Of a DNA stretch of 47,077 bases, positions 1 through 47,077 are shown piece by piece. The stretch comes from a virus. How positions within the stretch are numbered: position 1 is the first letter of the stretch; each line of letters opens with the position of its first letter. Location: positions 1 through 47,077 of IMG/VR virus record IMGVR_UViG_3300007542_000040, one strand, 5' to 3'. Made by a program: the position numbers and the translations under genes. The notes beneath the pieces are model-generated. The model did no database searches, was not told the origin of the DNA, and worked only from the letters and a program-made list of their open reading frames with translations.

Positions 1-423
1 ACAAAAGCAGATCTTGAGAGTCCAACTTTTACAGGAACTCCATTAGCACCAACACCGTCATTTGGAACTAACACCACTCAAATAGCAACAACTTCATTTG
101 TTCAAAGTGCCGTAGACTCTGTTTCTTTAAACACACAAACATCCTCCTATACATTAGTTTTATCAGATGCAGGAACATTGGTCATTATGAACTTAGGTTC
201 AGCAAATAACCTTACTGTTCCATTAAACTCCTCAGTCCCCTTTGCCGTGGGAACACAAGTGCCCATTCTTCAATTGGGTACAGGTCAAACTACCATTGTT
301 GCTACTAGTGGAGTTACCATAAGATTTACCCCAGGATTAAAATTAAGAACTCAGTATTCAGCAGGTGCCCTCATTAAAATAGATACTGATACTTGGTTGC
401 TCTCTGGCGACATTGTGGCATGA
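1..423 (+). CDS. C-terminal part of a tail fibre protein (5' end outside window)
   Basis: The frame is open from base 1 to the TGA at 421-423, so this is the last 140 residues of a longer protein. It opens with a fibre repeat (SPTFTGTPLAPTPSFGTNTT, then QIATTSFV), which also occurs twice in the protein at 12838-13671. It ends with the C-terminal module SYTLVLSD...LRTQYS...DTWLLSGDIVA that recurs in three other proteins here. An internal ATG at 178 would cut through this module, so it is not the true start. The likely role is a trimeric virion fibre or adhesin. Family recognition rests on the repeat pattern; no enzymatic residues are apparent. Confidence 0.85.
   Translation, partial: TKADLESPTFTGTPLAPTPSFGTNTTQIATTSFVQSAVDSVSLNTQTSSYTLVLSDAGTLVIMNLGSANNLTVPLNSSVPFAVGTQVPILQLGTGQTTIVATSGVTIRFTPGLKLRTQYSAGALIKIDTDTWLLSGDIVA
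130..423 (+). repeat. C-terminal fibre module, copy 1
   Basis: This is the first of four protein-level copies of a roughly 95-residue module. The pattern is SYxxVxSD, then VPLxSxVxFxxGT, QxGxGQTTI, PGLKLRTQ(Y/W)S and DTWLxSGDxxA at the stop. The others are at 9641-9922, 12529-12822 and 13384-13671. Confidence 0.8.
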
Positions 424-429
424 CCCCAA

Positions 430-438
430 TGATATAAT
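430..438 (+). promoter_or_regulatory. Extended -10 promoter for a leaderless gene at 445
   Basis: The sequence is TGATATAAT. The hexamer ends at 438 and exactly 6 nt separate it from the ATG at 445, so a start at the usual +1 would fall on the A of ATG. No convincing -35 was seen at 17 nt spacing, and no SD lies between hexamer and ATG. Confidence 0.75.
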
Positions 439-444
439 GAACGT

Positions 445-1611
445 ATGGCTATATCCAAACGCTTTCTTCAGCCAATAAATCTTTTAAATTCCGCAGCAGA
501 TCCAACAACTGCTGATCCTGGCGACTTTTATTATAATACTACAACAAAGCGTGTAAGGAATTACAACGGAACTGCTTGGACAGACGTTGGTACAACGACA
601 AGGGTTTCATCATCCCCCCCCACAATAAAAGACGTTGGGGATGGATGGTTTGATAATACAACTGGTTCTTTTTATATTTATGACGGTACTTACTGGGTAG
701 AAGTTACCAGCGTTATGGTAGTTGGATTAGATGCAGATCCAAGTCCATTATTAAATGCTGATCTAGATGCAAATAGTTATAACATAATAAATATAGATAA
801 GTTGACATTTGATGATTCACCAGAGTCAACAATATCTCAAGCATCTATTATGTGGAATACTGCTCAAGGAACATTCAGCATTGGAATGTCTAACGGTGTA
901 ACTCAGACAGTTGGAAAAGAGTCCTACCTCCCAGCAGCAAACAATTCCTCAGGAGTTATCATCCCAACAGGATCTCTTGTAATGTCAACGGGAGCATCAT
1001 CAGATAGATTAAATATTGCCAAGGCAATCTCTGATGGAACTGTAGAGGGATCTAGAATACTAGGTTTTGCTGCACACAATATAGCGATAGGATCTCCTTC
1101 TGCAATAGTCATGACAGACGGAATCATCGATGGATTAGACACCTTTTTGTGGACTGCTGGAACGATTCTTTATCCAAACCCTGCCGTTGCAGGAGGATTA
1201 ACCTCTACACAAGGAATCGCTCCAAGTATTAGGGTTCCTGTAGCAACCGTTCTAAGTCAAAGTTCAACTACAGGGAAAATTCTTGTAAGAATGCGTCATG
1301 GATCTTCCTTGGGTGCAACAGAATCAAACGTTAAGATAACTAGTCCCATAAACAATGACGTTATTTCATACAGTTCAGAATTTGGTATATGGGTAAATAA
1401 ACAAGCAACTGGAGGAGGTGGAGGAGCAAGCATTATTGTTTCTGACGTTGCCCCATCATCTCCTGACGCAGGCGCTATGTGGTTTAACAGCACAAACGGA
1501 AAGATGTATATCTATTATGATGCTTATTGGGTAGAAGTGGGATCAAGTTCAGAAAGTGGCGCGGTATCTACAGACGTTGCCCTCTCTAATTCTTGGTGGC
1601 TAGGGGTATAA
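445..1611 (+). CDS. Tail/fibre protein with repeated Trp modules
   Basis: This is a 388-residue structural protein. Residues about 14-50 and 55-92 and the C-terminal stretch about 335-370 are three copies of a roughly 40-residue module (P..G.(F/W)(Y/F)(N/D)...Y.Y.G..W(V/T)(E/D)V) that is common in this window. The middle is a beta-rich domain with conserved Gly-Thr-Leu turns. A Gly-rich linker (ATGGGGGAS) precedes the last repeat. The ATG sits at the predicted transcription start of the TGATATAAT element, so the mRNA is probably leaderless. The stop TAA lies within the -10 of the next gene. A run of eight C at 614-621 falls in the first repeat region. Virion adhesin or fibre is the likely role; the receptor is unknown. 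Confidence 0.8.
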   Translation: MAISKRFLQPINLLNSAADPTTADPGDFYYNTTTKRVRNYNGTAWTDVGTTTRVSSSPPTIKDVGDGWFDNTTGSFYIYDGTYWVEVTSVMVVGLDADPSPLLNADLDANSYNIINIDKLTFDDSPESTISQASIMWNTAQGTFSIGMSNGVTQTVGKESYLPAANNSSGVIIPTGSLVMSTGASSDRLNIAKAISDGTVEGSRILGFAAHNIAIGSPSAIVMTDGIIDGLDTFLWTAGTILYPNPAVAGGLTSTQGIAPSIRVPVATVLSQSSTTGKILVRMRHGSSLGATESNVKITSPINNDVISYSSEFGIWVNKQATGGGGGASIIVSDVAPSSPDAGAMWFNSTNGKMYIYYDAYWVEVGSSSESGAVSTDVALSNSWWLGV

Positions 1612-1612
1612 T
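1604..1612 (+). promoter_or_regulatory. -10 promoter overlapping a stop codon, leaderless gene at 1619
   Basis: The sequence is GGGTATAAT. TATAAT occupies 1607-1612, and the TAA stop of the upstream gene (1609-1611) lies inside it. Exactly 6 nt separate it from ATG 1619. It lacks the upstream TG. Confidence 0.65.
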
Positions 1613-1618
1613 TAAAAC

Positions 1619-2347
1619 ATGGGATTAGTCAGAGTAGGTGTAGCAAACCCTACCGCAAATACTGCAACAACACTTTTCACAAGTGATAATCAGTATCTTA
1701 TGTCGGTTATCGCTACAAATAAATCCTCAAGCATAAATACCTCTCTTAGAATTTGGGTACAGCCAAGTGGATCTTCTACAGAATCTGAATATGCCTATAT
1801 GATTTATGACCTACCACTTGACTTTTCAAACTCATACGAAAGTTTTAGATTTGCAGTAAACCAAAATGATGTTGTTCGTGTATCTGCCTCAACATCTAGT
1901 GTTTCTTTTTCAGCATACGGATTAATTCAGTATGACGTAAAGATTGGGGCAGGTATAAGTTCTTATTTAGACTCAGCCCCCGCAAACCCAGTAGATGGGA
2001 TGATTTGGATAGACGCAGATGGAGTTATTTCTGGAAGCGCTTCCAAACCAGCATATGTTTATAGTGCTGCTTCTGCTCAATGGCTTGCGTTAGCAGGTGG
2101 ATCTTTAAATACCGCAGCAGATTATACTTGGAGTGGAACAAATACTTTTACAGGAACCGTAATAATTCCAGGGTATGAAAAAGAAATTACCCTACAATCT
2201 TCTGCCCCAACATCTCCATCATCAAGCGATCTTTGGGTTGACAGCGTTTCTATGCAACTAAAGGTTTATAACGGCTCCGCATGGGTAGCACTAGGAGCGG
2301 CAGTAGATGATAGCCAACTAGTTATAGCCCAAAGGATGTTTGCGTAA
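1619..2347 (+). CDS. Modular tail fibre protein
   Basis: This 242-residue protein has two parts. Residues 1-105 match the N-terminus of the protein at 8816 (shared SVIATNKS, WVQP.GSS.ES.Y.Y and E(S/T)FRF). Two Trp modules follow: SAPANPVDGMIWIDADG..., and SSAPTSPSSSDLWVDS...YNGSAWVALG. The N-terminal module probably attaches to the tail or a neighbouring fibre, and the repeats probably form the shaft; both are inferred. The stop overlaps the next start as TAATG (2345-2349), which implies translational coupling to the Gly-rich partner. The start is supported by the -10 element 6 nt upstream. Confidence 0.8.
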   Translation: MGLVRVGVANPTANTATTLFTSDNQYLMSVIATNKSSSINTSLRIWVQPSGSSTESEYAYMIYDLPLDFSNSYESFRFAVNQNDVVRVSASTSSVSFSAYGLIQYDVKIGAGISSYLDSAPANPVDGMIWIDADGVISGSASKPAYVYSAASAQWLALAGGSLNTAADYTWSGTNTFTGTVIIPGYEKEITLQSSAPTSPSSSDLWVDSVSMQLKVYNGSAWVALGAAVDDSQLVIAQRMFA

Positions 2348-3237
2348 TGAGTGGGCTACGGAGATTCCTTCCTTCTAGACCAACTAGTGAGTTTTTAAAC
2401 TATCAGAAGTATGGAGCCAAAATACCCTCTATTGCCATAGGAGGAGTTACCTCTGTTGCGGGTGGATACACCATACACACATTTTCAACAACTGGAGCGA
2501 GCAATTTTCAGATAATTTCAGGAATAAGTGTTGTTGATTACCTAGTCGTTGCAGGCGGGGGTGGAGGTGGAGCGTGGGTTGGCGGTGGCGGCGGCGCAGG
2601 AGGTTATTTAACTGGCTCAATCAGTCTAGGCACAACAACTTATGCTTTGTCGGTAGGGTCAGGAGGTAAGGGTGCCTTAAACCCAGGCTCCTACACGAAC
2701 TTACCTGGATCGAATAGCGCTGCAAGTGGATTAAACAGTGTTTTTCATAATATAACTTCTGTAGGAGGAGGACGAGGAGGTTCTTGGTCGGCAGAATCTC
2801 CAACAAATGGAGGATCTGGAGGAGGGGGTACTGGTCAAGGAACGGTGTATGGAAATGGAACAGTTGGCCAAGGTAATAGAGGAGGAACAGGAAGGGGTGC
2901 AAGTCCATATGAAACTGGTGGTGGTGGAGGAGCAGGAGCAGTTGGTCAAGACTATTCCTCAAAGGGGGGCGACGGCGGTATAGGATTACAAAATTCTTTT
3001 TATGGAACCACCACATATTATGCTGGTGGCGGTGGTGGTGGAAAACACGACCCAGGTACACCAGGAACTGGAGGATTGGGAGGTGGGGGAAATGGTCTCG
3101 CCGCTTCCACGGCAAAAGCGGGAAATGGAAATGCAAATACTGGTGGCGGTGGCGGAGGTAATGGTAGAAACGGCGGCGAAAGGTCTGAGGGGGGCGACGG
3201 CGGATCAGGTGTGATAATAATTAGATATATAAGTTAA
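2347..3237 (+). CDS. Glycine-rich tail adhesin
   Basis: This 296-residue protein has a short N-terminal segment, then TSVAGGYTIHTFSTTGASNF and VDYLVVAGGGGGG. About 200 residues are dominated by GGGG clusters split by short polar loops, and it ends GSGVIIIRYIS. This is the phage glycine-rich domain architecture, of which the window has three copies. Dense glycine clusters resemble polyglycine-II sandwich adhesins such as gp38 of phage S16; that comparison is structural inference. The gene is reached by TAATG coupling from the fibre gene upstream, a fibre-plus-adhesin pairing reminiscent of gp37-gp38. Large antisense frames across it are artefacts of GGN codons. Confidence 0.82.
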   Translation: MSGLRRFLPSRPTSEFLNYQKYGAKIPSIAIGGVTSVAGGYTIHTFSTTGASNFQIISGISVVDYLVVAGGGGGGAWVGGGGGAGGYLTGSISLGTTTYALSVGSGGKGALNPGSYTNLPGSNSAASGLNSVFHNITSVGGGRGGSWSAESPTNGGSGGGGTGQGTVYGNGTVGQGNRGGTGRGASPYETGGGGGAGAVGQDYSSKGGDGGIGLQNSFYGTTTYYAGGGGGGKHDPGTPGTGGLGGGGNGLAASTAKAGNGNANTGGGGGGNGRNGGERSEGGDGGSGVIIIRYIS

Positions 3238-3262
3238 AGAATATAAAAAAGGAAATTGATAT

Positions 3263-3589
3263 ATGCCTAGATTTAAAACAACAGAAATGATTATTAAGGG
3301 TACAGAAGAATATTTTGATGAAAATTGGATGGACTCTCCATTCTTACAATTACCCGATTCAGATGCGTGGGATTACTCAAGAGAACTCAATATAGAGGAC
3401 ATAGATATTTGGGAGGTAATCTCAGAAATGTCTGGACCTACAGGTCTATATGCTGCATGGCTTCCTTATGCAGAGTTCTATATGATTATCAATAGAAGAC
3501 AAATAGACTCAACCTATTATGGCAAGGGTTCAGATGATCCTGCATCAAAACGTTGTGACGAACTTGGAATCCACTACCCAAAGAAATGA
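3263..3589 (+). CDS. Small protein of unknown family, paralogue of the gene at 8348
   Basis: This 108-residue acidic, aromatic protein starts MPRFKTTE. It shares with the 140-residue product of 8348 a FDENWM motif, an ED(I/V)D(I/L)WEVI core followed by the identical EMSGP, a G.YAA..PYAE(F/Y)Y.I segment and a terminal I.YPK. No signal peptide, membrane segment or known catalytic motif is visible. AAGGAAAT lies about 8 nt before the ATG, so this copy uses an SD, unlike its paralogue. It sits between a Gly-rich adhesin and a fibre unit. A fibre assembly chaperone or small virion component are both guesses. Confidence 0.7.
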   Translation: MPRFKTTEMIIKGTEEYFDENWMDSPFLQLPDSDAWDYSRELNIEDIDIWEVISEMSGPTGLYAAWLPYAEFYMIINRRQIDSTYYGKGSDDPASKRCDELGIHYPKK

Positions 3590-3595
3590 TATAAT
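3587..3595 (+). promoter_or_regulatory. Extended -10 promoter for a leaderless gene at 3602
   Basis: The sequence is TGATATAAT, directly after the stop of the previous gene (TGA at 3587-3589 shares its first bases). Exactly 6 nt lie between the hexamer end and ATG 3602. Confidence 0.75.
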
Positions 3596-3601
3596 TTATA
3601 T

Positions 3602-3952
3602 ATGGCTACCTTTTCAAAATCACCCCTATCTGGATCAACAAACGGAAAAGGTGTTAACGTAGCAGCAACTGCTACAACAGGGACAACTGTTCATACTGCC
3701 GTCGCTGGCACATCATCTTTTGATGAAGTTTGGATGTATGCAGTAAATACATCAGTCTCCTCTGTAAAGTTGACCGTACAGTATGGCGGAACGGTGGAAG
3801 CAGACAATATTGAAATAACAATTCCAGGAGAATCAGGGTTAGTTCTCGTAATCCCAGGTCTATTCCTCAATAATGCTCAAGTAGTCAGGGCATTTGCAGC
3901 AACAGCAAACGTTATATCTATTCATGGTTATGTAAATCGGGTGACCGCATAA
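3602..3952 (+). CDS. Small beta-rich tail fibre/virion protein
   Basis: This 116-residue protein is almost entirely predicted beta strands. It resembles, in layout, the N-terminal modules of 1619, 4293 and 8816: a TTVHTA strand, a central variable-amide strand, then F.NNAQVVRAFAATANVISIHGYV. It consists of that module alone. The start lies at the presumed transcript 5' end and the stop overlaps the next ATG as TAATG. A virion attachment or collar-type module is likely; no binding residues can be named. Confidence 0.65.
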   Translation: MATFSKSPLSGSTNGKGVNVAATATTGTTVHTAVAGTSSFDEVWMYAVNTSVSSVKLTVQYGGTVEADNIEITIPGESGLVLVIPGLFLNNAQVVRAFAATANVISIHGYVNRVTA

Positions 3953-4260
3953 TGCCAGGATTTTTAGTACCAGCACAACAAACACTTAATCCATTTACTC
4001 CAACAGGTAACATTGCAGCAACAACGATTGCAGATGCAATAGTTGAACTTGATAGTGAAAAGGGTAAGACAGAGCAGGTTGTTAGAGTTTACGATCACGA
4101 ATCCCATCGAAACATAGAAATATCTTCACCAACTGAGGGAATGGTAACGTATTTAAAAAGTTTAAAGACCATAAATGTTTATAATGGAACTGATTGGATT
4201 GAGGTTTCTGGCGGTGGCGGTGGCGCTGCTTTTAATGATTTCTTTCTTATGGGTGCATAA
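3952..4260 (+). CDS. Small tail protein with a Trp module
   Basis: This 102-residue protein is coupled to the upstream gene by TAATG. The N-terminal half (ATTIADAIVELDSEKGKT) looks like a short helical trimerisation or repeat segment of the sort found in fibre shafts. The C-terminal half carries one Trp module (SSPTEGMVTYL...INVYNGTDWIEVSG) and a Gly run. It could be a miniature fibre. Its size and position make a partner of the 3602 product plausible. Confidence 0.65.
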   Translation: MPGFLVPAQQTLNPFTPTGNIAATTIADAIVELDSEKGKTEQVVRVYDHESHRNIEISSPTEGMVTYLKSLKTINVYNGTDWIEVSGGGGGAAFNDFFLMGA

Positions 4261-4266
4261 TTTTCA

Positions 4267-4275
4267 TGATATAAT
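4267..4275 (+). promoter_or_regulatory. Extended -10 promoter with ultra-short SD leader
   Basis: The sequence is TGATATAAT. The predicted +1 is 4282, inside GAGGAG (4281-4286). The transcript would begin almost with its ribosome binding site, giving an 11-nt leader to ATG 4293. Confidence 0.7.
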
Positions 4276-4292
4276 TTATAGAGGAGACATAA

Positions 4293-4625
4293 ATGCCTAC
4301 AGAATATAAAAATTTTAAAATACTAGGAACAGCAGGGTTAACCATTTATGAAACATTGTGTAGCACCACCTCTTTAAGTACTGCTGTAATTTCTACTATT
4401 TCTATTTGCAATAGAACTACAACAAACAAACAATATAGACTTGCAATTGTTGATAGTGAAGGCACACCAGCAACTTCAGAATTTATAGCGTTTGATGCTA
4501 CAGTTGCTCCTAATGATACTTCTTTTATTACTGTAGGACTTGTTTTGAAAAATTTGCAGTTTGTTCGAGTTTCTTCTACGGATAGCAACGTTACATTTTC
4601 TGCACATTTTGCGGAGATAACGTAA
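4293..4625 (+). CDS. Small beta-rich tail fibre/virion protein
   Basis: This 110-residue protein follows the layout of the N-terminal fibre module: a strand with TIYETLCSTTS, SICNRTT, then an amide-rich strand, then VLKNLQFVRVSSTDSNVTFSAHF. The ending is close to the V.VSASTSSVSFSA segment of the 1619 product. It is probably a stand-alone version of that module. GAGGAG supports the ATG. It overlaps the following Gly-rich gene through TAATG, so the pair should be made together. Confidence 0.65.
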   Translation: MPTEYKNFKILGTAGLTIYETLCSTTSLSTAVISTISICNRTTTNKQYRLAIVDSEGTPATSEFIAFDATVAPNDTSFITVGLVLKNLQFVRVSSTDSNVTFSAHFAEIT

Positions 4626-5488
4626 TGGCTGTTTCTAGGTTAAACTTTCCAACATTTTTTAATATGACTTCTACATTTACACCAAATGTTACTGGTGGAA
4701 CAATTACTACTGTTGGTGGATATAAAATTCATACATTTACTTCCACAGGAACAGACAATTTTGCAATGCTTAGCGCACCTCCAAATCAACAGGTAGAATA
4801 TTTGGTTGTCGCTGGTGGAGGGGCTGGAGGATCTAGACACGGATCTTCTGGAGGAGGCGCAGGAGGGTATAGATCTGGAACTTTAACTATGAATGCTGGA
4901 TCATATCTAATAACTGTTGGTCAGGGTGCTGCTGGAACATTCTTCCCACAAAGTCAACCAGCATTAAGAGGGCAAGATTCATCAATATCAAATACAGTTG
5001 TTTCTGTTGGTGGTGGAAGGGGGGCAGGTTATAGCGATTGGGGTGGATACCCAGGTGGTTCAGGTGGCGGTGGAGGTAGTTCTGCAAATCATACAGGTGC
5101 TGGCGGCGGTGGTGCTGGTGGTGTAGGTGGTAATGCTGGTTCTGCAAATTCTAATGCAGCAGGTGCAGGAATTGTTGGTCAAGGTAATGCTGGTGGAATA
5201 TCAAGTACCTCATATCCCAACGTAATAGCAGGAACAGGTGGTGCTGGACTTAGTAGTTCAATAACTGGAACCTCTTTTGAACGCGCAGGAGGTGGCGGTG
5301 GCGCTGCTTGGAACACCCCATCTGGCCCACGCCCAGGTTCGGCTGGCGGCGGATCTGGTGCTGGCGACAATCAAAGTGGCGGCTCTGCTACAACAAACAG
5401 CGGAAGCGGAGGCGGAGGAGGTAATGGGAATCCTTCTGCTGGTGGAAATGGTGGACCAGGAATAGTTGTTTTAAGATATTTAGTTTAA
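4625..5488 (+). CDS. Glycine-rich tail adhesin
   Basis: This 287-residue second copy of the glycine-rich architecture has an N-terminal TITTVGGYKIHTFTSTGTDN, VEYLVVAGGGAGG, many GGGG clusters with Asn/Ser loops, and a terminal GPGIVVLRYLV. It is translationally coupled to the 4293 product. Its TAA stop (5486-5488) overlaps the stop of the halogenase gene on the opposite strand, so two converging transcription units meet with no visible terminator. The likely role is distal receptor binding; receptor unknown. Confidence 0.82.
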   Translation: MAVSRLNFPTFFNMTSTFTPNVTGGTITTVGGYKIHTFTSTGTDNFAMLSAPPNQQVEYLVVAGGGAGGSRHGSSGGGAGGYRSGTLTMNAGSYLITVGQGAAGTFFPQSQPALRGQDSSISNTVVSVGGGRGAGYSDWGGYPGGSGGGGGSSANHTGAGGGGAGGVGGNAGSANSNAAGAGIVGQGNAGGISSTSYPNVIAGTGGAGLSSSITGTSFERAGGGGGAAWNTPSGPRPGSAGGGSGAGDNQSGGSATTNSGSGGGGGNGNPSAGGNGGPGIVVLRYLV

Positions 5489-7062
5489 TCTGTATATATA
5501 TTTTCTTCCAAGTATTTTTTCAAAGACGGCTTATTTTTAGCAGAATTAAACCACTTTGTTTTTCTGCTTTCCATATTTTTTAATATTTTTTTAATATATA
5601 AAGGATCTATTTGATTGTTAAAGTAAATCTTTTGATCAACTAAATCATATACTGGATAATTCATTCCAACAGATATATAAGATATTCCAGCAAGAGGATC
5701 AGGTATATTGCTAAACATTTTTTTATGATGTAAATCAAAAAATCCTACATTCATAGAAGGTTCTAAATTTACCATTTCAGGAGAGAATGTTTTATTCTTT
5801 ATAGTTTTCCAATATTTTGTATTATCTCTGATAGATAAAGAATAATGCATAGAAACAAATTCTGCAAGGTTGTTGTATATACCTCTTGTTGCAGCATTAT
5901 AAACATCTCTGTCCCATTGTGTTACATCATCTCTAAGCAAAGATTTTGCTAATTTTGTAATAAACCATTGCGTTGTAAAAAGACCATTACTTTCTAAAGG
6001 CTCAATAAATCCAGCAGATAATCCTATGGCTACAACATTTTTTACCCAAGTTCGTTCATGTATTCCAATTTTAAACTTTATGTCTTTAAATTCTAATTTT
6101 TCTATATCATTTTTTTCTCTCTTTACAGACATTTTATCAGACATTAAATATTTTTTAAATTCTTCTTTGGCAGTATCTGGATTAACAAATTTATCTGAGT
6201 AAACATATCCAGAACCCAAGCGTGACCATAGAGGTATGTTCCAGCACCAACCATTTTCTATAGCGGTACAATTGGTAAAAGGCTCTAACTCTTTTTCTTT
6301 ATCTATATATGGAATTTGTGTAGCCCAAGCCCTGTTATTGGGAAGCATGTCTTCATAAGAAACAAACTTTTCATCAAGGTATTGGTTTATGAGCAAACTT
6401 TTAAATCCAGTACAATCAATAAATAAATCTGCAAATATTTTTTCTTTATCTTCAGATATTAAAAATTCTATTCCTTCATCATTTATTTTTGCATCAATGA
6501 TATTTTTTTGAATTAATTTAACTCCTCTAGGAATACAATAATTATTTTTTAGCCATTGACCAAAAAGAACAGAATCAAAATGATAAGCAACATCGGTCTT
6601 TGGATTAAAGTTTTCAAATTCACCATATTTGTTGGTATCGTATTTATTATTTTCAAACAAAAAAGAATGAGGAAAATAAGACCTAACAAAATCTTGTACT
6701 GGAATGTCTGGATAATATGCTTTTAGTTCCATCCAATCATTTAATCCGTTAAAAGTATTGTCTGTATATGGCTTTCTGAAAGGATAGTGAAATGAACCAG
6801 AATTAACATCATAAAAATCAGTAAATTTTATGCTCATTTTATATGAAGCGTTAGTAGATCTCATAAAATCTTTTTCATCTATCTCTAGATAATCTCTAAA
6901 AAATGTTATATCCGCTAGAGTGCTTTCTCCAACACCAACTATTGGTATGTCTGGACTTTCTACAACAAAAAATTCTTTCTCAGGGAATGTTTTTGATAAA
7001 AAAGCAGCAGTCATCCAGCCAGAAGATCCACCACCGACAATAACTATTTTATTTATTTTCAT
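5485..7062 (-). CDS. Flavin-dependent (tryptophan-type) halogenase
   Basis: This 525-residue protein has the full halogenase signature. The FAD fold GGGSSG is at residues 10-15 and GES at 45-47. A lysine (K75) in YKMSIKF matches the catalytic lysine of PrnA (K79). AYHFD is near 159, the diagnostic WxWxIP motif (WCWNIP) is at 272-277, and GFIEPLES is at 351-358, with E354 matching the substrate-site glutamate. Length fits the 500-540 residue family. The reaction class is FADH2-dependent halogenation, via hypohalous acid, of an aromatic or other electron-rich substrate. The substrate cannot be read from sequence. AAGGAC precedes the ATG and 1 nt separates it from the upstream oxygenase gene. 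Phage-encoded members are known (cyanophage VirX1). Flavin reductase must come from elsewhere. Confidence 0.9.
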   Translation of the reverse strand: MKINKIVIVGGGSSGWMTAAFLSKTFPEKEFFVVESPDIPIVGVGESTLADITFFRDYLEIDEKDFMRSTNASYKMSIKFTDFYDVNSGSFHYPFRKPYTDNTFNGLNDWMELKAYYPDIPVQDFVRSYFPHSFLFENNKYDTNKYGEFENFNPKTDVAYHFDSVLFGQWLKNNYCIPRGVKLIQKNIIDAKINDEGIEFLISEDKEKIFADLFIDCTGFKSLLINQYLDEKFVSYEDMLPNNRAWATQIPYIDKEKELEPFTNCTAIENGWCWNIPLWSRLGSGYVYSDKFVNPDTAKEEFKKYLMSDKMSVKREKNDIEKLEFKDIKFKIGIHERTWVKNVVAIGLSAGFIEPLESNGLFTTQWFITKLAKSLLRDDVTQWDRDVYNAATRGIYNNLAEFVSMHYSLSIRDNTKYWKTIKNKTFSPEMVNLEPSMNVGFFDLHHKKMFSNIPDPLAGISYISVGMNYPVYDLVDQKIYFNNQIDPLYIKKILKNMESRKTKWFNSAKNKPSLKKYLEENIYTD

Positions 7063-7063
7063 A

Positions 7064-7663
7064 TTATCTTGTCCTTACTATATAAGATTTATAATCTTTG
7101 TTATATCCAATACCAAATCTTTTATCAAATTTATATTCTGAAAAAGGACCATTTTTGTCAACATAATGTATAAAAGATTGAATGTGAAAATTTTCCTCTG
7201 GAGGAGAAAACATTTCTCTAGAATGCTCTAATTCTATGCCCTTATAAATTACTATATCCCCTGGTTCCATGTTAATTTTTTTTCCATCTATAACAATAGG
7301 CCAAGTATATTTTGACTGATCGTAGTTATAATCTAAACAAACGGTAGCAGAAATTTCACAAGATTCTCTATCTGTGTGAGGTTCTAGAATATCTCCAGTT
7401 CTATATACTCTATAAAAAGAATATGTTGGAAATAGTTCTAATCCAGTATTTTCTTCTATTACTGGTAACATTTTTAACAACAATGTTTCCATTGCAGAAT
7501 CTCCATATTTTGCATGAGCATTTGGAACCTGTCCCCCATCAGTTTTGAAGTCTTGTATTTCATCAAATAGAGCATACTGAGAAATAAATTTTATTAATTC
7601 TTCAGAAACTATATTTTTTACAAAAACATACTTATTTTTTTTAAAATAATCTACATTGTTCAT
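7064..7663 (-). CDS. 2-oxoglutarate/Fe(II)-dependent dioxygenase-like protein
   Basis: This 199-residue protein has a C-terminal double-stranded beta-helix pattern. H96 and D98 in EPHTDRESCEISA form the HxD pair, and PGDIVIYKGIELEHSRE supplies H147 as the distal iron ligand. The expected basic residue binding the 2-oxoglutarate carboxylate is not obvious about 10 residues later, where Q162 lies, so co-substrate use is less certain than for its neighbour. AGGAAAAG precedes the ATG. It is the middle gene of a three-gene operon with a halogenase. Hydroxylation of a protein or small molecule is plausible; substrate unknown. Confidence 0.75.
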   Translation of the reverse strand: MNNVDYFKKNKYVFVKNIVSEELIKFISQYALFDEIQDFKTDGGQVPNAHAKYGDSAMETLLLKMLPVIEENTGLELFPTYSFYRVYRTGDILEPHTDRESCEISATVCLDYNYDQSKYTWPIVIDGKKINMEPGDIVIYKGIELEHSREMFSPPEENFHIQSFIHYVDKNGPFSEYKFDKRFGIGYNKDYKSYIVRTR

Positions 7664-7675
7664 ATTTTACTTTTC

Positions 7676-8299
7676 CTAAAGTCTATCTTTTATCCATGTA
7701 ACAATAGAATATTTTGTTCCATCTTTTACTGGATGTGCTATATGTGCATAAGGGTAATTTGATGGAAAAATAATAAGCATTCCTGGTTCTGGTTTAATTT
7801 TAATTCCAAAATTTGGAAACTCTATTTCTCCTCCCACATAATCATCATTAAGGTATAAAACAGCAGAAATGGATCTACCAGTAGAAGTGTCACCATCTGA
7901 ATGGATCTTGTATTCCTGCCCAGATCTATATCTCAGCATATTGTATGGCTCATGATAAAGGTTTAAAACTTTATGTTTTTCTGCATATGGAATTGTTGCG
8001 GCTAAAAGCAAGACATAAAACTGATTATGAATATTTTGCATTAACTCATTGTTAGTAATTTTAGCAAAGTCAGTTATTCCAAGGTTGTAATTTGTTCTAT
8101 ATTCCTGACTCTTTCCATGACTTAATGTTTCAGCATAACTCCAAGAAATTCCAGATTCAGGGTTTGCACATTCTTTGTCTACAGCATCAATTGTTTCTTT
8201 GCATTCAGGCCAAACGTTTTCAAATATTTCTATACATCCACCAACAATTGAATTTGGATGTAGCGTTCCTGGAAAAAAGTTGTTTATTTCTATTGCCAC
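7676..8299 (-). CDS. Prolyl-4-hydroxylase-like 2OG/Fe(II) dioxygenase
   Basis: This 207-residue protein matches P4H-type dioxygenases. H133 and D135 (KIHSDGD) form HxD. NDDYVGGEIEFP is the typical P4H strand-turn. H186 in YAHIAHPV.DGTKYS is the distal ligand, and K196 occupies the place of the usual Arg/Lys that binds 2-oxoglutarate. The start is GTG at 8299 with AGAAAGGA upstream, behind a minus-strand TGATATAAT element. It is first in the operon with a second oxygenase and the halogenase. Possible targets are prolines in the phage adhesins or a host metabolite; neither is shown. Confidence 0.85.
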   Translation of the reverse strand: MAIEINNFFPGTLHPNSIVGGCIEIFENVWPECKETIDAVDKECANPESGISWSYAETLSHGKSQEYRTNYNLGITDFAKITNNELMQNIHNQFYVLLLAATIPYAEKHKVLNLYHEPYNMLRYRSGQEYKIHSDGDTSTGRSISAVLYLNDDYVGGEIEFPNFGIKIKPEPGMLIIFPSNYPYAHIAHPVKDGTKYSIVTWIKDRL

Positions 8300-8321
8300 T
8301 TTTCATCCTTTCTAAAGAAAA

Positions 8322-8330
8322 ATTATATCA
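8322..8330 (-). promoter_or_regulatory. Divergent promoter, minus arm, for the halogenase/oxygenase operon
   Basis: On the minus strand this reads TGATATAAT, with TATAAT at 8327-8322 and predicted +1 at 8315. The leader is 16 nt and includes AGAAAGGA before the GTG at 8299. It abuts the plus-strand element at 8333. Confidence 0.75.
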
Positions 8331-8332
8331 TG

Positions 8333-8341
8333 TGGTAGTAT
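8333..8341 (+). promoter_or_regulatory. Divergent promoter, plus arm, leaderless gene at 8348
   Basis: The sequence is TGGTAGTAT, an extended -10 with hexamer TAGTAT at 8336-8341. Exactly 6 nt separate it from ATG 8348. It is weaker than the TATAAT copies but keeps the same spacing. Confidence 0.6.
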
Positions 8342-8347
8342 ATCGAT

Positions 8348-8770
8348 ATGCCAAGATGGAAGGTAACTGAACAAATTCTTAACTTGTCAAAAGATGGAGA
8401 GTTTTTTGACGAGAACTGGATGAATTATGACAGCATATGGCAATACGCACCAGAGCCAATCCCTTGGAATGGAAGCAGACCTATCAGGTTTGAAGATGTA
8501 GATCTTTGGGAGGTAATTACAGAAATGAGTGGTCCTATCGGAATCTATGCTGCATATCAACCATATGCTGAATATTATATAGTTACCCAAAACTGGAAAG
8601 TAGTTACAGAATTTGAAGGATGGATGGCAAACGAAAGACTTGAGCAATTTTTAATAGAAAGCAATATAGTTTATCCTAAAACTAAAAATTCACCTACCCC
8701 TCCTGAACAAAAAAATGTAGAAAAAAAACTTATTATATCAACAGGTATAATAAACGCCAATAAAAAATAG
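8348..8770 (+). CDS. Small protein of unknown family, paralogue of the gene at 3263
   Basis: This 140-residue protein starts MPRWKVTEQI. It has FFDENWM, then PWNGSRPIRFEDVDLWEVI, EMSGPIGIYAAYQPYAEYY and a downstream NERLEQFL...IVYPK. These motifs align with the 108-residue 3263 product. The extra C-terminus (SPTPPEQKNVEKKLIIST...) is Lys/Pro-rich and probably disordered. No catalytic signature was recognised. The gene is transcribed away from the dioxygenase operon from a shared 50-bp promoter region, which may link its expression to that cassette. The start is leaderless by spacing. Confidence 0.7.
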   Translation: MPRWKVTEQILNLSKDGEFFDENWMNYDSIWQYAPEPIPWNGSRPIRFEDVDLWEVITEMSGPIGIYAAYQPYAEYYIVTQNWKVVTEFEGWMANERLEQFLIESNIVYPKTKNSPTPPEQKNVEKKLIISTGIINANKK

Positions 8771-8800
8771 CCAACAATATCGATGCTTTTGATGTTAGAA

Positions 8801-8809
8801 TGATATAAT
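8801..8809 (+). promoter_or_regulatory. Extended -10 promoter for a leaderless gene at 8816
   Basis: The sequence is TGATATAAT with exactly 6 nt to ATG 8816 and no SD in the gap. Confidence 0.75.
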
Positions 8810-8815
8810 TCTAAT

Positions 8816-9922
8816 ATGGCTATAGTTCGTCTTGCTCTATCTAATCCCCCAGCAAGCACAACAACACTACTTCATACAGCAACAAGAAATTCAATTGTTT
8901 CTGTAATTGCTACCAACAAGTCGTTATCTACAGCAGCCAATATCTTAATGTGGGTACAGCCACAAGGATCTTCTTCTGAATCTCAGTATGTTTATTTAGC
9001 ATATGACACAATAATTCCAGTAACAAACTCCTTGGAAACATTCAGATTTCCTTTAAACGTGGGAGATTCTTTATATATAAGTTCTTCTACCGCAAACCTT
9101 TCTTTCTCTTTAAATGCCATATACGAGTCAAATGGAACATCAAATATAACAGCATCATCTACCTATCCATCTAATCCAGCAATTGGTGATGTATTTGTAA
9201 ACACTGCTGGAAACAACGTTCTTTATTGGACAGGATCTGCTTGGGTAAATGGGGTAGCAGATATTTCTCTTTATCCATTTTCTGCCTATCAATCATCTGC
9301 TCCAGCATCCCCAGTAACTGGACAAATTTGGATTGATTCAGATGACAACGCTACCTATGTGTGGAGTGGTTCTACATGGATTCCCACCACATCCCCAGGA
9401 TCTTCCTATCAGTCAGATGCTCCAGTATCTCCAACCCCTAAAGCAGGCCAATTGTGGGTAGATTCAGATACAAGTATTCAGTATGTTTGGACTGGTAGTT
9501 CATGGCTTGCTCTTTCTGACCCAGATATGGTTACCCTTACTGGTACACAAACTTTAACTAACAAAACATTAACTTCTCCAACACTAAACTCTCCTCAATT
9601 AAATACACCAAATACAACCATTGCGTTAAATCCAAGGGTAGCGTCTTACATAACGGTAATGTCAGACAGAGATAGTTTAGTTGAAATGAATGTTGCTTCA
9701 TCAAATACCTTTACCGTTCCCTTAAACTCTTCTGTTGCTTTTCCTATAGGGTCAACAATAAACGTAGTTCAAACTGGAGCAGGGCAAACAACTATCACTG
9801 CAACTGCTGGGGTAGTCATAAATGCAACCCCAGGACTTAAATTAAGAACTCAATGGTCTACCGCAACTCTCATAAAAAGAAACACAGACACTTGGCTAGC
9901 CTTTGGTGATCTCATAGCATGA
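8816..9922 (+). CDS. Modular tail fibre protein
   Basis: This 368-residue mosaic has three parts. Residues 1-105 are the N-terminal beta module shared with the 1619 product. Residues about 115-240 hold three Trp modules (NPAIGDVFVN...WTGSAWVNG; SPVTGQIWIDSD...WSGSTWIPT; KAGQLWVDSD...WTGSSWLAL). After TLTGTQTLTNKTLTSPTLNS comes the C-terminal module ending TDTWLAFGDLIA. It thus joins the 1619-type head to the tail found at 1-423, 11962 and 12838, direct evidence of domain shuffling. The likely role is a virion fibre. The start rests on the -10 spacing. Confidence 0.85.
   Translation: MAIVRLALSNPPASTTTLLHTATRNSIVSVIATNKSLSTAANILMWVQPQGSSSESQYVYLAYDTIIPVTNSLETFRFPLNVGDSLYISSSTANLSFSLNAIYESNGTSNITASSTYPSNPAIGDVFVNTAGNNVLYWTGSAWVNGVADISLYPFSAYQSSAPASPVTGQIWIDSDDNATYVWSGSTWIPTTSPGSSYQSDAPVSPTPKAGQLWVDSDTSIQYVWTGSSWLALSDPDMVTLTGTQTLTNKTLTSPTLNSPQLNTPNTTIALNPRVASYITVMSDRDSLVEMNVASSNTFTVPLNSSVAFPIGSTINVVQTGAGQTTITATAGVVINATPGLKLRTQWSTATLIKRNTDTWLAFGDLIA
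9641..9922 (+). repeat. C-terminal fibre module, copy 2
   Basis: Begins ASYITVMSD and ends DTWLAFGDLIA at the stop codon. It is most similar to copy 3 (both have NATPGLK.RTQWS). Confidence 0.8.
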
Positions 9923-9931
9923 TGATATAAT
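9923..9931 (+). promoter_or_regulatory. Extended -10 promoter for a leaderless gene at 9938
   Basis: The sequence is TGATATAAT with exactly 6 nt to ATG 9938. A partial -35 (TTGGTG, 9903-9908) lies 17 nt upstream of the hexamer, inside the previous gene. Confidence 0.75.
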
Positions 9932-9937
9932 TGAAAA

Positions 9938-11104
9938 ATGTCAGTAAGAATTCAACTTCGTAGAGATACCGCTATAAACTGGACAACAAACGATCCAATC
10001 CTTGCAGAAGGAGAATTAGGCTTAGAAATTGATAGCGGTAGGTGGAAGGTTGGAAACGGACTACACGCATGGGACGCACTCCCGTATTCAAACTCAATCT
10101 TCTCAGGACCAGCAGTTATTGCAGATAGTAGTTCTGGAACTGCCTTAAGAATTACTCAAACGGGAACAGGAAACGCACTTGTAGTAGAAGATGAAATTAA
10201 TCCAGACGCAACACATTTCGTAATCAACTCAGATGGATATGTAGGAATTGGAAAAACAGATCCAATAGCGTTACTTGATGTTGACGGTGGATCAAGATTT
10301 TCTGGACAAATTACATCAACAGTAGCCACAGGAGCAGCACCAATTGTTGTTGCCTCTACAACATCTGTAACAAATCTTAATGCAGATATGCTTGATGGAA
10401 GTCATGCTTCTGACTTTTCTCTAACATCTCATACTCATTCAGGAGACTTTCAACCAGTAGATGGTGATCTGACAGCAATTGCCGCCCTTACTGAAACAGT
10501 GGGTCTTCTAAAAAAGACAGCGGCCAATACATGGGCTATTGACGACACAAGTTATCTTAAGGTTACAGACGCATCAACTAACTATCAAGCAAAGGATAAT
10601 GATTTAACTGCTATTGCTGCTTTAACAGGTACGGCGGGACTGTTAAAAAAGACAAATACAGATACTTGGATACTAGATACAAGCCTATATGCCCTTGACG
10701 ATAAGGTTGTTCATGACACAATGGACGAAACAATTGGAGGGGCTAAGACATTCACCAATCCATTAACGGTCCAATCAATAGTTACAGCAAACAACTACGA
10801 CATTGGTTTAACAACTCTTTCGACAGATTCAATTAACTTAAACTTTTCAGGAGAAACTGGACTTTATACAAGGACAGCAGCAGGAGCCATAACATTTACC
10901 GCCACGAATTACCGTGCTGGTGCAATTAAGACAGTGAGAATACTTCCTGGGGGATCAACAAGAACGTTGTTTTTCCCTCCGTCATGGGTCTTTGTTGGAA
11001 ATAAACCAACATCTATATCGGGAAGCACAGTGGGAATTCTTACTGTAACTTCATTTGGAACAACAGAAGCAGATTGTGTGGCTGCTTGGGCGGTACAAGC
11101 CTAA
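9938..11104 (+). CDS. Tail fibre with Mtd-type N-terminus
   Basis: This 388-residue protein has three parts. Residues 1-50 (VRIQLRRDTAINWTTNDPIL, AEGELGLE, KVGNGLHAWDALPY) match the N-terminal domain seen in major tropism determinants and many fibres. The middle has a GNALVVEDE...GYVGIGKTDP segment and two ..DLTAIAALT.T.GLLKKT.. repeats, typical of shaft beta-helices. The C-terminus (from about residue 285) is a separate beta domain rich in Thr/Gly. No reverse transcriptase or variable repeat was seen nearby, so the Mtd-like part does not imply diversification. The start is leaderless by spacing and the stop overlaps the adhesin start as TAATG. Confidence 0.88.
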   Translation: MSVRIQLRRDTAINWTTNDPILAEGELGLEIDSGRWKVGNGLHAWDALPYSNSIFSGPAVIADSSSGTALRITQTGTGNALVVEDEINPDATHFVINSDGYVGIGKTDPIALLDVDGGSRFSGQITSTVATGAAPIVVASTTSVTNLNADMLDGSHASDFSLTSHTHSGDFQPVDGDLTAIAALTETVGLLKKTAANTWAIDDTSYLKVTDASTNYQAKDNDLTAIAALTGTAGLLKKTNTDTWILDTSLYALDDKVVHDTMDETIGGAKTFTNPLTVQSIVTANNYDIGLTTLSTDSINLNFSGETGLYTRTAAGAITFTATNYRAGAIKTVRILPGGSTRTLFFPPSWVFVGNKPTSISGSTVGILTVTSFGTTEADCVAAWAVQA

Positions 11105-11922
11105 TGCCTATACACGGTTTTAGGAACATGGCTCTAACTGCTCAACTTCCCAAGCCAGAAGTTTCTGGAGGAACTTTTACTTCTGATGCAACTTATTATT
11201 ATAGAAAATTTACTTCAGGAGGAACTCTATCTGTAACAAATGGATCTATAAACGTTGATTATTTAATAGGTGCTGGTGGCGGAGGGGGTGGCGGTGGTTC
11301 CGCTGGCGGTCAAGGAGGAGGAGGTGCTGGAGGATTAATTATTGGAACCACAACAATATCTGGATCGCATCCTGTAATTATTGGTACTGGTGGTGGACAA
11401 AACGTTAACGGCGGGAATACTACTGTTGGGTCTATTCTCTCTGTTACTGGCGGTGGTGCTGGAGGTGCTCCAAGAGGTGACGCTGGCTCTAATGGTGGTT
11501 CGGGTGGTGGTTGTGCTGAAACTGCTGGGGGAAACAATGTGGGTGGAACTGGTATTAGCGGTCAAGGAAACAAGGGTGGAGACACGTTTGGTATCTTGAA
11601 CTCTGGAGGTGGTGGTGGAGGAAAGAGTAGCGCAGGAACCAACTCTGCCAACGACAAGGGAGGAAACGGAGGTTCATCAATAACTTCCTCCTTAAGTGGT
11701 GTTTCTACTGCATACGCAGGAGGTGGTGGTGGATCTTCTTACGTTGGAGCAATTGGTACTGGAGGAGGCGCTACCGCTGGGAACGGTGGAAGGGTTGGTG
11801 GTGCAGGTGGCAGTGCTTCCGCTAACACTTGCTCAGGAGGCGGTGGAGGCGCTCAAAACGTTGGTGGCTCTGGTGGTTCTGGAATATTTATCATAAGATA
11901 TTTAAAGTCTGAGGTCGAATAA
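11104..11922 (+). CDS. Glycine-rich tail adhesin
   Basis: This 272-residue third glycine-rich protein has TFTSDATYYYRKFTSGGTL, VDYLIGAGGGGGGGGSAGG, many GGGG clusters and a terminal GSGIFIIRYLKSEVE. An upstream in-frame ATG at 11074 exists inside the fibre gene. The ATG at 11104 is preferred because it forms the TAATG overlap used by the other pairs. The central part carries Cys at CAE and at NTCSGG, unlike the other two copies. The fibre-plus-adhesin pairing with 9938 suggests the protein caps that fibre. Confidence 0.82.
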   Translation: MPIHGFRNMALTAQLPKPEVSGGTFTSDATYYYRKFTSGGTLSVTNGSINVDYLIGAGGGGGGGGSAGGQGGGGAGGLIIGTTTISGSHPVIIGTGGGQNVNGGNTTVGSILSVTGGGAGGAPRGDAGSNGGSGGGCAETAGGNNVGGTGISGQGNKGGDTFGILNSGGGGGGKSSAGTNSANDKGGNGGSSITSSLSGVSTAYAGGGGGSSYVGAIGTGGGATAGNGGRVGGAGGSASANTCSGGGGGAQNVGGSGGSGIFIIRYLKSEVE

Positions 11923-11933
11923 TTTTTTTAAAA

Positions 11934-11942
11934 TGGTATAAT
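11934..11942 (+). promoter_or_regulatory. Extended -10 promoter with short SD leader
   Basis: The sequence is TGGTATAAT. The predicted +1 is 11949, and AGGTGA then leads to ATG 11962, a leader of about 13 nt. Confidence 0.7.
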
Positions 11943-11961
11943 TTAAAAAGGTGAATGAGAT

Positions 11962-12822
11962 ATGCCAAATCCAGTAGGTACTGCTCCATATGAATCAACG
12001 ATTGCCACCCTTTCAGACGGGGCATCTATTGTCGAAGCATTTAAGTATTACCACACAGGAGGACTTACAGGATCTATCTTTCCTAACAGTATCCAGTATC
12101 ACATCCAGTCTATTAACAGCCGCACAGATACCTTAAATGGACAAATAGGCTATACAGGGGTTTCTCCTACACCAGCATCCGTTCATGCACGATTAAGCAC
12201 TCTCGAAACAACTGTAGGAACAAGCCTTTCTTCTACCTACGTCAAGATGATTCCTTCATCAAATGATAACAGTGCAACTAGAAACTTTATAACTCCTGCC
12301 ACAAGTGGAATCATCCCCATGACAATTCAAGGAGTCCTTGGGCAAAGCGTCAATCTTCAAGAATGGAGAACTAGCGCTGCCCTCGTTGCAAGGGTAGATC
12401 AAACTGGAAAACTTTTCTCTCATGATGGAACATCCATGGCAGAAGTTGTTACGGTAACAGGAACTCAAACACTGACAAACAAAACACTTTCTAATCCAAT
12501 TCAAACAATTGGGACAAATGCAAGGGTAGCCTCATACGCACTTGTTCTTTCAGATCAAAGCAAAATGATTGAGATAAATTCATCTTCTGCAACCACCTTA
12601 GGAGTTCCTTTAGATTCTGCGGTCAACTTTCCAATAGGAACATATATTGTTGTTATGCAAACTGGAGCAGGTCAGATAACATTAGATCCAGGAATAGGAA
12701 TTGGAATAAGCGTCACCATTAACGCCACCCCAGGTCTAAAAACCAGAACTCAGTGGTCAATGATAAGTCTTATTAAAAGAGGCACAAATCTTTGGGTTGC
12801 ATCTGGCGACCTTATTGCTTGA
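11962..12822 (+). CDS. Tail fibre protein
   Basis: This 286-residue protein starts MPNPVGTAPYESTIATLSDG, followed by a helical stretch (IQYHIQSINSRTDTLNGQIG, HARLSTLETTV) that may trimerise. A middle domain has WRTSAALVARVDQTGKLFS, then TVTGTQTLTNKTLSNPIQT and the C-terminal module ending LWVASGDLIA. The VTGTQTLTNKTL linker is shared with the 8816 product. AGGTGA upstream supports the ATG. The likely function is a virion fibre. Confidence 0.82.
   Translation: MPNPVGTAPYESTIATLSDGASIVEAFKYYHTGGLTGSIFPNSIQYHIQSINSRTDTLNGQIGYTGVSPTPASVHARLSTLETTVGTSLSSTYVKMIPSSNDNSATRNFITPATSGIIPMTIQGVLGQSVNLQEWRTSAALVARVDQTGKLFSHDGTSMAEVVTVTGTQTLTNKTLSNPIQTIGTNARVASYALVLSDQSKMIEINSSSATTLGVPLDSAVNFPIGTYIVVMQTGAGQITLDPGIGIGISVTINATPGLKTRTQWSMISLIKRGTNLWVASGDLIA
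12529..12822 (+). repeat. C-terminal fibre module, copy 3
   Basis: Begins ASYALVLSD and ends LWVASGDLIA. It has a slightly longer loop (DPGIGIGISVTI) where the others have TATAG or similar. Confidence 0.8.
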
Positions 12823-12831
12823 TGATATAAT
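12823..12831 (+). promoter_or_regulatory. Extended -10 promoter for a leaderless gene at 12838
   Basis: The sequence is TGATATAAT beginning immediately after the upstream stop. Exactly 6 nt separate it from ATG 12838. Confidence 0.75.
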
Positions 12832-12837
12832 AAAACT

Positions 12838-13671
12838 ATGGCTAGTGGTCTAACTCCAACATATTTGCTGCCCTACCCACTTCAAACTGATGCGGTAGAT
12901 GTTGCTGGTGATGCAGAATTACTTGCAGATGCCACTGAGATTGCGTTACTTGCTAAAGCACCCCTATCCTCACCAACTTTTACAGGAACACCAGTAGCCC
13001 CAACAGCAGGATCAGACACAAGCACAACACAGGTGGCCACAACACAATTTGTTGTCAATCAGGGATATCTTAAATCATCTCTGGCATCTTCCATTTACTC
13101 AACAATAGCCTCACCAACATTTACTGGCATTCCTGTAGCACCAACTGCGACATTGGGAACCGACACTACACAAATTGCAACAACGCAATTCGTTGCAAAT
13201 GCCTTGGATAATTTTGTTACCTTGCCAAGTCAAACTGGGGCAAATGGTAAATTTATTAAGTCTGATGGGTCTTTAGCATCTTGGGAAACAATAACTACAG
13301 CAGATGTTTCTGGATTGACTACGGTAATAGATAATCTTTCTACCACCTACGCTCCACTAAATATTTCAATAAATACTAGACTTACTGGTTACACACTTGA
13401 TATTTTGGATGCATCAAAACAGATTGAAATGAATGCCACCATCGCAAATGGATTATTAATTCCTACAGATGCTTCTGTTCCATTCCCCATAGGGACTACA
13501 ATAATTGTAGTACAATTAGGTTCGGGGCAAACAACGATATCCGCTGCTACCCCAGCAACTACTACACTAAGATTTACACCAGGAAATAAATTGCGAACTC
13601 AATATTCAACTGCTACACTAGTAAAGAGAGCAATAAATGACTGGATTCTATCGGGAGACTTGATCGCATAA
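12838..13671 (+). CDS. Tail fibre protein with SPTFTGTP repeats
   Basis: This 277-residue protein has an N-terminal segment (TPTYLLPYPLQTDAVDVAGD) like other phage fibre starts. Two SPTFTG(T/I)PVAPT...DT(S/T)TTQ(V/I)ATTQFV repeats follow at about residues 43-80 and 95-125. Next is an ANGKFIKSDGSLASWETI linker and the C-terminal module ending DWILSGDLIA. It is the closest relative of the truncated protein at 1-423. The repeat is a classical phage shaft repeat. The start is leaderless by spacing and the stop overlaps the next ATG as TAATG. Confidence 0.87.
   Translation: MASGLTPTYLLPYPLQTDAVDVAGDAELLADATEIALLAKAPLSSPTFTGTPVAPTAGSDTSTTQVATTQFVVNQGYLKSSLASSIYSTIASPTFTGIPVAPTATLGTDTTQIATTQFVANALDNFVTLPSQTGANGKFIKSDGSLASWETITTADVSGLTTVIDNLSTTYAPLNISINTRLTGYTLDILDASKQIEMNATIANGLLIPTDASVPFPIGTTIIVVQLGSGQTTISAATPATTTLRFTPGNKLRTQYSTATLVKRAINDWILSGDLIA
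13384..13671 (+). repeat. C-terminal fibre module, copy 4
   Basis: Begins TGYTLDILD and ends DWILSGDLIA. It shares RFTPG.KLRTQYS with copy 1. Confidence 0.8.
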
Positions 13672-14108
13672 TGCCTATTTTAGCCGCAATGATAACAGCA
13701 GGAGGAGGAAGATTCGTTCCTCCGCTAACAGTAGCACGATCTGGATTAGGTCTGTCTGCTGGACAGTTTAAGATTACTGATGCCTCATATGCTCAATACA
13801 ACTATACCCTTGGCGGTTCCGCCACTAGATCTTTAAACATTGTTAGCCTTCCTACCACCCCAGCATCGGGAACTGTTCGGGCAGTAGCACCAAAAGGGGT
13901 TACTACAAGTGGCATTATAAACGTTGCAAGAACCCCATATACTTTTCACGCCAGTTACAATCATGCCCTACAATGCGCTAGCCACTGGAGTAGTGGACAA
14001 TGCGCTGCTTGGGGACCACCAGCAAATCACTTTGCAGGAAACATAAAGAACTCTCCACCAGCAAACTATAGTGATAGTGAAGGCGAATGGTGGAGAATAT
14101 GGTCATAG
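13671..14108 (+). CDS. Hypothetical virion protein, coupled to a fibre gene
   Basis: This 145-residue protein is not recognised. The N-terminal half is Ala/Gly/Thr-rich and beta-like. The C-terminal half has an unusual Cys/Trp/His cluster (HALQCASHWSSGQCAAWGPP, NHFAG) and ends GEWWRIWS. It follows the fibre gene through TAATG, in the slot that glycine-rich adhesins hold in other pairs, so a distal tip protein is possible. Two cysteines eight residues apart could form a disulfide or bind metal; neither is shown. Confidence 0.65.
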   Translation: MPILAAMITAGGGRFVPPLTVARSGLGLSAGQFKITDASYAQYNYTLGGSATRSLNIVSLPTTPASGTVRAVAPKGVTTSGIINVARTPYTFHASYNHALQCASHWSSGQCAAWGPPANHFAGNIKNSPPANYSDSEGEWWRIWS

Positions 14109-14653
14109 AGTTTTATAGGGAATCTCCACAGTACCAGTATCAACAGGCTAAGTATATTTTTTCTATGCTTCTCTTCCCAGACGTTGACAATCAAATATCC
14201 AGAGTAAACTGTTCTTTGTCTGATGGGTGGGCCAATCAAGACTTTCCAGATCAAATTACAGAAATGCCAACGTCTAAGGATGATTATAGAATTTCCTTTA
14301 TTGTAGATGAAGATCCTGAAATTATAATAAAGGATGCTCAAGTAACAATAAGTGGCAAGGGAATGAAAAGCAAAAAGTATAATACATTCGACAATCCAGA
14401 CAACGTTAGATTTGTTTTTGAAAATACTTTTATGATGGGTAGGTCTCAAGACATTGTATGGAAAGAAGATGGAACTCCAGACACAGAAAGTTCTCCAAGG
14501 TTTTATGCAGTTAAGTGCATGTTTGATGAATTTCCAGTAGACAACTTAAATTACGTCATAGATATAATTGGGAATTCAGATGAAATTATTTCATCAGAGT
14601 CTGGAACAATAAGCATTGTCGATCCCCCTTGGGTAGCAGGAATAGAAATATAA
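14099..14653 (+). CDS. Hypothetical protein at the end of the adhesin locus
   Basis: This protein has 184 residues from ATG 14099, or 188 from ATG 14087 in the same frame. GGTGGAG lies just before 14099 and AAGG before 14087, so the choice is not settled. It overlaps the previous gene slightly. The sequence is acidic and beta-rich (RISFIVDEDPEIIIKDAQVT, ISGKG, FFENT-like strands) with no recognised motif. It lacks a signal peptide and membrane segment. Position suggests a virion or assembly role. Confidence 0.6.
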   Translation: MVIEFYRESPQYQYQQAKYIFSMLLFPDVDNQISRVNCSLSDGWANQDFPDQITEMPTSKDDYRISFIVDEDPEIIIKDAQVTISGKGMKSKKYNTFDNPDNVRFVFENTFMMGRSQDIVWKEDGTPDTESSPRFYAVKCMFDEFPVDNLNYVIDIIGNSDEIISSESGTISIVDPPWVAGIEI

Positions 14654-14696
14654 AACTGTTACCAACATCACTTGTTTTGCTTTTATTTTTACCCTA

Positions 14697-14711
14697 ATCC
14701 GTGTTGCGGAT
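14697..14711. promoter_or_regulatory. Small dyad over the RNR promoter
   Basis: ATCCG (14697-14701), a 5-nt loop, then CGGAT (14707-14711). The dyad overlaps the putative -35 of the reductase promoter, so it could be an operator or a weak hairpin. Only the symmetry supports it. Confidence 0.3.
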
Positions 14712-14732
14712 ATCTCAATAAGTTGGTACAAT
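14704..14732 (+). promoter_or_regulatory. Promoter of the ribonucleotide reductase gene
   Basis: -35-like TTGCGG (14704-14709), a 17-nt spacer, then extended -10 TGGTACAAT (hexamer 14727-14732). The predicted +1 near 14739 gives a leader of about 29 nt with AAAAGGACGG before ATG 14768. It is one of the few elements here with a plausible -35. Confidence 0.65.
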
Positions 14733-14767
14733 AATACTTCATTAAAATTGAAAAGGACGGTGTTTAT

Positions 14768-16711
14768 ATGTCATTTATTGACGAAAACGGATCAATCTCA
14801 GATCCATACAGAAACTTTATTCATGTGAGCAGATACTCACGATGGCTAGAAGATAAAAATAGAAGAGAAACTTGGGTGGAAACTGTAGATCGTTACATGG
14901 ACTTCATGAAGAATCATCTAGTTAAAAACTACAACTATGACGAAAGCAACATTAAATTTGCTCAAGTTCGTGATGCAATTCTTCATCACAAGGTTATGCC
15001 ATCTATGCGTAGCATGATGACGGCAGGCCCAGCATTGGACAGAGATCATATTGCTGCATATAACTGTTCATTCATTGCAGTGGACTCACTTCGTGCATTT
15101 GATGAAGCCATGTATGTTCTGATGAATGGCACAGGGGTTGGCTTTTCTGTAGAACAGAAATATATCTCTAATCTTCCTGTCATTGCAGAAGAATTGTTCC
15201 AAAGCAATACAACCATTGTGGTCGAAGATTCTAAGTTAGGTTGGGCTAAGGCTTACAAAGAGTTGCTTGGTCTTTTGGCAATGGGTCAGATTCCTGAGTG
15301 GGATATGTCTAAGGTTCGTCCAGCAGGAGCAAGACTCAAAACATTTGGCGGTAGGGCATCTGGTCCAGAACCGCTACATGACCTTTTCAAGTTCACCGTT
15401 GAAACCTTTAGAATTGCAAAGGGTCGCCGTCTTAAGTCAATTGAAGCGCACGACCTTATGTGTAAGATTGGTGAGGTAGTCGTTGTAGGTGGAGTTCGTA
15501 GGTCTGCACTAATCTCTCTTTCAAATCTTGATGATTTTGAAATGGCAAAGGCCAAGTCTGGTCAATGGTGGGAACAAGAGGGGCAACGTGCTCTAGCAAA
15601 CAACTCAGCAGTATATAACTCAAAACCAAATACCGCTCAGTTCCTCCGTGAATGGAGAAACCTTTATGAGTCAAAATCTGGGGAACGAGGTATCTATAAT
15701 CTAGATGCTGTTCGTAAGCATATTGATAAGTTTGGTAGAAGGGATTCAAGCAAGGTTGCGGGAACAAATCCCTGTGGAGAGATACTGTTGCGTGCTAATC
15801 AGTTCTGTAATCTTACAGAGGTTGTTATTGACGCAGAAGATACGAAGGAAACCCTTGAGCAGAAGATTCGTATAGCATCAATTCTTGGAACTTGGCAATC
15901 AAGCCTAACAAACTTTAAGTATATTCGTAAATCATGGAAAGCCAACTCAGAAGAAGAGCGCCTCCTTGGAGTATCTTTAACTGGCATCTTTGGGAATACT
16001 CTAACTGGAACCGTACATGATGGACTTGCTGAAATGCTTGATGAATTGAGAGAGTTTGCAGTAGAAACAAATGTTTCTGAAGCAGACATTCTTGGTATTG
16101 AACATTCTGTTTCCGTCACTACAGTTAAGCCATCTGGGACAGTTTCTCAACTAACAGGTGTTTCCAGTGGAATTCACCCATGGTATTCAAAGCATTACAT
16201 TCGTTCTGTTCGCGCAGACAATAAAGATCCTTTGACACAATTCCTCAAAGAGTTTGGTGTTCCAAGTGAGCCAGACGTAATGAAGCCAGATGTAACCACT
16301 GTGTTTTATTTTCCAATCAAGGCTCCAGAAGGTGCAACAGTGACAAAGGATTTGTCTGCAATAGAGCATTTAGAGGTCTGGAAGGTATACAGAACTCATT
16401 GGACAGAGCACAATCCATCTGTAACTATTAACGTTGCAGAGGATGAGTGGCTTGATGTTGGTGCTTGGGTATTTAACAACTTTGATTCTATTGGAGGAGT
16501 ATCCTTCCTACCGCTCTCAGAACATTCTTACAAGCAGGCTCCATATCAAGAAGTTAGTGAGGAAGAGTATGAGGTCGCACTAGCCGCAATGCCAAAGAGA
16601 ATTCCTTGGGAGTCTTTACCACTCTACGAACTAGAAGACACAACAACAGGATCGCAAGAACTTGCATGTGTATCTGGAATTTGTGAAGTGGTGGACCTAG
16701 TATCCGCATAA
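14768..16711 (+). CDS. nrdJ: Adenosylcobalamin-dependent ribonucleoside-triphosphate reductase (class II)
   Basis: This 647-residue single-chain reductase converts ribonucleotides to deoxyribonucleotides for phage DNA synthesis. C100 (AAYNCSF) is the first active-site cysteine. NPCGE places the thiyl-radical C336, and C347 in QFCNLTE lies 11 residues later, the same spacing as C408/C419 of the Lactobacillus leichmannii enzyme. The C-terminal CVSGIC pair (C634, C639) matches its CX4C redox shuttle. VKPSGTVSQLTGVSSG is the conserved Ser/Gly loop. At 647 residues it is shorter than the about 740 of the Lactobacillus protein. It sits alone between adhesin genes and a large tail protein, with its own promoter, and depends on host cobalamin. 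Confidence 0.93.
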   Translation: MSFIDENGSISDPYRNFIHVSRYSRWLEDKNRRETWVETVDRYMDFMKNHLVKNYNYDESNIKFAQVRDAILHHKVMPSMRSMMTAGPALDRDHIAAYNCSFIAVDSLRAFDEAMYVLMNGTGVGFSVEQKYISNLPVIAEELFQSNTTIVVEDSKLGWAKAYKELLGLLAMGQIPEWDMSKVRPAGARLKTFGGRASGPEPLHDLFKFTVETFRIAKGRRLKSIEAHDLMCKIGEVVVVGGVRRSALISLSNLDDFEMAKAKSGQWWEQEGQRALANNSAVYNSKPNTAQFLREWRNLYESKSGERGIYNLDAVRKHIDKFGRRDSSKVAGTNPCGEILLRANQFCNLTEVVIDAEDTKETLEQKIRIASILGTWQSSLTNFKYIRKSWKANSEEERLLGVSLTGIFGNTLTGTVHDGLAEMLDELREFAVETNVSEADILGIEHSVSVTTVKPSGTVSQLTGVSSGIHPWYSKHYIRSVRADNKDPLTQFLKEFGVPSEPDVMKPDVTTVFYFPIKAPEGATVTKDLSAIEHLEVWKVYRTHWTEHNPSVTINVAEDEWLDVGAWVFNNFDSIGGVSFLPLSEHSYKQAPYQEVSEEEYEVALAAMPKRIPWESLPLYELEDTTTGSQELACVSGICEVVDLVSA

Positions 16712-16726
16712 GTAGGTCGGTTAGCG

Positions 16727-16755
16727 GGAGGAGTGGTCAAATAGGCTGCTCCTCC
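16727..16755 (+). terminator. Possible hairpin after the RNR gene
   Basis: GGAGGAG (16727-16733) can pair with CTCCTCC (16749-16755) across a 15-nt loop. There is no T-run after it, and a promoter starts at 16757, so it may be an inefficient terminator or an upstream promoter element. Confidence 0.4.
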
Positions 16756-16756
16756 T

Positions 16757-16765
16757 TGCTATAAT
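16757..16765 (+). promoter_or_regulatory. Extended -10 promoter, near-leaderless gene at 16773
   Basis: The sequence is TGCTATAAT with 7 nt to ATG 16773. Predicted +1 falls at or one base before the A of ATG. No SD lies between. Confidence 0.65.
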
Positions 16766-16772
16766 AGATGAT

Positions 16773-19700
16773 ATGGCTACTTCTGGAAATCAATACGCTG
16801 ATAAAGTTTTTTCAGAGCATCCTATTGCTCTTTGGTCACTTGATGAAGACTTGTATTACATATCCTTAATAGATGATAACGATAGATTGTTTTCAAATTG
16901 GACTTTATCTAATTGCACATATAGCAACTCTCCATCACTACCAGATTCCCCATCCCCATTTGATAGCGACATATATTCATCTCTTACAGCAACATCAACT
17001 TCTCCGTCATTGATAGAGGCAGAAAGTTCTAATACTTTTGACCCTTCAATGATTAATTCTGAAAAAAACACCTTTTGTGTTAACTTCTTCATGTATCAAA
17101 AACCAACATATATTAATTGGATTAAGGTTGGATACAGATACTTAGATGCCTTAGGAGTTAGTCAAGAAGTTCTTTCTGACGAAATTCCTGCACCACAAAC
17201 AGAATCTTGGGTCAACTTTAACAATGTCTATGAACTTCCCACAAGTTGGTCGGGAAGTATTAAGTTAGTTATTCAAGTTAACTTTGATGATAGTTCGGGT
17301 GGGGATGATTCATCAAGAACCTTGATAATGAATGGTTTATCCGTTGGACAAGGATCAGAAACAACGTGTTATTCAAGCCTTGGAGATATTCAGATACCTT
17401 TGCCCGAATCCTTGGGAATATCTGGAGTCAGCGCCATCTCAGCAGATCAATACGGAATTCTTTCTGATAATGGATATTACTTAGCAAGAAACAATTCTTT
17501 GCTTGCTCACAACGATGGATTTCCTATTATTTATGGAACGGATCATTCTACAAAAATTTATCCGTCTAATGTTAACCTTCCATCATTTGTTTTTCCTGGA
17601 AAAGGAATGCTTCATGAAAAGGGAAGAAATAAGCAGTACACATTAGAGATGTGGATAAAGATAGATGTTTCCACGAATACAGCGAGAAGAATTGTTGGGC
17701 CATTAGGAAATACAGACGGATTATACGTTAAAGAAGGGTTTTTAACTCTAGTTGTTGGGGATCAAATTTCATCTCATTGTGTTTCTGAATGGTATAGACC
17801 AATGCTGATTCATTTGATAATTAAAGAAAATAATATTGTATTTTTTGTAAATGGAGAAGAAGTCATCAACATCCCCTTTGACAGGGCAACGGCAGATCTT
17901 TCAAATGAAGCAGATTGGTGGGGAGTGTATTCATACCCATCAATAAGCATGTTTCATATTGACTGCATATCCATATACCCCTACAGCGTATCTAATTTGG
18001 TAGCAAAGCGTAGATTTGTTTATGGTCAAGGAACTCCTTCGATTCAATCAATAGACAATTCATTTAAGGGAACCCCCACAACAATAGACTTTTCTACCGC
18101 AGAGTACTCTTCAAATGTAATCTATCCAGATTTTGGTAGATGGGATGCAGGATACTTTAATAACTTAAACGCAACAAAAAATTATTTATCTGTTCCAAAT
18201 TACGAACTTCCAATTATAAATATAGGAGGCAGAGATGTTGGAGAATGGTATTCAGATAACTATATCGTTAATACATTAGAGTATCCAGATTCACCTCATC
18301 CAAAATTCATTACCTTTAGACCAAATATATCTTATGATATTGAGGGAGATCCGTATTGGGATGTAAATGCGCCAAACTACACAAGTCCATCTTATTTAAA
18401 CTTTCAATCACTTAACATTTTAAATGATGCTATGGCATCGGTCTATGGAATTTTTGAAGTAGAAAGCAACATTGAAGAATCAAGAACTTTGATGAGTTTT
18501 GCTAATATTACCAATGGAGAAACTTTTGACATTAATGTTGAGGGAGATGAAGTCAAGTATTCTATAAATGGAGATGTGTTTTATTCAGAATCAATTATTA
18601 TTGGAATGGAAACCCTTGTTGGAATAAATTTTGAGGGAGTTGGAATAGAATTTGGGTATAACGTATCTAGATTCTTTTCATCTCCATCATCCGTTCAACT
18701 ATATATCGGTGGTAATGGAATAAACACTTTCGAGGGAAAGATTTATGTAGTTGGGTTTTGCAATCAAACAAATTATGAAAAAATTTCAGAAAACTTTAAT
18801 TTAAATGGAATAGCAAAGAAAGATAATTATGAAATTCTAGTTGATCACTTTGCAAGTTATACACTCATGCCAGAGTATGAATACAGTAGGATGTATTTAG
18901 ACATTTCTGTTTCATCAGAATGGGAAGAATACTTTCCTCTTACATACTTTGCTAGTTATGTAAAAGATGAAAACGGAAACCCGTATTATGATTTAGATAT
19001 GTTGCAGATAAATTTGGGATACGCATCTACAGAAACTCAAGACGTTTGGAACTATCTACAATTAGAGCAAGGTTATGATGGACAAACATATCAGGATCTA
19101 AAAGATTCAATTTACTCTAATTACTTTAATTTAAAAAAGAATAATACCACTGGAGGCACGGTAAACGTAACTTCATCTCTAAAGGGATACTTAACGTTTC
19201 AATCTCTTGCTGAAGGAGCAAATTCTCCTCTATCTAACTTTATATACGAAAAAGGATTGACGGAATCATTTGTCATTGATCCAGATCTTGAAAACACATC
19301 AATTCTTCCAGAAAAGGCTTATCAAACAAAGTTTTTGTTTAAGGATAACGTTATTGTTTATCCACCAAAGGCAAAAAGTTTTGAGGATTATGCTATGGTA
19401 GCGCACCTTCAGATTAATCAAAGGTCAATATTAAAGAATCCATTAAAAATTAAAAGTTTTGAGATAAGTTCTAAAAACTTGAATTATCCATCTAATTCAG
19501 GAGATGAGTCTCAGAGGAATTACATAGGAACTAAATTTGGAACTAATATTTACACAGAAATTGATGTATTTAATGAAATTGATTACAAGAGCAAGAACCC
19601 TTACATAATCTATAAAACAAGTACGCCTTATATTTATACTACAAAGAAATCTGGAATACAGTTAGTTAATAGAGGATCTATAACCTCTCCAACAACAATT

Positions 19701-20546
19701 AAAGAATATAGGGCAGCAATTCCAGTAAACGCAAATGGATCATACAACTACAATGTATCTGCTGTAAATTTTATCGTTATGGGTAATTTGCCAGACGTAA
19801 ATGATGAGATCCCCCTCCTTAATATAAATCATAAAGGCGGGATAGTTTCTTTAATTTTAAATAAAACTGAAAACGGAACACTTATAAAAGCATACAACAA
19901 AAGCCCAGAGACAGTAATTGATGGAGGATTGTCTTCAACAGAAAGTTATGCGGATACATGGGACGCAGAATATTCAGATAGTCTAACAACCTTTATTGTA
20001 AACGTCACTGCTGGATCAATCAATCCTACAGAAACCCTGACCCCATACACGGAGATTAGTGGTGTTAACTTCTATCAAAACGGTAAGTATGTTAAAACTC
20101 CCTACATCAGAAACAATGAATGGAATTCCATAGCCATTTCCTTCGATGACAGCCTTGACTTTGGGGAATTTTACGAAGGATCAATAGATTTATTTGGTGG
20201 ATTTGTGTTTAATAATATATCTTATTATCTAGAAGAAGGTCTTGATGCTAAAATTGATCTAAACATAAGAACGTGGGATGGGGTTCTTAATCAAGATTAT
20301 GATGGCATCCCCGTAACACCAGAAAACACTTGGTCGTACTGGTCTGCATTAGAGAATACATGGCAAACCGTTTACATACTTGGAAAGTCCTCATCATATA
20401 TTAGTAGTCCAATAGACATATACAAGGCATATACGGGAACCAATAGAAGTATTGTTGATGATGGTTATGGTATGCAACTACAACAAAGGGATACCGCTAT
20501 AATTACGGATGTATCTTGGTTATCCTATACAGATAAACCTGCATAA
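16773..20546 (+). CDS. Large tail protein with LamG-like domain
   Basis: This 1257-residue protein starts with a motif of minor tail proteins (ADKVFSEHPIALWSLDE). Around residues 285-400 a LamG/concanavalin-like domain can be read (YTLEMWIKID, EWYRPMLIHLIIKE, IVFFVNGEEV), with a similar strand pattern near 560-670 (MSFANITNGETFDI, VQLYIGGNG). Such domains bind carbohydrate in many adhesins. The rest is Asn/Tyr/Ser-rich beta sequence with no enzymatic motif. It lies upstream of the head genes. A large side-fibre or tip adhesin is likely; receptor unknown. Confidence 0.78.
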   Translation: MATSGNQYADKVFSEHPIALWSLDEDLYYISLIDDNDRLFSNWTLSNCTYSNSPSLPDSPSPFDSDIYSSLTATSTSPSLIEAESSNTFDPSMINSEKNTFCVNFFMYQKPTYINWIKVGYRYLDALGVSQEVLSDEIPAPQTESWVNFNNVYELPTSWSGSIKLVIQVNFDDSSGGDDSSRTLIMNGLSVGQGSETTCYSSLGDIQIPLPESLGISGVSAISADQYGILSDNGYYLARNNSLLAHNDGFPIIYGTDHSTKIYPSNVNLPSFVFPGKGMLHEKGRNKQYTLEMWIKIDVSTNTARRIVGPLGNTDGLYVKEGFLTLVVGDQISSHCVSEWYRPMLIHLIIKENNIVFFVNGEEVINIPFDRATADLSNEADWWGVYSYPSISMFHIDCISIYPYSVSNLVAKRRFVYGQGTPSIQSIDNSFKGTPTTIDFSTAEYSSNVIYPDFGRWDAGYFNNLNATKNYLSVPNYELPIINIGGRDVGEWYSDNYIVNTLEYPDSPHPKFITFRPNISYDIEGDPYWDVNAPNYTSPSYLNFQSLNILNDAMASVYGIFEVESNIEESRTLMSFANITNGETFDINVEGDEVKYSINGDVFYSESIIIGMETLVGINFEGVGIEFGYNVSRFFSSPSSVQLYIGGNGINTFEGKIYVVGFCNQTNYEKISENFNLNGIAKKDNYEILVDHFASYTLMPEYEYSRMYLDISVSSEWEEYFPLTYFASYVKDENGNPYYDLDMLQINLGYASTETQDVWNYLQLEQGYDGQTYQDLKDSIYSNYFNLKKNNTTGGTVNVTSSLKGYLTFQSLAEGANSPLSNFIYEKGLTESFVIDPDLENTSILPEKAYQTKFLFKDNVIVYPPKAKSFEDYAMVAHLQINQRSILKNPLKIKSFEISSKNLNYPSNSGDESQRNYIGTKFGTNIYTEIDVFNEIDYKSKNPYIIYKTSTPYIYTTKKSGIQLVNRGSITSPTTIKEYRAAIPVNANGSYNYNVSAVNFIVMGNLPDVNDEIPLLNINHKGGIVSLILNKTENGTLIKAYNKSPETVIDGGLSSTESYADTWDAEYSDSLTTFIVNVTAGSINPTETLTPYTEISGVNFYQNGKYVKTPYIRNNEWNSIAISFDDSLDFGEFYEGSIDLFGGFVFNNISYYLEEGLDAKIDLNIRTWDGVLNQDYDGIPVTPENTWSYWSALENTWQTVYILGKSSSYISSPIDIYKAYTGTNRSIVDDGYGMQLQQRDTAIITDVSWLSYTDKPA

Positions 20547-20548
20547 TC

Positions 20549-20557
20549 TGGTACAAT
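20549..20557 (+). promoter_or_regulatory. Extended -10 promoter, near-leaderless gene at 20565
   Basis: The sequence is TGGTACAAT with 7 nt to ATG 20565. This position argues for ATG 20565 over the in-frame GTG at 20559, which would lie upstream of the expected transcript start. Confidence 0.65.
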
Positions 20558-20564
20558 AGTGGTT

Positions 20565-20966
20565 ATGGGAAAAGCAAAATACTATAATCATGGTAAATTA
20601 GGCAAGGGTAAGTTGTCCGTTGTCGATATTGGAGTGGCACAGCGCAATGCAGTGGGCTTTGAGTGGGGGCTTTACTTCTGGAGGTTGCCCAGTGGACACT
20701 TATTTAAGAACGAAGATGGCGATCCATTAAACATCCCATCAGTTAAGGGAGATGTGGGTCAGATTTCAAAGATACGCACTGCCGCAGCACACTTGGGTCA
20801 TCCAGAGGGAGAACCTTGGTTTTATGCTGGTATCAATCGTGCAACTGATGAAGAATATGCGGAACAGGTGGATAGACTTAACTCAGGGTTGATCCCTTCA
20901 TTAAATGACATTGGTGCAGTTGCTGCTGCCAAGAAATCACTAGAGATTTACGGAGACGTTGACTAA
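20565..20966 (+). CDS. Conserved small protein before portal, unknown function
   Basis: This 133-residue soluble protein starts MGKAKYYNHGKLGKG. It contains VAQRNAVGFEWGLYFWRLPS and a later HPEGEPWFYAGINRATDEEY segment. No membrane or catalytic motif was recognised. ATG 20565 is chosen because it coincides with the expected transcript 5' end. Its stop overlaps the portal ATG as TAATG, so it may have a head-assembly role, such as a portal chaperone or small head component. That is inferred from position alone. Confidence 0.75.
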   Translation: MGKAKYYNHGKLGKGKLSVVDIGVAQRNAVGFEWGLYFWRLPSGHLFKNEDGDPLNIPSVKGDVGQISKIRTAAAHLGHPEGEPWFYAGINRATDEEYAEQVDRLNSGLIPSLNDIGAVAAAKKSLEIYGDVD

Positions 20967-22648
20967 TGGAAAAGCAAGAGATTTTAATTAATGCAAGTAT
21001 GGCCACTCAAATCATTGAAAATGAATGGGCTAACTCAGATCCATTTGCAAAGACTTGGGACGATCTCACAAATCTTGAAGGTCTTGAAAAGAATTTTAAG
21101 CGCAGGGTAGCCCGACTAGAAAAGGCTGCTGCTCCTCCAGGAATGTCAGACGCTCTTGGAAGAGGTTCTAATGGTGTCACGGTAAACAATGTTCCAAGAG
21201 ATGCAGATGGACAAATCTCTAGAAGATACTTGAGTGACTCTAAAGCAGTGGGACAGAATACAGACAGAACCGTAGGATCTAAAAAGATAAATCCAGGTCA
21301 AGTTTATCGTAATGGGTATGGAATCTTTGATCTTATAACTCCACCATACAACCTTTATGAACTTTCTGCGTACTACGACACATCTTTTGCTAATCACGCA
21401 GCGATTGATGCAAAGGTATCTAATACCGTTGGCCTTGGATATAAGTTTGATATGACTCCTTCAACCTTAATGAAATTAGAGTCTATGGAAGATGAAAGGA
21501 AAAAGGCTAACACCAAGAGAAGAATTGAGAAGTTAAAAATTCAATTAGATACTTGGGTAGATGAACTTAATGATGAAGAAAGTCTTACAAAAATTCTTGA
21601 AAAAGTTGTAACTGATATGCAAGCAACTGGAAACGGATACATTGAAGTAGGTCGTACTGTCGCAGGAGATATTGGATACGTTGGGCATATTCCCTCAACA
21701 ACCATGAGAGTTAGACGCTTGCATGATGGATATGTTCAGATTATTGCTGGAACTATTACTTATTTTAGAAATTTTGCAGCAACAAACGCTAACCCAGTGA
21801 CTACAGATCCTAGACCAAACGAGGTAATCCATCTAAAGGAATACTCCCCTCTAAACACATTCTATGGTGTACCAGATATTATTGCAGCAATGACTTCGTT
21901 GCAGGGTGATCAGATGGCTCAGAGATATAACATTGATTACTTTGAGAACAAAGCCGTTCCTCGTTACATTATTACGGTTAAAGGAGCGAAGTTAACGCCT
22001 GAGGCAGAAGATAAGTTGTTTAGATTCTTCCAAACTGGATTAAAGGGTCAGTCCCATAGAACCCTCTATATTCCTCTGCCAGGAGATTCTGAAGGTAGCA
22101 AGATAGAATTTGAAATGCACGCTGTGGAAAATGGAGTTCAAGAAGCATCCTTTGATAAGTATCGTGCAAGGAACCGTGACGACATTCTTATGGCACATCA
22201 AGTGCCTTTATCTAAATTGGGTGGAATCGATAATGCATCACTCTCTGCGTCCATGACACAGGATCGTACATTCCGCGATCAAGTGGCAAAGCCTTTGCAA
22301 GAATATGTTGCTAAAGCAATGAATAAGGTTATTAAAGAAAAAACAGATGTTGTAGAACTTCACTTTCATCAAGTCAGCCTTACTGACGAAATTGCAGAGT
22401 CTCAGATACTTGAAAGGTATGTTAAGAATCAGATTCTTGTTCCTAACGAGGCTAGAGAAAAGATTGGAATGCCTCAAAGAGATGGGGCAGATCAACCACT
22501 AGAACTCAATCCAAGACAGGCTGCCGATGCCAAGGGAAATATGGCAGGTAACAAGGAAAGAGATTCTGAAAGAGCAAACAATCAGTCTGATGGACCCGCT
22601 GCAATTGAGGGAAGAAACCCACAAGGCGCTGGACCAAAAACGTCTTGA
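20966..22648 (+). CDS. Phage portal protein
   Basis: This 560-residue protein has portal features. An N-terminal coil carries PPGMSDALGRG and IFDLITPPYNLYELSAYYDT. A core follows with HAAIDAKVSNTVGLGYKF, ATGNGYIEVGR and EVIHLKEYSP, then FYGVPDIIAAMTSLQGD and FENKAVPRYIITVKG. A crown-side segment carries LLPG-like LPGDSEGSK and DILMAHQVPLSKLGG. The C-terminal tail is polar (ANNQSDGPAAIEGRNPQGAG). It should form the dodecameric ring at the capsid vertex for DNA packaging. Length is normal for the family. It precedes the protease and capsid genes, the canonical order. It starts inside a TAATG overlap. Confidence 0.9.
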   Translation: MEKQEILINASMATQIIENEWANSDPFAKTWDDLTNLEGLEKNFKRRVARLEKAAAPPGMSDALGRGSNGVTVNNVPRDADGQISRRYLSDSKAVGQNTDRTVGSKKINPGQVYRNGYGIFDLITPPYNLYELSAYYDTSFANHAAIDAKVSNTVGLGYKFDMTPSTLMKLESMEDERKKANTKRRIEKLKIQLDTWVDELNDEESLTKILEKVVTDMQATGNGYIEVGRTVAGDIGYVGHIPSTTMRVRRLHDGYVQIIAGTITYFRNFAATNANPVTTDPRPNEVIHLKEYSPLNTFYGVPDIIAAMTSLQGDQMAQRYNIDYFENKAVPRYIITVKGAKLTPEAEDKLFRFFQTGLKGQSHRTLYIPLPGDSEGSKIEFEMHAVENGVQEASFDKYRARNRDDILMAHQVPLSKLGGIDNASLSASMTQDRTFRDQVAKPLQEYVAKAMNKVIKEKTDVVELHFHQVSLTDEIAESQILERYVKNQILVPNEAREKIGMPQRDGADQPLELNPRQAADAKGNMAGNKERDSERANNQSDGPAAIEGRNPQGAGPKTS

Positions 22649-22667
22649 TAACAATTTAATAAAAGTT

Positions 22668-22676
22668 TGATATAAT
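22668..22676 (+). promoter_or_regulatory. Extended -10 promoter before the maturation protease gene
   Basis: The sequence is TGATATAAT with predicted +1 at 22683. The in-frame ATG at 22675 overlaps the hexamer and would not be in the transcript, so ATG 22687, four bases after +1, is the better start. Confidence 0.65.
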
Positions 22677-22686
22677 GGAAACTAAT

Positions 22687-24267
22687 ATGGAAATAAATAA
22701 GGCACATTGGTCTACAAAGGATTCTCATATTAGCCTTTCTATGCCAATAAACAAGGTAGACAAAGAACGCAGAATTGTGTCTGGATTTGCCACGTTGGAT
22801 AACCTTGATCGTCAAGGAGATGTTGTTCCTAAAGAAGCAAGCGTCAAGGCTTTTGAAAGTTTTCGTGGAAACATTCGTGAAATGCATCAACCAATTGCTG
22901 TTGGCAAGGTAGTTTCTTTTAAAGAAGATACTTTTTTTGATGAAAGTTCAAAAAAGTTTTATAACGGAATCTACGTTTCTGCCTATGTTAGCAAGGGCGC
23001 ACAGGACACATGGGAAAAGGTTCTTGACGGAACACTCACTGGATTCTCTATTGGCGGAGAAATTCATGATGCAGAAGATGTTTATGATGAGAATATGGGA
23101 AAGGCTTATCAAGTAATTAAAGATTATAGCCTTAGTGAACTGTCTCTTGTAGACAATCCTGCAAATCAGTTTGCAAATGTACTTAGTGTGGAAAAGGTCA
23201 ATGGGGAGAAGCAACTACAGGGATACCTTTCAAAAGCCACAATCGAAAATGTTTTTTGGTGCAGGAAAGATGACATTATTACAATGGATCTTGAGTCAAA
23301 TAAATCTTGCCCTCAGTGTGAAAAGTCAATGACAAATATTGGATTTGTTGAATCAAATGATAATGAAAAAGCCTCTGTTGTTAAGGGAATGATTTCAGTC
23401 ATAAAAAAGAATGAAATTCAAAAAGACATTGAGGCTGGATCTTACGTCAAGTTTGATGACGGCTATGGCCGCGTACAACAAGTAATTTTGCATGGTGGAG
23501 CAAAGTTGTCTACAGAAGAAATGGTCATTATGGCTAAATCAGATGATCCAGTTGTAGTAATTAAGGCTTATTCACAAATAGACGGTACAATAGTACCTAC
23601 AAATCGTCGCGTTATTAAAAACATTTCTTCATTAGAAAAGGTTAATGCGATTAGTAAATCAGAGGTAAAGGAGGTAAGCAAGATGGACTTAGACATTGTT
23701 GTTGTAGATGAAATTGAAAAGAGTATGGACATGGATGAAGAACAAATTAATCCAGATCCTACCGCTCTACCTGTCGTTGAAGAAACCACTAAGGCAAAAG
23801 AGCCTGAGGTTGAAAAGGCAGTAGAAATTGAAATTGAAGAAGAAGATGAAGAGGATGATGAAATGGAAGAGGAAGTTGATAAGTTTGCGGGAAGCGTAAC
23901 AGACGCAGAAGCAGGCGGAGCAGCATCTTCCGTGAATACACGAAAGTCTGACGAGGTAGTTGATACTACTTCTAAGGTTCTCGGAGATATTGCAGAATCT
24001 CTCACATCTACACTTTCCACTCTTGCAGAGACAGTAAAGGCTCTTGATGCCAAGATTGAAGGCATTAACAAAGCGGTTGCTGGAATTAGCAATGAGGTAA
24101 ATGAAGTAAAAGATAAGTTTGGAAAGCGTGTGGACGCAGTGGAAAAGGACACCGCTTTCCGTAAGTCTGCTGATCTTGGCGAGATCTTGCAGGAAGAAAC
24201 AGTAATACAAAAGTCAGTTGATTCTGGCTGGGGCGGTCGTTTCCTCACAAATGCCGACCTATTTTAA
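22687..24267 (+). CDS. Capsid maturation protease fused to scaffold-like domain
   Basis: This 526-residue protein begins with an assemblin-fold prohead protease of about 190 residues: VSGFATLDNLDRQGD, H67 in REMHQP, S121 in TGFSIGGE and YSLSELSLVDNPAN. H67 and S121 are the likely catalytic pair. A possible metal knuckle follows (C192, CPQC at 208-211), then an SH3-like segment (GSYVKFDDGYGRV...DDPVVVIKAY) seen in phage protease relatives. Next come a strongly acidic Glu/Asp run and a long coiled coil (LTSTLSTLAETVKALDAKIE) that looks like scaffold. Such fusions process themselves during head maturation. Start 22687 is chosen from the promoter position. Confidence 0.87.
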   Translation: MEINKAHWSTKDSHISLSMPINKVDKERRIVSGFATLDNLDRQGDVVPKEASVKAFESFRGNIREMHQPIAVGKVVSFKEDTFFDESSKKFYNGIYVSAYVSKGAQDTWEKVLDGTLTGFSIGGEIHDAEDVYDENMGKAYQVIKDYSLSELSLVDNPANQFANVLSVEKVNGEKQLQGYLSKATIENVFWCRKDDIITMDLESNKSCPQCEKSMTNIGFVESNDNEKASVVKGMISVIKKNEIQKDIEAGSYVKFDDGYGRVQQVILHGGAKLSTEEMVIMAKSDDPVVVIKAYSQIDGTIVPTNRRVIKNISSLEKVNAISKSEVKEVSKMDLDIVVVDEIEKSMDMDEEQINPDPTALPVVEETTKAKEPEVEKAVEIEIEEEDEEDDEMEEEVDKFAGSVTDAEAGGAASSVNTRKSDEVVDTTSKVLGDIAESLTSTLSTLAETVKALDAKIEGINKAVAGISNEVNEVKDKFGKRVDAVEKDTAFRKSADLGEILQEETVIQKSVDSGWGGRFLTNADLF

Positions 24268-24298
24268 AAAGAAAGATATTTCAGGAGGTGAAAGTCAA

Positions 24299-25423
24299 AT
24301 GACAGAAGAAATTAATAAGAATCAGCCCAGTGAAACAAGCGAGTACGGCGATCCAAACCCAGGTTTATACCAAGGGCAAGGGGCCGTGGCTAACCTTGGA
24401 ATTGGTGGTACTGATCCAGTAGTTGGTGGAGATGCTTACGGAACAGCAGGCAACATCCCCAACGCCCTAATGGGTTCTACTGATGGACCAAATGCAGTTA
24501 ACCCTGTAGGTGCTCCAGGTGGAATTCTAAATCCCGAACAGGCTCGTAGATTTATCGATTATGTTTGGGACGCAACAGTTCTCGCCCAAGATGGTCGTAG
24601 AGTTACAATGCGTGCAAACACGATTGAACTTGAAAAGGTCAACGTTGGAGAGCGTGTTATTCGCGCTGCTTCACAAGCACTTGGCGAGTACACAAACGCT
24701 GGTGCAACATTCACAAAGGTAGAACTTACCACAAAGAAGATCCGTCTAGACTGGGAGGTTTCAACAGAAGCGCTTGAAGATAATATCGAAGGCTCTGCTC
24801 TTGAAGACCACCTAGTTCGTTTAATGACGAATGCTTTTGGTAATGACCTTGAGGATCTTGCTATCAACGGTGACGGTGGACTTGATCCATTCCTTGGCAT
24901 CATGAACGGCTTTGCTAATCAGGTTAAGACAACTGGGGACGCACATGAGGCTGTTGTAGATACAAGTAATGGTTGGACACCAGCAGTAATGCAGGAAGTT
25001 GTTTACGCTCTTCCTCGCAAGTACCGCGCAATTAAGTCAGGTCTCAAGTTCTATGCAGGTACAGATGTTTTTGCTAACATCGTTGCCAGCAACGGAACAC
25101 TTGGAGATGCTATTGCAGAGGCATTCCGTACACAGGATTACCGCAATGCATACCTTGGTGGATCAGGACAGACATTCGGTGGTGCTCGTACAACCAGAGT
25201 TCTTGGTATTGACGTACAGGAAGTTCCTTACTACCCAGCCAATTTCCTAGATCTCACATTCCCACAGAACCGCGTTTGGGGCTTCCAGCGCGATATCACT
25301 GTGAACCGTGAATACAAGCCAAAGAAGGATACTATTGAGTACACCATCTTTGTCCGTTTCGGAATCACATGGGAAGAGTTGGACGCAGTTGCATTCGTTG
25401 ATGCAACACCAGTTGTTTCCTAA
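24299..25423 (+). CDS. Major capsid protein (HK97 fold)
   Basis: This 374-residue protein has a disordered N-terminal arm (MTEEINKNQ, then Gly/Asn/Ala-rich) and a core with HK97-like signatures: ARRFIDYVWDATVL, TIELEKVNVGERVIRAA, KIRLDWEVSTEALEDN and LEDLAINGDGGLDPFLGIMN. SGLKFYAGTDVF and FPQNRVWGFQRDITVNRE follow. AGGAGGTG at 24283-24290 is a strong SD for ATG 24299. The in-frame ATG at 24218 lies inside the protease gene and is rejected. Gene order and a strong hairpin downstream support high-output expression. Codon usage looks more biased to C-ending codons than in the fibre genes. Confidence 0.93.
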   Translation: MTEEINKNQPSETSEYGDPNPGLYQGQGAVANLGIGGTDPVVGGDAYGTAGNIPNALMGSTDGPNAVNPVGAPGGILNPEQARRFIDYVWDATVLAQDGRRVTMRANTIELEKVNVGERVIRAASQALGEYTNAGATFTKVELTTKKIRLDWEVSTEALEDNIEGSALEDHLVRLMTNAFGNDLEDLAINGDGGLDPFLGIMNGFANQVKTTGDAHEAVVDTSNGWTPAVMQEVVYALPRKYRAIKSGLKFYAGTDVFANIVASNGTLGDAIAEAFRTQDYRNAYLGGSGQTFGGARTTRVLGIDVQEVPYYPANFLDLTFPQNRVWGFQRDITVNREYKPKKDTIEYTIFVRFGITWEELDAVAFVDATPVVS

Positions 25424-25442
25424 TCGAAAACAATGATTAATG

Positions 25443-25470
25443 GGGGGGTGGTCTTTCGAGACCACTCCCC
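25443..25470 (+). terminator. Hairpin after capsid gene
   Basis: GGGGGTGGTCT-type arm (25443-25454), tetraloop TTCG (25455-25458) and AGACCACTCCCC (25459-25470). It is a 12-bp stem with one G-T wobble. UUCG loops are unusually stable. The T-run normally following an intrinsic terminator is absent, so it may act as an attenuator or mRNA 3'-end stabiliser. Confidence 0.7.
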
Positions 25471-25482
25471 TAAATCATATTC

Positions 25483-25491
25483 TGATATAAT
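25483..25491 (+). promoter_or_regulatory. Extended -10 promoter, connector block
   Basis: The sequence is TGATATAAT with predicted +1 near 25498. An 18-nt leader carries AAAAGGAAAGG before ATG 25516, a normal SD start. It lies 13 bp after the capsid hairpin. Confidence 0.7.
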
Positions 25492-25515
25492 TACATCAAA
25501 AGGAAAGGTATAAAT

Positions 25516-25956
25516 ATGTCAGAAGAAGTTAGTGCATCTAAAGCAAGAAAAACTAGGGCAACCACTAAGGTTGCTGAAAAGTCTTCAGTGGTAGAAAGTG
25601 TTGCTATAGTTTCAGAAGAGACTCCAACCGTAAATGACGATGGCCAAAAGGTTATCACTGGAGCAAAAAAAACAAAGGCTCCAAGATCTTCAAATCTTCA
25701 AGGCAAGGAAGATAATACCCTTGCATCACGAACCGCAGATCATTCTTTAAATAAAAAAGTTGATACAACAAGCAACATACCAGAAAGCGACGAGAAAGTT
25801 GCCCTATGGTCAGATAAGAATATTCGTTGGACAGGCGTAGGAACACTTTCTAAGGGATATAATATTGTAACCAAGGAGGCTGCCGAAAAGTGGTTAGAGA
25901 AGTCTGGAATCAGAAACGCTTCTCCAGAAGAAGTTGCCACATACTACGGTAAATAA
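25516..25956 (+). CDS. Hypothetical head protein
   Basis: This 146-residue protein has a Lys/Ser/Thr-rich, probably disordered N-terminal 95 residues (SASKARKTRATTKVAEKS). It ends in a compact C-terminal domain (IRWTGVGTLSKGYNIVTKEA, AEKWLEKSGIRNASPEEVA). That combination, placed between capsid and connector genes, is common in phage head blocks; function not established. Possibilities include a capsid decoration or head-completion protein. A strong SD lies upstream, and 3 nt separate its stop from the next ATG. Confidence 0.75.
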   Translation: MSEEVSASKARKTRATTKVAEKSSVVESVAIVSEETPTVNDDGQKVITGAKKTKAPRSSNLQGKEDNTLASRTADHSLNKKVDTTSNIPESDEKVALWSDKNIRWTGVGTLSKGYNIVTKEAAEKWLEKSGIRNASPEEVATYYGK

Positions 25957-25959
25957 TAA

Positions 25960-26970
25960 ATGGAAATTACACGACAGCAACCATTCCCGCTAGTCTTTTC
26001 TCAAGGTGAACTTGATCCCAGCACTAATTACATAGTGACATTTTATGATGATCACAATCTTGCTTTTTATGGAGTAGAATCAATAACTGATTCAGAAGGA
26101 TTTTTATCATTTGAATTACCAGTTTATTTTTCAAAATATGACGAAGAATATAGCGTAGAAATACATCTGGTTAACGGATATGACATAGATGGACTTCCGA
26201 TTCAAGGAAATCTTGTTCTAGTAGATACTTTGACTATCATGCGTCCATATGTAGATCCTAATCTTTTTGCAGAAACCACAGAAGATCTTGATGAGGCAAA
26301 GATGTACGAGTCAGTATCCCGCGCCATGATCAACTCCATCACTGGAGGATTTATGTACAAGAGAGATACCGTAGAGACTGTAGGGCTTGGTAATGATTTT
26401 TTATCAATTCCATTTAGACTTTGTAGAATTGTTAAGGTATACGAAAACAATGTTCTCATCTATGACATAGAGCCTACGGACCCAACATGGACTAACGTAA
26501 GAGAGTACTCCATTAGTCCAGATAGGGGCGCTATAACCGTTGTAATGGGTTCTGGGGCATACAACAGACTTCAGTCTCAACCAGTACAAAGACAAAAGCC
26601 TGCATCAGACTCGTTTACCCTATACAACACTAACGATTCCCCAAACTACATTGATACCCCATATGACACAAAGAACTTTTCTCAATCAACTGGAGGTAGT
26701 CCAATGTTCCCTAATGGTTGGGATTATGTGGTTATTGTAGAGACTGGATGGCCTGTAATACCTCAGGACATTAAGCAAGCATCGATGCTTATCATTAATG
26801 ATCTTAAATGTAATAATATTCCTTACATCAACTCTTATATTAAAAACTACAAGAGTGATCAGTTTACACTTGCATTTGATGATAGAGTTTTCAAAGATAC
26901 TGGAAACAGGATTGCAGATAAAATTCTTTCTTCATACGTCAGGCCAATTTATCGCCTAGGAGTGCTATAA
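25960..26970 (+). CDS. Head-tail connector (adaptor) protein
   Basis: This 336-residue protein has an N-terminal 90 residues resembling an Ig-like or beta domain (LVFSQGELDPSTNYIVTFYD). The remainder fits an adaptor: MYESVSRAMINSITGGF, a beta insert (SISPDRGAITVVMG), and a helical end with VIPQDIKQASMLIINDLKCN and IADKILSSYVRPIYRLGVL. It should bind under the portal ring and start the connector stack. The order adaptor, stopper, gp10-like, tail terminator supports the call. The N-terminal extra domain is longer than in minimal adaptors. Confidence 0.72.
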   Translation: MEITRQQPFPLVFSQGELDPSTNYIVTFYDDHNLAFYGVESITDSEGFLSFELPVYFSKYDEEYSVEIHLVNGYDIDGLPIQGNLVLVDTLTIMRPYVDPNLFAETTEDLDEAKMYESVSRAMINSITGGFMYKRDTVETVGLGNDFLSIPFRLCRIVKVYENNVLIYDIEPTDPTWTNVREYSISPDRGAITVVMGSGAYNRLQSQPVQRQKPASDSFTLYNTNDSPNYIDTPYDTKNFSQSTGGSPMFPNGWDYVVIVETGWPVIPQDIKQASMLIINDLKCNNIPYINSYIKNYKSDQFTLAFDDRVFKDTGNRIADKILSSYVRPIYRLGVL

Positions 26971-27459
26971 GTGGCTGGCTTATTTGGAACAAATGTTTGC
27001 TCAAGTTTATTTTTCCAAATGCAGTGTGATATTTATTATGCAACAGAAAGTCAGGATCAGTACGGAAAGATAGATAAATCATGGGGTATTGATTCAACAT
27101 CCCCTTGTTCCTTTTATACTATTGGTGACAAAAGCAATGACGACAACTTCTCTTTTGAAGATAAAAAGTTTTACAAATTGGAAACAATGCTGTATGGTAG
27201 ATTTCAAAAAGATCCAAGAAAGGGTTCTGATGGATCTTTGCACCCACTTTCCCATGTTCTTGTAACAAATATTCGTGGATCAAATTGCAATGACGAAACA
27301 TTTTTTATTGAAACTAATGGAAACTATGAAGGAAAGCCAACAATTTTTGAAATTAAAACGTGTCAACCGTTTGTTGGACCGTTTGGAACGGTAGAGTATT
27401 ACAAGATTCAACTAGAAAGATCTGATACTCAGGAGTTGAATGACCTTGTTGCGTGTTAA
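26971..27459 (+). CDS. Head-closure (stopper) protein candidate
   Basis: This 162-residue protein has a GTG start directly after the upstream TAA, with AGGAG about 8 nt before it. It is beta-rich (CDIYYATESQDQYGKIDKSW, FYKLETMLYGRFQKDPRK, GTVEYYKIQLER) and carries eight cysteines, more than usual for a neck protein. Assignment rests on place between adaptor and gp10-like genes and on the beta-barrel-like pattern. The cysteines could bind metal or be incidental. It overlaps the next gene by 20 bp. Confidence 0.6.
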   Translation: MAGLFGTNVCSSLFFQMQCDIYYATESQDQYGKIDKSWGIDSTSPCSFYTIGDKSNDDNFSFEDKKFYKLETMLYGRFQKDPRKGSDGSLHPLSHVLVTNIRGSNCNDETFFIETNGNYEGKPTIFEIKTCQPFVGPFGTVEYYKIQLERSDTQELNDLVAC

Positions 27460-28120
27460 GATTGACTCCAAGGAGATTAATAAAATTGTTAACAACGCTG
27501 TCTCTTATTCTTACGGATTCTTGCAAGGTACAGATATAGATCAAATACTCTTTAATCAAAAACTTGCAGAGTTTACAAAAGAAGCATTAGAAAAGTACAT
27601 TGACAGTAAGGCTAGAATGAATCCAGAAGAACTTCATCATGTTTATGAATGGAATAAAGCAGGAAGTCCTTCAGCCAGATTATTTGAAATAACTCCAAAA
27701 GCAAGTAAAAGAGTTATCAGTTTCACAGGAAAATTCTTATCATCAAAAAGCGTTTCAGATGAATCAACAGAACCTTTTGTCAATAAAGCAAATATTATGG
27801 AAAATGCTATAGCCATAACAATAGAACCAAACAATGCCGATGTTCTTGCATTTACCGTTGACGGAGAAACTGTTTTTTCCGCAACATCAATTTACATTGC
27901 AAATCCAGGTGGGGATGAAGTTGCAGGTAGTTTTGGAAGAACGGTAGAACAATTTTTCTTAGAATATTTTACAAACGGACTTCTTAATCCCTTTTTGAAA
28001 AAATTTGCAATAGCAAGCGAGTACACTCAGTCATTCCCCGCTGGAACAAAGACAGGTTTTTCCGCTGGAATACAGGCTGGTAAAAGATATATTAACCCAA
28101 TAAGGATGACAACAGAATGA
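27440..28120 (+). CDS. HK97 gp10-like neck/tail protein
   Basis: This 226-residue protein starts MTLLRVKIDSKEI with AGGAG 4 nt upstream. It contains a long helix (LFNQKLAEFTKEALEKYIDS), MNPEELHHVYEWNKAG, and a beta core (RVISFTGKFLSSKS, ADVLAFTVDGETVF). An FFLEYFTNGLLNPFLKKFA helix ends it. This pattern resembles the gp10 family that joins neck and tail terminator. It overlaps the next gene as ATGA. Confidence 0.68.
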   Translation: MTLLRVKIDSKEINKIVNNAVSYSYGFLQGTDIDQILFNQKLAEFTKEALEKYIDSKARMNPEELHHVYEWNKAGSPSARLFEITPKASKRVISFTGKFLSSKSVSDESTEPFVNKANIMENAIAITIEPNNADVLAFTVDGETVFSATSIYIANPGGDEVAGSFGRTVEQFFLEYFTNGLLNPFLKKFAIASEYTQSFPAGTKTGFSAGIQAGKRYINPIRMTTE

Positions 28121-28629
28121 CATTTGCAAACTTAACTCTACCAGTGTTAACCGTTAATGGATACCTTTGGTCAGTTATGAAATCCCTTGAACCAACTTTC
28201 CAAAAACAATATGGAAACACAACTCCATTCTTCCCAATAAGCGATTCCGCAAGTGGCAACAAGTCTTGGGACAACAAGCCCTATGTTATTTATGACAGAA
28301 TGCTAAAGATGACAGGATCTGCGTTTTACCCAATAAAGAAAGAGCATATCATGTATGCTGTCAAAGGAAAAGAAGAACAGACCCTAGAGTGGTCGATGGC
28401 TATTCAATATATATTAGACCGTCAAGATGATGCTGCTCAGGATATCAACTCTTGGAATGCTTCTCAAGAAAGCCCTTCTAATGTATATTTCCATTATATG
28501 AGAGTATTCCAGACTGGAGGCTCTGTGTCAAGGGATTTTAGCAATAGACCTTATTATATTACAGAGTTTGTTGTAGAGGCAGAATATCATCTAACAGACT
28601 CTATTGAGTCAATCCTGTCAAACATATAA
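28117..28629 (+). CDS. Tail terminator protein candidate
   Basis: This 170-residue protein starts in an ATGA overlap with the upstream stop, so translation is coupled. NKPYVIYDRMLKMTGSAFYP and ITEFVVEAEYHLTDSIESIL bracket an alpha/beta core like tail-terminator proteins, which cap the tail tube and dock with the connector. The position directly before the tail tube gene supports this. Sequence signatures for this family are weak. Confidence 0.65.
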   Translation: MTFANLTLPVLTVNGYLWSVMKSLEPTFQKQYGNTTPFFPISDSASGNKSWDNKPYVIYDRMLKMTGSAFYPIKKEHIMYAVKGKEEQTLEWSMAIQYILDRQDDAAQDINSWNASQESPSNVYFHYMRVFQTGGSVSRDFSNRPYYITEFVVEAEYHLTDSIESILSNI

Positions 28630-28640
28630 TAAAAAGGAAG

Positions 28641-28646
28641 TATAAT
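28641..28646 (+). promoter_or_regulatory. Possible promoter before tail tube gene
   Basis: TATAAT without an upstream TG. Predicted +1 at 28653 gives a 47-nt leader with AAAGAGGTGA before ATG 28700. It is weaker than the TGnTATAAT elements. Confidence 0.45.
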
Positions 28647-28699
28647 TAGACTTGAGGAAACACGCCTAAAATTCTATAAGAAAAAAGAGGTGAAAATAT

Positions 28700-29374
28700 A
28701 TGGCTTATACCAGAGGTAATTCAAAGCAGATAATCGTAGGCGCAGCAGCGCTTTTCGTTAGCAAGACTGCTGCTTTTGATCCAGAAAACATTAGTCCAGC
28801 ACTACCAGATTTCACAAGTGCAACTTACCGCGATACCCTTCAGGACGCAACATCAGTTGTTCGTAACGTAGGTTACACAATGAATGGTCTAGAACTACAG
28901 TTCCAGCCAGATTTCGGTGAGGTACAGGTCGATCAGATTCTTGACGTTGCTAAATTGTACAAGCAGGGTATGCAGGTTAACCTAAATACCGCTTTTGCAG
29001 AGGCAACCCTAGAGAACCTTCTCGTAGCAATTGCTGCTAACTCCAATGATTACGATCAGGATGTTAAAATGCAAAACCCAATGAAGTCAGGAACAACAGG
29101 ATCTTTTGCTGACGTTCTTGAACTCAAGTCAGGTGACATTGGTGAATGCCCAGTAGAGCGTGGTCTTGTTGCAATTGGTCCAGGTACAGGTGACTGTGCT
29201 CCAACAACTGCAATTGAACGTATTTACGTTGCATACCGTGCTTTATCAATTGAGAATGTTACAGTTTCTGCAAAGCGTGACGAGGCTTCAATGTTTGAAG
29301 TTTCATTCCGTTTGCTTCCAGCAGATAACGGTTCATACGGAAAGATTGTTGACCGTCTAGTTCTCGTATCATAA
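28700..29374 (+). CDS. Major tail tube protein
   Basis: This 224-residue protein follows the tail terminator and precedes the G/GT chaperones, the canonical tube slot. It is beta-rich with Gly turns: KQIIVGAAALFVSKTAAF, LELQFQPDFGEVQVDQ, DEASMFEVSFRLLPAD and a GSYGKIVDRLVLVS end. AAGAGGTGA is a strong SD. Codon usage looks biased like the capsid gene, consistent with high expression. Its only visible control elements are a possible upstream promoter and a terminator hairpin immediately downstream. Confidence 0.88.
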   Translation: MAYTRGNSKQIIVGAAALFVSKTAAFDPENISPALPDFTSATYRDTLQDATSVVRNVGYTMNGLELQFQPDFGEVQVDQILDVAKLYKQGMQVNLNTAFAEATLENLLVAIAANSNDYDQDVKMQNPMKSGTTGSFADVLELKSGDIGECPVERGLVAIGPGTGDCAPTTAIERIYVAYRALSIENVTVSAKRDEASMFEVSFRLLPADNGSYGKIVDRLVLVS

Positions 29375-29399
29375 TTAAATAAAAATTTAATAGGGGATT

Positions 29400-29427
29400 G
29401 CCTCGTCGCTATTGCGACGGGGCTTTT
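29400..29427 (+). terminator. Rho-independent terminator after tail tube gene
   Basis: GCCTCGTCGC (29400-29409), loop TATT, GCGACGGGGC (29414-29423), then TTTT. It is a 10-bp stem with one wobble and a T-run. Confidence 0.85.
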
Positions 29428-29431
29428 CTCA

Positions 29432-29440
29432 TGATATAAT
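29432..29440 (+). promoter_or_regulatory. Extended -10 promoter, tail chaperone genes
   Basis: The sequence is TGATATAAT, 4 nt after the terminator T-run. The predicted +1 at 29447 gives a 24-nt leader with AAAGGGT before ATG 29471. Confidence 0.72.
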
Positions 29441-29470
29441 TTACTGAATAAACCAGTGAAAGGGTAAATA

Positions 29471-29806
29471 ATGGCTACATCAGTATACGAAACGGTTACA
29501 CTAGAACTTATGGACGGCACAAAAATTGAGATGCGCCCATTAAAGATTTCGCTATTAAGAGAATTTATGAAGAAGTTCGACACAGTTATTGAGGTTGCCA
29601 CAAGCAACGTTGACTCAATGGATGTTTTGGTAGATTGCGCTATGATCGCAATGAAGCAGTATAAGCCAGAATTTTCTGAAGACAGGTCTGTTTTTGAAGA
29701 TCTTGCAGATATTAAAATGGTTTATAAGATTATCGAAATCGCCTCTGGAATTAAGTTGGACGCAGAGGGAAACGATCTAGCGGCGGGTCTACCTGGAACG
29801 ATCTAG
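29471..29806 (+). CDS. Tail assembly chaperone (G-type, short form)
   Basis: This 111-residue protein has the alpha/beta pattern of tape-measure chaperones (VTLELMDGTKIEMRPLKISL, LREFMKKFD, IIEIASGIKLDAEGNDL). It lies between tube and tape measure genes. The short form ends at TAG 29804-29806. A slippery heptamer before the stop gives a longer GT product in the -1 frame. It binds the tape measure during tail assembly in lambda-like phages. Confidence 0.85.
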   Translation: MATSVYETVTLELMDGTKIEMRPLKISLLREFMKKFDTVIEVATSNVDSMDVLVDCAMIAMKQYKPEFSEDRSVFEDLADIKMVYKIIEIASGIKLDAEGNDLAAGLPGTI

Positions 29807-30171
29807 ACCTTGCCAAGATAGAGTCAGAGATATTCCTTCTTGGAAACTGGAAAGACTTTGAAGATTTAGAAAATAGTTTGTCTATGCCAGAAATTGTTGC
29901 TACACTAAGTGCTTCTAGAGATCTACAGCACAATAATCAAAAGTTTTTGGCAGCAATCCAAGGTGTAGATCTTGATAATAATTCAGGGTCTGGTGGACAA
30001 AAAGAATGGGAAGATCTTAAGTCTAGAGTGTTTAGTGGTGGTCAAGCAGGAGATTCAGACGACATTCTTTCTTTACAAGGACAAAACGCAGCATCTGCTG
30101 GATTTGGAATCGGAGCGGGTCTAGAATATTCAGATCTTAAAGGAGAACAACCTAAAAATCCGTTCGGCTGA
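29471..30171 (+). CDS. Tail assembly chaperone GT fusion by -1 frameshift
   Basis: This is the predicted product of -1 slippage at GGGAAAC (29767-29773). Residues 1-101 come from the G frame, then reading continues from 29773 to the stop at 30169-30171, about 233 residues. The -1 frame is open from 29752 to that stop and codes for sensible sequence immediately after the G stop (LDLAKIESEIFLLGNWKDFE). The TTG at 29878 is an internal site and not needed. The T part ends in a Gly/Ser-rich, acidic tail. Shift efficiency is not visible. Confidence 0.82.
29767..29773 (+). other. Programmed -1 frameshift site GGGAAAC
   Basis: The site is in phase as G GGA AAC of the G frame, the X XXY YYZ pattern. 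The downstream element was not modelled. It lies 31 nt upstream of the G-frame stop. Confidence 0.8.
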
Positions 30172-30180
30172 TGATATAAT
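30172..30180 (+). promoter_or_regulatory. Extended -10 promoter with ultra-short SD leader, tape measure gene
   Basis: The sequence is TGATATAAT directly after the GT stop. Predicted +1 at 30187 gives an 11-nt leader that starts with GGTGATTA before ATG 30198. Confidence 0.7.
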
Positions 30181-30197
30181 AGATTTGGTGATTACTA

Positions 30198-33100
30198 ATG
30201 GCAGATGTTAATGCAAATATTAATGTAAACATAAACTCTTCTGCTGCCCTTGCTGGACTAAAAAGACTTGAGCAACAAATTGAGTCCTTTCAAAGATCAG
30301 TATCAGGCAGCAATGCATCTGCTGCTGCTCAACAAAATGCACTTAATCGCTCCCTTTTACAAGGAATAAATAACACTGGTCTTTTTACTGCAAAGCAAAT
30401 TTCTGCGGTTGACTCAGTAGGTAAATTTACCAACTCTCTTGAAAAAAATAAACTAAGTCTTGGAGAATACAGTAGATATGCTGGATCTCAACTTCCTGGA
30501 TTAAGTAAGGTTTTCAAAAGAGAATTTAATACAATGCAGGCTGTCGCGGTAGACAGAGTAAAATCTATCAATAGCCAGTACCTCGCACTTGGGAAAACAG
30601 TAGATGGAGTAACTTCTGCTATTAAGTCAACTCCCACAGGACTTTCAAAAGGCTATTCTACCGACATGGCGATTGCCACCCAACGCCAACAAATGTTTAA
30701 TAAATTAATTGATGGTGGTTCAACAAAACTTCTTAACTGGGGTAAGAATACACAGTGGGCTGGTCGTCAACTTATGGTTGGTTTTACTATTCCACTTACA
30801 GTTTTCGCCACTGTAGCAGCAAAAACATTTAAAGACATTGAAGAGCAAGCAATTAACTTTAAAAAAGTTTATGGCGACATATTTACTACTGATGCAGAAG
30901 TAGAGGAAAACCTAGAGGCAGTAAAACAACTTTCTCTTGAAATGACAAAGTATGGTATTGCTGTAAAAGATACAATGGCGCTAGCAAGCATCGCTGCTCA
31001 ATCTGGTTTGAGAACTGCCGATATGTTGGCTGCAACAAATGAAGCCACCAGACTCGCTACCTTGGGTCAGATGGAGCAGACAGAAGCAATGAAAACTGTT
31101 ATCTCTATGCAAACGGCATTTGGTCAGTCAAATGAAGAACTTTCCGAATCGGTAAACTTTCTAAACATTATTGAAAACCAAACTGTTCTTAGTTTGCAAG
31201 ACGTTGCAGGAGCAATACCAAGAGTTGCCCCAGTTATTAAGGGTATGGGTGGAGATGTTAAGGATCTTGCAATCCTGCTTGTTGCAATGAAGGAGGGTGG
31301 GGTAAGTGCAGCAGAAGGCGCAAACGCACTCAAGAACTCTCTTGCTCGTTTAATTACTCCCACATCTGCTGCATCAGGAATGGCAGAAAAATTTGGTATT
31401 AATCTTGAAGGAATTGTTGAAAGAAATAACGGAAAAGTTCTTCCAATGGTCAGAGAACTTGCAAAGGAAATGGAAAGTCTTGGAGGACTTGATCAGCAAA
31501 AACTTTTAAGTACAATTTTTGGTAAATTCCAATATGCAAGAATTGGTGCTTTGATGAACAACATTAGGGACGATAGTTCTCAAGCGGCAAGAGCAATGGA
31601 CCTCATGGGAATGTCTACTGAAGATCTTGCCAGAACAGCGGAAGATGAGTTGTCGGTAGTTGAGAACTCCATTTCAACAAAATTCACTGCGGCATTAGAA
31701 CAAGCAAAACTATCAATAGCACCCCTTGGAGAAGCATTTCTTAGAGTTGCCACACCAGTGGTAGAGATGGTTTCTAAGATTGCCAATGCCTTTAGTGATT
31801 TGCCAGAACCAGTTAAAAATGCCATGGGTATGGCAGTGATTGCTATTGGTGGAATTGCTCCAGTACTTCTTATGGGTATTGGTCTTATGGGTAACCTTAT
31901 TGCAAACGTTATAAAAGGAATTCAGCAGTTTAGAAAGTTTGCAGCCACTATAAAGGGTGATTCTTCAGCATTTCAATACATGGCGAAGGCAGAACTTGAG
32001 GCGCTAGCAGCATCAGAGGCTTTGGAAGCAAACACAATGAGCCTTACTGGAAAACTTCAATTGCAGGCTGGAGCCGTTCGCGCACTAAGTACGGAGTATC
32101 AGAGGTTTGCAAGCGCAGCAGGGATAGCCTCAGGAGCCATGAGATCGATCCCAGTGGCCACAGGAGCGGCAGGTAGGGGAAAGCCACCCCTCAAGATGGC
32201 TCGCGGCGGAGTCGTTCCAGGAAGTGGATCAGGAGACAAGATTCCAGCACTTCTTGAACCAGGAGAAACAGTAATTACAAAAAAGGCTTCTCAGAGATTT
32301 GGTCCAGTAATTGCAGCAATGAATGCTGGAAACCTTCCTGGGTATCAGGGTGGACTTAATCTTCCAAACGTTAGCATTCCAAGTTCAGCATCATTTAGAA
32401 AAGGATCAACTCAAGGAATTGAAGCATTCTTTAAATCAATTCAAGGATTGAGTGGGGCATCAGAAGCAGCAACCAAAGTCTTGACCAATCTTTCAGTAGA
32501 AGGTGGAAAGATTAATGCTAAAGCATTTAAAGAGGCTATGGTTGCAGAGGGGATGGTTCCACAACTTCCAACTGGTCGTGCTGCTGCTCACCTAACAAGC
32601 AGAAAAGATCTTTCTGAATCAGGAAAGTCATTCCTAGAAAGTAGAACTGGTAGAGGAGAAGGCGGTAAGTCTGTAACTGCACAAAGATTGCTTTCCGTTG
32701 CAAATGATCCAGAAACTGCTGGATTTGTTAAAGAGTATAGTGGCCTTACCGCAGACCTTTCTCAAACCTTAAATACACAATTACAAACTGGAGCAGCAGT
32801 TTCCGACTTTAACAGAGAATGGTCTTCTAAAGGAAGTAGACTCCTTCCCTCATTGGAAAAGTTTGGTGGATTTGTTTCAGAAGGAGCAGATGATCTTAAA
32901 GCCCTGAGTCAGTTTGAAATAGAACTTGGTCAAAACATCAATGGTCGCGCAGACGTTATGAAGAACGCAATTGTCACAGATGAAATTCTTGAAGCAGAAA
33001 CAAAAAAACTTATTAGTCAATACAAAAATGCAAATACATCAATTGGAAAAGTTGCAAGATCAGCGGATCAAGCGTCAAAAACAATTGGTCAAGTTTCAGT

Positions 33101-36100
33101 TTCTATGAATGAATCTCAAGCGGAAGCGCTGGTTCGACAAGGAAAAGCATCAAAATCTGTCACGGCTAAAGAAACCAGATACCTTTCATCTAGCGGAGCG
33201 GTACTTGGAAGAAAGTCAAAATCAAGCGGAACCTTTAGACCAGAACGTTATGGAAAACTAGCCAAGGCTGGTCAATCAACAACAGCAGCAGCCGTTATGG
33301 GAGCAAAACAATCTTTAAAGGTTAAAAGTCCCTCAGAAGAATTTGCAAAGATTATGGACGATGCTGCTAAGGGAGCCTTGATTGGGGCAAAGCGTTCACA
33401 GCCAATCGCTGCACAATCTGGAAGAATTCTTGGTCAATCTGCAAAAGAGGCTTATAAATCAGAAATGTCTCAACTAAGAAGAGATATCAGAAACGACGAT
33501 GTTCTTGTTGGCGGAGGGATGACAGATCCAACTCAAAGAACGAGAACTTTGCGTAAACTTGAGGAAAGTCAAAAGAAGCAAGCAAAGATTGTTGCTGCAC
33601 AACAAAGAAAACAGTCGCAAGCCGCTGCACAAGCCGCGTCCCTTGAGCAAAAAAGATTGGCTAACGAACAAATAATTTTAGCAGAAAAACAAAGAAAAAT
33701 ACAAGAGGACAATGAAAAAAGATCACAAAAAAGAGCACAAAGAAAGAAAAGCGTTTCTCGCGGTATAGGTCGCGCTGGTGGAATGATCGGAATGGCATCT
33801 ATGATTCCGTTTATGGCACAAGATTCTGAAGGAAAGTTTGCAGGAATGGATGCAAACATGCTTGGCATGGGGATGATGGGTGCAAGCATGGCAGGACCAT
33901 TAATGGGAGGTGTTAAGTCAGGGGGCGTTCTTCTTGCTGGTGCAATGGGAGTCAGCGCAACAGCCCTTGCATCAATAGTTGCTCCTGTTGCTGCTATCTC
34001 TATTGCAGCAGTTCTTTTAAAGAAAGGCATGGATAACAATATTGCTGCTGGAAAAGAATATGCAGACGCAATGACAACAAGTGCTCAAGAGCAAGCAGAA
34101 TTTGCTAAAGCACTTGGTAACACCACTTTGGCAGAAAAGCGTAAACAAAAAGAAACAAAAAAAATTACAGGACTTTCTGCAAGAGAGCAAAGTGTTGGAA
34201 GAGATTTTGTTGCATCAGAGCAAGGGCAGCAAATGCAAACAGAGGCAAAGAAGGTATTGGAGCAAAATGCCTCAGGCTTTGCAAGAAACCTTGCAACACA
34301 ACTATCTCAATCAGTAATTAGTGGAGCAATGGGTGTAAAGCAAGCAAAGTCTGTAGCGGCAGCAATGTCAGAAGCGCTTGGTAGAGAAGACCTTACTGCA
34401 AACATTATTGCACAAATTGATAAGATTCTTGCTCCAAATGGAGATGATATTACAAGAAGCCCTCTAAAGATTTCTGCTACTATTCAAGCAAACATTGAGT
34501 CAGACGAAGATCAACTGAGGCGTGAAGCCGACCGTGCAGCAGCGAATTACAGCGGAATAGAAGATAATTTCTTGGGAAGAATTATTTCTGGAGACTACGA
34601 TGAAATGGTAAGAAAAGAGATAGCGTTCTTTGAGGCTGTTCTAGCAAACACCCAATCAATTCTGTCAACATATGATGATCAGATAATGAAGCAAGAAGAG
34701 GTTGTTGCAGAAATTGACAAAAAGATTAAAGCAGAAGAAGATGCAACGAAAAAAGAAGAACTTGAAATTCAAAAAAGAATTGCCGCTCGTCAACTTGCAA
34801 ACTTAGAAGAAAAGAAAATTGATGAAGAAAAGTCTAGAAGAGAAGTTGATTATCAAGCACTCCTTGGTGACGTAAAAGGAAGAGCGGAAAGAATGACCTC
34901 TTCAAGAAATGCAGTACAAGAAGCAGGCATAAAAGATGCCAGAGCGCTGCTTTCAGATGAAACTAGGTTTAGTCCAGGCGGAGGTTCACTAGGAACAGCA
35001 TATTATCGTGCAACAGGGAACAGACTTAGAACCAATGAGGAGGCAGAAGAGTTTGAGGTACGTTGGCTTGTAGACTTGCAAACTGGAAGGATTGATCCTG
35101 TAGCCTTGCAAGCCTTGCAATCAGCAGAAGAGAATAAAGCAGGTTCTGCTCAAAATATTATAGAGACTGTAGTTAGATTACAATCTGAAGGAGACTTAAA
35201 GGCAGCCAATGAGATCAATATAATATCCGCAAGACTCGCAGAAAATCCAGAAATTCTGACTGTGTTTAACACAAAGATTGAGGGAAAGAAGCCAGAGCAA
35301 ATTATTGCTTACGGAGAAGTTCTTAATCAAATATCAGAACTTCCTCCAGAAATTTATAAGTCCGTCGCTGTTGAACTTGGAGATATGCCAGTACAAGAGT
35401 TGCAAGAATTTAGAGATCAAATAGAACAACTTCAAGGAATGGAAATTGATGTAGTTAGTCTTCTATCTCAAGGTGGGGTCAAGGGTATCCAAGCAGCAGC
35501 AAATGCAACAGACTCATTTGCAGGAAGTTTAAAGAAGTATGCCAAAGAGATAAATTCAATAAATAAGGCTACAAGCAAAGAGCAAAAACTTGAAAGAGTA
35601 ATCTCTGTAGTAACCAAAATGGTAGACGCAGAGGGTGTTGAAATAACTCCACAACAAATTAAAAAACAAATTCCAGAAATTGCGAAAGCAGCGGGAATCA
35701 CTGAAGCGGAAGTTATGGTGCTTCCTCCCGCAGAATTAGTTAAAGTTATATCTGCAAGCATCATGGCGCAAGACCTAAAGGATAAGGGAGATCAACTTGT
35801 TGTCGCTGGTAAGGCGATGAGTTCTCCAGCACTAATAGCAGAAGGTCAAGCGATGGTCGCTGCTGCCTCATTAATGATGGCAGGAGCAGGAACAGCAGCA
35901 GCAGGTGGTGGGTACGGTGGTGGCGGTGGAAAAACTCCTAAGGTAGACGATGAGGATGAAGAGAATGGCGGAGGCGGTGGAACGAAGGCGACACCATTTA
36001 AAGACTTTAAGTCTGGGATTATTCTTCAAATTAAAAGGTTTGCAGATTCTGGAGCAAAGTTAAAGGATTTGATGAAGGCAAAGTATGACTTCTTTAACAT

Positions 36101-38423
36101 ACTCAAAATGTCTGATGGAATTGACGACAAGATTCGTAAGGCAGGATTAAATCCATTACTTGCTGAAGAATTAATGAATATGGACCCTAAAGAAGCCAAC
36201 AAGGTTCTTAATAAAATGACAGGCAAGGGTGGGAGACTTGACGAGTCAGGAAGAAAACTTCAAGACAGATATATGGCAGCAAGCATTTCTGGAACGTTAA
36301 GCGCTGGGCAAGACAGAAGAAAGGCTGCTAGAAGTCAGCAAAAAGTTACAGGAGATTTGTCTTCTAGGGGGGTTTCAGGAGAAGCAATTTCTGAAATAAT
36401 AGGAGATGCAAGAAAAACAGAAGAGTATATTACATTATTAGACAAGGCTGCATCAGGATCTAAAAAGGCAAAGAAGGCTCTAGACTCCTACATAACCTCA
36501 ATAGAAAAGTCAACAATTAAAGAACAGGCGGCTGCCTCTGCTACCGAAAAGGCTATAGAGTTTGCAGAAAGAAGAAGGAATATAGCCTTCATCGGTGCAG
36601 CACGAGGGCAAGGGGTGGAACAAGGTCTAATTGAGTACATTGGTGGGGATGCAGGATTGATGGCTCAATACACAGATGCTGTTAAAAAGGGTGACGTTGC
36701 TGTACAAAACTTCTTTACTGAAGCAAGAAAACAACAAAAGCAAATGCAGCAGGAAGCATATGCCATGAACCCATTTGAATTTATTACGCAGCAAGCAGAC
36801 GAAGCACTAGATGCCATTAAGTCACAGTTTGCTCCAGATCAACTTAGACTAGAGGATGAATCCGCAGCAGCATTCGAAGCACAATTTGGAACAACAAAAG
36901 AAGCCGCACAAGACATTATTGACAAGAATAATATTCTTATCTCTCAATATGATCAACAAATTAATCAATATGAAGATATGAATGCTCAAGAACAGAGATT
37001 GGTTCAGGAGCATGAAAGAGAGAAGAAGCAATGGCAGGACAAGATTGATGCTGCTCAAGAATATATTAATGGATGGCAAAAGTCTATAGATTCACTCAAC
37101 AAGGAAATCTCTCAAAGAAATCATCAGGCTGATTTGCTCAACCATGAATTAGACCTCATTGGCAAGGCAGAAGAAGACATTAACGCAACGTATGACAAAA
37201 GGATGGACGCTCTTGATGAGGTTGAGTCTATCAATAACAGAATTCTTCAATCACAAAGATCACAACTTGATATTTCTAGAGCACTTTCAACTGGAGATGT
37301 TTACGCCGCAGCCGCCGCTGCTCAAGAGATGCAAGATCAACAAGCACAGCAGGCTATGGTTGATGCTAGAGATGCTTTAACCACTGCAAGAGACAATCAG
37401 GTAAGTGGATTGCGTGGAGAAAGTGGAATGAGCAGGACACAGATTGAAGATCAGTTGTGGCAAATTAATCAGCAAAACTATCAAACAGGATTGCTCATCT
37501 ATGATTTAGAAGATAAAATTTGGCAGAAGAATCAAGAAACTCTTACTTGGAAAACTGAAATTGATAAGATTGATAAATCAATTAAAGAACATACTGATAA
37601 AATTTGGGAAAACAGTGGAGAGATTCTTAGAATTCAAAAGGATCTTATTGGACCATTGAAAAGCGTTAATACTCAATGGACGGATAGGCTTAGTTCTTCT
37701 AACCTACAACTTTCCTACGACAAAGATCATTTGAAGTATCAAGGAAAGACCCTTGAGGCTTATGAAAAGCAAAATGAAAGAATGAATGCACATCTTAAGC
37801 AAATTGATGGAGCCAGAATACTTGCAGAAGGTCTTTATGACACATGGGTGGGAGTTGGTAATGCAATCGCTGATGCAAATAAAACAGCCAAGCAAAATCT
37901 TTCATATGCTGCAAAAGGAGAGTTTAGTAAAATTACTGGGATAAACTATAAAGACTACTTGGATGAAACAGGAGAGTTTGATTATGGTAAATTCCAAGCA
38001 GATGTTGAAGCAATAAGAACTTCTGCTGTTCAAGGCGCAGTAGATTCTGGAACAGCATCACTTGAAAATAATTATGCAGGAGGGTTTATATCAGGAGATG
38101 GAGCGAGAGATTCTGTTCGATCAACTCTAACCCCAGGAGAATTTATTGTCCGTAAGTCAATGGTTAAAAAATATGGGGTGGGAATGTTTGAAAAAATTAA
38201 TCAGGGATCTTTCAGTATGCCAAGGTATAACACGGATTCTCCATCAACCAACGTTGAAGCACCATCCAACAATACAAGCATTGTCGCTCCAGTGTATAAT
38301 ACATATAGTATTAGCGTTCCTGTTAATCAGCCAAATGCTAGCGCAGATGAAATTGCTTACAAGGTAATGACTAAGATTAAGAGTATTGAGAGCAGTTCTA
38401 TTAGGAGAATCAATGGATATTAA
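30198..38423 (+). CDS. Tail tape measure protein
   Basis: This 2741-residue protein sets tail length. The N-terminus is coiled (ALAGLKRLEQQIESFQRSVS). Residues about 250-450 form a TP901-type tape measure domain (TMALASIAAQSGLRTADML, QDVAGAIPRVAPVIKGMGGD). Hydrophobic segments are near 541-565 and 1214-1275. A GGVVPG...LLEPGETVITKKA motif is near 666 and is repeated as GGFISG...LTPGEFIVRKSMVKKYG near 2628-2660. Long Lys/Glu/Gln coiled coils fill much of 1100-2500. A Gly-rich stretch (GGGYGGGGGKTPK) is near 1910. No lytic transglycosylase or peptidase motif was recognised. At about 0.15 nm per residue the tail could be near 400 nm. Confidence 0.92.
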   Translation: MADVNANINVNINSSAALAGLKRLEQQIESFQRSVSGSNASAAAQQNALNRSLLQGINNTGLFTAKQISAVDSVGKFTNSLEKNKLSLGEYSRYAGSQLPGLSKVFKREFNTMQAVAVDRVKSINSQYLALGKTVDGVTSAIKSTPTGLSKGYSTDMAIATQRQQMFNKLIDGGSTKLLNWGKNTQWAGRQLMVGFTIPLTVFATVAAKTFKDIEEQAINFKKVYGDIFTTDAEVEENLEAVKQLSLEMTKYGIAVKDTMALASIAAQSGLRTADMLAATNEATRLATLGQMEQTEAMKTVISMQTAFGQSNEELSESVNFLNIIENQTVLSLQDVAGAIPRVAPVIKGMGGDVKDLAILLVAMKEGGVSAAEGANALKNSLARLITPTSAASGMAEKFGINLEGIVERNNGKVLPMVRELAKEMESLGGLDQQKLLSTIFGKFQYARIGALMNNIRDDSSQAARAMDLMGMSTEDLARTAEDELSVVENSISTKFTAALEQAKLSIAPLGEAFLRVATPVVEMVSKIANAFSDLPEPVKNAMGMAVIAIGGIAPVLLMGIGLMGNLIANVIKGIQQFRKFAATIKGDSSAFQYMAKAELEALAASEALEANTMSLTGKLQLQAGAVRALSTEYQRFASAAGIASGAMRSIPVATGAAGRGKPPLKMARGGVVPGSGSGDKIPALLEPGETVITKKASQRFGPVIAAMNAGNLPGYQGGLNLPNVSIPSSASFRKGSTQGIEAFFKSIQGLSGASEAATKVLTNLSVEGGKINAKAFKEAMVAEGMVPQLPTGRAAAHLTSRKDLSESGKSFLESRTGRGEGGKSVTAQRLLSVANDPETAGFVKEYSGLTADLSQTLNTQLQTGAAVSDFNREWSSKGSRLLPSLEKFGGFVSEGADDLKALSQFEIELGQNINGRADVMKNAIVTDEILEAETKKLISQYKNANTSIGKVARSADQASKTIGQVSVSMNESQAEALVRQGKASKSVTAKETRYLSSSGAVLGRKSKSSGTFRPERYGKLAKAGQSTTAAAVMGAKQSLKVKSPSEEFAKIMDDAAKGALIGAKRSQPIAAQSGRILGQSAKEAYKSEMSQLRRDIRNDDVLVGGGMTDPTQRTRTLRKLEESQKKQAKIVAAQQRKQSQAAAQAASLEQKRLANEQIILAEKQRKIQEDNEKRSQKRAQRKKSVSRGIGRAGGMIGMASMIPFMAQDSEGKFAGMDANMLGMGMMGASMAGPLMGGVKSGGVLLAGAMGVSATALASIVAPVAAISIAAVLLKKGMDNNIAAGKEYADAMTTSAQEQAEFAKALGNTTLAEKRKQKETKKITGLSAREQSVGRDFVASEQGQQMQTEAKKVLEQNASGFARNLATQLSQSVISGAMGVKQAKSVAAAMSEALGREDLTANIIAQIDKILAPNGDDITRSPLKISATIQANIESDEDQLRREADRAAANYSGIEDNFLGRIISGDYDEMVRKEIAFFEAVLANTQSILSTYDDQIMKQEEVVAEIDKKIKAEEDATKKEELEIQKRIAARQLANLEEKKIDEEKSRREVDYQALLGDVKGRAERMTSSRNAVQEAGIKDARALLSDETRFSPGGGSLGTAYYRATGNRLRTNEEAEEFEVRWLVDLQTGRIDPVALQALQSAEENKAGSAQNIIETVVRLQSEGDLKAANEINIISARLAENPEILTVFNTKIEGKKPEQIIAYGEVLNQISELPPEIYKSVAVELGDMPVQELQEFRDQIEQLQGMEIDVVSLLSQGGVKGIQAAANATDSFAGSLKKYAKEINSINKATSKEQKLERVISVVTKMVDAEGVEITPQQIKKQIPEIAKAAGITEAEVMVLPPAELVKVISASIMAQDLKDKGDQLVVAGKAMSSPALIAEGQAMVAAASLMMAGAGTAAAGGGYGGGGGKTPKVDDEDEENGGGGGTKATPFKDFKSGIILQIKRFADSGAKLKDLMKAKYDFFNILKMSDGIDDKIRKAGLNPLLAEELMNMDPKEANKVLNKMTGKGGRLDESGRKLQDRYMAASISGTLSAGQDRRKAARSQQKVTGDLSSRGVSGEAISEIIGDARKTEEYITLLDKAASGSKKAKKALDSYITSIEKSTIKEQAAASATEKAIEFAERRRNIAFIGAARGQGVEQGLIEYIGGDAGLMAQYTDAVKKGDVAVQNFFTEARKQQKQMQQEAYAMNPFEFITQQADEALDAIKSQFAPDQLRLEDESAAAFEAQFGTTKEAAQDIIDKNNILISQYDQQINQYEDMNAQEQRLVQEHEREKKQWQDKIDAAQEYINGWQKSIDSLNKEISQRNHQADLLNHELDLIGKAEEDINATYDKRMDALDEVESINNRILQSQRSQLDISRALSTGDVYAAAAAAQEMQDQQAQQAMVDARDALTTARDNQVSGLRGESGMSRTQIEDQLWQINQQNYQTGLLIYDLEDKIWQKNQETLTWKTEIDKIDKSIKEHTDKIWENSGEILRIQKDLIGPLKSVNTQWTDRLSSSNLQLSYDKDHLKYQGKTLEAYEKQNERMNAHLKQIDGARILAEGLYDTWVGVGNAIADANKTAKQNLSYAAKGEFSKITGINYKDYLDETGEFDYGKFQADVEAIRTSAVQGAVDSGTASLENNYAGGFISGDGARDSVRSTLTPGEFIVRKSMVKKYGVGMFEKINQGSFSMPRYNTDSPSTNVEAPSNNTSIVAPVYNTYSISVPVNQPNASADEIAYKVMTKIKSIESSSIRRINGY

Positions 38424-39051
38424 TCCCAGTAACCCAACTAGTACTGCCACCTATATTTCTGGTAGAAAAAAATATTCTAGGCCACAAGCAATGCTTTGGT
38501 CAGATAACTCTGGAACAATTACTGAGGGTGTTAGAATTCCAGAAGGTTTAGAAAAAGAAGATTTTATTATTTGCTCAGATCATAATCGTGCAGAAATGAG
38601 CATAAACCAACAAAGGATTGAATCTCGTCAAAGAATGATAAATGGAACTATGAGATCTTATCATATTGCAGATAAAGTTTCTCTTTCTGTTAGTTGGAAT
38701 AGACTACCTTCAAGATCTTTTTCAAGAAACGTTATTTTTGACAGTTCTGGAAAATCAATAATGAATCTTGGAGATACAGAATATACAGTTGACGGTGGAG
38801 CAGGAGGAGTAGAACTACTTGATTGGTATGAAAATCATTCTGGACCGTTCTATGTGTATCTAGGATATGATAAATTTAATAGCAACTCATTTAAGGTTGC
38901 TGGACAAGTAACCGATCAGTCTTTTCAGAATCTAGGAGTTTACAATGACGTAAGGCTAATGTACTTTTCAGGATTTGACTACAGCATTGAAAAGCGAGGC
39001 GGTTCTAATCACGATCTTTGGACAGTTAGCGTTAGTCTGGAAGAAGTCTAA
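38413..39051 (+). CDS. Distal tail protein candidate
   Basis: This 212-residue protein is read from ATG 38413, which has AGGAG 5 nt upstream and overlaps the tape measure stop by 11 nt. The longer in-frame start at 38386 is rejected. The beta-rich sequence has ISGRKKYSRPQAMLWSDNSG, KVSLSVSWNRLPSRSF, LLDWYENHSGPFYVYLGYDK and a terminal WTVSVSLEEV. Position right after the tape measure is typical of the distal tail (Dit-like) hub. Sequence identity to that family is not certain. The stop overlaps the next start as TAATG. Confidence 0.65.
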   Translation: MDINPSNPTSTATYISGRKKYSRPQAMLWSDNSGTITEGVRIPEGLEKEDFIICSDHNRAEMSINQQRIESRQRMINGTMRSYHIADKVSLSVSWNRLPSRSFSRNVIFDSSGKSIMNLGDTEYTVDGGAGGVELLDWYENHSGPFYVYLGYDKFNSNSFKVAGQVTDQSFQNLGVYNDVRLMYFSGFDYSIEKRGGSNHDLWTVSVSLEEV

Positions 39052-42000
39052 TGTTTAAGTCGGACAGCCTTGAGGATGCCCTCACCTATTCACACACCAT
39101 TGATAATCAACAAGCAGTATTTGTTGAATGGAACTTAAATCAATCATACAATATTGAAAAAGTTGGAAACTATAGATATAGGCCTGGAACAACAGATCCA
39201 AAATACGGTGTAATCAGATCTTTATACGAACCAGAAGATCTTGGAGGATTCTATACAGGTGCAACAGATTCAGACATTATAATCAATGCAGGATTTGATG
39301 ACAGCAATGATCCAGCCTTTTATATTGCTCCTAAAAGAAAAATGAATCTCCTATATTCACTTGATGATTGTTTTAAGCAAAACAGACCAAGGTCAGGAAT
39401 AAATAAACTTCTTTACCTAGGAATTGTTGGAACTTCTTCTGGATACAACCAATATGTGGATAGTCTAAGTTCTAGTCGTCCAAGGTACTACATGTCCTCA
39501 CGATACGATGAGTTTAAGTATTGGACTTCATATAGAACAGAAGTTGAAGATGGAAGCACTATAGAGTTTGGAATAGCGTTAAATTCAGGAACTGGAACGG
39601 CCAATCAATCCTATTACATCTATGACTCAGCACCTTTTGTTGTTTATAAAGAATCTGTTCCTGCCAATAGGGTGGTTGTTAAAGTACAAACAAATGTGGG
39701 TACAGTAGATAACGGACCTTATAGAGTTGGAAACAATACCAATGTTGCAGACCCTCTTTACGGAGAATCAAACAAAACAATTCCAAAAAGATGGGCAATT
39801 CAATCTTTAGACAGTGAAAATAACTGGGTAGAGATTATTTCCTTTGACGAAAACGATACTAGGTCAAACGGATTGCCTATAATATCTTCAGACGGTCATG
39901 TGGAGATTGAGTATGGATTAACAATACCTACTCTATTCCAAGATGTATTTACCTTTGCAGGAGAGATATCCTCTATCACCATGAGACCAGAACTTGCTCC
40001 TTATGGCTATGCCTACTTATATAAGACTTCTGAAACAGACATGGGAGTCCTCTATATCTCTGATGGCGCAGCATGGCAAGCGTTCTCTCCTGAGTATGGG
40101 TGGAATTTGTCAGAAATAGAAATTACCAAAAACACCAATGTTGTCAAAAAACTTTCAAATCCAGATTATTTTATAGACAATGGTGAAAAGGTTTTCAGAG
40201 AATTCCAGTTTACCAAGGGTCTAAGGGTTGTTGTGGACACAATGAACAAGGTTAACTCCACCTTTGACCTGATAGAACTTTCACCAAGACTTGTCTCAGA
40301 CATTACAGAGAAGGCTTCTAATTTTTCCGTAAGGAAAACTTTGTCAGACCTTGGAACATATTCTATGCCAACAGGGAATCTTTTGGCCTCAACGGGAAGT
40401 ATAACTATTTTTGATGATGACCTTTCATTTAACGAGAACAACCTATTCAATCTAGAAACTGGAACAGGAAGCATCATAAGTCAATACTCAAACAGTAAAA
40501 TAAAATTTTTGTTTTACGATATTGTTAAAAATATTAATGACTATGATTATTATATTCCAATCAAGACTTTGTATTCTGAGAGAATTCCACAAGTAAGTGA
40601 TGGCGCTGCCACAATATCCATGGAACTCAGAGACTTATTTTATTTTTTTGAATCAAAGAAATCTCCAGAACTTCTTCTTACGAATGTCTCTTTAAGTTAC
40701 GCAGTAATGGTATTGCTTGACAACATTGGATTTAGCAACTACATATTTAAAAGAACAGAAGGAGAGGAAGAGTTAATCATTCCATTCTTTTTTGTTGGAC
40801 CAGATCAGAACATAGCAGAAACGTTGCAACAATTAGCAATATCCTCTCAGAGTGCAATGTTTTTTGATGAATACAATAATCTTGTCGTAATGTCAAAAGA
40901 TTACATTTTGCCATCTGAACAACAAAGAGAAACAGATTTAGTATTCTATGGACAAGAAGAGTTGGTGGGGTCAAAAACTGCCTTGCCAAACATTATGAAT
41001 ATTTCTTCTCAAGACAAACTTGTATATAACGGTGGAGAGATAAATTACACAACAAGGTATATTCAAAAATCTATTGGTTCAATTGCTCAAGCCCCATACA
41101 TAGATGATTACAAGACATTTGTTTATAAGCCAGTATTGTTGTGGGAAGTTGCTGGTCAACAGTCTACAAAGACCGTTAATGAGGCTGCAACAGAGGCTTC
41201 AGGATATTCTTTAGCAGCCATGCCTCTTAAGACTAGACTAACAGATAGCATTCCAGAAGTTGTTGATGGAACTATTGTTAACAACGTAATAGATTTTGGA
41301 GAGAGTGTATACTGGTTGGGCAATTATTCAGGTTACTTTTATTCAAATGGAGAGGTAATTCGATACGATGCTTCTGAGTACTCTGTTGCTGGTGTGGGAA
41401 ATGTTTGGGTAAAAAACAATCAAGAATATCAAAAGTATTTTGCAGACTTGAGGTTTAATGGAAAGATGTATCCTACGGGCAGGGTTAGGATATTTGCAAG
41501 TGTGCAAAATGATGTTGTTCAGGAGCATGGTCGTGGACAATTTGGAACAGAAATTGTTGATCACCCATCTGGACTTGATGATAACTCTCCATGGATCAGT
41601 GACACGAATGTAAGGGGATCTATTCAAAATTCCAAAGAATATTTATTTAATACAAATAGAACAATATCTTATCCTAAAAATACTGGAATTGAAGAGGCTG
41701 GAAACTCTAAGACGATAAGTGGCAGACCCTACACATCACAGTCTTATGCCATCAAGTCAACCAGAAATGGAATAATTAAAAACTTTATGGCTAACACAAA
41801 CATTACAGAGAATGATGTTAATTATTACAAGACTGCCAGATCTGGATCTGTACAGACTTCAGCATTAGTGTTCAACGGACCAGACATTCCTTCAGAAATA
41901 GATCCAGCAGAGTTTGTGACATATGCCTACAAATCATTGGATAAACCGTATAAGCATTTTGGAACAAGGCTTAGGATAATTGGAAAAATTGAGTCTGCTA

Positions 42001-44141
42001 CAAACCAAGATCAAACATCTCTTGGAGCGTTTACAATTTACTCTCCCAGCGAACTTTCATCAGGAGATCCTAGCAAGCAAGTTTCTATTAAGGGTGGTAG
42101 TGGAGGTATAGCCTTTGGATTAAATAAAGATACCAACGTTGGGTATTATTTTGAAATTGCTGCATTAAGCCAAAGCAATGTTTCTTCTTATACCAATAAC
42201 TCAAACTATAGTTCTTATCAAATAACTAAGAGTCCAATAATCACAGTGGTAAACAATTTGGTGACTGTATCACTTGATACTCAACACGACTTTGAGGTTG
42301 GAACAATTGTTATTATTAGTGGAGCAGTTGATGACAACAGAAAGACTCGTCCTACCTCAATTAATGGGGAGTACGCGGTAACCGCTATTTCAACAGATAG
42401 AAAGCAGTTTACTTACAGTATTAAACAACCAGACTTTACAACTGCAAATATAACGGGAGTATCTAGAACTGGATCAGGATCTTCTTGGACAATAACATAC
42501 ACTGCATCAAATAACTTTAGGTCAGGAATGATAGTTAATATCTCTGGTCTTGCGCCATCTGGATACAATCTATCAGGGGCTATTGTTGAATCAGCCAATG
42601 AAAAATCTTTCACTGTATTCTCTACTACAGACCCAGGAACTGTAACTGATGCAACTGGAGCCGCTACATATGTAGTTTTGTCAACAACATCTTCTAATGG
42701 TGGAACAGTTAAAAGGGTTATTGACAGCGACACTTTAATTTCAAATATATTTTTCTATAAAATTGTCTCTGGTTCCAATACCGCAGACATTATTAAAAAG
42801 CAAAGGACTGGAACTTTAGTTACGCTAACTACTTTAAGAGATCATTCTCTTGATGTGGGGGAGCAGATAGTTGTTTCAGATATTGATTCTACACTAAACG
42901 GACTTTGGGAAATAACAGCCGTAACTCCAAGAACCATTCAGTTTAATACGATATCTTCAGGAACGATAGCAGAGTCCGATCTTGACCCAATTGGACTTGT
43001 CACAGGAGTCAACAAGATTGCCATCCCAGAAGTTCTTTGGAGAGGTATTACTGATATCTTGGTTGATGATGGAAAGTTTACAAGTCAATCAAGACTGACA
43101 ACTTCAGAGAAAACTACCGTATACGATCTTTCCGCAGAATATTTGGATATTGGAACAACTCGTCAATTCTTCTTGTATCTCAATAACAAGCAAATTGCTG
43201 TTGTAAACGACACAAGCCCATTGCCACAATACAACAATGTAGCGTTATTTGTTCGTGGTTCTTCTCGCGTAATGTTTGAAAATATTTATGCTTTATCAGA
43301 CAACTTTGCAGAAAATACTGCAAGAGCATTGCAATTGCCAATCTCAAAGATATTCGGTGACGAATTAATTACAGAGTCTGAGGCAATTAAAAAATATGCA
43401 ATCAGTGGAATGATTCAAAATACATATTTGTCTGGAATTAGTTCTGAGAATCCACCAAAGTACAGTATGTACTACGAAGAGTTTGGAACAATCATGCGCG
43501 AGGCTGCTTACTTTAACATTCGGTATGATCGCGCATATCCCGCTCTTTATGCAAAACTTGCTGAAACTCTAAACAGAGTAAGAGGATATACTGTGTCAGG
43601 ATTTATGGCTGGATCTTATGGGGCAGAGTTTCTTATCTTTAATGCTATTGACAAAAACCTAAACCTAGATGATACAACAGGAAACTATTTGAGAATTTTA
43701 GGAATTGCATTTACACAAAATACCACACACTCATTAAAGGTAGATGACTTTTTTAATAAGAATAGTAATTTTGCAGAACAGTTATATTCTGGTGGAACTG
43801 ATGCAGCAGATTATCAGAGATTGTATACAGATGTTTTAAATAGCAGAAACAAATATGGAAACAATGAGTTTTCTATTGAAACACAATATGTGCAAACTGA
43901 TGCAGCCGCAGAATCAATGATGGATTGGATAGTTAAAAAGATAATTCACCCAAGGAAGACTGTGGGTATATCAGCCTTTGGAGTCCCCCACTTGCAATTG
44001 GGAGACATTGTTCAAGTTAACTATAACGATGAAAGCATAAATATTATCTGTAGCCCAGAAACAAGATTTGTAGTCTATAATATAGAATACTCAAGGGATA
44101 GTGGGCAAACATCAACTACTGTTCACTTAGCGGAGGTATAG
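39051..44141 (+). CDS. Very large tail-tip/minor tail protein
   Basis: This 1696-residue protein starts MFKSDSLEDALTYSHTIDNQ. The N-terminal third is Tyr/Asn-rich beta sequence. Residues about 450-560 resemble a tail-hub fold (YYIPIKTLYSERIPQVSDGA, RDLFYFFESKKSPELLL, ISSQSAMFFDEYNNLVVMSK). Residues about 1065-1320 contain three related beta modules, each with VT.VSLDT.HDFEVGT-like strands. A segment near 1330-1420 resembles a concanavalin-like domain. The end (HLQLGDIVQVNYNDESINII, YSRDSGQTSTTVHLAEV) matches other tail-tip proteins. It is likely the central hub or spike; receptor or enzyme activity is not evident. Confidence 0.75.
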   Translation: MFKSDSLEDALTYSHTIDNQQAVFVEWNLNQSYNIEKVGNYRYRPGTTDPKYGVIRSLYEPEDLGGFYTGATDSDIIINAGFDDSNDPAFYIAPKRKMNLLYSLDDCFKQNRPRSGINKLLYLGIVGTSSGYNQYVDSLSSSRPRYYMSSRYDEFKYWTSYRTEVEDGSTIEFGIALNSGTGTANQSYYIYDSAPFVVYKESVPANRVVVKVQTNVGTVDNGPYRVGNNTNVADPLYGESNKTIPKRWAIQSLDSENNWVEIISFDENDTRSNGLPIISSDGHVEIEYGLTIPTLFQDVFTFAGEISSITMRPELAPYGYAYLYKTSETDMGVLYISDGAAWQAFSPEYGWNLSEIEITKNTNVVKKLSNPDYFIDNGEKVFREFQFTKGLRVVVDTMNKVNSTFDLIELSPRLVSDITEKASNFSVRKTLSDLGTYSMPTGNLLASTGSITIFDDDLSFNENNLFNLETGTGSIISQYSNSKIKFLFYDIVKNINDYDYYIPIKTLYSERIPQVSDGAATISMELRDLFYFFESKKSPELLLTNVSLSYAVMVLLDNIGFSNYIFKRTEGEEELIIPFFFVGPDQNIAETLQQLAISSQSAMFFDEYNNLVVMSKDYILPSEQQRETDLVFYGQEELVGSKTALPNIMNISSQDKLVYNGGEINYTTRYIQKSIGSIAQAPYIDDYKTFVYKPVLLWEVAGQQSTKTVNEAATEASGYSLAAMPLKTRLTDSIPEVVDGTIVNNVIDFGESVYWLGNYSGYFYSNGEVIRYDASEYSVAGVGNVWVKNNQEYQKYFADLRFNGKMYPTGRVRIFASVQNDVVQEHGRGQFGTEIVDHPSGLDDNSPWISDTNVRGSIQNSKEYLFNTNRTISYPKNTGIEEAGNSKTISGRPYTSQSYAIKSTRNGIIKNFMANTNITENDVNYYKTARSGSVQTSALVFNGPDIPSEIDPAEFVTYAYKSLDKPYKHFGTRLRIIGKIESATNQDQTSLGAFTIYSPSELSSGDPSKQVSIKGGSGGIAFGLNKDTNVGYYFEIAALSQSNVSSYTNNSNYSSYQITKSPIITVVNNLVTVSLDTQHDFEVGTIVIISGAVDDNRKTRPTSINGEYAVTAISTDRKQFTYSIKQPDFTTANITGVSRTGSGSSWTITYTASNNFRSGMIVNISGLAPSGYNLSGAIVESANEKSFTVFSTTDPGTVTDATGAATYVVLSTTSSNGGTVKRVIDSDTLISNIFFYKIVSGSNTADIIKKQRTGTLVTLTTLRDHSLDVGEQIVVSDIDSTLNGLWEITAVTPRTIQFNTISSGTIAESDLDPIGLVTGVNKIAIPEVLWRGITDILVDDGKFTSQSRLTTSEKTTVYDLSAEYLDIGTTRQFFLYLNNKQIAVVNDTSPLPQYNNVALFVRGSSRVMFENIYALSDNFAENTARALQLPISKIFGDELITESEAIKKYAISGMIQNTYLSGISSENPPKYSMYYEEFGTIMREAAYFNIRYDRAYPALYAKLAETLNRVRGYTVSGFMAGSYGAEFLIFNAIDKNLNLDDTTGNYLRILGIAFTQNTTHSLKVDDFFNKNSNFAEQLYSGGTDAADYQRLYTDVLNSRNKYGNNEFSIETQYVQTDAAAESMMDWIVKKIIHPRKTVGISAFGVPHLQLGDIVQVNYNDESINIICSPETRFVVYNIEYSRDSGQTSTTVHLAEV

Positions 44142-44142
44142 A

Positions 44143-44775
44143 ATGAGTTTTGGGAGTTATGCAGATGTAGAAGCAGCATTAAAGGCAGAGTCTGATATTT
44201 GGTCACGAGGTAAAGGACATACAGACGCTGCTGTTAGACAGAGAGCGCTTGAGGCAAGGGATTGGTGGTCTAAGTATAGTTCACCTGCACCTGCTCCTGC
44301 AACGGCATCAACACCCTCTCCACCTCCACCTGCTGCACCGATACTTCCATCATTTAGGCCAATGACAACGGTAAGTAAAAACTTTAAGGTTGCTCCAAGC
44401 GATATAATCCAATTTGATGATGAATCAATAGAGATTGCGTTAATTACGGATCTTTTGTTTGAGGATATAGGTGCCACAGAACTTTCTAATATATCTAGGT
44501 ATGATTTGATTGATGGCCAAAATGTTATTTATGAACCAATTAAAAATCTTTCAACGGTAAGAAGAGAGTTTAATCCAAATAACATAGTTTCAACATCTCT
44601 AGCAATGGATTATTTTTCAAGATTTGCGATTGACCTATCTCTTAGAGGGATTTCAGACCCCTATTTTGACGATGATGGCAATCTTGTCATAGAAATAGAC
44701 TCAGTGCAAGACAGTGAAGAAATTCAGGTTCAGATTTTAACGAATGGTACAATTGACTTGGTAGAGGACGTATGA
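44143..44775 (+). CDS. Hypothetical tail protein
   Basis: This 210-residue protein has GGAGG upstream of ATG 44143. The N-terminus (YADVEAALKAESDIWSRGKG, DAAVRQRALEARDWW) is helical. A Pro/Ala linker (SPAPAPATASTPSPPPP) follows, then a beta domain (IALITDLLFEDIGATELSNI, ISDPYFDDDGNLVIEIDSVQ). The helix-Pro linker-domain layout suggests a flexible virion component. The acidic end resembles small tail proteins. Overlap with the next gene is ATGA. Confidence 0.65.
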   Translation: MSFGSYADVEAALKAESDIWSRGKGHTDAAVRQRALEARDWWSKYSSPAPAPATASTPSPPPPAAPILPSFRPMTTVSKNFKVAPSDIIQFDDESIEIALITDLLFEDIGATELSNISRYDLIDGQNVIYEPIKNLSTVRREFNPNNIVSTSLAMDYFSRFAIDLSLRGISDPYFDDDGNLVIEIDSVQDSEEIQVQILTNGTIDLVEDV

Positions 44776-46181
44776 TCACAAACGACGGAAAAGAACTCAT
44801 TTCAAAATACCTGCTTGGTCAGGTTCCGACCTATGCCACTCACCTATCCATTGGTTGCGGAGCAGTACCATTGGACTCAAACGATCCATTACCAAATAAC
44901 ACCTATGGGAAACAGAGAATGGATTTTGAGATGACTCGTGTTCCAATTTCTTCAAAAGGATTTGTAGACGATTCAGAAACATACCTAATTACTTCAAAGA
45001 AGGTGATTTCAAATATAGTTTCCTTGACAACATCAGTTTATAATAATATTGTTGCGGGTGAGTCTGTAATAGTTTCCAGTGTTGATCCAGAACTAGATGG
45101 TCAGCATAGGGTTACCAGTATAATATTTGATATTGGTGGAAATCAAATAGGCTTTACTTACAACAAGACAACCTTCATAACAATCGATCCTGCGGTTACC
45201 TTATCTCCTTCAGGCTCAGCAATTGTTTCAAGAACAAAATTATCTTTAACTGCTGAACTTCCAACAGAAAGTAGGTATGAAATATCAGAGGTGGGAATTT
45301 GGTCAGCAGCGGGTAACAGCCTTGCTACGCAATATGACAGCAGAATGATATTTAACTTTACTCAATCTTGGCAATTGCATGGGAATTCAATTAGTGACCC
45401 ACCTTTGAATACAAATTTAGGATTTAATGGCACCACAACGACAACAGACATTCAGGCAACTGAAAAAGTATTTTACGCTACTACTAGCGATCCACTATTT
45501 CAAACCAATACTCGTAAAACAAGGAAAGAAGGACCACGCCATCTAAATAGAACTCTAATGGTTAGAGGAGACTTGTCAACAATAACGTATGATAGTTTAG
45601 AAGGAGATTGGACGGTAGAGGGAGAACACGTTCACCTAAATGATATCAGTTTTAATATAACTGGAAACAATTCGGCAGATCTTTTAAAACTTGCATTCTC
45701 TTTGGTAGATAAAACTGCAACACCATTAGAGACAATAAAGGATGTTAAAGTTGTTATGGAATTCTTTATGAATGAGGTAAATACAACTGGTGGGTTTGCC
45801 AAGGCACAGATTTATATTCCTGGATCTACTTTTGAGAATAATCGTTATCGTGTATCTGAATGGGAAATTTCTCAAAATATTGATTACAGCAATGAAGATG
45901 CTTTAACAACCCTTCCATACACAAGATTTTATACATCATCAGATTTTAGTTCATCACAAGTTAGATTATGTAGAGTTTTTGTTCAAATAACAAAAGCAGA
46001 TGACTCTGAATCAGATGTACACTATCTCGCCCTTGATGGATTCAGAATTGACAATACTTTAGAGAATCCTACTTACAAAATGTCTGGATATTCTGTTATT
46101 CGTGGGGATGGCACTCCTATTATTAAATTAACAAACACCAACAACTATATAGATTTTAGGTTTTCGCTAGGGGTATCTTAA
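44772..46181 (+). CDS. Tail-tip/minor tail protein
   Basis: This 469-residue protein starts MITNDGKELISKYLLGQVPT, like known phage minor tail proteins. Residues about 75-155 carry one beta module (NIVSLTTSVYNNIVAGESVI...DGQHRVTSI) that also occurs three times in the 1696-residue protein. TAELPTESRYEISEVGIWSA is the mid-domain. The later half is a beta region with a jelly-roll look (WTVEGEHVHLNDISFNITGN). It begins in an ATGA overlap with GAGGACG as SD. The likely role is tail tip or fibre; receptor unknown. Confidence 0.75.
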   Translation: MITNDGKELISKYLLGQVPTYATHLSIGCGAVPLDSNDPLPNNTYGKQRMDFEMTRVPISSKGFVDDSETYLITSKKVISNIVSLTTSVYNNIVAGESVIVSSVDPELDGQHRVTSIIFDIGGNQIGFTYNKTTFITIDPAVTLSPSGSAIVSRTKLSLTAELPTESRYEISEVGIWSAAGNSLATQYDSRMIFNFTQSWQLHGNSISDPPLNTNLGFNGTTTTTDIQATEKVFYATTSDPLFQTNTRKTRKEGPRHLNRTLMVRGDLSTITYDSLEGDWTVEGEHVHLNDISFNITGNNSADLLKLAFSLVDKTATPLETIKDVKVVMEFFMNEVNTTGGFAKAQIYIPGSTFENNRYRVSEWEISQNIDYSNEDALTTLPYTRFYTSSDFSSSQVRLCRVFVQITKADDSESDVHYLALDGFRIDNTLENPTYKMSGYSVIRGDGTPIIKLTNTNNYIDFRFSLGVS

Positions 46182-46993
46182 TGTCAAAGAAACTTATTGT
46201 TCCAAGGGAACAATTTCCAGACCCAAACATCTATAATCCAAAGTATCCAATTAGGTTTAGACTTATATCAGAAGACAGAAACAACCTTTCTGCGTGGTCC
46301 CCTATCTACAATGTTGATCCAGAAATTTTCTTTGAAAGAGGAACAAGAGAAATTCCAGGAAGCATAAAAATGGAAAAGGTTGGATCTTCTTTGGTAAATA
46401 TTGTGTGGGACTCTGTAACAATATACAGAAATAGTGATAGCCTTGCTCTTAATATCGGAGAACTTCTTCATTATGATTTATGGATAAGGTGGGCGGGATC
46501 AGGAGGTTCGACTCCAAGTGAGTGGATCTACAAAGAAAGAATTGCTTCAACATCATTGAATATAGTAGTACCTCCAACATATCCATACACAAACCCATCA
46601 ACTGGTATTATCACAGACATAACTCCAAAGTATCTTTATGCAGAAGTTTATCGACCTGGTAGACCAATCTCTAGATATGAAAAAACAGCAACGTTTCCTC
46701 AAGACGCTTCTACACTAGATCTGGTGAATGATATCTTTATTTTTCCTGAAGGGCATGGGTCTAGCACAGGAACTCCAGGATTATATACATCAGCAACCCC
46801 AATTGGAGGATTGACTAATGGCGTTACCTATTACACAAGAACTATTGACTATTATAAAATTGCCATGTACCCCACCAAAAATGATGCTTTATTAGATACA
46901 AACAGAATAAACTTAACGGGAACTCCAACAGGTTTTGGATCATTTACTGGATACCCATTTAGAATGTACGATTTGGTGATTACCACCCTCTAG
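46181..46993 (+). CDS. Tail protein with fibronectin-like/repeat domains
   Basis: This 270-residue protein is coupled by TAATG to the upstream gene. The N-terminus reads RFRLISEDRNNLSAWSPIYN, followed by an FnIII-like domain (SIKMEKVGSSLVNIVWDSVT). The C-terminal part (SATPIGGLTNGVTYYTRTID, KIAMYPTKNDALLDTNRINL) resembles a repeat common in phage and bacterial surface proteins. The likely role is virion surface or tip protein. The stop overlaps a dyad that precedes the next promoter. Confidence 0.75.
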   Translation: MSKKLIVPREQFPDPNIYNPKYPIRFRLISEDRNNLSAWSPIYNVDPEIFFERGTREIPGSIKMEKVGSSLVNIVWDSVTIYRNSDSLALNIGELLHYDLWIRWAGSGGSTPSEWIYKERIASTSLNIVVPPTYPYTNPSTGIITDITPKYLYAEVYRPGRPISRYEKTATFPQDASTLDLVNDIFIFPEGHGSSTGTPGLYTSATPIGGLTNGVTYYTRTIDYYKIAMYPTKNDALLDTNRINLTGTPTGFGSFTGYPFRMYDLVITTL

Positions 46994-47002
46994 TGGTATA
47001 AT
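46994..47002 (+). promoter_or_regulatory. Extended -10 promoter, leaderless gene at 47009
   Basis: The sequence is TGGTATAAT with exactly 6 nt to ATG 47009. A dyad TACCAC (46981-46986), 6-nt loop, GTGGTA (46993-46998) overlaps it, so it could carry an operator. Confidence 0.72.
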
Positions 47003-47008
47003 TTTCTC

Positions 47009-47077
47009 ATGGCAAAAATTCCTCTTCCAGATCGTGGACAACCACTAGACGTTACTTACATCTATCAGATTGCTAAC
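47009..47077 (+). CDS. Start of another tail gene (3' end outside window)
   Basis: Twenty-three codons are open to the window end: MAKIPLPDRGQPLDVTYIYQ, then IAN. It is too short for the family to be named. The leaderless spacing and the fixed promoter support the start. It is likely another tail-tip or fibre protein by position. Confidence 0.65.
   Translation, partial: MAKIPLPDRGQPLDVTYIYQIAN

Follow-up and report, generated by a model that had tools for sequence, protein, structure and literature searches.

A predicted halogenase and two predicted oxygenases form a candidate tailoring cassette beside a Gly-rich phage adhesin gene

Why would a phage carry a halogenase gene and two oxygenase genes among those for its tail adhesins, and on what would the encoded enzymes act? 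Halogenases of phages and the many 2OG oxygenases of marine phages have been familiar ever since cyanophage genomes were first sequenced, with no substrate assigned, and they are catalogued under metabolism, antibiotics or DNA repair. Here we analysed the whole 47,077-nucleotide stretch of the viral record IMGVR_UViG_3300007542_000040 (the window), and within its 4625-8299 region we confirmed three minus-strand ORFs at the positions given by a first-pass annotation. The locus contains the following features:

2347-3237, plus strand: Gly-rich tail adhesin of the preceding module (PF21722, 90 bits)
4625-5488, plus strand: Gly-rich tail adhesin (PF21722, 57 bits; phrog_2295), abutting the cassette and convergent with it
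5485-7062, minus strand: predicted flavin-dependent halogenase of the VirX1-type PF04820 group, 525 aa, assigned by PF04820, phrog_2928, 6qgm, motifs and tree
7064-7663, minus strand: predicted 2OG/Fe(II) oxygenase A, 199 aa (H96-x-D98...H147-x-R149; phrog_2954; P4H-like fold)
7676-8299, minus strand: predicted 2OG/Fe(II) oxygenase B, P4H-like (PF13640), first gene of the operon, 207 aa (H133-x-D135...H186, K196)
8322-8330, minus strand: predicted promoter motif (extended -10) for the cassette, TGATATAAT, 22 nt before the GTG start of oxygenase B
8348-8770, plus strand: small gene heading the next adhesin module, which bounds the insertion on its other side; in the cassette-free relatives L219, L220 and L221 the homologue of this gene directly adjoins the adhesin
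8816-9922, plus strand: fibre/virion structural protein (phrog_18179 and phrog_8780 tail/structural matches)
9938-11104, plus strand: receptor-binding protein containing an Mtd_N and a BppL_N segment (Pfam; phrog_697)
11074-11922, plus strand: third Gly-rich adhesin (phrog_2295, 126 bits)

Since the halogenase and oxygenases A and B lie on the same strand with gaps of only 1 and 12 nt, they form one operon, and the earlier description of a three-gene operon on the strand opposite to the tail adhesin genes held in its ORFs, coordinates, strand and adhesin-like plus-strand flanks. The cassette is bracketed by the PF21722 Gly-rich adhesin, which overlaps the halogenase stop by 4 nt, and by the next adhesin module, whose small first gene looks by eye to be paralogous to 3263-3589. 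As in the PF21722 gp38-like adhesin class, the Gly-rich domain lies within a fibre/receptor-binding locus, and receptor binding is predicted. We also considered other settings for such enzymes. The locus does not belong to an S-SSM7-type secondary-metabolite/capsule cluster, with carbamoyltransferase, sugar and scaffold genes absent from the neighbours scanned; its neighbours are adhesin and virion genes, not the repair genes uvsX, uvsY or uvsW beside which a 2OG oxygenase acting as a DNA-repair auxiliary gene would be expected; and RiPP, DNA-modification and defence readings found no support, as the surroundings showed neither a precursor peptide nor a gene for base modification or defence.

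The motif TGATATAAT occurs 15 times in the window versus 3.3 expected, with 13 of these copies directly upstream of same-strand genes, and the sister contig L218 also carries it at 5953-5961 on the minus strand. A late-specific promoter was ruled out because the motif is found along the whole of the relatives, and we therefore claim only a promoter type shared with virion genes; general sigma-70 and terminator scans showed no excess over shuffles. On this basis the cassette has its own predicted promoter motif of the virion-gene type.

The 525-residue product matched PF04820 with 337 bits (Pfam, E 2.5e-100) and phrog_2928 with 465 bits, while its best solved match was VirX1 (6qgm, 354 bits), and a tree grouped it with VirX1's relative from syn9 inside the VirX1-type clade (support 98/99). 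Its motifs are intact, comprising the GxGxxG FAD motif (GGGSSG at residue 10), K75 and W272xW274xIP (W272CWNIP), and the catalytic Glu-Ser is assigned to E357-S358, the second Glu of 354-EPLES. The first-pass annotation was right about K75, W272 and W274, but its E354 is the first Glu of that stretch, the K75/E354 pair being PyrH numbering. Judged from where the alignments end, halogenase residue 357 falls at about PyrH 354, PrnA 346 and RebH 357, which we take to be the catalytic positions of those enzymes. No flavin reductase partner was seen among the annotated window genes, although this genome is not complete, and a host reductase may serve instead. By its sequence this protein is a flavin-dependent halogenase of the VirX1 type, with predicted activity.

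Oxygenase A had no Pfam match, and the label "ferrochelatase" carried by phrog_2954 is a misnomer. In the family alignment H96, D98, H147 and R149 are invariant, with R149 the putative 2OG-binding basic residue at an unusual spacing. Its AF2 model (pLDDT 86) gave P. putida P4H as the best Foldseek match (E 1.6e-9), an enzyme that has been solved with and without EF-Tu. Oxygenase B matched PF13640 (59 bits) and B. anthracis P4H (3itq, E 5e-6); H133 and D135 are nearly invariant and H186 invariant in its family, while K196, the putative 2OG-binding residue, is conserved across its close family. Its AF2 model (pLDDT 85) best matched PBCV-1 vCPH and PHD2 (E 1.6e-9). Both models thus match protein prolyl hydroxylases best, with TM of about 0.55-0.7 to the Foldseek matches, and the two proteins are modelled as 2OG/Fe(II) oxygenases with a double-stranded beta-helix of prolyl-hydroxylase-like predicted fold. 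This bears out the proposal of one P4H-like and one further HxD...H dioxygenase, the 207-aa protein being the former and the 199-aa protein, with H96-x-D98 and H147, also having a predicted prolyl-hydroxylase fold.

The first-pass annotation had compared the locus with cyanophage VirX1, and this was correct for the enzyme but not for the carrier. The portal is 42% and the protease 44-58% identical to those of Streptomyces phages, and the tape measure is 2741 aa. A T4-like (Kyanoviridae) cyanophage origin was ruled out, as T4-type virion genes were not found and the portal and head protease resemble those of large Streptomyces siphophages; the carrier is an actinophage-like siphovirus, probably with an actinobacterial host. 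In L218 the cassette stands at the same site and in the same orientation, with oxygenases 66% and 63% identical to those of the window, and the halogenase slot is occupied instead by a distant PF04820 enzyme, which lacks WxWxIP and so may not halogenate. The site is empty in L219, L220 and L221, and the adhesin allele at the window site has its best match in the allele of the cassette-bearing sister. The cassette is AT-rich (G+C 29% versus 39%), and differences between its three genes and their relatives fall mostly at third codon positions, which indicates purifying selection on all three. Judged from these comparisons, the cassette is an exchangeable insertion placed precisely between adhesin modules.

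A similar arrangement was found in T4-like cyanophages, where VirX1-type halogenases lie near Gly-rich adhesin genes and stand at the head of oxygenase arrays. Our neighbourhood survey, a check suggested by the first-pass annotation, found the halogenase within 471-1305 bp of a PF21722 gene in 10 of the 11 reference phages with both; the combined p was about 1e-6 versus random placement, under a null that ignores shared ancestry. Many sequence fragments showed long halogenase-adhesin distances or had no PF21722 gene. Two exceptions were S-B64, in which the halogenase adjoins SbcC far from the adhesin, and S-MbCM6, whose enzyme adjoins psbA with no PF21722 gene and is only weakly placed with the VirX1-type clade. 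A VirX1-type halogenase was also present in every one of the 20 phage records that have the Gly-rich adhesin typical of cyanophages. Because the window adhesin matched nothing in phage records, the test of co-distribution was confined to this cyanophage family. Among S-RIM44 isolates with neck genes 97.1% identical, some carry adhesins, halogenases and the array, whereas others are without adhesins, halogenases and nearly all of the array, and the long fibre gene is kept with or without the cassette. At least two unrelated phage lineages therefore show halogenase and oxygenases arranged with a Gly-rich adhesin, and enzymes and adhesins are gained and lost together. This recurrence and joint gain and loss lend good support to the earlier suggestion of a tailoring function for a halogenase/dual-hydroxylase operon nested among fibre genes.

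We regard a functional link between cassette and adhesin as likely. In phages that are not related, enzymes and tips of these kinds are acquired and lost jointly, and for this reason decoration of the tip by the enzymes is probable. Adjacent genes can also be inherited together without acting on each other. The reading we favour, held at about even odds, is that the three genes are an exchangeable cassette for tailoring the Gly-rich receptor-binding tip by oxidation and halogenation; the same balance applies to the adhesin protein itself being the substrate, for which the tip encoded at 4625-5488 is the leading candidate. During infection, residues of a phage receptor-binding protein would be hydroxylated by oxygenases A and B (probably Pro, though another side chain is possible), and an activated residue would be halogenated by the FAD-dependent enzyme with host-reduced flavin; the altered receptor-binding chemistry or stability would then act on host recognition. 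The genetic linkage is shown, and from it we infer the adhesin as substrate, the residue modified and the benefit.

The strongest alternative, which we consider rather unlikely, is that the cassette serves to produce or alter some halogenated or hydroxylated small molecule in the infected host, such as an antibiotic, a signal or a capsule/cell-surface precursor, with the adhesin neighbourhood being a cargo hot spot. VirX1 acts in vitro on many small aromatic compounds (PMC8407142), another type of phage halogenase lies in a sugar/carbamoyltransferase cluster (PMC7824862), and host protection has been proposed for cyanophage prnA (PMC2984593, PMC9964418). However, none of the scanned neighbours beside the cassette is a scaffold-building gene (NRPS, PKS, sugar or carbamoyl transfer), the recurrent neighbour is a Gly-rich adhesin and not a pathway, and a hot spot alone leaves unexplained why the cyanophage adhesin family is never found without a halogenase. 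Modification of another virion or host protein (a long fibre, the neighbouring receptor-binding protein, a host surface protein or an EF-Tu-like target) is less probable still: the EF-Tu connection of the best structural match to oxygenase A and the several other fibre proteins around the site would suit it, but the Gly-rich adhesin tracks the halogenase in the two cyanophage comparisons, whereas the long fibre gene occurs either way. That the block is a moron, AT-rich and either neutral or selfish, with no role in adsorption, would fit the low G+C, own promoter and presence/absence polymorphism, but is very improbable given the intact catalytic residues, the selection shown by third-position bias, the refilling of the PF04820 slot by a different enzyme with the oxygenases retained, and the adhesin allele closest to that of the cassette-bearing sister.

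Returning to tailoring of the Gly-rich tip, a composition comparison found no Tyr/Trp enrichment in the adhesins of halogenase-bearing phages and so did not favour either residue as the target. A difference in adhesin His content (2.0% versus 0.4%, p 0.001) and Pro, which was higher near halogenases (p 0.048), belong to a set of nine uncorrected, phylogeny-confounded comparisons and were not relied on. In the S-SZBM1 virion, fibre proteins 51 and 52 were detected and the Gly-rich proteins 48 and 49 were not (Table 1, PMC9146016); the latter have 8-9 suitable tryptic peptides each.

The linkage to one class of receptor-binding protein, in unrelated phages and in natural presence/absence pairs, makes the substrate question directly testable, and if the enzymes decorate the tip this would be the first concrete candidate substrate for viral halogenases. 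More tentatively, and with the balance somewhat against it, phages may halogenate and hydroxylate their own receptor-binding adhesins through dedicated exchangeable cassettes, host recognition would depend on non-standard residues, and this would be the native role of VirX1-type halogenases. If true, phages tune host recognition with chemistry beyond the twenty amino acids, and halogenation of a virion protein would count as a new type of modification for viral proteins.

The enzyme families themselves are already known; a literature search found no paper on tail-fibre hydroxylation or halogenation and none proposing the cassette-adhesin linkage or a tailoring role, so that for both linkage and role we found no earlier proposal. 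The S-SSM7/S-SSM6a cluster, for which secondary metabolite or capsule decoration has been proposed (PMC7824862), likewise combines PF04820 and 2OG oxygenases in a phage, but its PF04820 enzyme is distant and it includes sugar and carbamoyltransferase genes. PBCV-1 vCPH (5c5t) and P. putida P4H (4j25/4iw3) share the fold and HxD...H iron site with the window oxygenases, yet are only 10-22% identical. Gly-rich domains form the recognition tips of Pam3 and S16, and S16 gp38 and Pam3 gp24 resemble the window adhesin in their GGGGxGG-type repeats, variable stretches between these and place in a fibre operon, whereas the accessible part of that source reports no modifying enzymes alongside them (PMC9608196). 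VirX1 of Syn10, which has a large, accessible active site (PMC8407142), shares PF04820, clade and intact motifs with the window halogenase and aligns with it end to end at about 39% identity, but is carried by a cyanophage, whereas in our actinophage-like siphovirus the cassette runs in reverse and holds just two oxygenases. In syn9, too, the relative of VirX1 neighbours Gly-rich genes and an oxygenase array, which includes a JmjC_2/Cupin_8 protein, both families having protein-hydroxylating members. Such cyanophage 2OG oxygenase arrays have been interpreted as metabolic or repair genes (PMC3037559, PMC9602691). In those of syn9, S-CREM1 and S-SCSM1, related P4H-like oxygenases stand, as here, with a halogenase and Gly-rich genes, and whereas these arrays hold up to nine enzymes, the window has a minimal set of two.

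The cassette consists of three minus-strand genes, and an ORF and translation check found all three as the first-pass annotation had described them:

7676-8299, minus strand: oxygenase B (207 aa)
7064-7663, minus strand: oxygenase A (199 aa)
5485-7062, minus strand: halogenase (525 aa)

A Pfam profile search identified the 525-aa product as a PF04820 enzyme, and its nearest solved structure is VirX1, the flavin-dependent halogenase of cyanophage Syn10 (6qgm, 354 bits). It has intact motifs (GGGSSG at 10, K75, WCWNIP at 272, and EPLES), with K75 and W272/W274 in place as had been claimed. The E354 listed alongside them exists as the first Glu of EPLES, but this position was quoted in PyrH numbering, and the catalytic residues of this motif are E357 and S358. 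The 207-aa product matches PF13640 and is the expected P4H-like oxygenase. The 199-aa product, for which the Pfam search gave no match, belongs to phrog_2954, annotated as 'ferrochelatase'; the alignment of this family has an invariant HxD...HxR, which bears out the proposed second HxD...H dioxygenase, and the predicted structure (pLDDT 86) matches prolyl hydroxylases. The name 'ferrochelatase' is therefore wrong for phrog_2954 and phrog_3531, whose family combines a 2OG/Fe(II) iron site with the fold of prolyl hydroxylases. The first half of phrog_3531 matches oxygenase A and the second half oxygenase B, and thus a fused relative exists. The models of the two oxygenases resemble enzymes that hydroxylate prolyl residues in proteins (P. 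putida P4H, vCPH, PHD2).

The halogenase gene and the Gly-rich adhesin gene at 4625-5488 (plus strand) are convergent, with a tail-to-tail overlap of 4 nt, while 48 nt separate the operon start from 8348-8770, a small gene heading the next adhesin module. Receptor-binding domains on the flanks of the site are PF21722, Mtd_N and BppL_N. The small proteins encoded at 3263-3589 and 8348-8770 gave no family match in Pfam and PHROG searches, although they are alike by eye and each heads an adhesin module, which suggests tandem duplication of modules formed of a small gene, fibre genes and a Gly-rich gene. A ribonucleotide reductase gene (phrog_367; 14768-16711) lies between the adhesin and head genes, a position conserved in relatives. 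The G+C content of the cassette is 29%, compared with 39% for the window outside it, and low G+C recurs in the halogenase/oxygenase blocks of other contigs. In three related contigs (L219, L220 and L221) the cassette is absent, and the adhesin gene runs up to the 8348 homologue or a little way into it. A cassette of identical order and orientation is present in the sister contig L218, which is the contig of L140. The N-terminal segment of the window's site adhesin pairs best with that of L218 (55%), and at two empty sites each adhesin has the other as its best partner (58%). The L218 oxygenases share 66% and 63% identity with those of the window, but the enzyme in its PF04820 slot is only 26% identical to the window halogenase, with WLFRLP in place of WxWxIP and a PF04820 match still of 300 bits. 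From its sequence, the subclade to which motif and tree assign this enzyme may perform a different chemistry in the same slot, and its loci have the same two oxygenase families:

L218, 3253-4698, minus strand: WxFR[IL]P PF04820 enzyme
L014, 3225-4694: WxFR[IL]P PF04820 enzyme
L039, 7996-9453: WxFR[IL]P PF04820 enzyme

A T4-like cyanophage as the carrier is ruled out by a portal and head protease like those of ~130-kb Streptomyces phages (42% and 44-58%, respectively); the tape measure is 2741 aa. The extended -10 motif TGNTATAAT has 15 copies in the window against 3.3 expected, a count not reached in any shuffle, and 13 of these immediately precede the start of a gene on their own strand (3% expected by chance for each, p 3e-18):

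430-438, 3587-3595, 8801-8809, 9923-9931, 12823-12831 and others: extended -10 motif copies (TGATATAAT)
8322-8330, minus strand: motif preceding the cassette, one of the 13 upstream copies

The L218 cassette also has the motif, in the only copy opposite the virion-gene strand on that 60-kb contig. Because the motif precedes the cassette in both window and sister, the cassette is predicted to be read from the promoter type of the virion genes. Late-only expression is not supported, since the motif occurs along whole relatives. Several copies end exactly 6 nt ahead of an ATG, so that their transcripts would be leaderless. Such mRNAs are common in actinobacteria, and the host is likely an aquatic actinobacterium.

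The same association recurs in other phages. In Kyanoviridae, Gly-rich 'tail fiber assembly' genes are typically followed by a VirX1-type halogenase and then by up to nine 2OG oxygenases, often just ahead of the neck gene gp13. Long tandem oxygenase arrays, with JmjC_2/Cupin_8 and DUF6445 members, lie between the Gly-rich/halogenase genes and the next block:

L004, 10628-16118: tandem oxygenase array of S-CREM1
L006, 10576-16667: tandem oxygenase array of syn9, including a JmjC_2/Cupin_8 protein

The nearest PF21722 match was 471-1305 bp from the VirX1-type halogenase in 10 of 11 reference phages with both, the exception being S-B64, where the halogenase is beside SbcC. Against random placement within each record, a null that ignores shared ancestry, the combined Fisher p was ~1e-6 for the VirX1 type; the shorter PF04820 type gave 0.09. 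In S-MbCM6, whose placement with the VirX1-type clade is weak, the enzyme is beside psbA and a PF21722 gene is absent. Several IMG/VR contigs have the block adjoining Gly-rich genes on the opposite strand, like the window, and more than one lineage is represented (the window's portal type in 9/25 contigs tested, T4-type Gp23 in 3/25). All 20 records matched by two cyanophage Gly-rich adhesins, searched against 50,697 phage records, contained a VirX1-type halogenase. Two S-RIM44 isolates with neck genes 97.1% identical are a natural pair with and without the block. In NC_047734 the interval from the long fibre gene to gp13 is occupied by three Gly-rich genes, two halogenases and an oxygenase array. 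The KX349295 interval contains three or four small genes, one of which encodes a PhyH-type oxygenase, judging from its Syn1 equivalent, and neither a Gly-rich gene nor a halogenase. Physical linkage alone could be sufficient for this co-inheritance, but the pairing holds across diverse cyanophages, whose halogenases are 34-47% identical to the window's.

Most likely, the cassette enzymes would modify a neighbouring receptor-binding protein inside the infected cell, with the Gly-rich adhesin as leading candidate substrate. The VirX1 active site is described as large and accessible (PMC8407142), and in Pam3 and S16 it is the Gly-rich domain that forms the recognition tip (PMC9608196). Fibre proteins 51 and 52 are among the proteins detected in S-SZBM1 virions, but Gly-rich 48 and 49 are missing from that set (PMC9146016). 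Each of the latter has 8-9 suitable tryptic peptides, and their non-detection is a hint of modification that low copy number explains equally well. The case for the adhesin as substrate is weakened by the non-WxWxIP enzyme in the L218 slot, the exceptions S-B64 and S-MbCM6, and a composition comparison that found no Tyr/Trp enrichment in Gly-rich adhesins of halogenase-bearing over halogenase-free loci. His made up 2.0% of Gly-rich domains at halogenase-bearing and 0.4% at halogenase-free loci (uncorrected p 0.001), a difference possibly due to phylogeny. The earlier proposal of a tailoring operon among fibre genes is well supported; the substrate is one that we infer.

In a partial coverage of the literature we found nothing tying phage 2OG oxygenases or halogenases to adhesins; the published roles of these phage genes are metabolic, antibiotic or repair-related (PMC3037559, PMC2984593, PMC9964418, PMC9602691, PMC7824862). 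The enzyme families of the cassette are already known, and the likeness of phage 2OG oxygenases to human prolyl hydroxylase EGLN3 has been reported (PMC12774648). The apparent novelty lies in the linkage of a halogenase and hydroxylases to Gly-rich adhesins of phages, a linkage that is specific, recurrent and testable and that extends to an actinophage-like lineage.
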